Shown piece after piece: positions 1 through 64,000 of a DNA stretch of 64,000 bases. The stretch is from Deuterostichococcus epilithicus (taxonomy: Eukaryota > Chlorophyta > Trebouxiophyceae > Prasiolales > Stichococcaceae). The DNA is taken from contig JAVTLE010000007.1 of NCBI GenBank assembly GCA_033439295.1, forward strand, positions 1,612,001 through 1,676,000, in the 5' to 3' direction. Positions within the stretch are counted from its first letter, which is position 1. The number at the start of each line of letters is the position of its first letter. Below the pieces are notes generated by a model. That model saw nothing but the letters and a program-made list of their open reading frames with translations. It made no database searches and was not told the DNA's origin. The translations under genes were made by a program, and so were the position numbers.

Positions 1-397
1 ACATGCCCAGCTGCGCAGTGCCTGTGAAGCAGCGAGCAATATGCACCTCCCGTCGCGATGGGCACCAGTATTGCTCCCCATCTGCTGCTGACATTGCACT
101 GCGCCTGCCGCCTGATCGTGTGACAGACTCGTCAAAGCAGGAGGGCTGCAACCGCCTTTTGCTTCGCATGCGGAGCTTCGGCCCTCTCTGCGCTCCGCCT
201 CCAGAGCATCCAGCAGCGGGCGCCGGACTGCCGCCTCTGCGCGCTGGGCTGGGCGCATGGGCCTCGGTGCAAGTCAGCGCAACCTCAGAACCGCCACGGG
301 CGCCCGTCGGGCTTTGGGTGCGGCTGCAGCAGGGGTGCAGCCGAAGGGGCGACGCTCACCCGCACCGTGCGGTCGGTGTGCAGCCAGGCGCCCGCAC

Positions 398-578
398 CTT
401 GCGGGACATGCGGTCGGAGGAGGCCTGCGCCTCTGCGCGCAGCTTCTCGCTGAGGGAGCGGTACTCGTCGACCGCCGCAAGCGTGAACTGCAGCCGCTGC
501 TTCAGGTCCACCACCTCCAGCCTCTCCTTCAGGTCCGCCACCTGCTTTGCCTCCTGCGCCACCAGCTGCGGCTCCCGC
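398..578 (-). CDS. coiled-coil protein, partial (one internal exon; gene runs off the left edge)
   Basis: One minus-strand exon is visible, from an AG acceptor before 578 to an AAG/GTGCGG donor after 398. It encodes a charged, heptad-like helix reading REPQLVAQEAKQVADLKERL and later DEYRSLSEKLRAEAQASSDR. Two nearly identical units, VADLKERLE and VVDLKQRLQ, lie back to back, which looks like an in-frame tandem duplication of about 27 bases inside the exon. No catalytic domain is visible and the rest of the gene lies outside the window. It could belong to any coiled-coil cytoskeletal, golgin or scaffold family. The start and end of the gene cannot be placed. Confidence 0.5.
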
Positions 579-1008
579 CTGCGCGTGGCAGCAGGAAGCA
601 GCATCAGATCTAATGAACGTACACAACCTCGGGACTCGGACCTTGACGGGTAGGGGCTTCGAGGAGCTGCACGTGGCGCCCGCCTTTTATGCGACAGCTC
701 CTGCCTGCGCGCAGCCGCCGGAAGCAGGCTGGCAGACGGCAGCATTGTGAGAGAAGAAAGAATGCTCGCCATTGCACGCTTCCCACTGCAGCAGTTGCCG
801 CCTGACTGCTTGACAGCGGGAAAAGCATGCAAGTTATCTCCACCTTGACGTGCGTCTTGTTGTCCAGGCCTTTCCGAGCAGACGCAGCCAGGGCACATCC
901 GGCATGCCATGCTCAGAGCTTGCCACTGGATCAGAATCAGCGCCCCGATGGGTTCCCTGTCAAGCATTTGCCCCAAGAGCATGCGCGAGCAGAGAGGCAG
1001 AAGGGTGC

Positions 1009-3194
1009 TTACTTGCTCTCTGCCTCGATCTCTGCCTCGACACCCTCGGCCTCCTTCTCCTTAGGCTTCATCAGATACAGCAGCCCCGCGAGCGATCCCG
1101 CTGCGAGAAGGCCCGGTGCTTTCTGCAAGAGCCACAGCCAGGGCATCAAGGACTGTGGAACAGCCAGCCTTGCAGCCATAACCAAGAACACTGCGTCTGA
1201 GAAACCAGTTCCAGACATGTTATGCAGAAACTTGGGGTAGCTTTGATTCCATTTATATTCTTGATATATCAAAATTAGAAGACGTTTGCGCCAGTTGCCA
1301 GCATCATCCCGCAGACGACAGGCTGAACAGCTGTACCTCCATTTCCTCGACCCGTGCGCTGCCGAGCGTTTTGACACATGCCATGCTGTCGTGTCCGCAG
1401 ACCACGGCATTGGAGCCTGTACCTAGAATAGCACACGCACTGACAGCGCACCAGCAGATCAAAGGGGTTGAAGCCGTCTTCGTCCTGTTCCGCACTCGGC
1501 GCGGTGGCTGGCTTAGGCTCAGGCTTGGGCTGTTGGCGCGCCGACTGGATGTCAGCACGCGGGTTGCCCGATGCTGCTGGCTTGTCCTGCGAATCACGGT
1601 GCAGGGTTTGTGATGACGCTGGCCTCCTGTCCTTCTCTGCATGGGCACATGCTGCACACTGCAGATGAGTCTTAGCATCCGTTTTAACATGCTTGCCTGC
1701 TTCGCAGAGGGCGCCTGCGCCTGCTTCGCAGAGGGCGCCTGTGCCTGCTTCGCAGAGGGCGCCTGCGCCTGCTTCAAAGAGGGCGCCTGCGCCTGCTGCG
1801 GGGCTGCTGCCGGCGCCTCAGCCTTGCGCGCCGCCACTGCCTTTGCTGCCGACGCCTCCGCCTCAGCCTTGCGCGCTGCCATTGCCTTTGCCGCTGACGC
1901 CTCCGCCTCTGCCTTTACCCGCTGCGCGTTAGCGGCCTGCGCCGCAGCTCGTGCCTGTTCCGCCTCCTGCGCCTCAGCCGCTTGACCCTCCGCCGCACGC
2001 TGTGCCGCCTGCTCCTCCGCCCGTGACTCTGCCGCCGACGCCTCCGCCTCTGCCTTCCACAAGTCTGCTGCCCTCTGCGCCGCCTCCTGTCGCAGTATCG
2101 GGGCCAACGCTGGTTGCCGTCAAGCCGAGTATGGATCGAGGGCCGGCATGAAGATACAATCGACGTAGCAAAAGCTTAGGAGGTCAGTGGTGGCCTTCAG
2201 ACGGAGCTGCTGCCAGCCGACTGGATCAGGGACGCTGTTGACTTGCCACAGATTTCGCTGCGCGGTGCGGGTGCTGAGGCTGGTACCAGCAGCGTGTGCA
2301 TGCTGCACCACAGGACATGTGTGCCCGGCGTCCAGCAGACAGGCGAGCTCACACCTCAGCCTGTTGGCGTGCGCGGGCCAGCTCCACGCGAGAAGCCTCC
2401 AGCTGCTGCCTCAGTGCCGTCAGCCCCTCCTCGCCGCCAGCGCTGTACTTACTCCGCGGCGACTCCACCTGACAGCAATGGCAGTTGGAACATGAACGGC
2501 CTGTCCCTGCTGCCACGTCCGGGTGGAAACCTCTGGATCGACGTGCCCACCCTGTAGTTGAGGCGGCTAATCCAGCTGTCGCATGGCGCTGCCTGTGCAT
2601 CAGTCCCAAGTTGAGGCGCCGTTAAGTTGATGTGACGCCATTACTGATGGCAGCTACTGCTGCACCTTCTGCGGGATGACGTATCGATTTCCAGCGGGCG
2701 TCTCGCTGATGCGCTGCCGGATCGCAGCACGCATCTCCTATGGCAAACATGCAGTGCCGCTCGGACCTCGGGAGGGTTCATCAGCTTTTCACTAGCGCTA
2801 AGCATGACACAAGCAGGCTGCAGCCTAGCAGAGAAGGTCCATTGCATTCTCAAAAGCTTGCGCACCTCTGCGCGGGAGCGTGAGGGAGCGGCCTCCGCGG
2901 TGCGATCCAGCAACCCAGCGTCCGTCGCATTGCACACCAGCGCCTGTGCAGAGTGCCAGAATGTCAATGAGGGTGCAACGGCTCGGAGAGTGGCGGAAGC
3001 GTTTGTCAAGTTGCAGATCGCACCCCTGGTAACAACACGTCCATGCAATTCAAACGGCTGTGCACTTCGCAGCCGTAAGGCAGCGCTTCGTTCCGGGACA
3101 TGGGAGCGAGTATCACTCCATCTGCAGCTCTCTGTCGAAGTCGCACCAGCGAGGCGGCCACAGCCGCTGTGCCACCGAGCGTCTTTCGGGCCAT
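1009..3194 (-). CDS. alanine-rich coiled-coil protein with C-terminal membrane anchor (predicted 285 aa)
   Basis: Predicted exons on the minus strand are 3194-3066, 2943-2866, 2737-2666, 2429-2355, 2086-1697 and 1122-1009; all joins agree in phase. The protein starts MARKTLGGTAAVAASLVRLR. It continues into a long Ala/Glu/Lys coiled coil (exons 3-5), four copies of an eight-residue QAQAPSAK unit, and a final exon with one hydrophobic segment (GLLAAGSLAGLLYLM) followed by a charged tail ending EAEIEAESK. The anchor and cytosol-like tail suggest a membrane-tethered scaffold, but no family is recognised. The intron after 1697 has a CAG/GCAAGC donor, so it would be a GC-AG intron. Exon 1 is the least certain; its ATG at 3194 was chosen because it is the first in-frame ATG leading to a good donor. 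The last exon could instead be a separate 69-residue single-exon frame starting at 1218. Confidence 0.55.
1690..1800 (-). repeat. 24-base in-frame tandem repeat (four to five copies)
   Basis: A 24-base unit repeats with few changes inside the coiled-coil exon and codes for QAQAPSAK on the minus strand. The period is a multiple of three and the frame is preserved. It behaves as a coding minisatellite, so its copy number may vary between strains. Confidence 0.85.
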
Positions 3195-4042
3195 GTTAAC
3201 AACGCCTGGTTCCGAGGGTGTAGATCGCGGTCTCGAGGCCGCGCGCACGACCACGATCGCGCGGCGTCCACTGCATGTTCGCTCCTTCCGACCGTCTTGA
3301 AGGTTGCGGTCAGCAGATGGCAGGGTCGACAGTCTTAGTGCGTGCGTGGCCACCATCGGATGAAGGGGGACGTCAAATACGTTGGCCCTGCCGCATGCAA
3401 CGCTAATCTCGCTTGATCCTGATCACATTTAGGGACGTTTTCTCGAGCCTCTGACACTATCGCTGTCTAGCTGCACGAACGCCCGCGGATAACTAGTGTG
3501 AGGCCCAGATCGCGCTCGGAAGACCCCGGCTCCGGACGAGGGTTTTGGAACCAGGGGTATGAAGGGGACTACTTACCCCTTGCTTTCATGAGGGCTTGAG
3601 GGGGGCTAAATAACATCCCTAGAACTAGACTCCCTAGGGAATACACAGTCATGGAATATGATCCCCTTGCCGGGGGGCTCTCCCGCCAACGTTTCGACTT
3701 CGAATTTCAATTCGCTAGCTAATCTGAGGACCAGAGACCTCAGTAAGAGCCGGTCGCTGTACCCCGGCGACCAGGTGCCACTGTCAAGGCCGAATTTCAC
3801 CTTCGCGCGCTTCTCAGATTGCCCTCGCAACACGGCTTCGCGTGCTGAGGGTCGCCCGCTTGAGACGCCTCTTGCACTTCAATGTGGGGACCCGGTGGCG
3901 TCTGCGTGACCAAGCTATGAGCTTGCATGCGGCGAAGTTGCAAGGCCTGGGGGAGGAACTGAAGTGCCCGCTCTGGTGAGTTCTTCCCTGAGTGCATGTT
4001 GAGGGGCACAACATGTTGCAGATCCGAGTACAGGGCCCTACC
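3195..4042. other. intergenic region between divergent genes, with a lower-GC block
   Basis: This separates the minus-strand coiled-coil gene from the plus-strand BARD1-like gene and should hold both promoters. The stretch from about 3360 to 3830 is visibly lower in GC and less codon-biased than its flanks. It contains an unassigned minus-strand frame of 75 codons at 3606-3833 that matches no family I recognise. I see no convincing exon or RNA gene here. Confidence 0.4.
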
Positions 4043-7000
4043 ATGCTGATGCACCCTGAGTCAAGACTCTCTCAACACCGCAGCATCGACCTGCTGAAGC
4101 CGCCCTGCGCCCGGCTGTCCTGCTGCCACTACTTCTGCTCGTGAGTCTGCCGCATGCCCCACCTCCCTCCCTGCAATTGCAGTGACCGTCCTCACAGCGC
4201 TGCTCTGTGCAGAATCTGCGACTCGCTACTGAGCTGGCCAGCATCCATGTCGACGTGCTTGGCATGCGGCCATGCCCCAGCGCAAGCGCATTGCAAACGG
4301 GAAACTCTTCACCACATGCAGCAGCCCCTCTCGGCTGCGCAGGGAGTGCCTGGCGGAGCTGGTGCGCAACAAGGCGGAGTGCCCGCTGTGCAAGGTGCCG
4401 GCTCGGCGGCGGGACATCCGCGGCGACGCACGCATCGACCGCATCGCCGAGCTGGTCGCACAGCTGCAGGCCCTGGGTGCGCAGCTGCCACACTGCTGCT
4501 GCTCTCCCAGGCGCAACCGTATTCATGTCCGCCGCCGCTCGTGTGCTGCGGGCCACAATTGAAGCACAGCTGGCAGCAGCATGGGCCGTGAGATGCGACG
4601 ATGCATGGCCAGAGTGTGCAGGGTCCTGTGGTAGAGAGCCGCAGCATTCGCCTTGACGTGGCCACACCGCGTCGGTCACAACATGAGCTGTCACACCCGA
4701 TGCAGTCAGGATCGTCAGCATCTTGATGGTTCCTGAAGCAGAGGGCAAACATGCGGATGAGCTGGTGGACATCCGGCCGCTGCCGCCCATTGAACCGCCG
4801 CTGCTGGCGGACCACGGCAGGCACAAGCGGCAGCTGCGCAGCGCCGGCAGCGGCAGCCCCGCGCCGGCGGCCGCCGCCGGGGGGAGGCCTGAGGCGGGGC
4901 TGCGGGCCCACACGAATGCAGAGGCCGATAGCGGGGCTAGCCCCGGCGGCGAGCCGCCCCAGCGGGTGCAGTCAATAGCGGCGGGGCGGTCGCACAAGCG
5001 TGTACGTGCGGTGAGACCCTCTGGCGATGGCAGCGACAGCGCGGTGCAGCGGCGAAGCCCTGCCAGGTAGGCCAGGACTGGCGACATGATAGTTGTATTC
5101 TGCCGGGTTGGCCACGCCCGGCGCATTATTAGAATGCGTCTGTCTCGTCTCTCATCTGCGAGATTGGCTGCCAGACAGGCAGGTGCAGTAGTTCGAGGCG
5201 GCACAGTGGGTGCTCTTGTGCGACAAGCCGCATTCTATGCTGCAGGTCTGGCGAGTCGGGAGATGCTGCAGCAGCAGCGTCACGAACCCAGCTTGCAGAT
5301 AGATCCACCAGCGATGCTGCGGCGGATGAAGCGGGCGGCTCAGGCGAGCCTGCTGATCCTGGCGGCGCACTGCCCTGGGGCGGTGCAGGAGGTAGCAGTG
5401 GTGACGCGCTGCATTTCGACGGCATACACGACAGCGCACCCCCGCCGCCACCGCCGCAGCAGCAGCAGCAGACTTTCACACGCCGTAAGCGAGCGCTGGG
5501 GATTGCACAGCAGCTTCGGGCGGGGCAGCCGGCGGCGCTGGAGCTTCAATCGCAGCAGCAGCCGGGGCGGCAGCAGCGTCCGGTGCGGCAGCAGCTGCAG
5601 GAAGCCGCGAGGCAACATGCAGCCAAGCGCCTCAAGCAGGCGCCTCCCGAGCAGGCTGAGCGGGATCCATACGACTTTCACAGCTCCGGCAGCCAGCCAC
5701 CTGCGGCGCACGCGACGCCAGTGGCGCTTCGAGCGGCGGAATGTAGCCCCACACCTGCAGCACAGATTCCACAGCCGAAAAGCTCGGAGCCTGCCGCGGC
5801 TGCGTCCGCCAAGGCGCCAAAGCGGCACCGCAGCGCCGCCAAACCAGCGGCGCAGCTGGGTGCGGCTGCCGGGGGGCACGGCGACGCCGCGGCATCGGCG
5901 CGACCGCCCAATTCCGTGGAGGCGGCGGCGTCCGGCGGCCGCCGCATTCCCGGGCGCCTGGTGCCCTGGGCGTGCGGCGCGTGCACCTTCGAGAACCCGG
6001 TGTGGCGTCTGGCCATTTGCTGGTGACTCGACCCTGGGCTGAGCTGGTGCAAGCCTGGTGGAACCTGGCGCTCTGCTGATAGGCCTTCGACTCGGCGCTG
6101 TGATGCGCCTGGCGCACCATAGCCCACGTCAACACTGTGGGGCGTTGCGAGCAGCCATGCCAATTCCATCAAAGACCGTCCGCGCCCTGACACGCAGGCG
6201 AGCGCAAGCAAGTGTGAGGTGTGCGAAACCGCGAGGCCGACGAAGCGCCCGCCGCCGCCGGCAGCTGCAACGGCGCCGCAGCCCCAGCAACGGCGCCACA
6301 GCTCCTCGCCAGAGGCGGCGGAGCCAGAGCCAGGGCGGCGGCAGCGCGGAGGCGCCGCAGCGGCGCTGGCCTCGAAGCCGGCGGCTGCAGCGCGGCAAGC
6401 CAAGCGTCGGGCCATGGTCAGCAGCACTCCCGCCGTCACAGCTGCCACGACTTCGGACGCTGCAATGAGTGCCTCCTGTTTCTCGCCATACGCCGGCTCC
6501 GCAGCGCGACGACCGAGTGCACACAGGAGGCGTGCTGCAGCTCCGGCTGCCCGTGCGGTGCAGTGGCGCCGCCAAATACCACATGGCAGAGCAGCTGGCA
6601 GCGTGGAGACGCTTGCATCATGACACAAGCGCCTGCTCGATCCCTTCCCTCTGTCGCGCATGGTCCTGCCCAAGTGCCCGGCGCTCACCCTCTCCGCTGG
6701 CACTCCTGTGGCAGGGCGGCGGCGGCGGCACGGCGGCCCGGCCGGGCGAGGGCATGGTGCTGGTGCCGTCCGGCATGGACGCAGGCGGTAAGGCGGCGCT
6801 GGCAGCGCGCGCCAGGGCGATCGGCGCGCGGCTGGCGCCCAAGCACAAGTGGTGCGACGCCGTCACGCACGTCGTCTGCGGCGCCGCCACCGACGACGCC
6901 CCCAAGTGAGCCTCCGCCCGCCGCCCGACCGCTGCCTGATGTGCAGCTGCCATGTGCTTTTTTATGTCCCCCGGCGTTCGAGCACTCGTCTGTCGTGCAC

Positions 7001-8507
7001 GTGTGACGACTGGACAATCCACCGCTTGTGGCGGTGCAGTGCGGCCTGGTGACGCCTGCGGAATCGCCGTGTGAGGCCACTGCCTGCGCCTGTGGCATGG
7101 TCTGCGGCCCTCCCCGCCAGCCGCCAGCCGCCAGCCCGTTCCCTGACTGCCCAGACTGCGCTGTGCCGCCAGGCGGACGCTGAACTTCCTGCTGGGGCTG
7201 CTGACGGGGCGGTGGGTTGTGTCGTCCTCGTGGCTGGCGCCGCCCGGGTCGGGCGCCATCGCCCGTGAGGAGGACCACGAGGTGTCCATTCCGTCTTTGT
7301 GCGAAAAATTAAAATCTGTTTCCAAAGTTTAAATATATTTTAAAATGCTTTATTTTTAATTCCCTTTGGTGTTCCAGTGCTTCCTCCAGCCTGCTGCATG
7401 TGCATGGACTTGCTCTGCAGCTGAAAGAGCCCACGCTGCTGAAGAGCCCACGCTTGCAGTCGGAGACCCGCGGCTCCAGTCTGCATCGGCTCTGCAACGC
7501 CTGCCGTCGTTTTGCCGCGTGGGCGTGGTGCCACTCACCGGAATGGCACAGCACCGTGCACCTGCCAACGCGCCTGCAAGAACTCCTTTCTGAGAGGATT
7601 CTGGCCTCAGTGTTGTGCTCGGGCTCCAGATGCCGGGCGGCCCGCAGCTGGGGCGCGCCAACCGCGCCGTGGGCGGCCTCCCCCTGCTGGAGGGCTACGA
7701 GATCCACCTGGCAGGTGTGTCCTGGCCTGCTTGGCGTGGAAGGACTTGTCAGTGGCTCCACCCGCTGATGCACCTCGCAGGTGGGCAGTGCCTGTATTGC
7801 TGCAGAGGCCGCTGCGCCTGTGCCCGGCGCAATTTAGTGTTCTGACAACCCAGCAGCTATCAGAAAGCACGGTTCCCATCGCAGCTGATGCCAGGCCAGC
7901 GGCATTGCTGGAAAGAAAACAAAAGAAAAGACTTGGCGCACTAGGAATGAGTTCTGAGGAGACCAGCACCCGCGAACGACCCAAGCACCTGCCCTCCTCC
8001 AGGGGAGTTCGGGCGAAAGGACGACTATGCGCGCCTCGTGCGGGCGGCGGGCGCCAAGCTGCTCAAGCGCGCCCTGGCGGAGGATGGCAGCACCGCGAAG
8101 CGCGCCGTCATCGCGGTCGTCTGCCTCTATGACGAAGACACCTGCGCCTGGGGTGCGCGCACGCTGCAATGTGTCAAGTGCCGGCATTCACGGCTTTCTG
8201 TTTGGAACCTGCACTGGCGACCTGCGGCTTCAGGGGGACACAGGTACCTTGGGATGGCATCATCGCGCCCATGCCGCAGCGTTCAGCATGCTGCGCCCTG
8301 CGCTGAACATTCTTGCGGAGTCGGCGTCACCAGGAGCACTTCTGCCTGGGAACAACACATCGTGACGGTTCAACCTGCCTCCACTCACGTGCAGGCCTGG
8401 GCCAGCCGCCGCAACACGTGTGGCATGTGTCCTCCAAGTGGCTGTCGGACACCGCTTTCGCGCACACCGTGCAGCCGCTTGAGGAATACGTGGTGGACCG
8501 CTGCTAG
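4043..8507 (+). CDS. BARD1/BRCA1-type protein: RING finger, RanBP2-type zinc finger, two BRCT domains
   Basis: Predicted exons are about 4049-4140, 4343-4476, 4742-5010, about 5246-5999, 6198 to about 6416, 6715-6905, 7173-7281, 7630-7714, 8003-8152 and 8395-8507. The RING half reads CCHYFCSECLAELVRNKAEC followed by PLCKVP, split by an intron. A long low-complexity region with basic KRVR and FTRRKRAL patches could carry nuclear signals. Then comes a RanBP2 zinc finger, WACGACTFENP joined to ASASKCEVC, which fits W-x-C-x2-C-x3-N-x6-C-x2-C. BRCT1 contains GMVLVPSGMDAGGKAAL and RWVVSSSWL. BRCT2 contains KRAVIAVVCLYDED and HVWHVSSKWLSDTAF and ends at a TAG. Plant and animal BRCA1/BARD1 E3 ligases in DNA repair share RING and tandem BRCT. 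The first RING cysteine pair is not in the visible first exon, so an upstream exon is probably missing. Phases around 5010/5246 and 6416 do not close cleanly. Confidence 0.75.
7290..7370. other. sharply AT-rich stretch inside a BARD1-like intron
   Basis: About 80 bases made almost entirely of A and T runs interrupt an otherwise GC-rich gene, just after the exon ending at 7281. It lies within the intron 7282-7629. It could be a small insertion or a branch-point/polyuridine-rich intron segment. No coding sense is visible. Confidence 0.6.
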
Positions 8508-9073
8508 GGTTACAGGGCAGGTTTCAAGAACCCCCCCGGGCGCGCGCGGGGGCGTGACCGTCGCGGCACCTGGAGGTAGCCACCGAAGGGCTGGCCGCTG
8601 GCGTGCCAGGCAGGAAGGGCATGCTTGAGGCTGCATGCGTGCATTGTGTGGAAACCTGTGCACCAGTTCGTCAAAGAGTGGTTTGGTGTTGGGATGCGAA
8701 GATGATGTCATGCATGGGCTCGCGCAAGCATTGCCTATTTTCCGTGTTCATTCAGGCAGACAAGCACATGGGAAAATAAAGAGATTGCAGCACCATCGTG
8801 TAATCACCTCTAGGCAGCAATGGATACTTCCGCATGTATTCAAGTGCACATCACTCACCAGCGCTCAGATCCCATCTCAAAGAAGTCTCGAAACTATGCA
8901 TGAAAAAGATGCATCGAAACTATGCCACAAGCCGCTGCTGAAAAGCGCCAAGGCTTTGGTCTGCACCTCGCAAGTCCAGCCAGCCTCGAAAACAGGCTGT
9001 GGCACCCCTCTCCGCTTGCCACGACCGCATGTCAGCTCTGCTGGCATGTCCCGCCGCCTGCAAACTTCTCGGC
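8508..9073. other. 3' flank between convergent genes, with a candidate TGTAA polyadenylation signal
   Basis: Downstream of the BARD1-like stop the sequence has no exon-like codon bias. A TGTAA, the usual green-algal polyadenylation signal, lies at about 8799-8803, and an AATAAA-like run lies near 8774. This would give a 3' UTR of about 300 bases. A C/G-rich run at about 8529-8556 is low complexity. Nothing else is apparent. Confidence 0.4.
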
Positions 9074-9770
9074 CTACACCGCCGGCAGCGGCCGGTCCCG
9101 GTTCACATCCTTCGCCGTCCGGTGCGCCGCCACCTCCTGCTCCGAGGGCGCGGCCCCCTGCACCATGTCCGCCGTCGCCGCCATGGTGCGGTCGTGGCCG
9201 GAGCGGTCCATGTCCGCCGCCGAGGCGCCGGCGTCCTCCTGCGCGAGCGGCGCCTTTGACGTCTGCGCAGGGTCCTCGCCCGCGTGCAGCTCCGAGTCCG
9301 GCTTGAAGAAGATCCAGTGCATGAAGGCGCCGAACTTGTAGGCGCCGGCCTTGACCTTGAACTTGAAGCTGCGCCGGAGGAGGAGAGTTGAGGCGGTCGG
9401 CGAGCCGGGTGGCGACAGGTCGGGTTGCAAGACGATCGCGTTTTCTGGACAACGCATCAATGTGCAGTGCCACTGTGTGCACAGCCAGGAGGCTGACAGA
9501 TGTCCCGTGCTGCAAAGCTGCGCTGCCTACCTTTGAGTGCCGGGCGTCTTGAACTTGCTCTGGAAACTGCGGACAGACATTGAACAGTGTGCCGTCAAGC
9601 AAGGTGCGTCCAGACTTGCATTTGACCATCTGTGTCAAATCCCTGGCCATCGATTTCAACGGTGAGATTGAGCAGCAGAACGATTGCATCATCCAGACAG
9701 CATCTCACTTCTTTGTCGTGTCATTCTTGAAGACGCCTTTGAGGCCGCCAGGATGCGCTGCGTCTGCCAT
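9074..9770 (-). CDS. hypothetical 130-residue basic protein
   Basis: Three exons on the minus strand, 9770-9709, 9566-9531 and 9368-9074, join in phase with GT-AG borders and give 130 codons plus stop. The protein begins MADAAHPGGLKGVFKNDTTK. It has a lysine/phenylalanine-rich middle (SKFKTPGTQ, then FKFKVKAGAYKFGAFMHWIF) and an acidic, alanine-rich tail ending RDRPLPAV. The 36-base middle exon is a microexon. I do not recognise the family. The aromatic segment is too short and too charged to be a clear membrane span. Conservation in related algae would decide whether the gene model is right. Confidence 0.6.
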
Positions 9771-10389
9771 GCTGCCGCTGTGCAACCAGCCTCTGAAGCT
9801 TGAAGTCGGTAGAAATCAGGTGCTTTACCGTTTCACAGATCAGGTTGTGACCAGGAATGGCAATCTGCTCTCCGGATAAACGCTTACGGTCTGCCCGAAG
9901 CAATAACCTGCTTCGGAATGGTCCGATACCGATGCGCGCAGGCAAAGGCAAATGTAAGCGGGTGGCCAATATGTACTCGTGATGGCTTCTTTTGGTCTGA
10001 AGTCTGTCCGTTCGCAAATGCACTTGCTGGCTCAGCACCTTACGCAGGCATCACTGCCTCGCAGGACCTTTGCTATGAGCGTCCCCGCAACTCCCCCGTC
10101 ACAGCCAGCATCACATCCCATTTTGCTTTGCCTGCATCGATCACCGGTGCAGCAACACGGACCAGGCGCCACGTGGTGGTCCGATTCAGCTTCATATCGC
10201 TTCGTGCAACGCGATCAACCGGCTGTAACGGCGGCGCGGGCGCGCAGCGGCTGCCTTGTCGACGGCTCGGATCGGTGGTTCCGCTGCGCAATCCAGCTTC
10301 GGTGGGACTCGGCCCGCGGCACGCCGCAAAGCCTGCAGGCTTCAGGCCGCAGGACGTATTGTCAACGCTGAGGCAAAGTTTTGCCGACC
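9771..10389. promoter_or_regulatory. divergent promoter region between the 130-residue gene and the HDAC gene
   Basis: The two start codons face away from each other across about 620 bases, so both promoters should lie here. No TATA box or repeated motif stands out. Long open frames on both strands lack exon-like third-position bias and were left out. Confidence 0.4.
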
Positions 10390-13300
10390 ATGAGCGGCGG
10401 GAAAAAGAAGGTGCGGCCCTACCCCTTTTAAAGTGTTGGCGCGCGGCGCCGCATGGACTCGATGCCAGGGCATGCATCCGCGCACCAACTGCCTGCCTCG
10501 CGTATTTGTCCAGGATGTTAAAGCGAGCGCGATCGACGCCGCAGGGTGTTCACTGCAATGATGAGCTCGGACTCGACCTGCTGCCGCGCAGGTGGCGTAC
10601 TTTTATGACCCAGATGTGGGATCCTTCTACTACGGACCCGGCCACCCCATGAAGCCGCACCGCGTCAAGATGGCGCACTCGCTGATTCTGCACTACGGGT
10701 TGTATCGGCAGATGGAGGTGCGGCGGCCTGCGGCGATGCACTCTTCAGCGCGGCTGCGGCATCCACGGGGGCACCTTCAGGAAGCCTGCATCAGGAATGC
10801 CGCAGAAGCCACACCTTGCACGCGATAGGTGGCGAACCTCAGGCAGTAGCGAAAGTCCTGTCTCAAAAGCCTCGGCTGAACCCTACGCGCAGGTTTTCAA
10901 ACCAGTCCCGGCGACGGACGAGGCGATGTGCAAATTCCACGCGCCCGACTACATCAGCTTCCTGAAGCATATCTCGCCTGACAACCAGGTACTTGCTGGG
11001 CTGCGTGCGATTGCTGGTTGCAGAGACAGCTCGTGACCTCGGGCGCTCCTGCAGGCCTCACTGCATCCCCTGGCGCAGCGCACGAGGCGCTAACACAGGT
11101 CGCCACTGGACATTGGCTGCACATCCAGTCATGCACTGACTGAATGCAGAGTCAATATGGTCACACACAGCGCACAAGCGGGCAGCGCGGCAGGCACTAC
11201 TTTGTCGCCATCCCGAATATGCGTGGAGTGTGCCAGTGTGTTTGGGCCACCCTCCCGATGCACTTCGGTACACACCAAAACACTGCAGATATCACCCAAT
11301 GTGTTCCGGAAATGGGTCGACAGCAGAGGCCTGGGATCTGCACGCTCTCGAACTTCAGATTACACAGCAACCTCCCGCTGTGCCGCCTTCCAGGAGCAAT
11401 TCGAGGAGGCGCTGCAGCGGTACACTGTGGGCGAGGACTGCCCCGTGTTTTCGGGACTCTACGAGTACTGCACCAAGTACGCCGGCGGCTCCATAGGCGG
11501 CGCCGTGAAGCTCAACTGGGGCTCCGCAGACATCGCCATCAACTGGGCCGGCGGCCTGCACCACGGCAAGAAGTCGGAGGTGGGCGACAGCTTCTGCAAG
11601 GTCACATTGATCAGACGGCACCCTCAGGGGAGGGAGTGTTGCGCGGCGTCGTGCGGGCGTGGGGATCGGGAATCCCTCACGCTCTGGAGCGCGAGCGCCG
11701 TCAAGCACATGCTGGCGCTCAAAGGCTGCACAATGTCCGCATCCTCAGCATCATCAAGCAGAGAGTCGGCCACATGGCGGAGGCTCGCTCGCATTAGGGC
11801 CCGAGGGCGACTTGGGCCGCATCAGCGGCAGCGGCCACTCGTGGGGTGCTCGCAGGCAGCGCAGCCGCAGCCCAGTGCAGCATTTCAAGTGCCGAGGGCG
11901 CACCCTGAGGCGGCCGCGCACAGAACCCGACCCGTGCACGTTCTCGGCGGGTCGCCTTGCCAACTGAGGCCATGTCGCCTGCGGGCGAGCGGCCTCGGCT
12001 GTGTGAAAGACATCGCGCTGGCCATCCTGGAGCCGCTCTTGTCTCTGAAACATCTCGTGTTTGAGTTCAAACTGAAAAGGGAAAATTCATGTACCCAGGC
12101 GAGCGGCTTCTGCTACGTCAACGACATCGTGCTGGCCATCCTGGAGTTACTAAAGTACCATGCCCGGGTGCTGTACATCGATATCGACGTGCACCATGGC
12201 GACGGCGTGGAGGAGGCCTTCCTCACCACAGGTGGGCCGGCAATGCCTTCAGAGTGTGTGCAGTGAGCGCGAAAAAGGGCTTCTGCAGAAGTCCTGCCAA
12301 GCCTCTGAGAAGTTTCTTGCAGCAGGCACGCCGCCTGCGTGCTGCTGTCCCCAATCATTGGTGCCAGAGCTGCTGCACCGTGGCATGGTTTCCATGCGGC
12401 AGCGTGTACCGCACCATGCGGATATCTTGTCCTTGTCCCGCTGAGTTGCCGGCGCTCTACATGGAAGCCTTTGAAAATTGACGTCCACGAAGAGCTCCTG
12501 CCTGCGCAGACCAGGTGATGACGTGCAGTCTCCATAGGGGCTGCGCACATGCACACCCGAGGATACAGCAACACCTGGGATCTGACGCCATGTCTCTGCC
12601 AATGCAGACCGGGTGATGACGTGCAGCTTCCACAAGTACGGCGGCGGCTTCTTCCCCGGCACCGGGGACGTGCTCAACGTTGGCCGCGGTGCGTCCTGCG
12701 GCGCCAGCCCCTCACGCTGCATGTCAGTGCCAGCTGCTGCGGCTGAGCGGGAACACTGGAGATGCCTTCAGCTGCTGCAAAGCCGGCTTCGCAGCAGCTT
12801 GATGCGCCTGGAGCCTGCTGCCTGGTAGACATGAAGCGGTTTCTCTTCTCTCTCTGCTGACACACGTGCAGCGCTCACCCGTTCTCTACACATCACCACT
12901 CAGTAGCGATAGCGATCCCACCGTCCGCCAGCCCCTGACACTTGTGCTGCATGCATACCGACTCCAGGCGCGGGCGAGTACTATGCTGTCAATGTGCCGC
13001 TGCGGGACGGCATAGACGATGCCACCTACGAGGGCCTGTTCCGGCCTGTCATCGACAAGATCATGGCGGCGTACCAGCCGGAGGCTGTCGTCTTCCAGTG
13101 CGGTGCGTCTGCTTCATCTTCCTTCCAGTCCGCCTTTGTTTCTGTCCCTCTTGTTTCCCCCCTCTCACGGCTCACTCAGAGTGCGGCTTCCACCTCCGCG
13201 AGCACCGTGGCAACGACTGACTCACCTGCAGAATCTTGGCAGTCAACACCTTTACATCACCCTGCGCCAAACGCGGGTGCGGACTTGCTGGACGGCGACA

Positions 13301-14985
13301 AGCTGGGCGACGTTCAAGACCTGAGCGTCGCCGGCCGTGCAGCTTGCCTGCAGTGGCTGCAACGATCCGTCTGGTTTAGGCCCCGTCCGTCCCTGCGCCG
13401 CGCAGGCGCGGACTCGCTGAACGGCGACAAGCTGGGTGTCTTCAACCTGAGCATTGCCGGGCACGCGGCGTGCCTGCAGTACGTGAAGGGCTTCGGGCTG
13501 CCCATGCTGGTGGTCGGTGGCGGCGGCTACAAGATCAGCAACGTGGCCCGCTGCTGGGCCTTCGAGACCGGCACCATCCTGGGTGCGTCAGGGTCTCATA
13601 TCATGTCGCACCTGGTTGACGACAGTCTGCAGGAGACGACAGGCCGGTGTCGCGTGCGAGCCTGCGGTGCCGGGATCCGTGGCTGGCAGAAAGGTTCAGG
13701 CCGGAAACTCTGAGGCCGCCAAGGCGCCGCTGACACACTTCCGTCATGCCCAGCAACCTCAGCCCCTCTGCACGGCCCTCTTTTCATTGCACCGTCTCCA
13801 CGTGTGCAGACACGGCGCTGGAGGACCGGCTGCCGCCCAACGAGTATTCCGAGTACTTTGGCCCGTCAGCGGTGCTGCAGCCGCCGGTGGTCAAGGAGAA
13901 GGAAAACCAAAACACGCCCCGCTACCTGGAGCAGGTCAGGGTTTAGGATTAGATCGGCCCCTTCCATGGAGCATGGTGCACCTTGTGTGGAGCATCCATG
14001 CACCTGGCCCAGCGCACGCGCTCTGCGTGTGCATGCCTGTCGCGCTCCCGGGTTGCACGGAGACCCAGGGGAATCTCCGGCGCCACGGCACTGAGGCCAC
14101 GTGACGAGGCGGGCCCGCCAGCGCGGGGCCGTGGCGAGGTGTGCGCGGCCTGACGCACTGTGACGCGCAGAGGCGGTGGCCTGACGTGGATATTTGTGCC
14201 TGCCCTGCAGCTGCGGGCGCAGATTGCGCAGAACCTGTCGCACCTGAAGGGGCCTCCGGGCGTGCAGTTCCATGAGCGGGCGCCAGACGCCATGCAGGCG
14301 GACAACCTCGCCACCGTCAGCCGCCAGGTGGGCCATTCCCTACTACCCGGCCCAAACACTTGTCAGGGGAGGGATGGTGCTCAATGGGATTTCGGGACAA
14401 CCGCTAGAGTTGCATTTGAGGCTGCCAGCGGGCACACTAGTCGCGCACCGCAGACCGAAACCATGCCCGAGTTGCAGCAGTCTGGAGCTGCGGGCACCCG
14501 AGATGGACTGCGTGAACTGGTGTCATGTACGCTGCATGACCAGCCCCACGACATATGGTCTGTCAACCCTGAACGCTGCGCCACTGGCTCTTTTGCAGGA
14601 GCAGCAGGATGGTGCACGGCAGGAGTGGGACACCCCTGGGAGCCGCAACGAGCAGAGCTTCCGCGACGCCAATGGCGCGAGCGTCGCCGCCGGGCCCGGC
14701 GCAGCAGCGCCCGCCGTCAGCGCTGCGCAGCAGTCCCAGCCGCAGGCCGGTGCCGCCTTGCAGGCGCAGCCACAGCAGCCGCCGCAGCCTGCAGGCACGG
14801 CGCCGGGGCCGTTTGCTGCGGGGGGGACGGGCCGCTCCCCATCAGTTCAGGAGTCGTTAGCCAAGCTGCGCCAGCCACTGACATTTGTCGACAGGCGCGC
14901 AACGGCACAAGACGCCGGCGGCGGCCCCGCGGCAATGCACATCGACTCGCCAGAAGGCAGCCAGGCAGCAGGCGTGATGCAGTAG
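10390..14985 (+). CDS. class I (RPD3-type) histone deacetylase, predicted 527 aa
   Basis: Eleven exons close in phase: 10390-10410, 10592-10717, 10893-10988, 11394-11579, 12099-12231, 12608-12688, 12968-13102, 13406-13582, 13810-13934, 14211-14327 and 14599-14985. The first exon is only seven codons (MSGGKKK) and runs into [10 protein letters not shown], the usual HDAC start. Active-site blocks are present: [74 protein letters not shown] and MLVVGGGGY. These cover the catalytic His pair, the Asp/His zinc ligands and the glycine-rich loop. The enzyme removes acetyl groups from histone tails in the nucleus and usually works in co-repressor complexes. The last exon is a long Ala/Gln/Pro-rich tail that makes the protein slightly longer than plant HDA6/HDA19. 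Introns 4, 5 and 7 contain decayed copies of the following exon, annotated separately. Confidence 0.92.
11985..12032 (+). repeat. decayed copy of the start of HDAC exon 5 inside intron 4
   Basis: Aligned without gaps to 12099-12146, 41 of 48 bases match. The copy has lost the AG acceptor present before the real exon, and it would encode KDIALAILE beside the real NDIVLAILE. Similarity fades sharply after 12032. Confidence 0.85.
12510..12538 (+). repeat. decayed copy of the start of HDAC exon 6 inside intron 5
   Basis: About 24 of 29 bases match the real exon beginning at 12608, and the AG acceptor immediately before it is still present. It breaks down where the real exon continues into HKYGGGF. 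Confidence 0.75.
13276..13356 (+). repeat. decayed copy of the start of HDAC exon 8 inside intron 7
   Basis: About 80 bases resemble 13406-13484 with roughly four fifths identity and a three-base length difference that keeps the frame. It would encode [11 protein letters not shown] and later AACLQW beside the real [11 protein letters not shown] and AACLQY. The frame is open from the copy into the real exon. Confidence 0.85.
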
Positions 14986-15704
14986 CTTCTGGGCGGGAGC
15001 GGGGTGCCGTGACGCATGGTTCATTGTTCAGTATGATCTGTAGTGTAGAGGAGGCGCTCTTTCGGAGCTTTCTGTCGTGGTCCGGGAAGCAGTTGCGCAA
15101 ATGAGTAGGCTGTGTTTTGGGGCTTTGTAATTTCAGTTGTGCACGTCACATTTGGCCAGCGGACATGCCACAGCACCACCTGCCACTGCCGTGAAACAAT
15201 GCTTCCGCTAATCGAGCTGTGCATGCTCATGCTTTGAATTGTCGGACGGCATTCCGCATCCTCGCTACATTTGACATGCAGCCACCTGCAGGTCACAGCT
15301 TTGCAGTCATCTCTATCATGGTACCTCTAGCAGGTGATCGAATCCCAGATGCGGCATCCAAATGCGGCAGCTCTGTCTTGTCGCAGCACTGCATGGATGG
15401 AGTGCGTACACTTGGCCCTGAGAACCCACTGATATTTCAGTCGCAAGAACGTTCGACCAAATAGTTCCGTCGTTCTCTGCAGCACCGAGCCCGCTTCCAC
15501 CCTCACTCCCAGCCTGCTAGCGCACGCAAGCTGGCACAAGGCGTGTCAACTGCGGTAGTGGTCGTGAAACTGCTGACCTGCTACACTCAAAACTCCGCCT
15601 CCTGCTGGAGATACTGGTGCATCCATTGTGCACTCACATTCTCAACGTCTACAGCAAGCCCCACTCCATGTTATTCACCTGTCACCGCAACTGTGACCGC
15701 ATTG
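14986..15704. other. 3' flank between convergent genes, with a TGTAA signal
   Basis: This lies between the HDAC stop and the stop of the minus-strand coiled-coil gene. A TGTAA at about 15126-15130 fits a green-algal polyadenylation signal for the HDAC transcript. No exon or RNA gene is apparent. Confidence 0.4.
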
Positions 15705-17639
15705 TCAGTTGTCAAACCCCTTGAATGGCTGCTGCTGCTGCTGCTGCTGCTGCTGCGCCGCCGCCGGCCTCCCTGCGCCGGCTCTGCTGGCGCCCCTGCC
15801 GGCGCTCGGGCTCCCGACGCGGCGCGGCTGACCCATGCCGACATGCCTCGCACGAGCCGCAGCGGCCTGCTGCCTCGCCTGTGCCGCCGCTGCCGCCTCG
15901 GCCGCAGACAGCGCCGGGCTGCCATTGACGGCTGCAGGCGGGCTGGCGCCGCCGCTGCCTTGCTGCTGCTGCTGCTGTGCGTCCGGGGCCTGCCCGTCGG
16001 CCAGTCCAGCCTGGTCAGCGGCAGCAAGCTGCGTGGCGACGACAGAGTCCGCGGCGCTCACGCCGGCCGCCTCGCCTGCCGCAAGCTGCGCGATGCGCTG
16101 CTGCAGCTCCGCCGTGACCTGCACCGCAATCGGAAGCAGCCACAGGTCAGCGGCTGCCTACATGATAGGTGCGGTGTGAAAAAAAACTCTTGGCAACTAT
16201 GGCCCCTACGACACCAGGAACGGGAATACCGCGAGGCGCCGGCAGGCGCTGCTGCATCGACCTCAAGCCGAAATGAAAGCATGCATTCTGGGCTGAATGT
16301 AGAGTTCACCGCGGGCGCGCCGGCGGGCGCGTTCAGGGCCTCCAGACGCCGCGTCAGGCTCTCCAGCTTGTCCAGCTGCGCATGCGCCGATTGCTGCACC
16401 TATCGCCAGGTACCGGCAAGGAGCGGGCGGTCAGGAAGGCTGGATGGACGGGTACATCTATGCTGCGGTCGTGTCAGAGCCGCTGGTGCGATCAACAACC
16501 GTCGAGTTTCGAGCCTGCCGTCGGAGCGGCCTGCAGGACGCTGCCAATGCCACAGCGGACCAGCATGCCGTACGACCCCAATGCAACAGACACTGTTGTG
16601 CATGGTATGTATTTGACCATGCATTGGCAGGTGCTTGCGCAAGCAGGGTTGTGTGTGTGCGCTTGCTTTGAAGGCGGAAAGCACACCAGCAGATTGAGCT
16701 CCTGGCACAGCTGTTCCTTCGCCCGCTCCTCCACCTTCAGCCGCTCCCCAGCTGCGTCCGCCACCTGCACGGGAGCAGAACCACTGCTATGGCGACACGC
16801 AGGTGGCAGCGGGTGACCACAGCCGGCGGCAGATTTCCAGCATGCGCTGCCCGCTCTGGCCAGGGCTCTGCACAGGCGCCGACGGTGCACGCAGTGCATG
16901 AGGGGGCTGAGGCGCTGCTGCAGAGGCTGCTCCAGCTGCATGCGCATCGTGTGAAGGCTTGTCCAGCAAACACTCTGTCTGTGCCGGCCGCGCCCCCGGG
17001 GAGCTGCAGGGCACGGAGAGGCACCTTCTGGGCGGTGACGGCGTCCAGGCGCGCCGCGACCACCCGGTCCGTCTGCGACTCGATCTTGCGGCGCAGCATC
17101 TCGAGCGCCGAGCGCTTCGGGCCGCTGGTCAGCTTCAGCTGCAGCTGCAGGCCCTGCAGCTCCTTCTCCACGCCCTGTATCCTCGCGTAGTTCTGCTGGA
17201 TCACGCTGCGCGGCACAAGGGGCCTGTCAGCGTGTTGAGAGGATGAGTGGTCCACCCGCTCTTGAACCCCTTCAACCATGCAGCTGTGCGCAGGCATGCA
17301 GAGCTCTTGCAGAGACAGGCACGCAGAACCTCGAATGTGAGCGGCCATCGCCAAGGACGCGGCTGCTGCGATAAGCACAATGTGCATGCAGCGGAAGGCG
17401 TCAGGATGCGGGTCGGCGCCGCCAGGCGAGGTGGGGATTGCGGAGACAACGGCTCACTTCTGGAGCTCCCGCTCCTTCTGCTCCAAGAATCTTTCGCTGA
17501 TGTTGACGCCGCGCAGGCGCTCGCCAGCGTCCGCCCAGGTCTGCTCCTCAGCCAGCGCCAGCTCAGCGGAGGATGCGCGCACGGAGTTCGCGGTGCCGCA
17601 TGCAGTTGCCGGCGCCGCCGCGATTGCGGCTTCAGCCAT
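15705..17639 (-). CDS. coiled-coil protein with polyglutamine C-terminus (predicted 314 aa)
   Basis: Five exons on the minus strand, 17639-17458, 17205-17025, 16764-16687, 16399-16310 and 16118-15705, all join in phase with GT-AG borders. The protein starts MAEAAIAAAPATACGTANSV. It has an extended coiled coil covering FLEQKERELQ, EKELQGLQLQLKLTSGPK, KIESQTDRVVAARLDAV, GERLKVEERAKEQL and DKLESLTRRLEALN. It ends in an Ala/Gln-rich tail with a glutamine run near the stop. No enzyme motif, signal peptide or membrane span is visible. Taxilin-like and golgin-like proteins share this look, but I could not match either, so the function is unassigned. Confidence 0.72.
15728..15756 (-). repeat. trinucleotide run coding polyglutamine
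   Basis: A run of CTG triplets on the plus strand reads as CAG on the minus strand and codes for about nine glutamines just before the stop of the coiled-coil gene. Shorter CAG runs also occur at about 15961-15975. Confidence 0.85.
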
Positions 17640-18241
17640 GACGCTTTCGGCCCACTAGCCCCTGAGAGTCAGGAATCGATCAGCGAGATCCTCGTGCTCC
17701 TCGTTGAGGGCGGCAGTCAGCTGCACGCAGTGCATGTACCGCTGCACCTGTATTGAGCTGCTGCACCCTGCTGTGTACACACCTAACTCAATACATCGAC
17801 TGCAGTGCGCTTTCCTGAGCCTCAAAGCTTCCCATTGAAACGACTTCCGTGCACGCAGTTCGGTGCCGTTCGACAGTCCGACGGTTGGGGCAGGCTGTAT
17901 GAAGCTTGCGGCCGATCCGCCAAGGCACGGATGCTGCCGGCTCGCAGGCTGTATGCGAACTTTGGCGGATGGAGCTGGCAGCTGCGAGTGCAGCCTGAGT
18001 GAAGCCAGCCGGCCACCCGCTGGCTGACTTCGTCAGGTCATGCTGAGGTGTCGTGCTGATGATGCAGCAGCTGGCATGCACCCAGAGACAGCAGAGTTTT
18101 CGCAACAGAAAAGTTGTGTTGATGCTAGTGGGAGGCCGAGTTTCATCCGCCTATGTTTGAAGCTGAACGCGTAGATACAAATCTGCTGCTGAGTGTTGGC
18201 CCAAAATCGGCTTGCTTCGAGCTACAGATAGCACAAAGGGC
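17640..18241. promoter_or_regulatory. divergent promoter region between the coiled-coil gene and the GET3 locus
   Basis: The two genes start in opposite directions about 600 bases apart. No conserved box could be identified with confidence. Confidence 0.4.
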
Positions 18242-21200
18242 ATGACAGCAATGCAGCTGTCGCTTGACAACCACACATCGATTCAAAGCCGCAGAATGTC
18301 CCACGGTTTAGCTTGCGGCAGCGGCAGAGCACCGGAGATGCGCATGTCGCATGCGGCGGGTGCGAAGCGTCGCGGCAGGCATGCAATTCGATGCAGAGCA
18401 TCGCCGACCAGCTGCCACCAGACGACTGGGTGTTTGCATAGAGACAAAGCACGCACGCAGGTGCGATTGTGGCCGATTGCACTCGCAAGTGTGCTGCTTG
18501 CACCCGTGCCGAGCACGGTGCCGCAGTCAGCGCGTGTGACGCCTGTGTTGCGTGCGCAGGCACTACCTGCCGGCAGGGCATCCCTGGACAGCCTTCGAGC
18601 CGGCCCCCTCAGCAGGCGCAGCAGAGGCAGACCGCTCATGCATATTGCGGCGCAACAGGTGACAGCCCATGCAGCTGCCGGCAGCGGACAGCCCATCTCC
18701 CCGCCCGGTAGTTTTAACCCATCATATTCATGTTCAATTTGTCGCCGTTCCGGCTGTTGCAAACCCATGAACAAGCAGCATTTTCCGTTAGCCTGGGAAA
18801 ACCTGTTGCTTTGCAGGTGGTGCATGTTGCAACGGCAGAGGAGGTGACAGCCAGCCCGACCGCCTTTGAGGAGTTTTCTGCGGGGACGGCCCGAAAGTAC
18901 ATCATGATAAGGTCTGCTGAGCATGCCAGATGCTTGAGGCTCGATATGTCGGCACGGTATTCCTGATGGGATTGGAGTCTGTCAGGCCTACATGAGCTAC
19001 ATGCACGCCTTAACGCCTGTCCTGCTGGCCACGATAACAGCGGCAAGGGCGGCGTGGGCAAGACCAGCCTGGCTGCGTCGCTGGCAGTGAAGCTCGCCGC
19101 CGCGGGGCACCAGACGCTGGTCGTCTCGACCGACCCTGCGCACTCCCTGTCGGATTCCCTGGACCAGGTGGGCTTTCTGAGCACATCGGTGCACTTAAGA
19201 AACCATCGCTGGGACAGGATGGTCAGTCGATGGCAGCCCGTCATGCATGCTGCGGCACCCAGGCGCCCGCGGCGGCGTTACCCAGCGACAGCTGGGATGC
19301 TCCTCGACCCTGCCACGACAATTGGCAAGGACTCCACCTCCCACGTGAGGCTTTTGCTGTTCTCGAGGTTGAAACCTCAGCCGCACATCATCTCCCCCCA
19401 CGCCCGCAGGACGTCAGCGGCGGCGCGCCCGTCATGCTCGGCGGCTCCGACCTGCCGCTGTGGGGCATGGAGGTGGACCCGGAGGCGGCGCGCGCTGAGT
19501 TCCGGGCGGCGGCGGCGCAGGACGAGGGCGCTGGCGTCAAAAACTTCTTGGGCGGCATGGGGCTCGGCATGCTCGCAGACCAGCTCAAGGACCTGAAGCT
19601 GGGGGAGCTGCTGGACACGCCGCCGCCCGGGCTGGACGAGGCAGTCGCCATCGCCAAGGTAGGATAAATGTGCGGGTTGCAGGGCCCGTGTCAGGGTGTC
19701 AATCGCGTGTTTCTGATGCCCCAGCTGCTGCGTCGAGCCCCAACGAGGCTCAAGCAGGGCCTGCGCCGAGAAGCTGGCGGCGGCCGACCACTGGCCGGAC
19801 TCGTGACAAGGACAGCTCGTTGACTTCTGGAAACTGGCTGGGAGAGGGTACGATGATGCCAGAAGGCTGCCTGCTGGCTCATGTGCCAGGAGAGGCATGC
19901 GGCAGCGACCACATGCATTCGGCAGGAAACGACCTGCGTCTGGACCTTTGCACGCTTGTGCACTTCACTCATGTGCTTGCCAGTGTTGTCAGTGCTTCGC
20001 TCTTGTTGTGCCATCCGCCTGCTGCGCAGGGTGTGGATTCTGCCAAGGGGGAGGAGTATGCTGCACAGTTCCCCCCGAAATGCTATGCGTTAATCACAAG
20101 CTGTGCAAACAGCTGGAATGCAGGAAAACGGCTCATCTGCCTGCGGCGCAGGTGGTTGAGTTTGTGAAGGGGGAGGAGTACGCCCGCTTCAGCCGCATCG
20201 TCTTCGACACGGCGCCAACGGGCCACACGCTGCGCCTGCTGGCGGTGCCGGAGTTCGTGGACGCCAGCCTGGGCAAGATCATCCGCATCCGCAAGCGCCT
20301 GGCGTCGGCGTCGTCGGCGCTGCGGGGCCTCTTTGGCGCCTCCGAGAAGCAGGACGAGGCGGTGGCCAAGCTGGAGCGGCTGCAGGTGCCATCTCCCTAA
20401 GTTTGTTGCTGCATAACCACCACCTGCTGCCCCTCTACCTAGCCTTCAAGTCGCCAGTGCAGCCAGAGCGTCTGCACTCCGCAAGCCCTTTGTGGTGCGA
20501 GGCCTGGCTATTCATGTTGTTGTTGTTGAGGATGTTTAGGGCTCGCAGGACGAGGCACCAAGCTCGGACGTCTTCCTGTGCTTTGGATCACGTGCAAAAA
20601 GCCAGGGGTTGCTCAAGATTTGAGGTGATGGCATGTGCGGCTCATGACCAACGCCGGCGGGCTGCGCACGCACAGGCGAGCGTGCTGATGGTGAAGGAGC
20701 TGTTCCGGGACGAGAAGCAGACGGAGTTTGTGATCGCCACCATCCCCAGCGTGCTGGGCGTCAACGAGTCGGCGCGCCTGGCGACCTCGCTTCACAAGGA
20801 CTCGATACCCTGCCGCCGCATCATCGTCAACCAGGTGACAGCTTCAAGCATTGCTCAGTCCATTACCGGGCTTACCTTACAGCTCCCCGAATCCCTTCTG
20901 GAGCAGAGCATTGGCGCGCCGCCGCCATATCTAGCCGATGTAGGCGAACATGTCTGCCTGACTCCACAGGGGCCATTTCAGCAGCAGACAACGCGCACGC
21001 GCCGCCACTGCTTCTCTATTCTGGCTCTCGATAATGACCGTGCATCATCTGACCGCCACATGCAACTGCCGCAGGTGGTCACAGAGGCCATGGGGGAGAA
21101 GTACATCGCCATGAAGCTCAAAGACCAGGAGCGGGCGCTGCAGATCATAAACGGCGACCCAGAGCTCAGAGACCTGCAGCAGCTGACGGGGCCACTGCTG

Positions 21201-24200
21201 GACCTGGAGGTGCGCGGCCCGGCGCCGCTGCGCTACTTTGGAGACGCGCTATGGGCGCCCGCCTTCGAGCAGATGTCTGCGAGTGAGTACAAGCGCTTTG
21301 TCTGAGGTCAGCAACTGAGCTGTACACGGGGTGCAGGGCTCCGCGGCTGGCAGCGATGCCGCAAATGCAAGGTCGCTGTGCTGGATCCACCCCTTTAGCC
21401 CCTCACGTAGCGTCTGAAGCAGTTGTTGAGACGGTAGTGCTGTTGGCTGCAAATTGGTTATATCGGCTCTTGGCCTGCATCCCACAACGAGCTGGCTTTG
21501 TTTGCAGGCCCAGAGCGGCGATATGTCATGCTTGGCGGCAAGGTGAGGATCCACCCTGTGGCGTGCTGCAGCATGTCACTTTATGCTGCACGGTCGGGTG
21601 CAGATGCTTTCAACTTGCCTATGCCACGGTGCTGTGATGGCCCCACAGCCCAAGTCCGCCTGGCATCGGTGGCACTACTGTGCAACCTGCCTGTGATTGT
21701 GCAGGGCGGCGTCGGCAAGACCAGCTCCGCGGCGTCGCTGGCCGTCAAGTTCGCCGCTGCCGGGCACTCGACGCTGGTGGTGTCCACAGACCCTGCGCAC
21801 TCGCTGTCGGATGCGCTCGACCAGGTGCGCGCTTGAGCAGCCTGCGCCTGGGACATGTGTCTGCCGGAGGGTCCAAGGCGGTGCTCCTCGTGAAGGCGGA
21901 CCCTCTCGAGCACCTGGTTCATGACGTGCTGGAGGTTCCACACCCTGGGAGCCACCTCTCCAGCGATGAGCAGGCGGCCTGGTGCGGCCGTGGCCCTGGC
22001 CCTTGCCACAGTGCCAAGCATCAGCGCCTGACGCGGCAGTTGGCTGGACGGGCAGCTGCTTAGCTGCCATGGAGGCTCGGGATGCCGCGGCAAGGAATGA
22101 GGTGTCACACAGGACGTGAGCGGAGGGGCGCCCGTGGCGGTGGAGGGCACCGACCTGCCGCTTTGGGGCATGGAGGTGGACGTCGAGCGGGCGCGAGCGG
22201 AGATCAAGGTGCGCCCTGTGCCGGCCTGCGGCCGCTGTTCTCCTGGATGAACAGAAGAACAGAAGATCGGGGCTCCCGGCACAATCTGATCAGCTCCCTC
22301 AGCTTCAGAGCTCTGCCCTGAGGCCACCTCGACCTCTCCGTGCGTCTGTGCGCCTGTGCGCCTGGGGACGGTTGCAATTAGGAAACCTGTCGATCGGCAG
22401 GACTGACGGCTTGGTCGCTCGCAGGCGGTGGCTGCGGAGGACAGCGGCAGCGGCAACAACAAGGCGCAGCAGTTCCTGTCGTCGGTGGGCCTGGGCGCCT
22501 TTGCCGAGCAGCTGCAGGACCTGAAGCTCAGTGCGTCCCATTGCAGTCCCGTCTGCCGCCTGGCGCCTGTCCGTGCCTGCGCCCCATGCCCGCCTGCCGA
22601 CAGGAGTCTTGCTGCAAGACAAGCCTCGAGGGGCAACTGGCGCTGTGATGCTGTCTGGTCGGGAAAGCAAGACCACCTTGCAGGGCCACTTCACCTGAAA
22701 GCAGCTGCGCCTCGACGGATATTCCAAACAAAGTGCTGCCGCGCCTGGGGCATGAGCCCCTCCATATTTGTACACCAAACAGCATCCTCGCATCCAGCTC
22801 CTTTCTGCTGCTGCTTGTCTCAAACCCAAGCGAGCTGCTGGATGAGCAGCCGCTGGCGGTGGATGGGGTGGTGGCCATCTCTCGATTGCAAATGAAAGCA
22901 GCATAGTCAGTCTGCACATCTTTCAGATCTTCGAATTCCGCAGGCGAGCTGCTGGACATGTTCCTGCTGGGGTCGGACGAGGAGGTGTGGTGCATCCTCC
23001 GCATTGATGGTGTTAAGCCTCTGGTCCGATGAATCAAGAACTGCAACCATCGTGCGTCATCCACCACTTCCTGTCTCCGCAGGCGAGCTGCTGGACACGC
23101 TGCCGCCGGGGGTGGACGAAGTAGTGGCCATCTCCAAGGTGGTGGGCTTCCTGCGGGCGCCCGAGTACGCGCGGTTCACCCGCATCGTGTTTGACACCGC
23201 GCCCACGGGCCACACGCTGCGCCTGCTCACGCTGCCCGACTTCCTGGACGCCACCATTGGCAAGGTGGGTGAGGCCTCTTCCCGTTGTGGCAATCGCACC
23301 ATCACAGATCTCACGGATATCCCACGTTTTAGGCTACAGGCAAAGGGCGCACAGGCACATTCGTTTGTCGCCCGGTGGCAAGCCAAGCCTGAGTACTGGC
23401 CAGCCAGATCTGTCTGTTGCAACATGTGGTGCGGCTGCGAGCGGAGTTGACGGGCGGGAACGGCGCACACGGACCTTCCTTTGTTGCTCTGTGGTGATCA
23501 CGCCTCACTGCGTGACCAGGCCCTCCTCTTCCGCCCTTCAGGTGGTGCGGCTGCGGGCGAAGCTTACTGGGGCGGCGGGAGCCATCAAGGGCGTCTTCGG
23601 CATCAAGTCGGAGCAGGACCCGGCCGTCGCCAAGCTGGAGGCCCTGCAGGTAACCGCCATCCCAGCCAGGGTCATCCGCTTGAGAATGGTATTGCGTAGA
23701 AAGCGGAGCAGCAGGACAAGGCCGCCGCCAGGCCAGAGGCGCACCAGGGCTGCGCCGCTTCCGGGTGGTGTGACTGTCCGAGAGGCGCTGCAGGCATGCA
23801 CCAGTGCAGGCGGTGGGACTGGTCTACCCTGCCGTCCAGGTGCCGCTCCCCCGCAGCACCCACGCACCGGATCTGGTGCCCGGCAGACCTGCCCTCCCCT
23901 GCCTGCGCCGCGCGCGCGCGCCTTGGGGGGNNCTCTTGTAAGAAAGGGGGAGGGGGAGCTCTTCGCAGGATCCACTGCCGAGCTCGTAGCAATGCGGGCA
24001 CAGCTCTGGCGCTGTCAACCCAGCGGCCAGAACGGCAGCTGGACCTGCCACCTGGCCGAGCACCAGCCGCCTCAGAGGCTTTGGCGACCGACCAAAAGGT
24101 TTGCGACCCTGCCCCCCCGCGCCTGCTGTTTTGACAGCCAGGTGGAACCCTTCAACCCTGATCTGCCGCAGGCGCGCATGGAGGAGGCACGGGCGCTGTT

Positions 24201-25212
24201 CCGCAACAAGGAGACGACCGAGTTCGTCATCGTCACCATTCCCACCGCCATGGCAGCCGCGGAGAGCGGCCGCCTTGCAAAGGTGCGCCTCCCGAGTGCC
24301 ATCCTTGGTGCCCACATCGTCTCGTTTCGCATGGAAGCCGCGCTCATCGTTCCCGCGGCTGATCGAGCGACCGCTCCGGCAATGCAGTGTCGCATCCCGC
24401 CAGCTCCAGCACGGGGCGCCCCACAGCCTCCTGGATTCGCCACCAGTGTTGTTCCACGCCTGCGCGCGACCACCCCACATGACGGACCCGCTCAGGGCAG
24501 GAGGAGGAGAGCACACCCGGAGAGTGCCACCTGCAAACCGTAGAACCTTCTATGCGACCCATGGCGTGTCATGTGTCCGCAGGCGCTGCGCGCCGAGGGC
24601 GTGCCGGTCAACGCCATCGCGGTCAACCAGGTGCTCGATGCCGGCGCCTCGCAGAAGTTCCTGGCATCCAAGCGCGCCGACCAGCAGCGCGCGCTGCACA
24701 AGCTGCGCACGGACCCCGCCCTCAGGTGTTTTGGTTTTGACCGAGGAAAGTCCCGCCGCTCTCCGTGGGGTCGAATCAGCCTGGGGTGCCGCGGCGCCGG
24801 CGGCGACGGGGCGGTCGGCCTGCGTCGCTGCTCGCTGCTGTTGCATCTGTGCCACTGGTGTCGGCCTCGTAGCGGCAGGGCGGCGGGATCTGCAGGCAGG
24901 CCGAGCAATGCAGGCTCTGCAGCTGGAACCACCTCGCCGGGTCCTCCGTTCCACCACTGCACACTTTGGTTCGGATTCATACTCCGGGATGCATTCCGTG
25001 TGCCGCTGGGGGCTGGAGGTGACGGAGGCTCCGCTGGTGGACCCTGCTTGGCACCCTTTGGTAGATTCCCCGTCCTTGCCAACAACAACCTGTAACACCG
25101 AGCTGATCCTACTCTGCACAGGGGCCTGGAGGTAACGGAGGCGCCGCTTGTGGATCTGGAGGTGCGCGGCGTGCCGGCGCTGCAGTACTTTGGCGGCATA
25201 GTGTGGAAGTAG
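18242..25212 (+). CDS. tandem GET3B/ArsA-type ATPase; two modules, possibly one spliced 760-residue protein
   Basis: Module 1 exons are 18242-18460, 18817-18911, 19041-19167, 19410-19658, 20152-20385, 20676-20834 and 21075-21305 or 21282. Module 2 exons are 21508-21542, 21705-21824, 22113-22208, 22425-22530, 23083-23264, 23542-23649, 24172-24282, 24583-24725 and 25122-25212. Both carry the deviant P-loop ([32 protein letters not shown]), [22 protein letters not shown] and a VEVRG- or LEVRG-type end. GET3 ATPases deliver tail-anchored proteins to membranes. The [14 protein letters not shown] block and the lack of a CxxC pair fit the plastid GET3B/ArsA1 branch. Exon 1 looks like a transit peptide (HAIRCRAS). 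Module 1 has its own TGA at 21303-21305. However, a GTGAGT donor at 21283 joins in phase to the AG before 21508, giving [12 protein letters not shown] and a continuous 760-residue frame, and module 2 has no good start of its own. Confidence 0.85.
20030..20070 (+). repeat. decayed copy of a GET3 module 1 exon start (exon at 20152)
   Basis: The AG acceptor plus about 40 bases resemble the exon beginning at 20152, most clearly through the GGGGGAGGAGTA core that codes KGEEYA. Similarity is roughly 70-75 percent and then fades. Confidence 0.7.
22830..22885 (+). repeat. first decayed copy of the GET3 module 2 exon at 23083
   Basis: Aligned without gaps, about 42 of 56 bases match the first 56 bases of the exon at 23083. 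The shared blocks are the GAGCTGCTGGA start and GTGGCCATCTC near the end. Confidence 0.8.
22944..22990 (+). repeat. second decayed copy of the GET3 module 2 exon at 23083
   Basis: This lies between the first copy and the real exon. The CGCAG acceptor and the following 19 bases are identical to the real exon, and the next 25 or so are diverged but alignable. Confidence 0.8.
23426..23458 (+). repeat. decayed copy of the GET3 module 2 exon at 23542
   Basis: The first 14 bases are identical to the real exon start, and about 25 of the first 30 match. The AG acceptor is absent before the copy. Confidence 0.75.
23931..23932. other. two ambiguous bases in a GC-alternating run
   Basis: Two N characters follow an alternating CG tract and a run of G. 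This is a sequencing or assembly ambiguity inside an intron of the GET3 locus and does not touch an exon. Confidence 0.95.
25009..25042 (+). repeat. decayed copy of the last GET3 module 2 exon (25122)
   Basis: About 29 of 34 bases match the start of the real terminal exon. It would encode [10 protein letters not shown] in both copies, after which the upstream copy loses similarity. Confidence 0.8.
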
Positions 25213-25995
25213 CGGGCGCCCCAAAGTGACGCCGGCGCTCCGCTGCTGCCCTCCGCAGCAATGCGGCAGACCTGCCACCCGTGCGGCGGCGCCGGCTGCC
25301 TCAGGCGCAGTGCTGCCCGCGAGCGGCGCCTCGTGGTGCGTGCCGGCCGGTCGGCACTCAGGGCTGGCTGGGCGTCATCTGCGGAGGCGAGGCGCGTGAC
25401 TCCGACCCGCTGAGCAGCAACGGACGCTGGCAGCCTGCGGATTTGTGCGGGCTTCCGTGCGGAGCCTTTGCTCGCGACGCAAAGCCTCCTGCAATGCAGT
25501 GTACTGACGGGCTCCCCGGTACACACCATGATGCGCTGCCAACAATGCGAGTGTTTTGTGTGTTGCTCAGCTGTGGCGCTTGTGTGTCACGTTATCGAGC
25601 AGGAACCCACTGTCTCGCTGCAGTGCTGGAGGTATTGCCGACCGGAGGCGCTTACAATGTCAAACAATTAACACAGCACAGTAGCCATGACGCCTTCTGA
25701 TTATTCGGCAACACAGAGGCTGCCCAAAATGGCTACAAACCTTGTTTGAAAGAATGCAAGCTGATCATCTTTCATGAATCGTACAAGGCAAGTGCACACC
25801 ATCGCCACACGAAACACACTCCTAAAATTCCTGATGGTCTTGTAGGATCGCCGTCGTTCATCGAAACGATGATCCTGCAAGACCACCAGCTTGGGACCTG
25901 ATGCCCTTCAATGAGCCAGCAAGCGATGAGCAGTCAGCGCAAGCCACTTGGGACACGCCGTCGGCCGCCCCATAACCGCCATGACTCACAGCAGC
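25213..25995. other. 3' flank between convergent genes
   Basis: This lies between the GET3 stop and the bZIP stop. Base composition drops after about 25650 and no exon-like frame stands out. No RNA gene is recognised. Confidence 0.4.
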
Positions 25996-28900
25996 TCACT
26001 CCGCGTTCGACATGACGCAGTCTCCTGACAGGCCGCACGCGCCGGTGTCGCCGCCAGCAACGCTGCTGTCCATGCGGCTGCCGCCGGCGGGCTCTGAGCC
26101 GCTGAGACTGCTGTGCGCCTGAGGGCACGGGGCACCCTGCAGCAGGCTGTGGTAGAAGGCCGCCTCGCGCAGCATTGCTGCCTGCAGCACCTCCAGCGCC
26201 GCATCGTACTCGTTCCTGCGACAGACACGATGTCGGGTTGGCGCGTGGCAGAAACCCCCTCAGAGAGTCAGCCAGCTGCGTTTTGGTGCTGCCTCGCCCT
26301 TGTAGTATGTACACTATTGCACAGCTTCTGGTTGGCCAACCCAGGCGGGACTTGGCACCGACAAACTAGGCTTGCTTCAGCTAACGGACGCAGTGGCAAG
26401 CAACATAGTGACGCAAGCAAGGCGTCAAGTCCGGCCAGCTGTCCTGGCGCAGCGCACTCACCGGCGCTCGCGGGCGGCGAGCGCTGACTGGCGATTCTTC
26501 TCACGGCGGATTGCCTTCCGGCGGCTGTCCTCGTCGGGCATACCCGCCAGCGCTGCCTGAAGCTCCTCCGTCATGCGGAAGTGTGTGTCCGCATTCCAGC
26601 CCTCCGCCATGTCTGCGCATTGCAGGGACGAGTGCTCTAAGCTGGGTTCGGCGGTAGGCTCACTGTTCAGGCGACCTGCTCGCCCCCGCACTGCAGGAAG
26701 GTGTGTGTGCGCCGCAGGTGCACAGTGCGAACGGCATCCCTCTGCACAGACACCTCAGAGTCCGTTGAAGTCAAGGCCAGGGAACGCAGCCCACGCTCAC
26801 CATCTCTTGCAGCGTCCACGCGGGCCTGCGCGCCCTGCAGTGCCTCGTGCAGCTGCCCCAGTGTGGCTGCCGTTGATGTCTGGCAGCTCGGAGTTCCCCC
26901 GGCGCCCTCCAAGTCAGCTGCTTCCGGTGCTTTTCTGCCTCTGCCGCCGCCGCCGCCATAGGCTGCGTCCCGCTGCCTGCCGGCGCCGCGCGGGTTGCGC
27001 AGCCGTGGGGGTGGGCCGCTGGCGGCCTGTGCCGCTGCCAGCGCCGCAGCCGCCGAAGGCTTGAGTGGCCGCTTGCCCCGGACGGGCGCCCGCCGTTTGG
27101 TGCGCTGCCGCTGCGGCGACAATGGGCTGCTGCCCTGCACCTCGGAAGACGTCGCAGGGCTGGCCTTGCCCAGCGTCGGCTGCGACGCTGTGCTGCCACG
27201 CCTGCTGGCCCCCTCGCCGCCGTCGGCCCCGCTGCCAAGGCTGGCGCTGTCGCTGCCGTCAGGCGCTAGCGCGCTCAGCGATGCCGCGCGCTGCGGCGGC
27301 GAAACGGAAGGGTGCTGACCCGACGTCGCTGCGATGTCCAGCTGCTCCCAATTCCGCTGTTGCATTGCGGCCGCGCTGCTGGACGTCCACTGCTCAAGAC
27401 TGCTGTCTGACGTGTGCCTGCTGCTGTAGCCCCCCTGCGGCGCACTTCAACAAGAATGTGAGGCGCCATCGATGCAAGAAATCAGGCCTGCATCAGCCTG
27501 GCAGGTCGTGGTGGCGACAGTAACGGGCAGCATTGCTTGCCGCCCTCAATGCGTCTCGAGCCCGCGCAAACGTCAAAGGCGCAGGAGCCTGACCCTCCGG
27601 AATCACGTTCGTAGATCGAATGTTGCATATCAGAAACCGCCCTTGGGGAACCGTGCCTGGTAGAGGGGCCAAGAAGAATGCGACGTCATCGCGCGCGGCT
27701 CCGACTGGCTGTCTGGAAAGGTGAGGTCCTGGAAACCCGCCTCCCAGGTCAGGGCTGCACCGGACCCATAAACTGCATTTTGGTGCAGTGAGAGGCACAG
27801 TGATAGAGGCAACACTTTGACATGCCTGTGCATCCCTGCGGCCTTGGTCTCACCGCCGGCGTGCGGTCACACCTCGAAGGGGTGGTATCGACAACAAAGG
27901 AAATGTTCGAAACGTTCGGCTGGTCATACGTGAAGCTCGAAGCAGGGGGATGGAATAGGCACCACCATGAGCTGAGCAAAGGCCTTACATGCCAGGCCCG
28001 CAGCCGCAGTCCACTGCGGCGGCGGCGGGGCCTCTGCAGCCTGCTGCTGCCACTGCCGCCGCTCGCAGAGCTGCTGCTCATCATAATATTGCAGCTGGTA
28101 CTCCATATAAGGCTGGCACCGAGCCTCGTGCAGCTCCTCCGCCATCTGCTGCTGGAGCTCGAGTTCAAGCCCCGAGAGCGGTGGCAGACCATGCTGCTGC
28201 GGGTCCAAAGCCGCTGCTGCCTGACATAAGGGAAGCTGAAGGTATCAGGAGAGGGTTAGCTCCCTTGACATGGCCCGGTCACTGTGCAAACAGGACAAGC
28301 AGGGCGGCCGTGTGTTGCAGTCTTGGACCCTGCGACTGGGTCTGCTCAGCAAGACCGACCTCAGTGTCGAGTGCCGGCAGTCCATCCGCAAAGGCTGCAG
28401 CGCACACCGCCTGGTCAGCGTCGTAGCGCATGACCATGGCCTGGGCGTCAGCGAGCGCCGAGTCTGGCCGCCCGTGCGGGCTGCTGCTGGGGAGGTAAGT
28501 GATGGCAGCGCCATTGCCGTTGCCGGCGTTTTCCACAGCCAAGCGCTGCCCCTGCCCGTTGAGCCACGTGTGCCGGCGGCTGTCGAGGTTCTGGGCTGGC
28601 AGGGCACTGGGCGTTGCGTCGGGGGACGCCGCGGCTGCCGCAGAGAGCGCGGATGCTGACAGTGCGTCGGGGTAGCAGCCCATCGGATTGGAAAAGCCGA
28701 TTGTCGCATTGAGCGGCGGCGGCGCAGTCTCCGCAACCCCTCGCGGGCGGCACTCGTGCAGCGCTGCGCCGGTGGCGTAGGCGCCATGCACGCTGTTGCT
28801 GCGGCTGCTGTCGCAGCTGTGCAGCGCAAAGTCGCCGAGCTGTGCTGTGGCGTGCCTGAGGCCGGCGTCCGACGAGTCCGGCGACAGCGTCGCCGCCTCA

Positions 28901-29205
28901 TAGGGCTGCCGCTGCAGCGCAGGCAGCGGCACAGCCTCCCGCAGATGCCTCCGCACCTCCTGCTGCTCTGCCAGCACCAGCAGCTGCGTCTCCGGGGCGG
29001 CAGCGCGCCTGAGCGGCGTAAGCTGTACACCAGGCCGGGAGGGCGGCGCCTGCGCGGAGGTCGCGGCGGGGTGGCGCACGGGACTGTCTGAGGCGGGCCA
29101 CGCCGTGTGGGGTGCCGATATCGTTCTGACGGAAGTTCTAGGGTGGCTGCCGCCGCCGGCGGCCCTGGCACCGGCGCCGGCCGCAATCACCTCGCCCCAG
29201 CTCAT
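25996..29205 (-). CDS. bZIP transcription factor with long low-complexity N-terminus (predicted 701 aa)
   Basis: Predicted exons on the minus strand are 29205-28360, 28220-27966, 27434-26801, 26612-26462 and 26215-25996, with all phases closing. The DNA-binding basic region reads SRRKAIRREKNRQSALAARE. It fits N-x7-R and then x9 to the first zipper leucine, the bZIP spacing, and the zipper continues across an intron as EYDAALEVLQAAMLREAAFY. The zipper is short, with leucine, methionine and tyrosine at heptad positions. The region before it is Ser/Ala/Pro/Gln-rich, with basic patches such as RQRTKRRAPVRGKRPLK, typical of an activation domain and nuclear signal. The bZIP core and the exon 27434-26801 are well supported. 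The two upstream exons are joined by phase and strand only, so the protein may start later or earlier. Confidence 0.7.
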
Positions 29206-30017
29206 GCTGGCGTGCCGGAAATGTCGCGGCGTGCGGTGCTGTGCTGGCGGCATCGCCAGGTCCGCATGCTGGGGCGGCCGAGCGAGCTCTTGCCGCAAGG
29301 GCTGCTTTCGGCAAGGCTGGCGCGCATGAGCGAAGGCGTGCAGCGGCGACGGCGGCGCGGCAGCCTCATGCCCGGCACCGCAACTGCAAATTCAGCAAGC
29401 TCGATTGTGCAGGACACTGGCGATCCTCATCGGGTGCGCCCGAGCGCTTTTGAGAAGTTCTGTACCATGACACGTCAAGAGGAATGCTGCTGCAAAGAGG
29501 AATGCTGCTGCTGCTGCTGCCCGCTGGTGTACCTGATAGGCGGTAGGTCGCGTTCGCCAAACGTCGAACCCGACGCAAATCGAGTCTGCTGAATGGAGCC
29601 GCCGGATCCTCCATCGCATAACGCTTGCGTCGCGCCTGCGAAGCCGTACACGACAACCTGTCATACCGCACGCTTGAGCTCCCGCGCTGTCTGTCCAGTA
29701 CACTTGAGACGGGCACAGCGCTCGACGCCGAGCGTGTCACCGATTTGCTAGCTGATCCAACACACCCCTCGAATTGTTGCTCCGCAGGACCTCTCAGATC
29801 TTCTTGGGAGGTTAATTGGTGATAATTTTCCGGTTCACAGGTGCGCCAGTCAGTACGGCACGCTATTGCCGGGCATGCAGCCGGATGCACGCAGAACGTT
29901 GATGTTGTCAATCATTCGTGTGCGCCAGGCTTGGGTGCGGTTATCAGACCTTGAAGGGTTGGCCCTGACATGGCAGTGCAAGTATGTGTCCAGGTGTCCA
30001 TGAAAACTCCAACATCC

Positions 30018-30347
30018 TCACCAAACGACGCGGGGAAGGCGAGCGGCCAGCAACCAGGAGATAAAGTTGTACGCACCGTCCAAGAACGTCTGGGGCACGT
30101 CCAAGTCATCCCAGCCGAGGCTTTGCAGCAGGTCGACTTGGAAGAAGGGCTCAAGCTCGTCGGACGACGGTTGCTGCTGTGCACGTGCTCCGGCCGCCTG
30201 CTGAGGCTGCTGCTGCGGAGCGTTGACGTAGGTCACGCCGGCTGCGGCCAGCCGGCGCACATACGCGTCATAGTGCAGCGCGTCTGCCATTTTATTCGCC
30301 CAGCAGCCCCCGCCGTACCGACGGACCAGCGCGTCGGCCTGCCCCAT
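30018..30347 (-). CDS. hypothetical small protein (about 90-109 aa)
   Basis: A single open frame ends at a stop at 30018-30020. Two in-frame ATGs are possible, 30347 and 30290, the latter giving MADALHYDAYVRRLAAAGVT. The middle is glutamine-rich and the end reads DVPQTFLDGAYNFISWLLAA. Codon third positions are GC-rich, as in real exons here. The sequence GACG/GTGCGT near 30075 could be a splice donor, so this may instead be a first exon of a longer gene, possibly the bZIP gene downstream. No family is recognised. Confidence 0.4.
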   Translation of the reverse strand: MGQADALVRRYGGGCWANKMADALHYDAYVRRLAAAGVTYVNAPQQQPQQAAGARAQQQPSSDELEPFFQVDLLQSLGWDDLDVPQTFLDGAYNFISWLLAARLPRVVW

Positions 30348-32100
30348 GAGCTTTGGGCAGCGCAGGAGCCGACAGCATGTCGCAGACAAAGCTGAAGACC
30401 TGTTGCGCGATCCTTCCGTGGGCTAGGGCCTGCCTTGCAACATCCCGCGAGCCAATTTTGTTTCTGAGCAGCATTCTAAAGAAAATGCTCAATCTTGCGC
30501 GAGATCCGCGAAACAAGCTGGGGCTGGTCTAATGCACTTGTGCGACACAAGCAGCAGAATGGCGTTGGGCAGCACGCTGCGCGAGCTCAGGATCCCGTAC
30601 CGGTTGGAGGCACTCAATACGCCGTAGGTTTTAGATCGATCAGTCATACGGCAGTACAATGCTGCTCTGGCACATGCATTGGAGGGCCAAGTGGCGAGTG
30701 CCCAAGTTCGCATACGGGACAAAACGCGAGGATGCCAGATAGGCTAGTGTCCTACTCCCGACGACGGAGAGTGTCTCCAACGCGCAAGCGGGTAGAATGA
30801 CGAAGCCAGATGTGGTGCTTCAATTGCGAATTTCATTGCACAGAGGCAGTAAGTCCAGCTACCAGAATTTTGTTGCAATTCACCGGGAGAAACCACGCAG
30901 CAAACATCGTCGAATTGCAGAGGTGAGAACAATACACTGTGCTGCGACTGCAAGCTGCAGCAGGCATGCTAGGCCTAAAGTGCCTTGCATTAATGTGCCT
31001 TGCACCCAGCCCGCAATGGTGGCAAGAGGGACGTGTCTGTAAGGTCTTGCAACCGCTGCGGACGGCAACACAAAAAGCATGCCGCACACCCCAGCGACAT
31101 GCACTTGTTCACATGGTCATGATGCTCACGCCCCGGCGTAAGCGCTGTTGTTCCGGTCACAAGCCGATGGACTGGCTTACAAGTTTGACCTCCATTTCAT
31201 TAGCGTCCTGGCAATTCACTCATCCTCATTGCCGGAAGGTACCGCGGTCATCGGGTGGCAGTGCGGCATCAGAGACCGCGGGCAGCCCAAGGGAGGAACC
31301 TGGAAGGAGCTCCGGCTCCGTCTGCAGTCCAAAACCGCCAGTGTAACTTATGGAGCCCTGAGCAACCCGCCCGAGCGCCCTGCAGCGCGGCCGTCATGAT
31401 CATGCACATGAGCGCAGCCAGGGAGCAGAGCGCAACAGGGGCGGCACCTGGGCTGCCGCGACGGTGAGGAGGCATGCGTGCCGCCGTCAGGCGCGCTGAT
31501 CGGCCGCCGGCAGCACCGACGCCTCCACGGCGTGCGCCACTGCGGCAAAGCGCCCCAGCAGCGGCGGTCGCACTGCATCCTCCCGCTGCGGCACACAGCA
31601 GCACACTGGCATCAGCAAGCACATCGAGGAGGAGCTCCAGGCCGCAGGGGCACTAGTGATTGGGCCACAATCGGACGGCTGCGGCTGCCACCAGCAGGCG
31701 GCAGGGGGACAGGCTCGGCTCGGGACCGCCAGCCGAAAGTGTATGCAGTAGCAGGGCGCGCAGCCTGGACGACCTTGCCAGCTGGAAGTGAATCACAAGT
31801 CAGTGGGACCCCTGAATTAGGGGATAGGATCAAAGAGAAACCAACCTTGCGCTTGCCGGGCGTGGCGCGGCCTGGTGACGCCGGTCTGCTGCGCGCTGAG
31901 TGCGAGGGGCTGCAGGGCGGCCGCCGCAGCTGCAGCATGGGCGCGCATGCATGTCAGTACCAGAGATGCACCGAGGCAGTGCACAGACAGCGGGGAACAC
32001 AGCAATGCCCTGCACTGCGGACGCGGCCTGACGGGGGCGCCCATGCCGCAATGCACCCGGAATTCGGCACAGGCGGCTGCTGGCGCGACGGCCCCAAGTT
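30348..32100. other. no confident gene
   Basis: Composition is mixed and open frames on both strands lack a coherent exon pattern. A minus-strand frame at 31269-31622 carries a hydrophobic stretch (VALCSLAALMCMIMTAALQG) that could be a signal or membrane segment, but no exon partner was found. I cannot support a gene here. Confidence 0.3.
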
Positions 32101-32214
32101 AGACTACAGGAGCAGAGCAGCCAAAGCCGATTGGCAAGCTGGCCTCTGCAGCACTGCTGCGTCTGCGAGGGTAGTATGAACAAGGCACCCTGCTGACGCG
32201 GCGCGGACTGTCTG

Positions 32215-34803
32215 CTGTGGCGGTGATGTCAGATAGAGGCTTCTCAGGCGCTTCGCCGCTGCCGCCCTCGCCCGCGGCGGTGGCGTCGCCCGCCCGTGAT
32301 GCCTCGGCGTTCTCCTGCGCTGAGGCTGGCGACTGCGACAGATCGCCCACCTGCGCGGCAGCAATGCATAGGTTTACAGCAGTGAGGTTTGCAGCCAGCA
32401 CCATGCCTCCCCGAGAGGAGGAGGGGGAGAGGGGGGNGNCAGCGGGNGGTGAAATGCAGCACGAGCTCGTGTCAGCTTACTCTTCCTTAGCATTTTGCTC
32501 TCCTGCAGCAGAATGCTCAGATTGGATGCAAGTTTGATGAAGTGCTGTTGAATAATCAGAGTGAATTGCAAAGGCACATGGGAACTCGAGAAATTTTGAC
32601 CCCTTTCTCCATGCTGACTTCACTGGCAAGTGCTCATTCTTGATGCCTTGCCAGTCAATTCAGCATGGATATCAGGGTCAGACTTTCTCGAGTTCTCATG
32701 TGCCTTTTGCAATCCACTCTGATTACCCAGCACTTTATCAATCCTGCATTGTCTGCGAGTTCTGCCGCAGGAAGCCCTGCCACGCTTCACCGCTTGCTGC
32801 AGGAAAGCTCAGGGTGCGACTGCAGCTTCGCAGCGCGCAGGCGCCCGCAGCAGCCAAACTGGTCGACTGGTCCAGAATCGCAAGAAGGCAGGGTCCCTAG
32901 AGGCGCTGGCTGCCAGCAAAAGACTGGCTGTATGCAATGAGACGGACGCAGCACCTCGAACACCTCGTAGGCGATGTCGAGGGAGTGGCGGGAGGCGTCG
33001 TCGCCGGCTTCCCCGTAGCCACCGGCGCCCGCCAGCAGCGCCTGGATGTCCTCCTCGCCCTCGTCGCCGCCCTCCATGTCTGCGCGCACGAGAGGGGGGC
33101 ACTCTCGATATGCTCGCCTTCTGCTGACAGTGCACAAGCGCCAAATGTACAAGCGCCGATGTTGCCATGGGCGGTTCTGCCAGTGCAGGTGGATGTGGAC
33201 GCAGGCAGAGCCGTTGGCGCACGGCAGGCGCGCCGCTCCCGTCTCCGTTTTACAGGGGCCCCCCGCCACATGGATGTGAGCAAGATGAGTGCTTCTGAGG
33301 AGGGGCACAGCCAGTGCTCAACAAGAGACTGCGCGCGCACAACGAGACGCACATTGCAGGGCGTCGTCTCTGCCGGCTGCAGGCGTGTGCAGCATGCTGC
33401 CGAGCGGGCTGGCGCCATGTTGCCTGTCGTCCTCCGCTCCTGCCGCCGCCAGCAGCTGCCCCTGCCCCAGCGCGGGCGTCACCGTGAGGTTGCCATCCGC
33501 GTCCTGCATGGCGCAGCAGCAAAGTGCAATGATCAAATCATTGGAAGTCCAAACCTCTGCAGAGCTTGCACACAACTCTCTCAACGATCACAGTTGCAGC
33601 CACCACAGTGACAGCGCGGGGGAGATGGTCACAGCCGGCACCGCCAGCGTCAACCCGCCAAGGGCAGGAGCGCGGTAGTCGAGGAGGGCGGTCGAGGAGC
33701 GCAGCGGGCTGCAGGGGGAGGCGTGCAGGGTCAGGCACAGCACACACCATGGCCAGGCCGGCGAACACGGTGGCAGACGTCGGCGCGCCCGGCGTCTGCG
33801 GCGGCGCATCGTTGGAGTGGGCCCCTTCGTCTGCCGCCGCCGGGCTGACCAGCAGCGCCAGCTGGCCGCTTCCGCCGCTTCCACTGGGCAGCTGCATCGG
33901 GACTCGCACCAGGCCGCCGCCCGGAGCCTGGCTCCACACCATCGGCAGCACCGCCTGCTGCTGGCCGGGGGCGGCGCCAAAGGCGGCTCCCACACCCGCA
34001 GAGGTGTAGTGGTGTGAGCCGCCTGTGGATGGCAGGCGCGCAGGGGTCAGAGCGGCAGGATACCCGGCAGTCGAGCAGTCACCCACGCGATCGAACCATC
34101 AGAGCAGTTGCGCTGTACGGTGTTGAATACAGTGCCGAACAGGGTGGTGTGAAAGCAACTGTGCGGCGGCATGCAGGAAGCAGCAACCCGCCAGGAGACT
34201 GCCAGCAGAGAGGTTGCAGGTGCAGGTGGGGGTGTGGACGAGGCAGGACGCCATGTCATGTTCCTTTGCAATTTGCACATCCTAGGCCCCAGATCCTTTG
34301 CAACCCGACCACCGCGCACCGGTGCGGGAGGCGTCGCCGTGCGGGGAGCCGGGCGGGATGATGGGCACCAGCATCATGGGCCCCTCTGCTGTCTCCACCA
34401 TGCGCGAGCCTGCTGGCAGTCCCTGCGCGGTTTCGAGGGTGAATGTCGAGATTGACATATCTCCTTACAAACGAGCCACAATGCGCGCCTGCCTCTCCAC
34501 CTTGCCAACTCCAGTTGGTGTGGGTTGGTGCAGTGGGATGCGTCGAGCAGCAGGGCTGCGTTTCCAGCGAGAGCCCTCGGCGCATTGGCGGCGCCTGAGA
34601 TGTTTGCGAGGATGACGCTGCCTGGCAAGGCGAAGTGCTGTCATGCCATGCCGTGCTGCTGCCACAGCGCACCGCAGGCAGGCCAGTCGAAATGGGCACC
34701 GATGGCAGGCCACCGGGCGGGGCGCTGTCTGCATGGCGCAGCTGCTCGATGCCCGCCATCACCTCAGGAACCGCCAGTGCCGCCTCTAGGTCGTGGGGCG
34801 CCT
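32215..34803 (-). CDS. unassigned minus-strand exons (3' exons of the CPP gene or a separate gene)
   Basis: Several minus-strand blocks have GC-rich third positions and plausible splice borders. They lie at about 34803-34690 (APHDLEAALAVPE, then MAGIEQLRHADSAPPGG), 34445-34330 (LETAQGLPAGSRMVETAEG, then MLVPIIPPGSPHGD), 34020-33730 (GVGAAFGAAPGQQQAVLPMV), 33505-33350 (DADGNLTVTPALGQGQLL), 33080-32940 (MEGGDEGEEDIQALLAGAGG) and 32390-32215 (NLTAVNLCIAAAQVGDLSQS). They are Ala/Gly/Pro-rich with no catalytic motif. Their order and strand would suit a long C-terminal tail of the CPP gene upstream, since its last CXC exon has no clear stop, but joins were not resolved. Treat this as evidence of coding sequence, not a gene model. 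Confidence 0.35.
32437..32447. other. ambiguous bases in a G-rich run
   Basis: N characters at 32437, 32439 and 32447 sit in a purine/G-rich run just before the long inverted repeat, a place where sequencing often fails. Confidence 0.95.
32501..32772. repeat. long inverted repeat: arms of about 130 bases with a 16-base loop
   Basis: The left arm, 32501-32630, pairs with the right arm, 32647-32772, in reverse complement around the loop 32631-32646. The inner 80 bases are the best matched, roughly 85-90 percent, including ACTCGAGAAA and GGCACATG blocks. The outer 45 bases are more diverged with small gaps. The region is lower in GC than its surroundings. It could be a fold-back transposable element or the precursor of a hairpin-derived small RNA. 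No flanking target-site duplication was recognised. Confidence 0.85.
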
Positions 34804-34828
34804 GCAGCAGCGGCGGCAGTTGCAACAG

Positions 34829-37800
34829 TCATGTGCTTGTGATAACTGCCACAATGCCTGCACCGCCATGACCTGTTCCGATCGCGACCGCAACCAGGGA
34901 GCCCTTCCATTTTGCGTGATTCTCAGCAGATGCTTGAACCTCACGCGCCAGGTGCTGTGCCCGCATAGGAAAGGCGGCCAACCCTAGATCGCACTGGATG
35001 GAGACCCTCCAGCACTGTTTACACGGTTCTGAGCTCGGGATGCACGGGGCAGCAGGTGCTCCACCGTGGGCGCTGGCTCCAGGCGGCTGGCTTGCGCGCT
35101 GTGGGCCGCCAGGGGCGGCGCTGCTGCTGCGTCGGCGCCGCCGCCCTCCCGCTCCGCACCGGCGCCGGCGCCGCCCATCGCGTGGGGCCGCGGCGCGCGG
35201 CGCGGCCGGCAGCTGCGGCTGGGGCTGCCGCCGCTGCCGCTGCGGCGGCTGCGGCAGCGGCGGCGCTTGCGCCGCTGCCGCGCCAGAGGCTGTGGACCCT
35301 GAACCCGTCAGGCTGGCGGTTGCGCTGGGCGTGGCAGCCATCACGGGCGCTGTCCTCGGCCTGCACAGCCCAGAGCGGGTTTTGTCAACAGAGTCAAGGG
35401 CGAAGGGGAGGTGCCTGCACACCTGAAGGGCACTGGTCGAAAGAAGCACGGGCCAAGGGACGACGGTGTCAGGCCACAGAGCGACGCATTGCGTGGCTGT
35501 TGTGCCCGGCATGATGCAAAAGCTCAACAGCAGGGCACTGGCTCCACTGCTGGTCTGGCTCTGGAGTGCTGAGTGGGGACAGTTGGCTCCTGCAGACAAG
35601 GCTGGCAGAATATGTGAATGCAGGGGGGCACGCACTGGGCAGCTGGGGTGGCGGGCGATGCTGCAGTGCGACTCCGGCTGCCACCGCGGGTTGCAGATGC
35701 CCGCCGGGCCGCCACAGGGTCCTCCGTTGCTATTGGCTCTGGCGGCGGCGGTCCGCCCGGCGGCGGCTGGTTCTGGCAGTTCTCACACTTACACGCCTTG
35801 CCGCACGGTGCGCCCGCCTGGGAAGAAGAAGTGGCTGGCCTTCAGCAGAGACATGCGGAGGCGGAAGACAAGATCGCAGCAGACGTGCTTCTTCCTTCTG
35901 TCTGATGCTCCATGACCGGGGCCTTGCACGCCCAGGCTAAGGGGCACACCTGGAAGCACTCGCAGTACTTCTTCTTGCAGCCGGACTTCTTGCAATGGCA
36001 GCCGCGGCGGTGCGCGGCAGGCGCTGCTTCGCCACCGCCCACCGGCACTATTTTGGCCTTGAAGGCGTCCGGGTTGCGCTCCTCAATCGACCGCCGCGTC
36101 GCAGCCACCGTCTCCCTGCATCGAGCGAGCAGTCTCTGTTTAGTGAGGCCCGGCGCACATTCGTGTTTTGCGGGCAGCCCCAGCCACCGGAATTGCGTCG
36201 CTGAAAGTGGTGCGGCGCCGACACCTCCCCCCCTCGCACTGTCATGCATTCGAAGGCTGCTTCTGTAGCGAGGATAGCGCTGTCACCCATGACAGCGTGG
36301 CTGAAAACCGGACAGCATTGCGCTCCGAGCAGCAGCAGGTGGAGGGTGAGCCGAAATGTGACGCACGCATTCTCCACGGTGTTGGCGCAGCTGGTGCAGT
36401 TGCAGCTGTTGCAGTACATCCCGGCGGCGAAGCAGTCGCAGTACAGCTTGAGGCACTTGGACTTCTTGCAGTGGCAGTGCTTCGGCGCTCTGCGCAATGG
36501 CATCGCCAAGCATGTGAGGCGCAGTCTGACTGCACGCCCAGGAACCGGCTGCCTGACCGGGCCCTCCTCGCCTGACAGCAAGTGGCAGCAGATTTCATCT
36601 GTAGCTGCATCTGGTATGGCTGCTCGAGGGAGTAGCAACCCTGGAGCCGCATCCGAGCAGCCCCTGGGCACTGCGCAGAGCGTGGCGCGCTGATACACAC
36701 AGATCAGGTCTGGTCAAGAGCGCATGCAGTGAGGCTCACATGCTGGTGGCAGTGCTCTGGCGGCGGGGGTTGACTCCCGGTGCCTCGTCCGGTGTGTCTG
36801 GCGGCACCACGCTCAGCAGCGAGCCCCGAGCTCCTGCACACCAAGAGTGCGCCTCAGCAGCAGCACAGCGCGTGCGCAGCAATGGATGATGTTTCAAGGT
36901 GCTGCTCCACATAAAAGCAGACCCTGCAGCCTCGCAGGGAACTATTCGTTTGCTAGATTGCGCTGTCACTGCAGGCCGGCGCAGCCAACTTCCCGTCCGC
37001 GCAACATCCTCCGCGCGGGTGGACACCAGTCTCACGATGAGCCATACTCGCCTGAGGTGGCGGTGCTCAGGCGCCGCCCGGCCGGCGTGGCCGCCGCTGC
37101 GGCCTCCGCCATAGTGGTCCAGCTGCCGGCGCCCGTGCCGCCGCGGGGCGTCTCGCTCTCCTCGGCCTCAGCTGCGGCGGCGGTCGCCGCCTTGGCCGCC
37201 CGCCGCGCCCGCACGCTCTTGGTAGCGCTGCGCCGTGGCGGCGGCAGCGGCACGGCTTCCGACTCCGCCTCCGGCGTCGATGACGCGGCCGCGACAGGAG
37301 GCGCGGCGGACGCGGGGAGCGGGTCCAGCTGCAGCGCCGGCGGCGGCTGCAGCAGGTCCGCCGAGCTCAGTGGCGGCGGCGCGGGGTGCACCGAGTGCAT
37401 GAAGGCCGTCTCCACCAGCCGGCTGAGCTCGCCGTCGCCGCGCGCCTCGCCTCGCAGCGCCCCCGAGCTGCCCCGCAGCAGCGCCGGCGCCGAGGGCTGC
37501 CGCGTCACGGCCGCACTGCACAGCGGCTCGCCAAAGGCGAAACGTCGGCGCGTCGGACGTGCGGGCGCAAAGCCGCCGCCGCTTGCCGGCTGCTCCCTGG
37601 GTGCATCATCGCCGTCGCCCTGCAAGGGTGGGTTGCGCGTCGGGGTGAGCGGCAGATGTGGCGGCGTCAACTGGCAACGTCAGTGCAGCTATGAGTGGCA
37701 AGGAATCCGCCATCGAAGCCATGTACGGAACTTCATATGCAAACTGCGACTGCGAGGCAGCGCATCGGCCGATTCAAGGTGCAAAGTTGTCAAGCTAGTG

Positions 37801-38565
37801 ATCAAGATGCACAGGTGTACCAGCACCTCTGGCGAGCCAAAGCCGCGGGGAACGCCCCCCAGTTGAAGACCGGGCACCGGCAGGTCGCTGGGGCCCCGGC
37901 GAAGGATCGCGGCGGGGCTGGCGAGGCTCGTGAGCAGCGTGGGGCCGTCGATAACGCCCCCGGGTGTCAGCCGGTCGACCGGACCGACGCCGGTGCCCCG
38001 CCTGCGGTCCGGCGACGCCAGGAACAGCGGAGGGCTCTTCGGCAGCGCAGCGCAGGGCGACAGCAGCAGCGACGCGTGGTGGCGGCTGCCACCACGGGGA
38101 GGCGACATGAACGCCCTGTCGGGGTGGCCGGTCGCGGCATCGTCGCCGTCGCGCCTGCAGCGCATGGATCACAATCATGCACAGGATACAATTGTGCGAA
38201 CCCAATCATCTGGCTGGTGGTGGGAAGGTCCTTACGCGGGGAGCGACGCTCGTGGAAATGACTTGGTGATGTCGATCAGGCTGACAGTCCGTGGTGAGCG
38301 CTCACGGAGCGCTGAAACCGCCCGTCAGGATGCTGCGTACGGCAGATGCAGTAACAATTTGCATGCTTGGATGTGAAGCGCTGTGTCGAGGTGTCGGACT
38401 GGGCCCGAGCATCATGTGTTGAGCGAGGACGCACCCGAGACGGGCAATGCCGAAGCCTGGAGGCGGCGACTGCGCAGGATTGCTCGCCCCAAACGCAGCG
38501 CCGGTCTGGATGCGGGGCAGTCGCAGCGGCGACAGCTCCCGGGCGTGTTGCATGAACGGGGACAT
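34829..38565 (-). CDS. CPP/TSO1-like transcription regulator with two cysteine-rich CXC domains
   Basis: Predicted exons on the minus strand are 38565-38435, 38154-37827, 37619-37052, 36833-36740, 36489-36367, 36115-35950, 35817-35636 and 35360 to about 35000; all joins up to the last exon agree in phase. CXC1 reads [20 protein letters not shown] followed by [18 protein letters not shown]. The family linker is [21 protein letters not shown]2 reads [18 protein letters not shown], then [17 protein letters not shown] proteins (TSO1, tesmin, LIN54 relatives) bind TTYGAA-type promoter elements and act in cell-cycle repression complexes. The N-terminal [12 protein letters not shown] fits the Ser/Pro region of this family. 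The intron after 37052 has a CAG/GCGAGT donor, a probable GC-AG intron. The 3' end is unresolved: the last frame runs to a stop at 34829 without good coding signal. Confidence 0.85.
36744..37225. repeat. source copy of a dispersed duplication (also at 61989-62465)
   Basis: This segment covers the CPP exon 36833-36740, the intron beyond it and the 3' end of the exon 37619-37052. A same-orientation copy lies about 25 kb away. The first 100 bases and the last 130 are roughly 90 percent alike, while the middle (intron) is lower. Confidence 0.9.
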
Positions 38566-39808
38566 CTGAGCAGGACGAAACAAGCCCGTCACCCAAGGCG
38601 AGTGTGCAGCCGGTAGCGGCGTCAGGTTGCGCCACGCATGCACGAATGCAACGTGCTCTCCTCGGAGCTCAAACTGCCAACACCCCCTCGGTGATCGGCA
38701 ACATGCGCGCCGTATAAGGGGGCAACCGTCTGGGCGATGCATGACTGAGGGGCTTCTCGCTCATGCATGGTCTTGTTGCGTCCTCTGCCTGGCCCAGCAG
38801 CGTGAACATGCATCCCTGCCTCAGAGACTAACCGACTGTGTTGCCCAGCCTAGATGATGGCGTCCTCCAAAACCGCTTTCGTTAGACTCGTCACTGAATC
38901 AGCCATCCCTGGTGACTGCAATCACGGCGGCTGATCGCCGTCCTGCCGCATGCGGACCATCACTGAAGCTCTGAGCGTTTGGCTTGTATCGTACCCTGTC
39001 CCGGGGCCCCGCATGCTCAGAGGGCGCTCACCTCTGCTGGTCTCCTCGAGGCGGTGCGTGAAGGTTGCTCAGGCGTCGCCAGCGGCGCCTGTGCTGCCCT
39101 GCTGCGTGGCTTGGGCATGACGGCAGCTGCTCCACTGCACGCCGATAGTTACATGCGCTGGGTGCTTCAGCTATCAACCGCCAAGAGCTGAAGCGTCACT
39201 ACCAAAGAGGGGCCTGACTCCTGTGTGGGCTTGCAACCCCACGGCAGCCACGCTGCGGCCCGCCAACGCCAAAGAGACCTTGCAACAGCAATTCTGCTCC
39301 GTTACCGGCCACCAATGGATGGCGCTGTCAGACAAAAGCGGGAATGCTTTTCAAAATCAATGCGATACACAAGGAGGTGCGTTCAAAATAGCTAGCGGGA
39401 GACTGAGCGTCCCGGCTAGATTTCCGGCTGAAGTTGCGTCTCTGCAGTTGGTGGGAAGGCTACCCCGAGAGTTTATCATTAGTGTGAGGCAGCTTCTGTG
39501 CGGGAGTGTCCAGACACTCCTCCTTCACGGTCAGCCAAAGTGCTCATGCGACATGCTATGCCAGCATTCCAACTTGCGGCAATGCCGCATGGGGGACCAT
39601 TTGCCATGCGTGACGCAATGCGGGCGTCAGTGCATCAGGCGCATGATGCATGGCATCTGGTGTGGTCGGACGGATCAATGTTCGAGGCCCCTCTTGAACA
39701 CTTTGCCGGGTGTCACAGCGGCGGCGGCGCTGACTTCGCTTCGTCTAGCAGACCTAGCGGCAGGTGCCCAATCTGCTGCTGGCCTGCATCACACACCAAG
39801 AGCGCACG
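38566..39808. other. intergenic, no gene recognised
   Basis: This lies upstream of the CPP start and downstream of the DUF1824-like gene, so it should include the CPP promoter. Frames at 38979-39191 and 39223-39981 lack exon-like bias. No tRNA or other RNA gene is recognised. Confidence 0.35.
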
Positions 39809-40818
39809 TCAGCGGCAAGTTTTACAGTGGACATGCTGCAAGCAGAATCGTTGACGATACAGGACCCAGCCTGGCAACACAGCTTGCAGATCGTGGTGAT
39901 GCCACAGACCGAGTTGTAGCAGGACGCCACGGTATGCGCCGCGGTACTCATCGACGGTGGCGGAAGCACTCGCTGCATTGAATTTGATGTACACACCGCC
40001 CTGGATGCTGCTGATGTTTGAGATGCCTGCCACCTGTACCACAGGTGTGCGTTTCTGTCGAGCGACAGGTTGAAATGACAAAGCTTCCAAGGGTCAACTT
40101 AGCGCTGTATGGCCACGCACCCGCGACGTCGGCATCACAAAGTCGGCGCCCAAAGCGCTGGTATAGTCCCGCAGCGCCCGCACGGCGAGGCGCACGTCGC
40201 CGCTCAGGATGCCCATCATCAGTGTGGATGGCTGAGCGGCGGGATCCCAGCCCACGCTCGGGTAAGCATGCTTGGCGGCAACCTGTGCATCAGTGTAGCA
40301 GCGTCGACTGCCAGACCGCCAGCCCATCAGATCGGCTCTGAGCAATGACAGGTATTTGCCAGAGACGGACAAAGGCGGCTGATAGTGATCGTGAGTCTTT
40401 TGCCGCACCAAAACGGCGTCTCGCAGGCTTGCGCGCTGATGCTTTGTAATTCCTGTGGCTGTGCCACGCGCATCCAACTTGTTGAACGCTAGTAGCAGAC
40501 GCCAGGCGTCTTCTGTTTCACATCCACCTGCGTTGCAACCCGTGGTGGAGCATTTGAAGTTGCATTTGAATGCATGCCGCCAACCACACTCAGGCTTTTG
40601 AAAAGAGGGCCGGCTGGTCTACCGTGAGGCTGTGAGGCCGCAGCAGGAGGCCTAGAACCAGTTGACCGGCGAGCGATGCTCGAGAGGCGATGCGAAGATC
40701 TCGTTGCAGTGCTTCGAGCAGCTCTGTGTCTGAGTGGGTGCGCAGTGGGTAGCACGATGCACTGCTGAAGTTGGCCGCCTCTAAGCTGTGCAGACACGCA
40801 GGGCTGCAACGCAGCCAT
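39809..40818 (-). CDS. plastid-targeted DUF1824-like protein (predicted 221 aa)
   Basis: Exons on the minus strand are 40818-40528, 40435-40409, 40282-40121, 40033-39910 and 39870-39809, all in phase; the 27-base second exon is a microexon. The first 70 residues are rich in Ser, Arg and Ala (from MAALQPCVSAQLRGGQLQQ) and look like a chloroplast transit peptide. The mature part contains LMMGILSGDVRLAVRALRDY followed by TSALG, then IQGGVYIKFNA and YRGAYRGVLLQLG. These resemble the cyanobacterial/plant DUF1824 family, whose function is unknown to me. The assignment rests on memory of the family pattern. The last exon fits in phase but does not resemble the family end, so the C-terminus is the weak part. 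Confidence 0.65.
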
Positions 40819-41159
40819 TGACAACGGAAAACTGGTCTGAGGCGATGGCGATTGCAACGGGTTCAAAGCTTGAATCGAGCCCAAGGGTCGGCAAGGTTGA
40901 ATGTAAACTCCGCAACATCGCTTGCGCAAATTGGCACAGGCGCAATGGCAGTCGCTGTGTATTGTCAGTTTCGACACAAATACCTCAGAATGTGCGGGAA
41001 GGATTGCCAGGTTTTTCTGCCTTCATTGACCTTTGAAAGAGCATCTGCTTGTTACTGACTTCTCAAAGGGCAAGAAAGACAGCCTGAGATTCCGCTGGTA
41101 CGATCGCCCAGCACTGCAAGGAGGCCTGCAGGCTTGCTTCTGTATCCCAGTCGCACAGC
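40819..41159. promoter_or_regulatory. short divergent promoter (341 bases)
   Basis: The DUF1824-like and SET-domain genes start in opposite directions here, so both promoters share this interval. No clear box could be named. Confidence 0.45.
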
Positions 41160-42587
41160 ATGACCGGCAGCCGATTGCTGGACCTGCTGCGGCGCGCCAG
41201 CAGCAGCCTGGCGCTTGGCGTGACAGACAATGCCAGTAGGGGCCTGGTCGCGCGGCAGCCTATCATGCAGGGCGCGGTACTCTTGAGCGAGCTGCCGCTG
41301 GCGAACGCCCCAGCACCGCAGCACCGCGGCAAAGTCTGCTATGACTGCATGCGGGTGTTTGCGCCCGCGCAGCGGCCGCTGGAAGCCGGCGGCCAGGCGT
41401 ACTGCAGCGCCGAGTGCGCCGGCCGCGCTGGCGGCAGCTACGCGGTGGTGGAGGGACACGGCGCCGTCAACTTTGCCGCTCTGGCGCAGCATTGCGCCGC
41501 CCATCACGAGCGCTTCCCGCTGCTGGCGGCGCGGCTCGCCTGCGGCTTCGTGCAGAACGGCCAAAGTCCTGCTTTCGAGGTGAGCCGGACAGCTGCGCGC
41601 CGACTTTGACCGTGCGTGCAGATGCCAAGGGAGACCAGGCTCCAGGCACCACGTGCAATACACCTGAGGCGCTTGTGCAACAGCCAGTCTGCTTGCATGG
41701 CAACTGCACAGTGCCCCAACAGCATCCTTTGACACTTGGCGCACAGGACCTACAGGCGCTGTGCTTCGCCAACGTGGGGTCGCCGCCGCCGCAGCCGTGG
41801 GTGGATGTGCACGAGCTCTTGCAGGCTGGGCTGCGGGCGCATGTCGGCACGCTGCCACCCGGCAGCCCGCAGCGCAGCCTCGCGGAGGCGCGAGCCGCAG
41901 ACATCAGCCGCGCGTGGCTGGCGTCGGTGCTGTCGCGCCTGCACGTCAACACCTTCAGGTGCGCGGCTTATGCAATGTGTGGATTGTCGCCCTGAACAGC
42001 CGCCAAACAGGCCGATAGCCTCTCCCGCTTTGACCTGTTTGGACTCTATTCGGACCATGGTTGCCTCCGGCACTCGAGCTCTAAACCCTCTCGTTCCACG
42101 CCTACAGGGTGGACTGTGTCTTCCCGTTGCCGGAGGGCCGCAGCCTCGCAGACATGGCCGCAGCCATCATCGGCGGCAGCAGCGATGGCCACAGCGGCAG
42201 CGCGCTCTACCTACTCTCTAGCTTGTTCAACCACTCCTGCCTGCCAAATGTGGACGTCACCTTCCCTGACAACTCCTCCAGGTGAGCACACACTGCTGCA
42301 CGTTGTAGGTTGCAGACGAAGTCAGAGACAAGTGTGGACTTCATGCCGCATACCTGCCCTTCTAGCAGACCTGGCTGTGAAGGTGAAAGCAAATGACTTC
42401 ACGCAGGGTCGAGATGCGGGCGGCCAGAGACATTGAGCGAGGAGAGGAACTGCACATCTCTTACATTGACTCCAACATGACATTTGCCAAACGACGGCAG
42501 CAGCTGCAGTTTGCGTATGGGTTCGAGTGCAAGTGTCCCATGTGCATTGCTCAGGAGGAGGGTTTGGGTGCACACGAGTGGCAATGA
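41160..42587 (+). CDS. SET-domain (SMYD/ASHR-type) protein methyltransferase, 328 aa
   Basis: Four exons, 41160-41579, 41747-41958, 42108-42281 and 42407-42587, close in phase. The early block SRGLVARQPIMQGAVLLSEL is the N-terminal SET half. The insert carries CYDCMRVF and YCSAECAG, a reduced MYND-like zinc site. The catalytic half has LSSLFNHSCLPNVDVTF (the NHSCxPN core), RDIERGEELHISYID (the GEEL/Y motif) and a post-SET cysteine cluster, FECKCPMC. Such enzymes transfer methyl groups from S-adenosylmethionine to lysines of histones or other proteins, in nucleus or cytosol. The closest plant type is ASHR2/SDG39-like. Length is normal for a short SMYD protein. The substrate cannot be told from sequence. 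Confidence 0.85.
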
Positions 42588-42844
42588 GGTGTGAATTAGA
42601 TGCTGGCAGAGCATTACAACGCGCGCAATTGCGTGGCAGTTAGTGTACAAATCACGAGGCCTGTGCTCAGGTTTCAGAAGCGAGGAGCTGTCGATTGCAT
42701 GATGCCAAGTGCCCAGGTAAAGTTGCTGCATATCAACGAGAGCACAAGTCCTTGCTCGGCAGCGCTCGGTAACGCCAGCGCCAATAGCTCTGCTGGGCCT
42801 CACAGCCCTTACTTGCTGATTGACAGCGATGTGGATCCCGCCCC

Positions 42845-45800
42845 TCACAGGCTGCCGTCCAGGTGGAAGCGCGCCGCCAGCCGCTCCGCAGAGTCTACAG
42901 CCACGGCACGTGCAGGCTCAGTCAGGTGGTGCTCAAGGATTCCGGAGGACAGAACTCCGCGGTTTCTCAACAGTGCCACGGGCAATGACCCACATGGCAC
43001 ATGATAAGGATGCGAGAGACTGCAACTACAGTAAAGATGCGATTACAAGCACAGAGTCCAGCGCCTGTAGGAATCTTGGCTGTGCCACGTTCCTTCTCCA
43101 GGCTGCTCCGGTCGCCGCACAGGGTTGATAAATATTCATCAACGATACAGGGGTGCTGCCACGGAGCTGGGAGGGAGGTGACTCTCTCGTGAGCAGGAGG
43201 ACGTACCCTCCAGTGCCTCCGCCGCCTCGACCACCACATTCAGGGGCCAGGGCTCGTGCTCGACCGTGAGGGAGCGCGGCTCGGCCACCGCCGCCGCCGG
43301 CCGCGCCTCCATGGGCACCTTGTGGATGCGAGAGACGACCTGCAGTGCAACAGTGCAGCTGGTGGACCGGTCCCTTGCCGCGATCGGGTCATAACTTGTG
43401 CTGCGCATGACACTGGCCAGCCTCAGGCTGGCAACCGCACTTCCACATCGTCAGCACTTCCACATTGTTACTTTTGTGAAGCCATGCAGGACCTAAAGGC
43501 ATCGGCGCCACAGCTGGCCCCGCTCATTGGTGAGGTCCCAGCAGAGGCTGACCTGGCCTCTGAGTCACCCGGGGCGCATCCGCAGTGTGCGCATTCATTC
43601 AAAACTGATGCTGCAACCAAGAGTTGGTGACACGCCAGCAGCGTCGTGGCGGACACCTCTCGACAGCCCAGTGGCAGCGCCCAGTGCCTGGCTGACAGCT
43701 GCCCCACACTTCAACTGCAACAACTGGGGACCCTGCAAAGGGGATGCTATCGAGGGGTGCACCGTTAGCTCGGGCATGGTGTCGACCGCCGCGTCCCCAC
43801 CGCCAAAGTGCTCAGCGGCTGTGCGCTCTTTTGCAGCAAAATACGCCAGCAACTCCGGGTCTGTGGGCTGCAACAGCAGCGCCCCAGGGCGGGAGGCGGC
43901 CATAGCGGCAGCCGCATTGCCGCCCGCAAAGCCCGCAACCTCAGTCTGCACATGCCACAGGCAGGGCGACTCGGTGAGGCGACTCGGTGATGATCCTCCT
44001 GGCAGCCGCACCGGCGGCCAGCCATGCGACAGGAGCCTGTCCTGATCTGCCCGCTCTGGGGCACCAGTCAAAAAACCTGCGGTGCACCGCCATCCACTGG
44101 ACCACAACATCCACAGGCGGGAGTGCGATTGGAAGTCGGGTGCGACGCACACCTCGGAGTGCTTCTTGCCATGGTGCTTGGCATGCTTGCCGCAGGGCTT
44201 ATGGGGCGGGCCGTGCTGCCCAAAGAAGCGCGCAAAGCGCTCGCCCAGGGAGCCAAAGGCATGCTTGACGAAGTGCGTGAAGCCGTGGGCGTGGCCGCGG
44301 TGCTTGCCGTGGTGCAGCTTGTGAGCCTGCAGGCAGCAGCAAGGTTCACCGAGCCCTTGCTGGCGGAAGGGCCTGTCCCATGCGTTGTTGGTGCATCGCC
44401 TGATGTGCAAGGGCAGCTGCAGGGGCAGGCAGGCTCCAGCAGGTGGTGCATTCGACCAGAACAGAGAGCTGCATGTGAGCAGGCATGACTCCCGCACTGC
44501 GGGGCAGCAGCTCTGGCCTTCTTGACTCACGAAGTCACAAATGCAAACATAGCACTCGAGGCGTGTCACCTTGGGGTGGTACTGCTGCTGTGACTGGAGC
44601 ACCGCCACGGGGTCGGGAGTAGGGGGCGCATTCAGGAAGGCCGACACGATGAGCACGGTTGCCTGCATACACAGTCAGCCAGCATTCCTTCTCCGCCTGG
44701 AAGCTGTGGGCTGCACAAACCGAAGTATATTGAGCAAATGCCAGGACGGTCAACCCATCTCGCACGTGCAGCTCATGTCGAGCGCGTTGCAAGCGCAAAC
44801 GCTGGCAAAGGCGGCAGCTGCTTGTGTGTCTTGCGAATTTGTCTGAGGCACGCACCTCGCAGGCGTGGACGCTGCCGAGGACCTTGATGCGTTGAGATGT
44901 GTCATCGACCTGCAGCACCCAGGCCAGGCTCGTGAGGTCGCCATTGTTTGGGTCCTGGATGACTGGCTCGGGGTCTCGAGCATCATCTGGAGGCTGCGAT
45001 GCCAACCCCACACTGCTGTATCCACTGTGCCCGTCACACAGTCTGTGAGCACAGCACGGCCCCCCAGAGTGCATGTGCAATCGCGTGCAAGACCCACCTG
45101 CAGGTAGAGGGCACCGTGCTTGCCCTCCTTCTTTGCGGACTTCTCCAATGCGTGAGCCACCTGTACGGGACGGCAAGCCGGAGTTGAAGTTCGAATGTGG
45201 CTCCATGACCTTGACATGGCGCCCTGTACATGGCATCCTGATGCGGGCCATGGCAGATGTTGAGCTGGCGCCGCAGATGGTGCGCTGCCGAGGCTGGCTG
45301 ATCTCAGTCGCTTCCGGCGCTGTTGTGGTCCGAGCCGTGCAGGGGACACACCATCTCCACGGCCGAGTGGTGGTGGTGCCGGTGGCCGTGCGGCCCCTCG
45401 TGCCCGCCGTGCGGGCCGTGGCGGCTGTCATGCGGAGCATCGTGCGGGCCATGGGGACCGCCGTGGGGCCCATCGTGTGGGCCATGTTTGCCGCACTTCG
45501 GCCCGCGGTACGGGCCGTGGGGGTGCGGCATCGGGCGGCCCTCCGGCTGGCCCTCGGGCAGGTGCATGACCGCGGGCAGCGCAACCGCGACGTCAGTCAC
45601 GGGCCGAGTGGTCGCCGGCACCGCCTCCGCGGCCGGCATCGCGTCCAGCAGCGCCGTCCAGGCGGTCGACAGCTCTGTCTGCGATGCACATGCAGCAGAC
45701 TGGCTTTAGGAGTGCGGAAACATGGGGCAGCATGTAACCGTGCATTGATGAAGATGGGAGGGAGCTGAAGCATGTTTGGCCATCAGATGCAAGGAGGTCG

Positions 45801-46973
45801 CTGTGCACCACGAAGCGGCGGACCTGCAGCAAGTGCCTGCCGCCGTGGGCGGCGGTCTCCTCCCTGACGACCCTCAGAGTCGTGCCCGCCAGCGTGGTGT
45901 AGTTGTCGCCGTTGCGCGCTTTGCATGTCTGCACATTGAAGTCACGCCAAAGTGCTCAGCTCTGCGACACGGCTCAGTCGTGGCGACGTGATAACAAGGT
46001 TGCGGCCGCATGACCCAGAATTTGGTCAGGTGAGATACTTTCACAGGCTGGTCGACAAGCATATGTGATGCAGGACACGCAGCAGGTGCAAACAAGCCCA
46101 AGAAGATCACTTTGATGTTGGCGAGGATGGTGTGCTGCTGGAAGCGGATGGGCGCCTCGTCAAAGACGGTGTCGCCAGACCTGCGTCGAGAGCATGGCGG
46201 CGCATTCAGCCTGTGCCAACTACTGCTGTTCAAGCGGACCAGCACATGCTGGTAAAAGCACTCAGAGGCTGCGGTTAAATGCTAGGTTGAGGAGACACAG
46301 AGCATCCTCACCCGAGCTTGTCGTCTTGCACGGCCAGGAAAGTGGCGTGTGCATGTGGGTCCTTCAGGAGGCCTGCAGGGAACAGGCAGAGCAGGCTCAG
46401 CGCCGGTGGATCTGCAGCAGTAGGGCTGACAGCGCAGTCGGAAAATGCTTCAATGTGGGACACATGCTTCAATGTGAGAAGTATCTTGAGGACTCCAGTC
46501 GTGCAGGCGCACCCTCGAGGAACGGCACATGCGCCTCATCAAATGCCGCCGCAAAGCGCTGCATGAGACAGCAAAGTCCGCTCAGAGCGCGAGCAGCAGT
46601 AGGGGCCGAGTTTGAACGCAAACATTCTGTTGCTGGACAAAGCAGGGGCGGGCCCCCTTCACCTTCAGGCTCGGCGTCTCGTGCAGAACCTGTGCGACTG
46701 TCTTGCACTCGCCGTGGTGGTGCCCGTGCCCACTGTGGTGCTTGTGCTTGTGAAGCAGCTCGCGTGCGGTCGCTGCATCCCACAAGACGATCATGAAGCC
46801 GAAGGCCAGGAGAGAGCCCAAGGGCTTACCCTCTCTGGAATATCTAAACTGCAAAGGCGGAGCACAAGAATTTCAAGCACCATTAGTGTACAATGAAAGC
46901 AATGCAAGTGCTCACCTGTTGCACCGAGCGTCACGAGCCCCAACAAAACGCAGGCAAGTACAGCCCGCGCCAT
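42845..46973 (-). CDS. secreted fasciclin-domain protein with three histidine-rich clusters
   Basis: Exons on the minus strand are 46973-46916, 46772-46663, 46558-46513, 46372-46312, 46180-46111, 45928 to about 45790, 45678-45352, 45160-45098, 44966-44856, 44662-44570, 44326-44153, 43945-43763, 43339-43207 and 42894-42845. All phases close except at about 45790, where no donor was found. The start MARAVLACVLLGLVTLGAT is a signal peptide. A FAS1-like domain runs from CKTVAQVLHETPSLK through TILANIK and YTTLAGTTLRVV to HSDLLASDG. His clusters are KHKHHSGHGHHHGE near the N-terminus, 18 histidines in the 109-residue exon 45678-45352 (for example HGHRHHHHS), and KLHHGKHRGHAHGFTHFVKH later. Repeated His with a few Cys suggests binding of Zn, Cu or Ni outside the cell or in a vacuole. 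That role is inferred. I know no protein with this arrangement. Confidence 0.75.
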
Positions 46974-47459
46974 GCTCGCGTCTTCCCGCCCTGCCGTCAG
47001 CGCTCCCCTTGCCTATCCCTGCTGTTGGTATGCAATTTAGCTGACAAGTCTGTTTCCAGTTTGCAGGCGCAATTGTCTGTCTCGCTCCAGTGCCGGGGCG
47101 CGTGCCCAAGAAGTCACGGGGGTGCCCAGCTGTGAATGAAAATACGTCATAGGTTTGACCGGCCTGCCTTTCAAATGCGAAAGGCAGATCCTACCTAGTA
47201 TTCGAATGGGCAAATGGCCAAGGCACAATCACTGACAAGCCCCCGACTCTGCAAGCCCACAACGCTGCTTTGTACTGTCCCGCAGTGAGATCGGCGACAG
47301 CTGCAGTCTGCGCGCACCGCCGCGCCTAGTGCGCGGCAGCTGCCACTCTGACACATTAATATACATTTCGACCTGCGCGCAGCCAGCTGGCAGTCTAGTT
47401 GCGCACGCTGTTCCGGCTGGCCAAAGAACCCAAGTGCGGCGACTGGAGCTCCGCCGAGT
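46974..47459. other. intergenic between two minus-strand genes
   Basis: This lies between the PEX19 stop and the start of the fasciclin/His-rich gene, so it should hold the latter's promoter and the PEX19 3' flank. Nothing further is recognised. Confidence 0.4.
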
Positions 47460-49328
47460 TCATTGAATGCAGCAGCCGGGCAGCCCAGTGCCCTCCGGCA
47501 GCTGCGGCAGGCCCTCAGCATCAAAGTGCAATCCCGGCGACAGCTCTTGCACAATCTCGTCGGGCGGGGTGCCGCACGCTTGCATCTGCGGGCAGCAGCA
47601 TCTTCGTCAGGCGCATCCCCAAAATTTCGTCCTTTTCCAACGTGTACTGCAATAAAAGATGCAAACGCCTCCAGCACTTGCCTGCACGACTCGAGAATGT
47701 GCAGCAGGCCACAGAGCGATGCATCAGCAGCACCATCACTGACGCCAGATGCTTGCCTCGGCCCCCTCCCCGGCTGCGGGATGCGCTGTGCATCAAGTCA
47801 TGCCAGTCACGGGCGCGGCACCTGCTGCAGCTTTTCGTAGATGGCGTTGAAGTTGTCCGCATCCTGCTCGTACAGGCGGCAGATGTCCAGGATGTGCTGG
47901 TGCTGCCGGCTGTACCGGTCCAGGTCTTCTCCGCTGAGGCTGTCCGCGTGCGCCGCCAGCCACGCCGGGTATCGCGACCCAATGTCCTGCGGGCAGTGTT
48001 TGCAGGTTGAGGTTCTGCGCCGTCTGCTCGCGCGTCATGCTGCAGCAGGCGACTCGTATCTGCAGGTCGCATTGCTCAGGGCTCTGCCAGGCGCCATGGC
48101 AGCTGTAGCAGCGGGCTGGCCAGGACACGGCTGGGACGGCTGCATCCGGTGTCGTTGCAGGGCATGCACAGCGGTAGATCCTCAGCGGCGAGGTCATGTA
48201 TGCCTCACCTGCATGGACTGGTACAGGACCTGCTTCGACAGCAGCTGCTTCATGATGCCGCTGACAAAGGAGTCCATGTCCTCTGGGTCCGAGGCGTCTC
48301 CGCCCAGACCCTGCAGGTGCTCGGTCAGCCTGCATCGAATGACGGCGGGGGTTGAGATCACAGAGCATACATGGCCAAAAGCTTGTTCTGCTTGATCAAG
48401 TTGGCACTGCACTACGAATTACTCATTGCCAGGCCGGCAATGTGCACATACTCCTTGAGCAACTCGTCGTTGTCTGGTGCGCCCGCAGTGTCTTTTGAAC
48501 CGCTGGCGAGGGTCGCTGCCGCCGCCGCCCGGAGTGTGGCCTCCAGGTTCGGAGCGCCGCTGCCGGGCTGCGCTGCCTCTGGCACCGACTGCGCGGCAAG
48601 CGCCTGCAGCGTGGCCGCCAAGTCCGGCAGCGCGCTGCTGCTGTCGCCTGCAGAGCAACTGTCTGTGTGACCCACTGCCCCGAAGCATAGGCTGAGACCT
48701 TCGAATTGCGGCAGATGGTCTGAGACTGGCGTCTCGTGGGTCCTGGTCAGCACTTGGGATAGCTTACATCGTGGCCGGGGTGGAGCTTCAGGCCTACCTG
48801 CACTGCTGGCTGACTGGGCATGCTGCTGGCTGCCTGCTCGCTGCTGCTGGCCGCCAGCCGCTGCCGCAGCCCTGCTGCGCTGCGTCGGCCGCGGCGGCAG
48901 GGACGGGCCCTTTTCGGCATCTGTAGCCTTCGTGGCCGTCTTGCCCAGCGGATCAAACCGCAGGCCGGCGCCACCAGGCGAGGCAACCGCTGCGCCGCTG
49001 CTGCTGGCTCTACCGCCGTCAACCCTGTGGTCAGAACACGCATATGTGATGCAGCAGCACGCGTCTGATGCATGGCAGCTGATGCAACACTGTCGAGATT
49101 TAGGGTTTCTGGTCTAGACGAGCTCCGGATGCTTACGCAGCGGAGGAGGCCGTGCTTTCGGGCGGTGCTGCCCCAGAGGGCTCGTCCCGGAAATCGTCTA
49201 GCGCTCCTGCAAGCATCGCATGGACCGCAGTTGCTGACACCCAGACGCATCTCTCTATTGCAACATCTGCCTCACAGCACCGCCGTACCGTCGAGCAGCT
49301 CGTCCAGGTCTTGGTTGGGTGCTGCCAT
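47460..49328 (-). CDS. PEX19: peroxisomal membrane-protein chaperone PEX19, 319 aa, with CaaX box
   Basis: Seven exons on the minus strand, 49328-49289, 49206-49137, 49024-48798, 48662-48452, 48329-48209, 47986-47822 and 47585-47460, close in phase with GT-AG borders. The start MAAPNQDLDELLDGALDDF is the PEX3-binding motif of PEX19. The core includes DMDSFVSGIMKQLLSKQVLY and DIGSRYPAWLAAHADSL. The end ACGTPPDEIVQELSPGLHFD leads to a C-terminal CCIQ farnesylation box. PEX19 binds newly made peroxisomal membrane proteins in the cytosol and docks them on PEX3. Length is normal. The region between N-terminus and core is Ala/Gln-rich, as in other algal proteins. Confidence 0.93.
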
Positions 49329-50579
49329 GGTGTTTGCACAAGTTGCAACAGAGCGTCGGGACAGGACGCAGGCGTCAGCGAGCAAGTCACACTTGTTGCC
49401 TGACTTCCAACACGGTTTGATTGGTGAGAACTGTGAGCCTTCACTTGATCATCAGCGCACTCGTCAGAGGTAAGACCTAACCCGACTCCCAAAACCTAAG
49501 AAAAATTATTTTAAGCGTGACGCATTCTTACTGATTCTCACGTGTCGCATCCTTGTGATGAATACCCTCTTGTTCTGTTGCATCCCCCGGGCCGCGGGGC
49601 CCTCAAAGGGAGGGCCCTTTCGCGTGGCACGTTCGCTGCACCTGATGAGAAGTGCCGTGTTGTCGTGCGTGGGGTAGAATCGCACGGGTGGCATGGACTG
49701 CTGACTGCCGTGCGCGTCGCTTGTGGTTTTGCCATCGGCAGCCGTACCCAGAGTCGACTGGCGCAGAGGGCGGGGGGACAAGACCGAGCGAGCGCCTGCA
49801 CAGCACCACCGGTGAGCACGGCAGCATCCTCATGCCTCATTTGCACTGCCTTGCAGCCTTTCGGTGCGTGCGTGTGGCGCGCAACAGCTTAGCGGCGGCC
49901 GACGAGGCAGCCCAGGACAGGTCCAGAAGAAACCGGTCCGGAAGCAAACACTCGCCGAGAGACCCGCTCGATGGCACCAGCACGCGTGCTCGGCTTTATA
50001 GCGATGTGATGCAGCCTTTTGCGCATCCAACCCGGCGCTGGCGCAGCGGGACTGCCCCGCAGTTGGGGTCGATGGCACCCCTGCTGCAGCCGTTTCGAAT
50101 CGCATGTGCGCGGCTCGGGTTGCCGGTCGCGCATCGAGGCGGCTCCATCATCCGCGTGGTTGTGATCGGAACCAACTCCGCATCGCCTTGCATTGGTTAC
50201 TCTGAAGGGGGCGTGGCCTGTGCAAGTCGAGTACAGCGCGAAGGTACCCTTCTGCAGCGGCCTGCGAACGGCCAGCCGCGCACCCGCACCCAATCGCCCG
50301 TCTTGCTGTATTTCAATGCGTTATGGATCGGCTGTGCGCCCACAGCGCCGCCGCAACCTTATCTTATCGGCTCCGGACACAAGGCAGTCCTGGCAATGCT
50401 GTTCAGACCATCTACCAGCCTGTTTCCTGCTGCGTGTGGACGTACACCTCTCGATCGGGAGCAAAGGAGGCTGCTTGCTGATTGGACGATACCGTCCAGG
50501 GATCCCCGTCGCTCCACATCATGATCTAGCCCTAAACCGTGGCACTGACCGGCCAGTGACTTGAACTGCAGGCAGCACC
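49329..50579. promoter_or_regulatory. divergent promoter region between PEX19 and the RRM gene
   Basis: About 1.25 kb separates two divergent starts. A 291-codon plus-strand frame at 49652-50524 lacks exon-like bias and known motifs and is taken as chance. No RNA gene is recognised. Confidence 0.4.
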
Positions 50580-53500
50580 ATGCCCGATGGCGTGGGCGGC
50601 GGGGAGCAGCCCAGAACCCTGTGGATCGGGGACCTGGGCTACTGGATGGACGAGACCTTCCTATACAACTTGTTTGCAAACACTGGGACGGTGACCTCAG
50701 TAAAAATCATACGCTCGAAGACCACCAATGTGTCAGAGGGCTACGGGTTCATCGAGTTCACCTCGCACGAGGCGGCAGCCCAGGTGGGGCTCACAGGTCA
50801 TAGCGCTCGCCTGTCTGCACGCTTCTGGACATCGGGCCATGCGTGTATCCATGCGGCGTCAATGCGGGCGTTGGCGCTTGACTGCGTCGTGCCTGTGCGC
50901 TGCAGATACTTACCACATACAACGGCTGCCCCATCTCGGGTACAGACCAGATCTTCAGACTCAACTGGGCTGCCTTCGGCGTGGGCAAAGGCAGTACAGA
51001 AGGTGACATAACCTCTCTAGCACCAAATTTCCGAATTCACAGGATCAACCTAATTCCTTCTGCATGTGCCGTCCTGGCATTGAGCAACCAGAGGCATGTG
51101 ATCACTCGAGACCAAGATGTCAGTGAATCAGCTCTGAAAGGGTCAAACGCTTGTGATGCAGCGGCGGACCACTCAGTGTTTGTGGGTGACCTGGCGCCGG
51201 ATGTAACAGACTACGTCCTGCAGGAGCACTTCCGGCAGTACTTCCCCTCAGTCCGCAGCGCCAAGGTGTGTCCTCCCAGCAAACTCAACTTTGTACTAAA
51301 CCCCACACGATGCCACAATGTCGCCACAGAAGCACGGGCATGTCGCGCCTCAACGGCAGGCTGTGCTGCCCGCAATGGTGGAACTGCTCCCGGCATCGGA
51401 AACCCTGCCAGGTGTCATTTAGCTGCTGACGGCGCTGTCGCTACGCCCAGGTTATCACGGACCCGCTGACGTCACGTTCCAAGGGCTATGGCTTTGTGCG
51501 CTTTGGGTCGGAGCCAGAGAGGGACCGGGCGCTGGGTGACATGAGCGGCCACTTCATATCCAACCGCCCCATCCGCGTGTCCCTGGCCACCGCCAAAAAG
51601 AGCTCCAACCTCCAGGCACCAACCTGCCTCTGATGCTGCATGAGCGATGCCGCAACACGTACATGCCAGCACCTGCTCAAGCATGCTCAAGCGTGTGGGC
51701 TCAATGCCGAATCCTCACCAAGGACCCTGCCTCAGAGCTAGTGTGCAGTGATCTGACTGCCTCCGGCGGCAGAGAGCCTCGCTGGCTCTGCCAGCCCACC
51801 CACGAGGAAGCGTGGAAGCTGCAGTCAGGTTGCGCAACCACGAATTCGCGCTCTGCTGACTATGCCAGACCTGCTGACTACATGAGCATCCGTCGAAAGG
51901 ACGCACTGCTTCTGCTGCTGCAGCACGGCGGCGGGCTTGGCGGCCCGGGCGGCGGCGGCGGCATGCAGGGCGCGCTTGGGGACTTGGACCCCTCCAACAC
52001 CACCCTCTTCATCGGCGGCCTCAGCGCGGCGGTGAGCACATGACTTTTTGGTGAAAGACAGGCGTGCATGTGCGCTGCGCGCACGCGCGGGGGCGCTGCA
52101 GGGTGGATGTGGTCGCTTTTCCGGAGCCTTCATCTGCGCCCGCTGGCTCTCAACCCTCGGACTTGCTTACCGAAGAACCGAAGACCCAAACTCTACGACT
52201 CTTGCCTTGGGCCAGAATTCAGGAGAGTTAAAGAATTATTGCGGTTCTTTGTAGGTGACTGAGGATCAGCTGCGGGCCATCTTCCAGCGCTTTGGCGAGA
52301 TCGTGTATGTGAAGATCCCGGCGGGCAAGGGCTGCGGCTTTGTGCAGTTCATGGGGCGCCCCAACGCCGAGGCGGCCATGCTGGCCATGAATGGCCAGGT
52401 GCGGGCCTCTGCTCTGTTGCCTGATGTGTGCCGGCCCGCGGCTGGAGCTGTCACCAGAGCGAGAGTGAGTCTCTAGCAATGCCTTTGAGAGGCATGTCAT
52501 CAATACAAGTGGAAGCAGTCAGGGGACGAGCCACTGCCTGGTTCGCAGTCAAGCGCGATGGAGACCCTCTCGCTGCAGGCCTGCTGCAACCCTGAAACCG
52601 CAATTCGCCTTGTGCAGATGGTGGGCTCCACCTCCATCCGCATCTCCTGGGGCCGCTCCAGCGCCAACCGCCACGCGCCATCGCTCGGCGTCGTGGCGCC
52701 CTCCAGCTATGCGCAGCTGCCCGGCGGCTACCCCGCCGGCGCCTACGGCGGCTACGACCCTACTGGCGGCCTTGCGGGCGCCTATGCGTCGGCGCCCTAT
52801 GGCGGCGGTCCCTCGGACCCGTACGCAGGTGAGCTGGCGCTCAGCTATTGGGAGAGGGTCTCTCTAAGGCATGGCAGCTGGTGGGCATGGACGCTGCCTC
52901 ATCGAGACCACCATGTGCTGCCACCATGACGTGCGTCATGCGATTGCATTCCAGAGTGAGGTCTGTCATCGGTGAGTAGGGACGCGTACGGGTGGAGCGA
53001 CGTGCACCAGTTGAGGTTGTACACAACGCTTTGCTTGTGTCCCTGGCGCAGCCTACTATGCGCAGCAGGCGGCGGCATCGGTGGACCCCTATGCCGCGGC
53101 GTACCAGCTGTACGGCAGCCCCGCCGCGATGCCGGGTCAGATGCCCGGCAGCAGCATGCCCGGCGGCTTTGGCGGCGGCCCGATCCAGATGGGCGGTGGC
53201 GGCTTTGGCAGCGGGCAGCTGCAGATGGGCGGCGGCGGCGGCGGCGGCATGCCGATTGGCAGCGGCGCCATGGGCGGTGGCGGCATGATGGGTGGCGGTC
53301 ACGTCGGCGGCGGCCACCTGGTCGGTGGCGGCGGCGGCGGCGGCTTTGGCGGTGGCCTCCCCGCGGGCCTTCCGGGCAGCCTGCCCAGCTCCGCGGGCGG
53401 AGCTGGCGCCGGCAGCGCTGCGGACGACCTGTCTCCCCTGGTGCACGACATGAATGCACTCATGCTGCAGCAGCAGCAGCAGCAGCCGCCGCCGCCGGCG

Positions 53501-53683
53501 CAGCAGACCCCGGCGCAGCAGCTTCAGCCGGCAAGCAGCGCCGGCAGCGGCCGCGATGGCGGTCGTCACGAGGCCGACCAGCCGGCGGGTCAGCAGCCGT
53601 CGGCGGGGTCACCGCCGCCGGGACCCCAGTCAGACTTGCAGCAGTCCGGCCAGCAGCAGGCTGGGCTCGGCTCGGGTCGCTAA
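50580..53683 (+). CDS. RBP45/47-type RNA-binding protein with three RRMs (predicted 554 aa)
   Basis: Eight exons, 50580-50783, 50906-51002, 51162-51265, 51451-51615, 51924-52031, 52255-52398, 52618-52828 and 53052-53683, close in phase. RRM1 has TLWIGDLGYWMDETFLYNLF and GYGFIEF. RRM2 has HSVFVGDLAPDVTDYVLQEH and SKGYGFVRF. RRM3 has TTLFIGGLSAAVTEDQLRAI and GKGCGFVQF. The long C-terminal tail is Gly/Met-rich and then Gln-rich. This is the layout of plant RBP45/RBP47 and NAM8/TIA-1 relatives, which bind U-rich RNA in splicing and stress granules. The exon ending at 51615 is followed by CAG/GCACCA rather than GT, so this intron would be GC-AG, or the exon border is wrong. ATG at 50580 sits directly before the RRM1 leader. 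Confidence 0.9.
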
Positions 53684-54892
53684 TGGCAATGCCGCTCACT
53701 GGGGGCGTTGCTGCGCCGCAAACCCAGCGCATCTGCGGCCATCACAGCGGCGGTGCATCTGGAGGCGCCGCGGACTCGCCCAGAGCACCTGCATGGAGTG
53801 GCGCCGGCGGCAGCACGGGGTTGTGCTCGGATCAGGGGAGCTGGGGCCTCCCGCCAGAGCTCGCACCACGGTTTCAAAAGCACTGCAGGGTGCCCAGGAC
53901 GCAGGCCCGCCGCTGGGCGGACGAACCACAGCCGAAAGCCGTGGGTCGGCCTGTCCACAGCGTGCCAGCGTCCCTGGCGCACAGATCGTCGTATGTGTGT
54001 CCTTCGTCCGGTTCGAGGTTGACCTGCTGAGTAGGAGACAAGAAGCCAAAGCACCAATTGCAGCCCCCCTTGTTGGGGCTGCCGCAGCGGCGAGTGCGGA
54101 TCCCGTGCGCCCGCACACAGGCGGCCGGCGACGGCAGCGCATAGCTTCAGCGCCTCAACGATGCGGAGTGGTTTTGCGCAGGGGGTGATTTCGCTCGCAT
54201 CACCATTCCGGGGGATTGCCAGCATTGTGGAACCACGGCCACAGGGGGTTCATACCTGCCGTAGTCGGTGGTCGTCGATGAGGTGTGGTGGTCGTCGATG
54301 TTGGGGCGGCGGGCAGCTGTGATGCAGCGGGTCAGCGGTCTTGCTTGGGGTGTCGAATGCGCCTCCTTTCCTTCACTAAGAACAACTACCTTATTGGTGC
54401 ATGGCGAGCCTAGACTCGAAAACCCTTCTGGCCGTGTGAGTGGGAATTGACTCGCTTAGCTTTAGTTGACCACAAACATTACAGCGGACTTATTGCAGCT
54501 CGTTTTGACCAGCCTTTGTCGTGCACAGTTGTGAGGCATGCAGGCCAGTATTTGACGTTTGATGGTTGCGCTGGTTTGTGTTCAGGGAAAGGGCTGCCTT
54601 GTCCTTCTATAATCAAGCACACCTCCCGTCGCGTCGTCCGTTTCACACGAGGGTCGTAGATACCCACACAACTCGCACACAAGGCATTGCAGTTTCGTAT
54701 TGTCTCGTTCTTTCGTTGCTTGGCTCTTGACTCAGACACACACCTTCCATCCTATGCGAGTGCCCACCATTGACACAACGCTGCTGGGTCGTCTGCGCTG
54801 CAACGCCACATCGTGCGCCAACGGCTGTAACGACGGAATTTCCAAGGTGGTGCAGCTTTGTCCGGAATGGTCGCTCATCGGATCGGATGATA
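53684..54892. other. intergenic between convergent genes; short direct repeats
   Basis: No gene is recognised. A 14-base unit (GGTGGTCGTCGATG) occurs twice at about 54266-54300. GC falls from about 54300 onward. Confidence 0.4.
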
Positions 54893-54912
54893 TCATCGGA
54901 TGATATCAAATG
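54886..54912. repeat. short direct repeat across the acylphosphatase stop codon
   Basis: The unit ATCGGATGATATC occurs twice in tandem, with a small palindromic core GATATC. One copy contains the end of the coding frame, so the unit could have arisen by a recent slippage duplication. Confidence 0.75.
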
Positions 54913-55524
54913 AACTGTAAGTTGGCTTTGACATCTCTTCCTCGTCGCCAAACTCTGCACGTTCGAGCTTGGAATCAGGCGAGCCCGTATATTTGAGCCA
55001 CTCCTGCGGCACAAACATGCACTCGCCTAATACAATGTTTGTACCTGCCCAGCACCATGAGCTGCTCATGTCAGTCACAAACCACCGCCGCCAGGGCGCA
55101 CTCACCTTCATCTCGTAAAATGGCGCTGGCTCGCCCTGAATCACCCCTGCAACACTGCCGTCCTAAGGTGGCACGGTGAAATGATTCAGGGATGCATCGA
55201 TGAGGTACACGCCAGTACATTGCCGAATGCCGCAGCGCATATGCACATGCACCTGCGTGTTCCTGCAGTTCCCAACGATGCCCAGAGCATCGGCCTTCTC
55301 CTTAGTGTTAGCTCTGAAGAATACTCCTTGAACCGGCACCAAAGAAACGAAGAAACAGTTGCTGGTAAGATAAAGAACGCTCAGTGATATGGTGCTATCG
55401 AGTGATGAAATTGATTTCACAAGGGCGCATCAGACTGTCCAGAGGTCGGGCAAAGAGAAACAAGACTCATAAAGCTCGCCTTCCCGAAGACCTCGAAGGT
55501 GCAGCTCCGGTAGGCTGATGACAT
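54893..55524 (-). CDS. acylphosphatase, 97 aa
   Basis: Four exons on the minus strand, 55524-55480, 55333-55253, 55162-55106 and 55003-54893, give 97 residues, the normal length. The motif CTFEVFGK-VQGVFFRANT contains the catalytic arginine loop (VQGVFFR). It is followed by DALGIVGNCRNT, with the family asparagine in CRNT, and by DGSVAGVIQGEPAPF. The end PTYSSFDIIR is typical. The enzyme cleaves acyl-phosphate bonds in the cytosol. The first junction is odd: after exon 1 the sequence is AAG/GCGAGC, and the base pair before exon 2 is CG, not AG. The other two introns are GT-AG. GC is lower than in neighbouring genes. The exon lengths and reading frame make the assignment secure despite that junction. 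Confidence 0.9.
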
Positions 55525-55971
55525 GATGAAGCGGCTAGATTGCTGCAATCTGGAGGTTCTTGACACACAGTGCTGCAGCGGCGGATTTACTGTGACGATG
55601 GGGACCATGCAGTCAAGCTCATATCAGCGTTTGCTTGTGTAACCCAGCAGATATCTCAGTTCACCCAAGAATGCCATCCACTTTTCTCCGGAACAGCAGG
55701 AAGGTGATTAGAAGTTGTGGCCATCCCGTGTGAGATAAACCGCAACAAAGCCCCAGACCATACGCGGGAGGTCAAAGGCACTATTTGTGAATGTTGCCTC
55801 GTGGGCACTGATAGCACCCGCAGGGTCGCCGGCCTGCACAGCTTTTACAAACTTGTAAACCTCAATACACCTGAACAATGGGTCAATGGGTCACGGTCGA
55901 CACAACGTCTCTGCAATGCGCCCAGAGGAAGTAATCTCAAGGGCAGACGCCGACGTCCTGGTGCCACCGCC

Positions 55972-57233
55972 TCAGGGCCCCACCCGCAGTAGGAACAGTG
56001 CCACGGGGGCCTGGAAGAAGGCCAGCCCAGTGGCCACCGCCCAAAAGGTTTCCGGCGGCGCATGGAAGTGGCGCGCCGTCACGTGCATCTCCACGCATAC
56101 GAGGCCGAAGAGCAGGGCCAGCAGCGCCCCCGCCGCCGCCAGCACGGCTCGGTCCAGGCGACGCCGGGAGGACCAGCGGCGGCGCACGTCAGCGGCCAGG
56201 AGGTGCGCCTCAGCCGTGAAGATCGCAACCAGCGCGGCGCCCAGGAAGATGTGATCCGACACCAGGTGCGCATGGCTGCCCTCGTCCCTGCGCGCAGCGC
56301 CGGATGTGGACGTGGGTCAGGCGCCTGGCCCAAGGCGCGGTGGCTGCAGCAGATGTCTCCTTGCGCGAAGTTGCGCCGGCACAGCCAACACAGTTCCAGG
56401 ATGTGCGGGCACGCTCGGTGATCCTGCAGCAGGCTTTCCGGCTCGCAGAGCTTCTGCACCCATGCTGAATGACAGCAAACGGTTCACCAGCCGAGAAGTC
56501 TGCTGCAGCTTTCGAAAGCCCGACCTGACGGCCAGGATGAGGGGCGCCAGCAGCAGGTGCAGCGAATACAGCCCCAGGCGCGCCGCCGCCACGGCCGCAT
56601 ATAGCACGAGCAGCTGCGCCAGGCCGGGGCCACCATCGGCGCCAGAGCCCGCGGGCGGCAGCATCCCATACCTGCAGCCACTCATACTCGCCGCGTGAAG
56701 ACATCCAAAGGGCATGCATGTAAGTGATCGGCTGTATGAAACAGCTTCAGGCCTTGCGAATATGCAGGGCCATGCATGAATATGGAAGGCCCAGGTTGAC
56801 AATCTCGAAAGCAGCGTCGCGCACCACCTTAGCAGCAGCACCGGCGCCGGCAGCAGTGGCCCGAAGCCACGGAGCAGCCGGTCGAACCAGATGAGCGGCA
56901 GCTTCTCCCGTACAGGCGGGATGCCTGCAATGCAGATTGCTTGTGCTTGGGTACAGTGTTGCAAACAAGGATATTCCAGGGATGTTTCCTGGGGTGACAC
57001 AGCATCCAGCATGCAGCCCGGTTTGCTCCAGATGCATCAATCCAGAGCCAGTCTCAGACAATTGGAGTGCCAACAGCAATGACAATGAAGGACAGGAGGC
57101 ACCGTTGTTGAGGAGTGCGCCCGTGCCAACAGCCAGCACCCATAGCCCGGTCATGAGCAGCGCCAGCTTGAGCAGGAGGCGCGCCTCGGTGCGCTGCAGG
57201 CGGTCCCGCCATTGAGGCGCTGTGCGGGTGTCC
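55972..57233 (-). CDS. multi-pass membrane protein of unknown function (5' end unresolved)
   Basis: Four exons on the minus strand, 57233-57103, 56924-56828, 56671-56525 and 56287-55972, join in phase with GT-AG borders. An upstream exon is required because the first one begins in phase 2. At least five hydrophobic segments are visible: LKLALLMTGLWVLAVGTGAL, PLLPAPVLLL, QLLVLYAAVAAARLGLYSLH, HIFLGAALVAIFTAEAHLLA, and LAAAGALLALLFGLVCVEM followed by FWAVATGLAFFQAPVALFLL. A conserved-looking loop reads EKLPLIWFDRLLRGFGP. No transport or enzyme motif is recognised. It could be an organellar or ER membrane protein. Confidence 0.6.
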
Positions 57234-57763
57234 CTGCAACCATCGCCTCAGGAGCTGGTTTGACAAGATGCTGCAACATTGAAGCGGCAGGCAACACGGG
57301 TCACGGCGCGCTTGGCTCGCACGGTGGCTACGTTCAATGCCATGTATGCTTTGCACCTGCTGTCAGCGACCGGGATGGCCGTTGCATCTGGCTGCGGCTG
57401 GGTTTCGCTGCGCAGGCGTTCTGGATTGGGGTGCGCTCGCGTTGCAGGCCGCGCACGTGCCTCGTATGCCATATTTTATACTCGTTTTGAAGCCTGAAGC
57501 GGGGCCTGCCTGGCCGCAAGGCCCCGGTCTGTTGCGAGTCTCACAGACCAGTGCCTGGCTGAGGAAGGTCCAGCGGACTAAGCCGCAGTGTGCCGTTAGG
57601 CGTGTCAGACGAGCGGGCTGGCTGTGTCTCGGCGGTCTGCAGGCTCCTGTCAGGACAGAAAGCTTGCAGCAGACCGCGTCATGCGCCAGCCACGCCGCGC
57701 GCGCGGTTGTGCAGGTTAGCGCCGGAGCGGCGCTTGCCTCCGTTTGCTTTAGCGGCAGGCGCC

Positions 57764-58058
57764 CTACCGCAGTGCAAAGTATAGAGCTACCACGACGATG
57801 ACAACCACGTTGAAAGCGAAGATTGGCAATATGTACCTGCACCAGGAGTGCCAGAGGGAGTCAGGCGCGTCATAGGACAGGTGTCGTCAAGTTGTGTTTC
57901 TCTCAGCAGATGACGCTGAATCAGAATGTCAGAGGTTCCGTTCACCTGCCGTATCAGACGCACTCGTCCCAGATGTGCTGCCACAGACTGGGGCCGTGGG
58001 TGGCGCTGACCTGGCTTTCGACATCCCTAGGCAGCTGCTCGTAGGGCGGCGTCGCCAT
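57764..58058 (-). CDS. 55-residue single-span membrane microprotein
   Basis: Two exons, 58058-57964 and 57836-57764, are joined through a GTGCGT donor and a GTGCAG acceptor in matching phase. They give MATPPYEQLPRDVESQVSAT, a short linker (HGPSLWQHIWDE) and one very hydrophobic span, ILPIFAFNVVVIVVVALYFA, ending LR and a stop. The layout is that of a tail-anchored protein or a small subunit of a membrane complex, such as a respiratory-chain accessory subunit. That is an inference, and I recognise no family. The splice phase turning a dead frame into a perfect membrane span is the main evidence that this is real. Confidence 0.65.
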
Positions 58059-58583
58059 TGTAGTAGAAAATCCCAGGCTGCTGAGCTCACTGGGAGGTCG
58101 CAAGCCACCAATACGCAGAGTTTGACAGAGGGTGCTGGCTTCACGCCAGCTCTTCAGAAAGGAGTGCCTGAGAGTCCGCTGCTCACACGATTCCCAGACA
58201 ATTCCGTCACGAATTGCAAAAGCACAGGCGTCAGGCGCATAGTTGGCGACCATAAGCTGCTCGATGGAGACGGCGCGCCTGGGTGAGGCCAAAAAGGCAA
58301 ACAGCTGCACCAGCGAGAGTACCGCAATCGATTTGCACGTGCAGTCCGTCACGGCCGCGGCACGCGAGGCTGCCCTCGGTGGTACAAGACGCCTGTGTCT
58401 GACGGGAACAGGTGATATATTCCAGCTTGTGCTGCAAAGCCGACATCTGCCATATCGGGGGCGTGGATTTGCCGACAATGCAACACGGTGCAAACCATGT
58501 CGCTGCTGTGTTGGCAGCCTCTCCTCGGGCTCACCGGACTGTGCAGAATTGGATCGCTCTGACGTCTCGACATGCATCTACAG

Positions 58584-61500
58584 GGTTTTCCGGCGAGCAG
58601 CGGCAGCAAGTCAAAGGCTTGGCAGCTGCGGCAGGCTGCGAGTACCGCGGCGAACTGGTCTTTGGCAGGCATGCGGCTCTTGGCCGTGCACAGCTTAGTT
58701 AGCACTGCTTCAGAGCTTTGTGTCGTCCTAGGACATTCATCGTAAGGGAACCTTTGGCAGTGCAGGACCACCCACCTCATCTTCAGACCGCATGCCGGGC
58801 TGTTGGGCACGGCCAAGGTGCAGACGGCGCAGCAGTGGGGCATCCCGCTGGTCAACCACCAGTGGCTATCCGACAGCGTTGCATGGTGAGTTGCAGAGGT
58901 TTCAAATATGAAGCAAATTCGCCAAGGATGCCGAAGGTGCATGCTCTGATGCTTGTGCTGGTTCCTACAGTCCAAGGTTGGACCGGCACCACCTGTCATC
59001 TTGTGGCCGGCCGCTGTCAACAATACACGTTCAGATGTCTTGGCAGCGAACCCAGAAAGGTGTTGTTGCCTGGAAAAGCGATTCGAGGCCGGCGCAGCAA
59101 CATGACCGTTTGTGTGCGGATGCAGCGGGCACCTGCTGAGTGTGCGGCCGTACATGCTGGGCTGCGGCACCTCCTCGCACCTGCGGTCCGCCAGCGGGCA
59201 GTCGCTCGAACCCTGGCCGCCCGGCGCGCTGCTCTCCGACATGTCGCAGCTGCCGCCAGCCCGCCGCCACACAGAGCAGGCGGGAATCTCGTTCGCGCCT
59301 TGCGCTGGCGGCTTGAGGCCGGCAAGCTCTGACACGGCGCCAGCGGTGGCAGTCAAGCTCGTCCACTGCCTGGGCCTGCCGGCGCAGCAGACCTCAGAGC
59401 AGGCTCAGGCGCAGCTAAGCTCAGAAAGGGAGAGCAGCGAGCAGCAGCGCCGGGCGGCTGGCGCAGCGCGGCATGCTTCGGTGTGCGGCACGGCGCCGCA
59501 GCACGGCCTGTGGGCGGAGGCAAGCCAATTACGAGATGTGCAGCAGTGCTGGGCGGAGGCGGACAGGCAGCGGCTGCAGCGGCTGCGTACAGACGAGCTG
59601 CACATGCGGCGCTGCCCGCAGGCGCAGGAGGAGGAGGCTCAGGCGGCCGGTACGCCCTTGCCCTCAGAGTGCGGCGCCCCGGCGACGCCCAGCAGCAAAG
59701 CGGCGGCACCAGCTGCCGCGCCGCGGGCCGCAGACGCATTGCCCAAGGCTGCCTGCCCGGCGTTCGAGCCGGAGACGCCTGCTGCGGATCAGCCCCAGCC
59801 CGGCTGCACCGACTACTGGCGGCACGCCCTGGGAAACATCACCAACAGGAGGCACCAGCGGCAGACGCGGCGGCACCCCAAGCCGGCTGTGCTGGGCGCC
59901 CTGCCAGCAGGTGGCTCGCCGGCAGGCGGCCAGCGGCAGGTGGCCGACCATGGCAGCACGACAGCAGCAGGCCGGCGAGTGGCTGCCCAGCAGAAGCAGC
60001 CGCCGCCGCCGGTGCCGCAGCTGCAGCAGCAGCAGCGGCAGAAGGGGCAGCTCCCAGAACTGGAGCGAGCGCGCGCGGCGCAGAACGACATGCACCTGCC
60101 GCAGCTGGCGATGCTCAGCTTCGGGGAAAAACCCTCGCGAGGTGGTGCCCATCGCGTCGGCTGCGCATCAGGCAGGCCACACACTGGCTCATGCAAATCA
60201 ACCGAAGTACCTTACAAGCGCTCAACGCAGATCGCAGAGGTGTGGTAAAGTTCTCATCTCCCTGCACAGCAGCCACGGTCATGGCGTTGATCCCTCCCGC
60301 AGGAATATCGGCGACGCCGCCCATGGAGCACGAGCAGCGATGGGCACGGTCGGCCAGCCCGCAGCTGCCGTCACCCTCCGGCGCTTTTCAGCAGTTTGAG
60401 AGCAGCCCTCTGGTGCTGACGCCAATGTCGCTGCCATCGGGAGCAGGCCTGAGGTGGGTCCTTCCCACATGCACCATACGTCTCCGTGGCAGCAGCTGGC
60501 CGCTAGCTGTTCTGCTTGATTGGAGAACTAGCTCGCCGTCAGGGTTGTGACTGTTGCTTGTGTGCAAAAGTGGCTGCATGGTCCTCAGCGCTGGTACATT
60601 GGCGATAGTCCAGCTCAGTGTGTCTGTCTATTCGCAGTCCTGCATGCCAGCAAAGCGCACCGCGCGAGCAGCGTCTCAGCACGTCAGGGACGGCCTTCCC
60701 GGCTCACGGCAGCGAGCGGAGGCTCGTTGCGCTCGTCAGCAGCGCAACTGCTGCTGCTCCTCCCACTCCCGCTGCTGCGCGCCCGCAGGCCGGCAATGCG
60801 GCGAACGGCGCTCGCGCCGCTGGCTTGCCACCAGGCGGCGCCAAGGCCACGGGCTGCAGCGCCTCGCGAGAAGGCCGCTGCCACCCTGTAGTCCGCGGCG
60901 GCGCCGCGGCGGCTGCCACACCCAGCCCGCCGGCCACGCCTGGCACCTTTCCATCACCTGGGCATGCGCCTGGTTCCTCGGGCGGCGCAATGCCGTCGGC
61001 AGACAGCACACGGCTGTGGGGTCTGATGCCGCAGCCGTTGGGCACTTCGGCGCTGCGGTACCACGTGCTGCCGGCCGGGTCGTCAGACATCAGGTTCTAC
61101 CGCCACCTGGAAGGTGGGTTCGTGTTATCATTTCCCGTGCGGCGGCGCCGTACCCTGGGACTAATCGCACACTGCCCTCTTGTGCCTGCTGTGGCTCCGG
61201 TCACGGCATTCGGAAGCGCACGGCTGCCTTCCCTCCCGTTCTGCCCGATCCTGTGTTAGTTAAGCTCCGTAGTACAAGCGCACGGACTGATGTACGCAGT
61301 CACCTGCGAGGAGGGCGAGCGGCGCGTCGTCTTCAGCTTTGACCTGCAGGTGCGCCTCCTGCTCTCCGGTGCAACATGGTTGGACCCCTGCCTGCCAAGG
61401 CCCTCCTCAATTTCGAGATGCAAAGTCTCTTTCAACTGAAAGACGGTGAGGGTTGGAGTTTTATGGGGGCCGCAGCCAGAGGGGCTGATAGAAGCAGCTG

Positions 61501-62928
61501 GCAGGGCGCGGCGCCCGACCGGCCAGCGGCTGCCTGTTGCAGGGCGAGGTTGGGAACTTCATGTTGCAAAGAGAGCCTAGGGTTTGCACACTAGAAAACG
61601 GAATCGGATGCTGCAAGGCGCCACTGGGCGCCCGACTGAGCAACAAAATCCTTTTGCCGCAGGACGAGTCCAATGCGGCGCTGGTGTACTATGACGATAC
61701 TGTCGGCCCCGACGACACGCCCTGCCACATGCTGGTGACCGCGGGCCTGCTGGCGGCGTACCGGTTGCACGACGAGGCCTGGATTGAGCACTGCTACCTG
61801 TACGACACGGTATGTGTAGTTGCTGCTGCCCTGTCCGCAGACCAGCGCATTGCATTTTTTCTTAATTCTTATTTTATTTTTGATCTCTGCCTTCTCCCCC
61901 CATGCGGCAGTACGTAGTCGCTGCGAAATGCTGCACAGCGTGCTGTGCGCGCAGCTCTCTGCATTGCCACAGTCCCGACGTTGGATGCTGGTGGCAGTAC
62001 TCTGGCGGCGGGGTTTGACTCCCGGTGCATGATCCGGCGTGTCTGGCGGCACCACGCCCAGCAGCAGCCCCGAGCTCCTGCACACCGACAGTGGATTTCA
62101 GCAGCAGCACAGCGCATGCGCAGCAATGTAGGGCCATTCCAGGTGCCGCTCCGCATAGAAGTGGACCGTGGAGCCTCACAGGAAACCTTTCGTTTGCTAG
62201 AATGCGCTGTCACCGCATGCCGGCGCAGCCAACTTCCCGTCCCCAACACGTTTCTGCGGGGTGAATCACAGCCTCACGATCAGGGGCACTGGCCTGTAGT
62301 GGCGGTGCTCATGCGCTGCCCAGCCGGCGTGGCCGCCGCTGCGGCCTCCGCCATAGTGGTCCAGCTGCCGGAAGCGCCGCCGCGGGGCGTCTCGCTCGCT
62401 GGCGCCGCCTCCTCGGCCTCGACTGCCGCGGCGGCCGCCGCCTTGGCCGTCCGCCGCGCCCCCAGCTCTCCTCATGGTCACAGCCCCAGCGTCAGCATTT
62501 CAGCATGTAGGAATGGAGCATGCTGGCCGCTGGACGCTGCAGGCACGGGCGACAGTGCGTATAGCCTCGGCAGAGCTCCAACCAGACGGAGGCCAGTGCT
62601 GCGTCTGGGTGCGCCGCAGGAGGACATCGAGAAGGACTCGCGCGGCCGCGGGCGCGCCTACCTGAGGGCGCACCCGCTGCTGGCTGGCGAGCTGGTGGCC
62701 TCGCCCTACGTGTACCACAGCCGTGCTTCCTGCGTGGAAGGAGCCTTCCGGCTGCTTCCCACCCGCGCCGCGTACCTCGCGGCCGCCGGCTGTGCAGGTC
62801 TTGGCAGCGGCGGCAGCAGCTGTGCAGGCCTCGACGGTGGTGCCAGCCTCAGCGGCGGTGCCGGCGAGGTGCACTTCTGCGAGAGGGCGTGGGACCCAGT
62901 CACGGGCGCGCCAGTACGGCGCGGCTGA
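58584..62928 (+). CDS. BRCT-domain protein with uncharacterised C-terminal domain (5' end unresolved)
   Basis: Exons are 58584 to about 58660, 58766-58885, 59126-60141, 60303-60453, 60638-61113, 61300-61349, 61663-61809 and 62620-62928; from 58766 on, all joins are in phase. The BRCT domain is split: GFSGEQRQQVKGLAAAAGCE, then TTHLIFRPHAGLLGTAKVQT and WGIPLVNHQWLSDSV. The junction between those first two exons does not close in phase. A long Ala/Gln-rich linker follows. The C-terminal region reads ALRYHVLPAGSSDIRFYRHL, CEEGERRVVFSFDLQ, AALVYYDDTVGPDDTPCHML and RAYLRAHPLLAGELVASPYV, and belongs to no family I recognise. BRCT domains bind phosphopeptides in DNA-damage and replication control. 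The 810-base last intron holds a duplicated CPP fragment. Confidence 0.72.
61989..62465 (-). pseudogene. duplicated CPP gene fragment inside an intron
   Basis: This is a copy of 36744-37225 in the same orientation. It therefore carries part of two minus-strand CPP exons and their intron, lying antisense within the plus-strand BRCT gene. The exon part still spells VVPPDTPD and PRRQSTATS on the minus strand, but a one-base loss upstream breaks the frame. Identity is about 90 percent at both ends. It has no promoter or neighbouring CPP exons, so it is a pseudogene fragment. Confidence 0.85.
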
Positions 62929-63278
62929 TGGTGGCGGGGGGTGCTGCAGGCGTTCGGGGTTGGGGGCGGGGACCTAGATAGATTGATGCGCTGGTGCAGG
63001 CAACATGTTCACTGTGCGACCGGTCCCACACACGCCGATGCTGCCCCATCGGATTTGGAGTGAGGTTCGACTGGCAGTGCGCACAGGAGGTGTTATAGCT
63101 TTCAAATGATTTGCAAGTCGGTTCCGGGGTCTCCCTACGTCTAGATCTGGCGACCGAAGAGTGAAAATCCGCTATGTCACGTCTGCCTACAATTCAACCC
63201 CAAGCATCTCAGTACACAGCGCCGGGAGTGTCACCGTGTTATAATTGTTCCATCACTGCTGTTCATCCACATCAAAGT
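62929..63278. other. 3' flank between convergent genes
   Basis: This lies between the BRCT-gene stop and the transporter stop. It is lower in GC and no exon is visible. Confidence 0.4.
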
Positions 63279-63742
63279 TCATTTGGATGTGTCTATTGCC
63301 TTCCCATTGGAGCCGTTTGCAGACATCTGCACCAGCGGCTGCTTCTCCGCATCGCCCGGCAATGCCGCCGCCGCCGCCGCCTTCTCCGCCATGGCTGACT
63401 GGATCTTGCTGTAGTTGTACCTGCGAATAAATTGATCACGCAGGCTGCTGTCAGGTATCATTCAATGGAAGGGGTACAACACGCGAGCAACAAATGAAGC
63501 TGTCACTCGGCCGTCGACGGTGATGCACACGAACCCAAACGACATAAGCCTTGGCGGCTGCATCGCTGCCTGCAGGAGGCAAGGCGGCCTGGGAAACAGC
63601 AACCGCAGTGCAAAGACGGTCAGCGGCACTCACCACAGCACCGCCGCAAATGCGACGAGGTAGCCGCCCAGGTTAATGGCCGTTACTGGTGCCGCATACA
63701 GCCACACGGACAGGCCGATCAGGATCCAGTCCTTGACCACGC
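63279..63742 (-). CDS. drug/metabolite-superfamily transporter (triose-phosphate / nucleotide-sugar type), C-terminal part
   Basis: Two exons on the minus strand, 63742-63634 and 63420-63279, join in phase with GT-AG borders, and the gene continues past the right edge. The last two membrane segments read KDWILIGLSVWLYAAPVTAI and LGGYLVAFAAVLWYNYSK. The APVT pattern and final YNYxK are typical of the triose-phosphate/nucleotide-sugar transporter family (TPT, SLC35C/E-like, plant At1g48230-type). A soluble Ala-rich tail ends GNGKAIDTSK-like (NGSNGKAIDTSK). Such carriers exchange sugars or nucleotide sugars across Golgi, ER or plastid membranes. The substrate cannot be inferred from this fragment. 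Confidence 0.8.
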
Positions 63743-64000
63743 CTGCAGCCATCAACAGAAGTTGCAGCTGAGAACTGCCAGCATCACTCGATTCGCTCCC
63801 AGCACGTCAAGCGGCCCTGAATGGGACAATGCAACCCCCGGACCTCTGCCTTCTGCGCCACCCTTCTGCCCCACTCAGATGCTGCTGCTGATGCAGGAGG
63901 CCAAAGGTCGCCATGAAAGGCGTCGGCTGATGATAAGATCAGCAAGTTGCTGCCTCCCCATCAGCCGGCAGCCCGCTGAGGCCCGGTCAACAAACTCAGG

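Follow-up and report, generated by a model that had tools for sequence, protein, structure and literature searches.

Growth of introns is usually attributed to transposons and small indels. In the AGGT model of exonic tandem duplication, exon DNA becomes intron DNA, and the mark of the process is a repeat spacing equal to the length of the intron. According to the respective reports, a duplication across an intron-exon border in a potato RdRp gene took its splice signals from the parental border (PMC4974935), direct repeats in young Daphnia introns have been ascribed to staggered double-strand breaks and proposed to lengthen introns (PMC4202315), and filled-in 3' overhangs have been found experimentally to give small tandem duplications in mouse cells (PMC8355091).

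Here we examined the window, meaning the whole 64,000-nt stretch that was analysed (C6:1612001-1676000), together with a second region of the same genome. About one in ten introns in the examined stretch carry a worn, same-direction copy of an adjoining exon's edge, which suggests intron growth by duplications of about 100 bases across exon borders. As in the AGGT model, exon DNA would thereby become intron DNA through tandem duplication, and the border-spanning units with parental splice signals and the direct repeats recall the potato and Daphnia cases.

Exon-edge copies in the HDAC and GET3 genes

The window contains an HDAC gene, the model of which, without the shadows (decayed copies of exon edges lying in introns), aligns over its full length to human HDAC2 (PDB 9jv3). 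The exons and shadows concerned are as follows.

11984..12032, + strand, shadow of the start of HDAC exon 12099-12231 (86%, offset 114, AG lost)
12099..12231, + strand, HDAC exon, real copy (joined model aligned to HDAC2, PDB 9jv3)
12498..12545, + strand, shadow of the start of HDAC exon 12608-12688 (77%, offset 98, AG kept)
12608..12688, + strand, HDAC exon, real copy (HDAC2 alignment)
13272..13354, + strand, shadow of the start of HDAC exon 13406-13582 (offset 129 then 126, AG lost)
13406..13582, + strand, HDAC exon, real copy (HDAC2 alignment)

The third shadow contains a 3-nt shift, flanked by stretches of 89% and 81%. Positions 18817-25209 hold a tandem two-module, ARSA1-type GET3 gene with an uncertain first exon. 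Its closest solved relative is the ATPase ARSA1 (5zme), a Chlamydomonas protein.

20012..20061, + strand, shadow of the start of GET3 exon 20152-20385 (80%, offset 122, AG kept)
20152..20385, + strand, GET3 module 1 exon, real copy (gene model; DNA match to module 2 exon)
22827..22881, + strand, outer shadow of exon 23083-23264 (80%, offset 253, AG lost)
22937..22987, + strand, inner shadow of exon 23083-23264 (80%, offset 139, AG kept)
23083..23264, + strand, GET3 module 2 exon, real copy (ARSA1 alignment)
23343..23457, + strand, unit upstream of exon 23542-23649, made up of an intron part and a shadow (23423-23457) of the exon start (offset 116)
23542..23649, + strand, GET3 module 2 exon, real copy, with a shadow on either side (ARSA1 alignment)
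23710..23748, + strand, donor-side shadow of the end of exon 23542-23649 (source 23612-23650, offset 98)
25008..25041, + strand, shadow of the start of the last GET3 exon (88%, offset 113, AG lost)
25122..25209, + strand, last GET3 exon, real copy (ARSA1 alignment)

In module 1, the segment 20150-20277 matches the module 2 exon at 23137-23264 (79% at the DNA level), which itself aligns to ARSA1. In module 2, two predicted pieces, shadow-derived or neighbouring, are insertions relative to ARSA1, one of them being the inner shadow 22937-22987, which our gene finder called as an exon (22944-23009). Given the alignment of the HDAC model to HDAC2 and the lack of counterparts for these GET3 pieces in ARSA1, it is the downstream copy that is the true exon in these genes. 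The unit upstream of exon 23542-23649 is similar throughout (61% over 112 nt, with 81% over 32 nt in the shadow), and the copy of the end of the same exon scores 20 (p 0.02) in intron 23650-24171 of the hand-corrected GET3 model.

Among the 24 introns of the HDAC and two-module GET3/ARSA1 genes (GET3 model hand-corrected), seven contain a copy of the start of the next exon. For six of the 24, the next-exon score was equalled by none of 300 exons from other genes and by none of 300 shuffled introns; the seventh carrier, intron 19659-20151, gave p values of 0.023 and 0.033 on exon letters alone. Intron 22209-22424 gave 0.007 and 0.023, the match lying 21 nt inside the exon and not at its start, intron 19168-19409 gave 0.063 and 0.013, and the remaining 15 showed no next-exon match against the other-gene-exon and shuffled controls. 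An earlier note on this DNA had described same-strand copies of exon starts in the HDAC gene and both GET3 modules, and eight such copies in seven introns bear this out; the AG that it saw retained in several stands at the matching place in three of the eight (12498, 20012 and 22937), and the exon that it reported behind two successive copies is 23083-23264, preceded by 22827-22881 and 22937-22987.

Prevalence, spacing and intron length

The sample comprised 264 kb (the window plus C1:500001-700000), or 0.56% of a genome of 46.8 Mb in 21 contigs, with a G+C content of 62-63%. Genes were predicted using a self-written, self-training gene finder, yielding 50 genes and 509 introns (median 251 nt in the predicted models); it recovered 8 of 8 hand-marked HDAC exons, the sole mismatch being one base at the end of the last exon. 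GC replaced GT at approximately 14% of predicted donors in the model trained on these two regions. In C1 genes, the finder decided which copy was the true exon, and Pfam names were used for CDC45, mitochondrial carrier, S19e and IF3. Some shadows were miscalled as exons by the finder; two of these, C1 78382 and window 22937, were set by hand to acceptor type, the finder's wrong exon start for C1 78382 being used in the splice-signal and register counts and corrected in the simulation comparison.

Every predicted intron was searched for matches to the exons on either side of it at a score of at least 20, the exons of other genes providing the expectation. The own next exon was matched by 34 of the 509 introns, compared with 1.9 expected, and the own previous exon by 18, compared with 1.6 expected; reverse-complement matches numbered three and zero, respectively, and the next-but-one and previous-but-one exons were matched in 5 and 3 of 459 cases. 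With shuffled introns, a comparison that the earlier note had proposed, only 0.4 next-exon matches were expected. The pattern is not confined to the two genes. At least one copy was present in 48 of the 509 introns, both kinds occurring in four; the carriers comprised 6 of 119 introns in the window and 42 of 390 in C1. Window introns matching the previous exon numbered none under the finder model and one (23650-24171) with the hand-corrected GET3 gene. Acceptor-side copies outnumber donor-side copies by 34 to 18 across the 509 introns, an imbalance that a simple duplication model does not predict.

Local direct repeats were located by ungapped self-comparison (score at least 20, offset 40-639, two control offset ranges), revealing 16 in the window compared with 1 and 0 at the control ranges, and 97 in the 200 kb of C1 compared with 0 and 2; these counts take in coding minisatellites and an intergenic array. 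After 25 of 133 were set aside as overlapping arrays, 108 non-overlapping pairs remained, with a preferred spacing of 80-139 nt (50 pairs; 7 at 140-159 and 17 at 180-279), and 68 of the 108, with spacing up to 170, entered gapped realignment. Left out of some or all later counts were the coding minisatellites at C1 49146 and window 1695, window 13319 (the same shadow as 13272), and C1 96704, 33268 and 70998. Pairs with a core ending more than 25 nt from the splice site were left out of the splice-signal, register and intron-part analyses, and those with a spacer under 15 nt were left out of the intron-part homology test. A repeat array with spacings of 48, 72 and 141 nt lies within a predicted coding sequence at window 1694-1915 (minus strand), and an intergenic tandem array with a period of approximately 153-158 nt occupies C1:652961-653402 (C1 sample 152961-153402) and the next copies.

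Carrier introns (n = 48) had a median length of 417 nt compared with 242 nt for the others, and were still longer after subtraction of 115 nt (p = 0.003), in agreement with the earlier suggestion that introns grow in this manner. The 48 carriers were not clustered by gene (p = 0.43). Copies also form arrays, as in CDC45, where four shadows lie 131, 260, 383 and 508 nt upstream of the exon.

A contig end carries TTTAGGG repeats, giving TTTAGGG as the telomere sequence. Together with the size and G+C content of the genome and with ARSA1 as closest solved relative of the GET3 gene, these repeats suggest a green alga. Of the 20 perfect (CCCTAAA)2 or (TTTAGGG)2 internal sites (L038-L057 on C1, C3 and C4), hereafter interstitial telomere sites, 14 have a predicted exon-intron border no more than 45 nt away. 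Among the 509 introns, C-rich telomere-like 10-mers were donor-near in 23 of 81 cases (13.3 expected) and acceptor-near in 28 (19.8 expected), and the G-rich form, donor-near in 13 of 67 (9.4) and acceptor-near in 12 (13.6), showed no clear excess.

Decay of the copies

Mismatches in the shadows at codon positions 1, 2 and 3 numbered 102, 126 and 175, which is the pattern that free change in the shadow, combined with exon change mainly at third positions, would produce. Three stops were found in 658 shadow codons, compared with 6.5 expected under free decay (P 0.095), and coding constraint on the shadows was rejected on these two counts. AG was kept in 19 of 31 acceptor-side shadows and GT or GC in 12 of 18 donor-side shadows, roughly as the overall identity predicts.

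Origin of the copies

The copies lie near their sources and in the same orientation, as tandem duplication implies. We consider it probable that, many times in this nuclear genome, units of approximately 85-145 nt were duplicated in place across exon borders and then decayed, lengthening the introns. The most likely cause would be staggered breaks or paired nicks that were filled in and joined, with filler DNA sometimes added between the two copies. A unit across an acceptor would leave an unused acceptor and exon start upstream, and one across a donor would leave an unused exon end and donor downstream; the gene would survive through splice-site choice, as an intact splice site still adjoins an intact exon, and the spare copy would be free to decay within an intron longer by one unit. 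Repeated events would produce small arrays, and the exon part of some shadows may later have been refreshed by gene conversion. The earlier proposal, in which an acceptor and the exon start behind it are duplicated and the unused copy then decays, is supported in part. It needs widening to the ends of previous exons, which are copied too (18 against 34 of 509), and simple decay does not account for how abruptly the best-matching pairs lose similarity at the splice site.

Any unit spanning a border yields copies that start at the first exon base, and it is thus the intron part of the unit that needs explaining. This part measures 27-118 nt in 30 of 31 acceptor-side pairs, leaving room for the CTGAC motif, which peaks 20-40 nt upstream of acceptors. 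Intron parts were homologous (gapped test, p<0.05) in 7 of 46 pairs compared with 2.3 expected, comprising 2 of 29 acceptor-side and 5 of 17 donor-side pairs, and in a few units, among them window 23343 and C1 177557, similarity covers almost the full length. By contrast, same-register identity drops at the splice site from approximately 73% in the exon to approximately 36% on the acceptor side (-25 to -7) and 28% on the donor side (+8 to +24). Compared with a simulation of plain tandem duplication and neutral decay (uniform ages, random sequence, three indel rates), the 15 pairs with an identity of at least 0.86 had an intron-part identity of 0.24, the chance level, against 0.51-0.75 simulated, and the 31 less similar pairs had 0.34 against 0.42-0.54; the simulated cores ran more than 10 nt into the intron in 45-73% of pairs, whereas the observed ones did so in 12 of 46. 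The CDC45 copy at -260 matches in 65 of 70 positions of its exon part (93%) and 30 of 50 of its intron part (60%), with a 2-nt frameshift, and resembles the exon more than does the copy 131 nt off (71%). The chance-level intron part points to later exon-to-shadow conversion, filler DNA or copying bounded by splice sites. As it is at chance in the 15 high-identity pairs and homologous in others, plain duplication is the best frame, with one of these three additions needed for some pairs.

The drop at the splice site, the low intron-part identity of the 15 pairs and the CDC45 copy at -260 would all follow if the exon edge, and not the adjoining intron, were copied in, or overwrote an old shadow by conversion. 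As the principal origin of the copies this is rather unlikely, since in some pairs similarity runs through the entire unit or the intron parts are homologous, and a test for mosaic structure was weak (5 of 49 pairs at p<0.05). Flanks are moreover unlike the adjoining exon (mean score 6.04 compared with 6.17 in the control, 40 pairs), giving no sign of spliced cDNA, the capture of which was rejected. That exons re-stamp their own edges by such exon-bounded copying or conversion, keeping shadows fresh, and that introns grow largely thereby, we regard as doubtful to the same degree. Less probable again is that staggered breaks took up filler DNA, in some cases telomeric repeats, while fill-in duplicated the flanking exon edge. 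At a few horse loci, telomeric insertions arising from staggered breaks are reported to be accompanied by direct duplications (PMC7215372), and in four of the high-identity pairs the spacer appears telomere-like by eye, wholly at C1 sample 35875 and 78382 and partly at 131255 and 79351; however, a spanning direct repeat was found at 5 of the 20 interstitial telomere sites (score at least 14), with two (L039 and L050) reaching at least 20, and C1 79351 has homologous intron parts (p 0.036) and hence need not be filler.

The earlier note had also considered mutually exclusive exons and mixing of alleles in the assembly. Retention of AG or GT/GC by many shadows and the stop count below expectation, though not significantly so, are compatible with relics or live cases of alternative exons, but the copies end inside the exon: 46 of 48 hold just 24-85 nt of its edge, where this reading calls for complete exons, each with an open frame between two splice sites. 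Spacings are divisible by three in 17 of 48 cases, and the codon-position pattern fits free decay, making this origin very improbable. An assembly artefact, in which alleles or haplotypes were stitched in tandem, is equally hard to credit, as the divergence between copies is mostly 7-30% in substitutions, arrays can number five copies, and a single 2.5-kb query with GET3 module 1 found its own locus and module 2 and no second locus beyond these. An introner element would be expected to recur at numerous unrelated loci, and for this one query no match outside its own locus and module 2 was seen.

Test for intron creation, and implications

Creation of introns from coding DNA had been raised as a further outcome. 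Repeats offset by the intron's own length were in no general excess among 338 introns of 50-300 nt (5 with at least 30 of 76 matches compared with 4.5 expected; 1 with at least 34 of 76 compared with 0.26), and intron birth as a general process was rejected, one ambiguous candidate being found. A one-sided version of the test yielded this one clear case among 451 (25 of 34 matches, 0.00 expected): C1 sample 138663-138797 (C1:638663-638797), a 135-nt predicted intron whose opening bases repeat the next exon, the spacing of the two copies matching the intron's length. It may represent an intron birth or, as the preceding 24-nt predicted exon is doubtful, an ordinary shadow with CAG|GTGCG taken for a donor by the finder.

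With a datable exon-edge copy in about one tenth of the sampled introns, intron growth by duplication could be measured event by event, and a genome rich in shadows offers a way to study the spliceosome's choice where a splice site has a twin. For annotators, the copies are a warning that a gene finder can take shadows for exons.

Comparison with known systems

Among the matches listed in a search of open-licence PMC articles, as judged by titles and the starts of abstracts, widespread exon-edge copies in introns were not described. Here the spacing that marks the AGGT model is not in general excess. A single event made a new intron in the potato RdRp gene, as summarized in PMC4974935, whereas here many events would have lengthened existing introns. 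The Daphnia repeats shared with the adjoining exon measure 4-12 bp (PMC4202315), compared with mostly 24-85 nt of exon here, held within units of approximately 85-145 nt in 48 of 509 introns. CST-guided Pol alpha-primase fill-in predicts short in-place direct duplications and would be a candidate mechanism for those observed here; its demonstration was at Cas9 nickase breaks in mouse cells (PMC8355091). Relative to these parallels, the present case differs in how long and how frequent the copies are and in its preferred unit.
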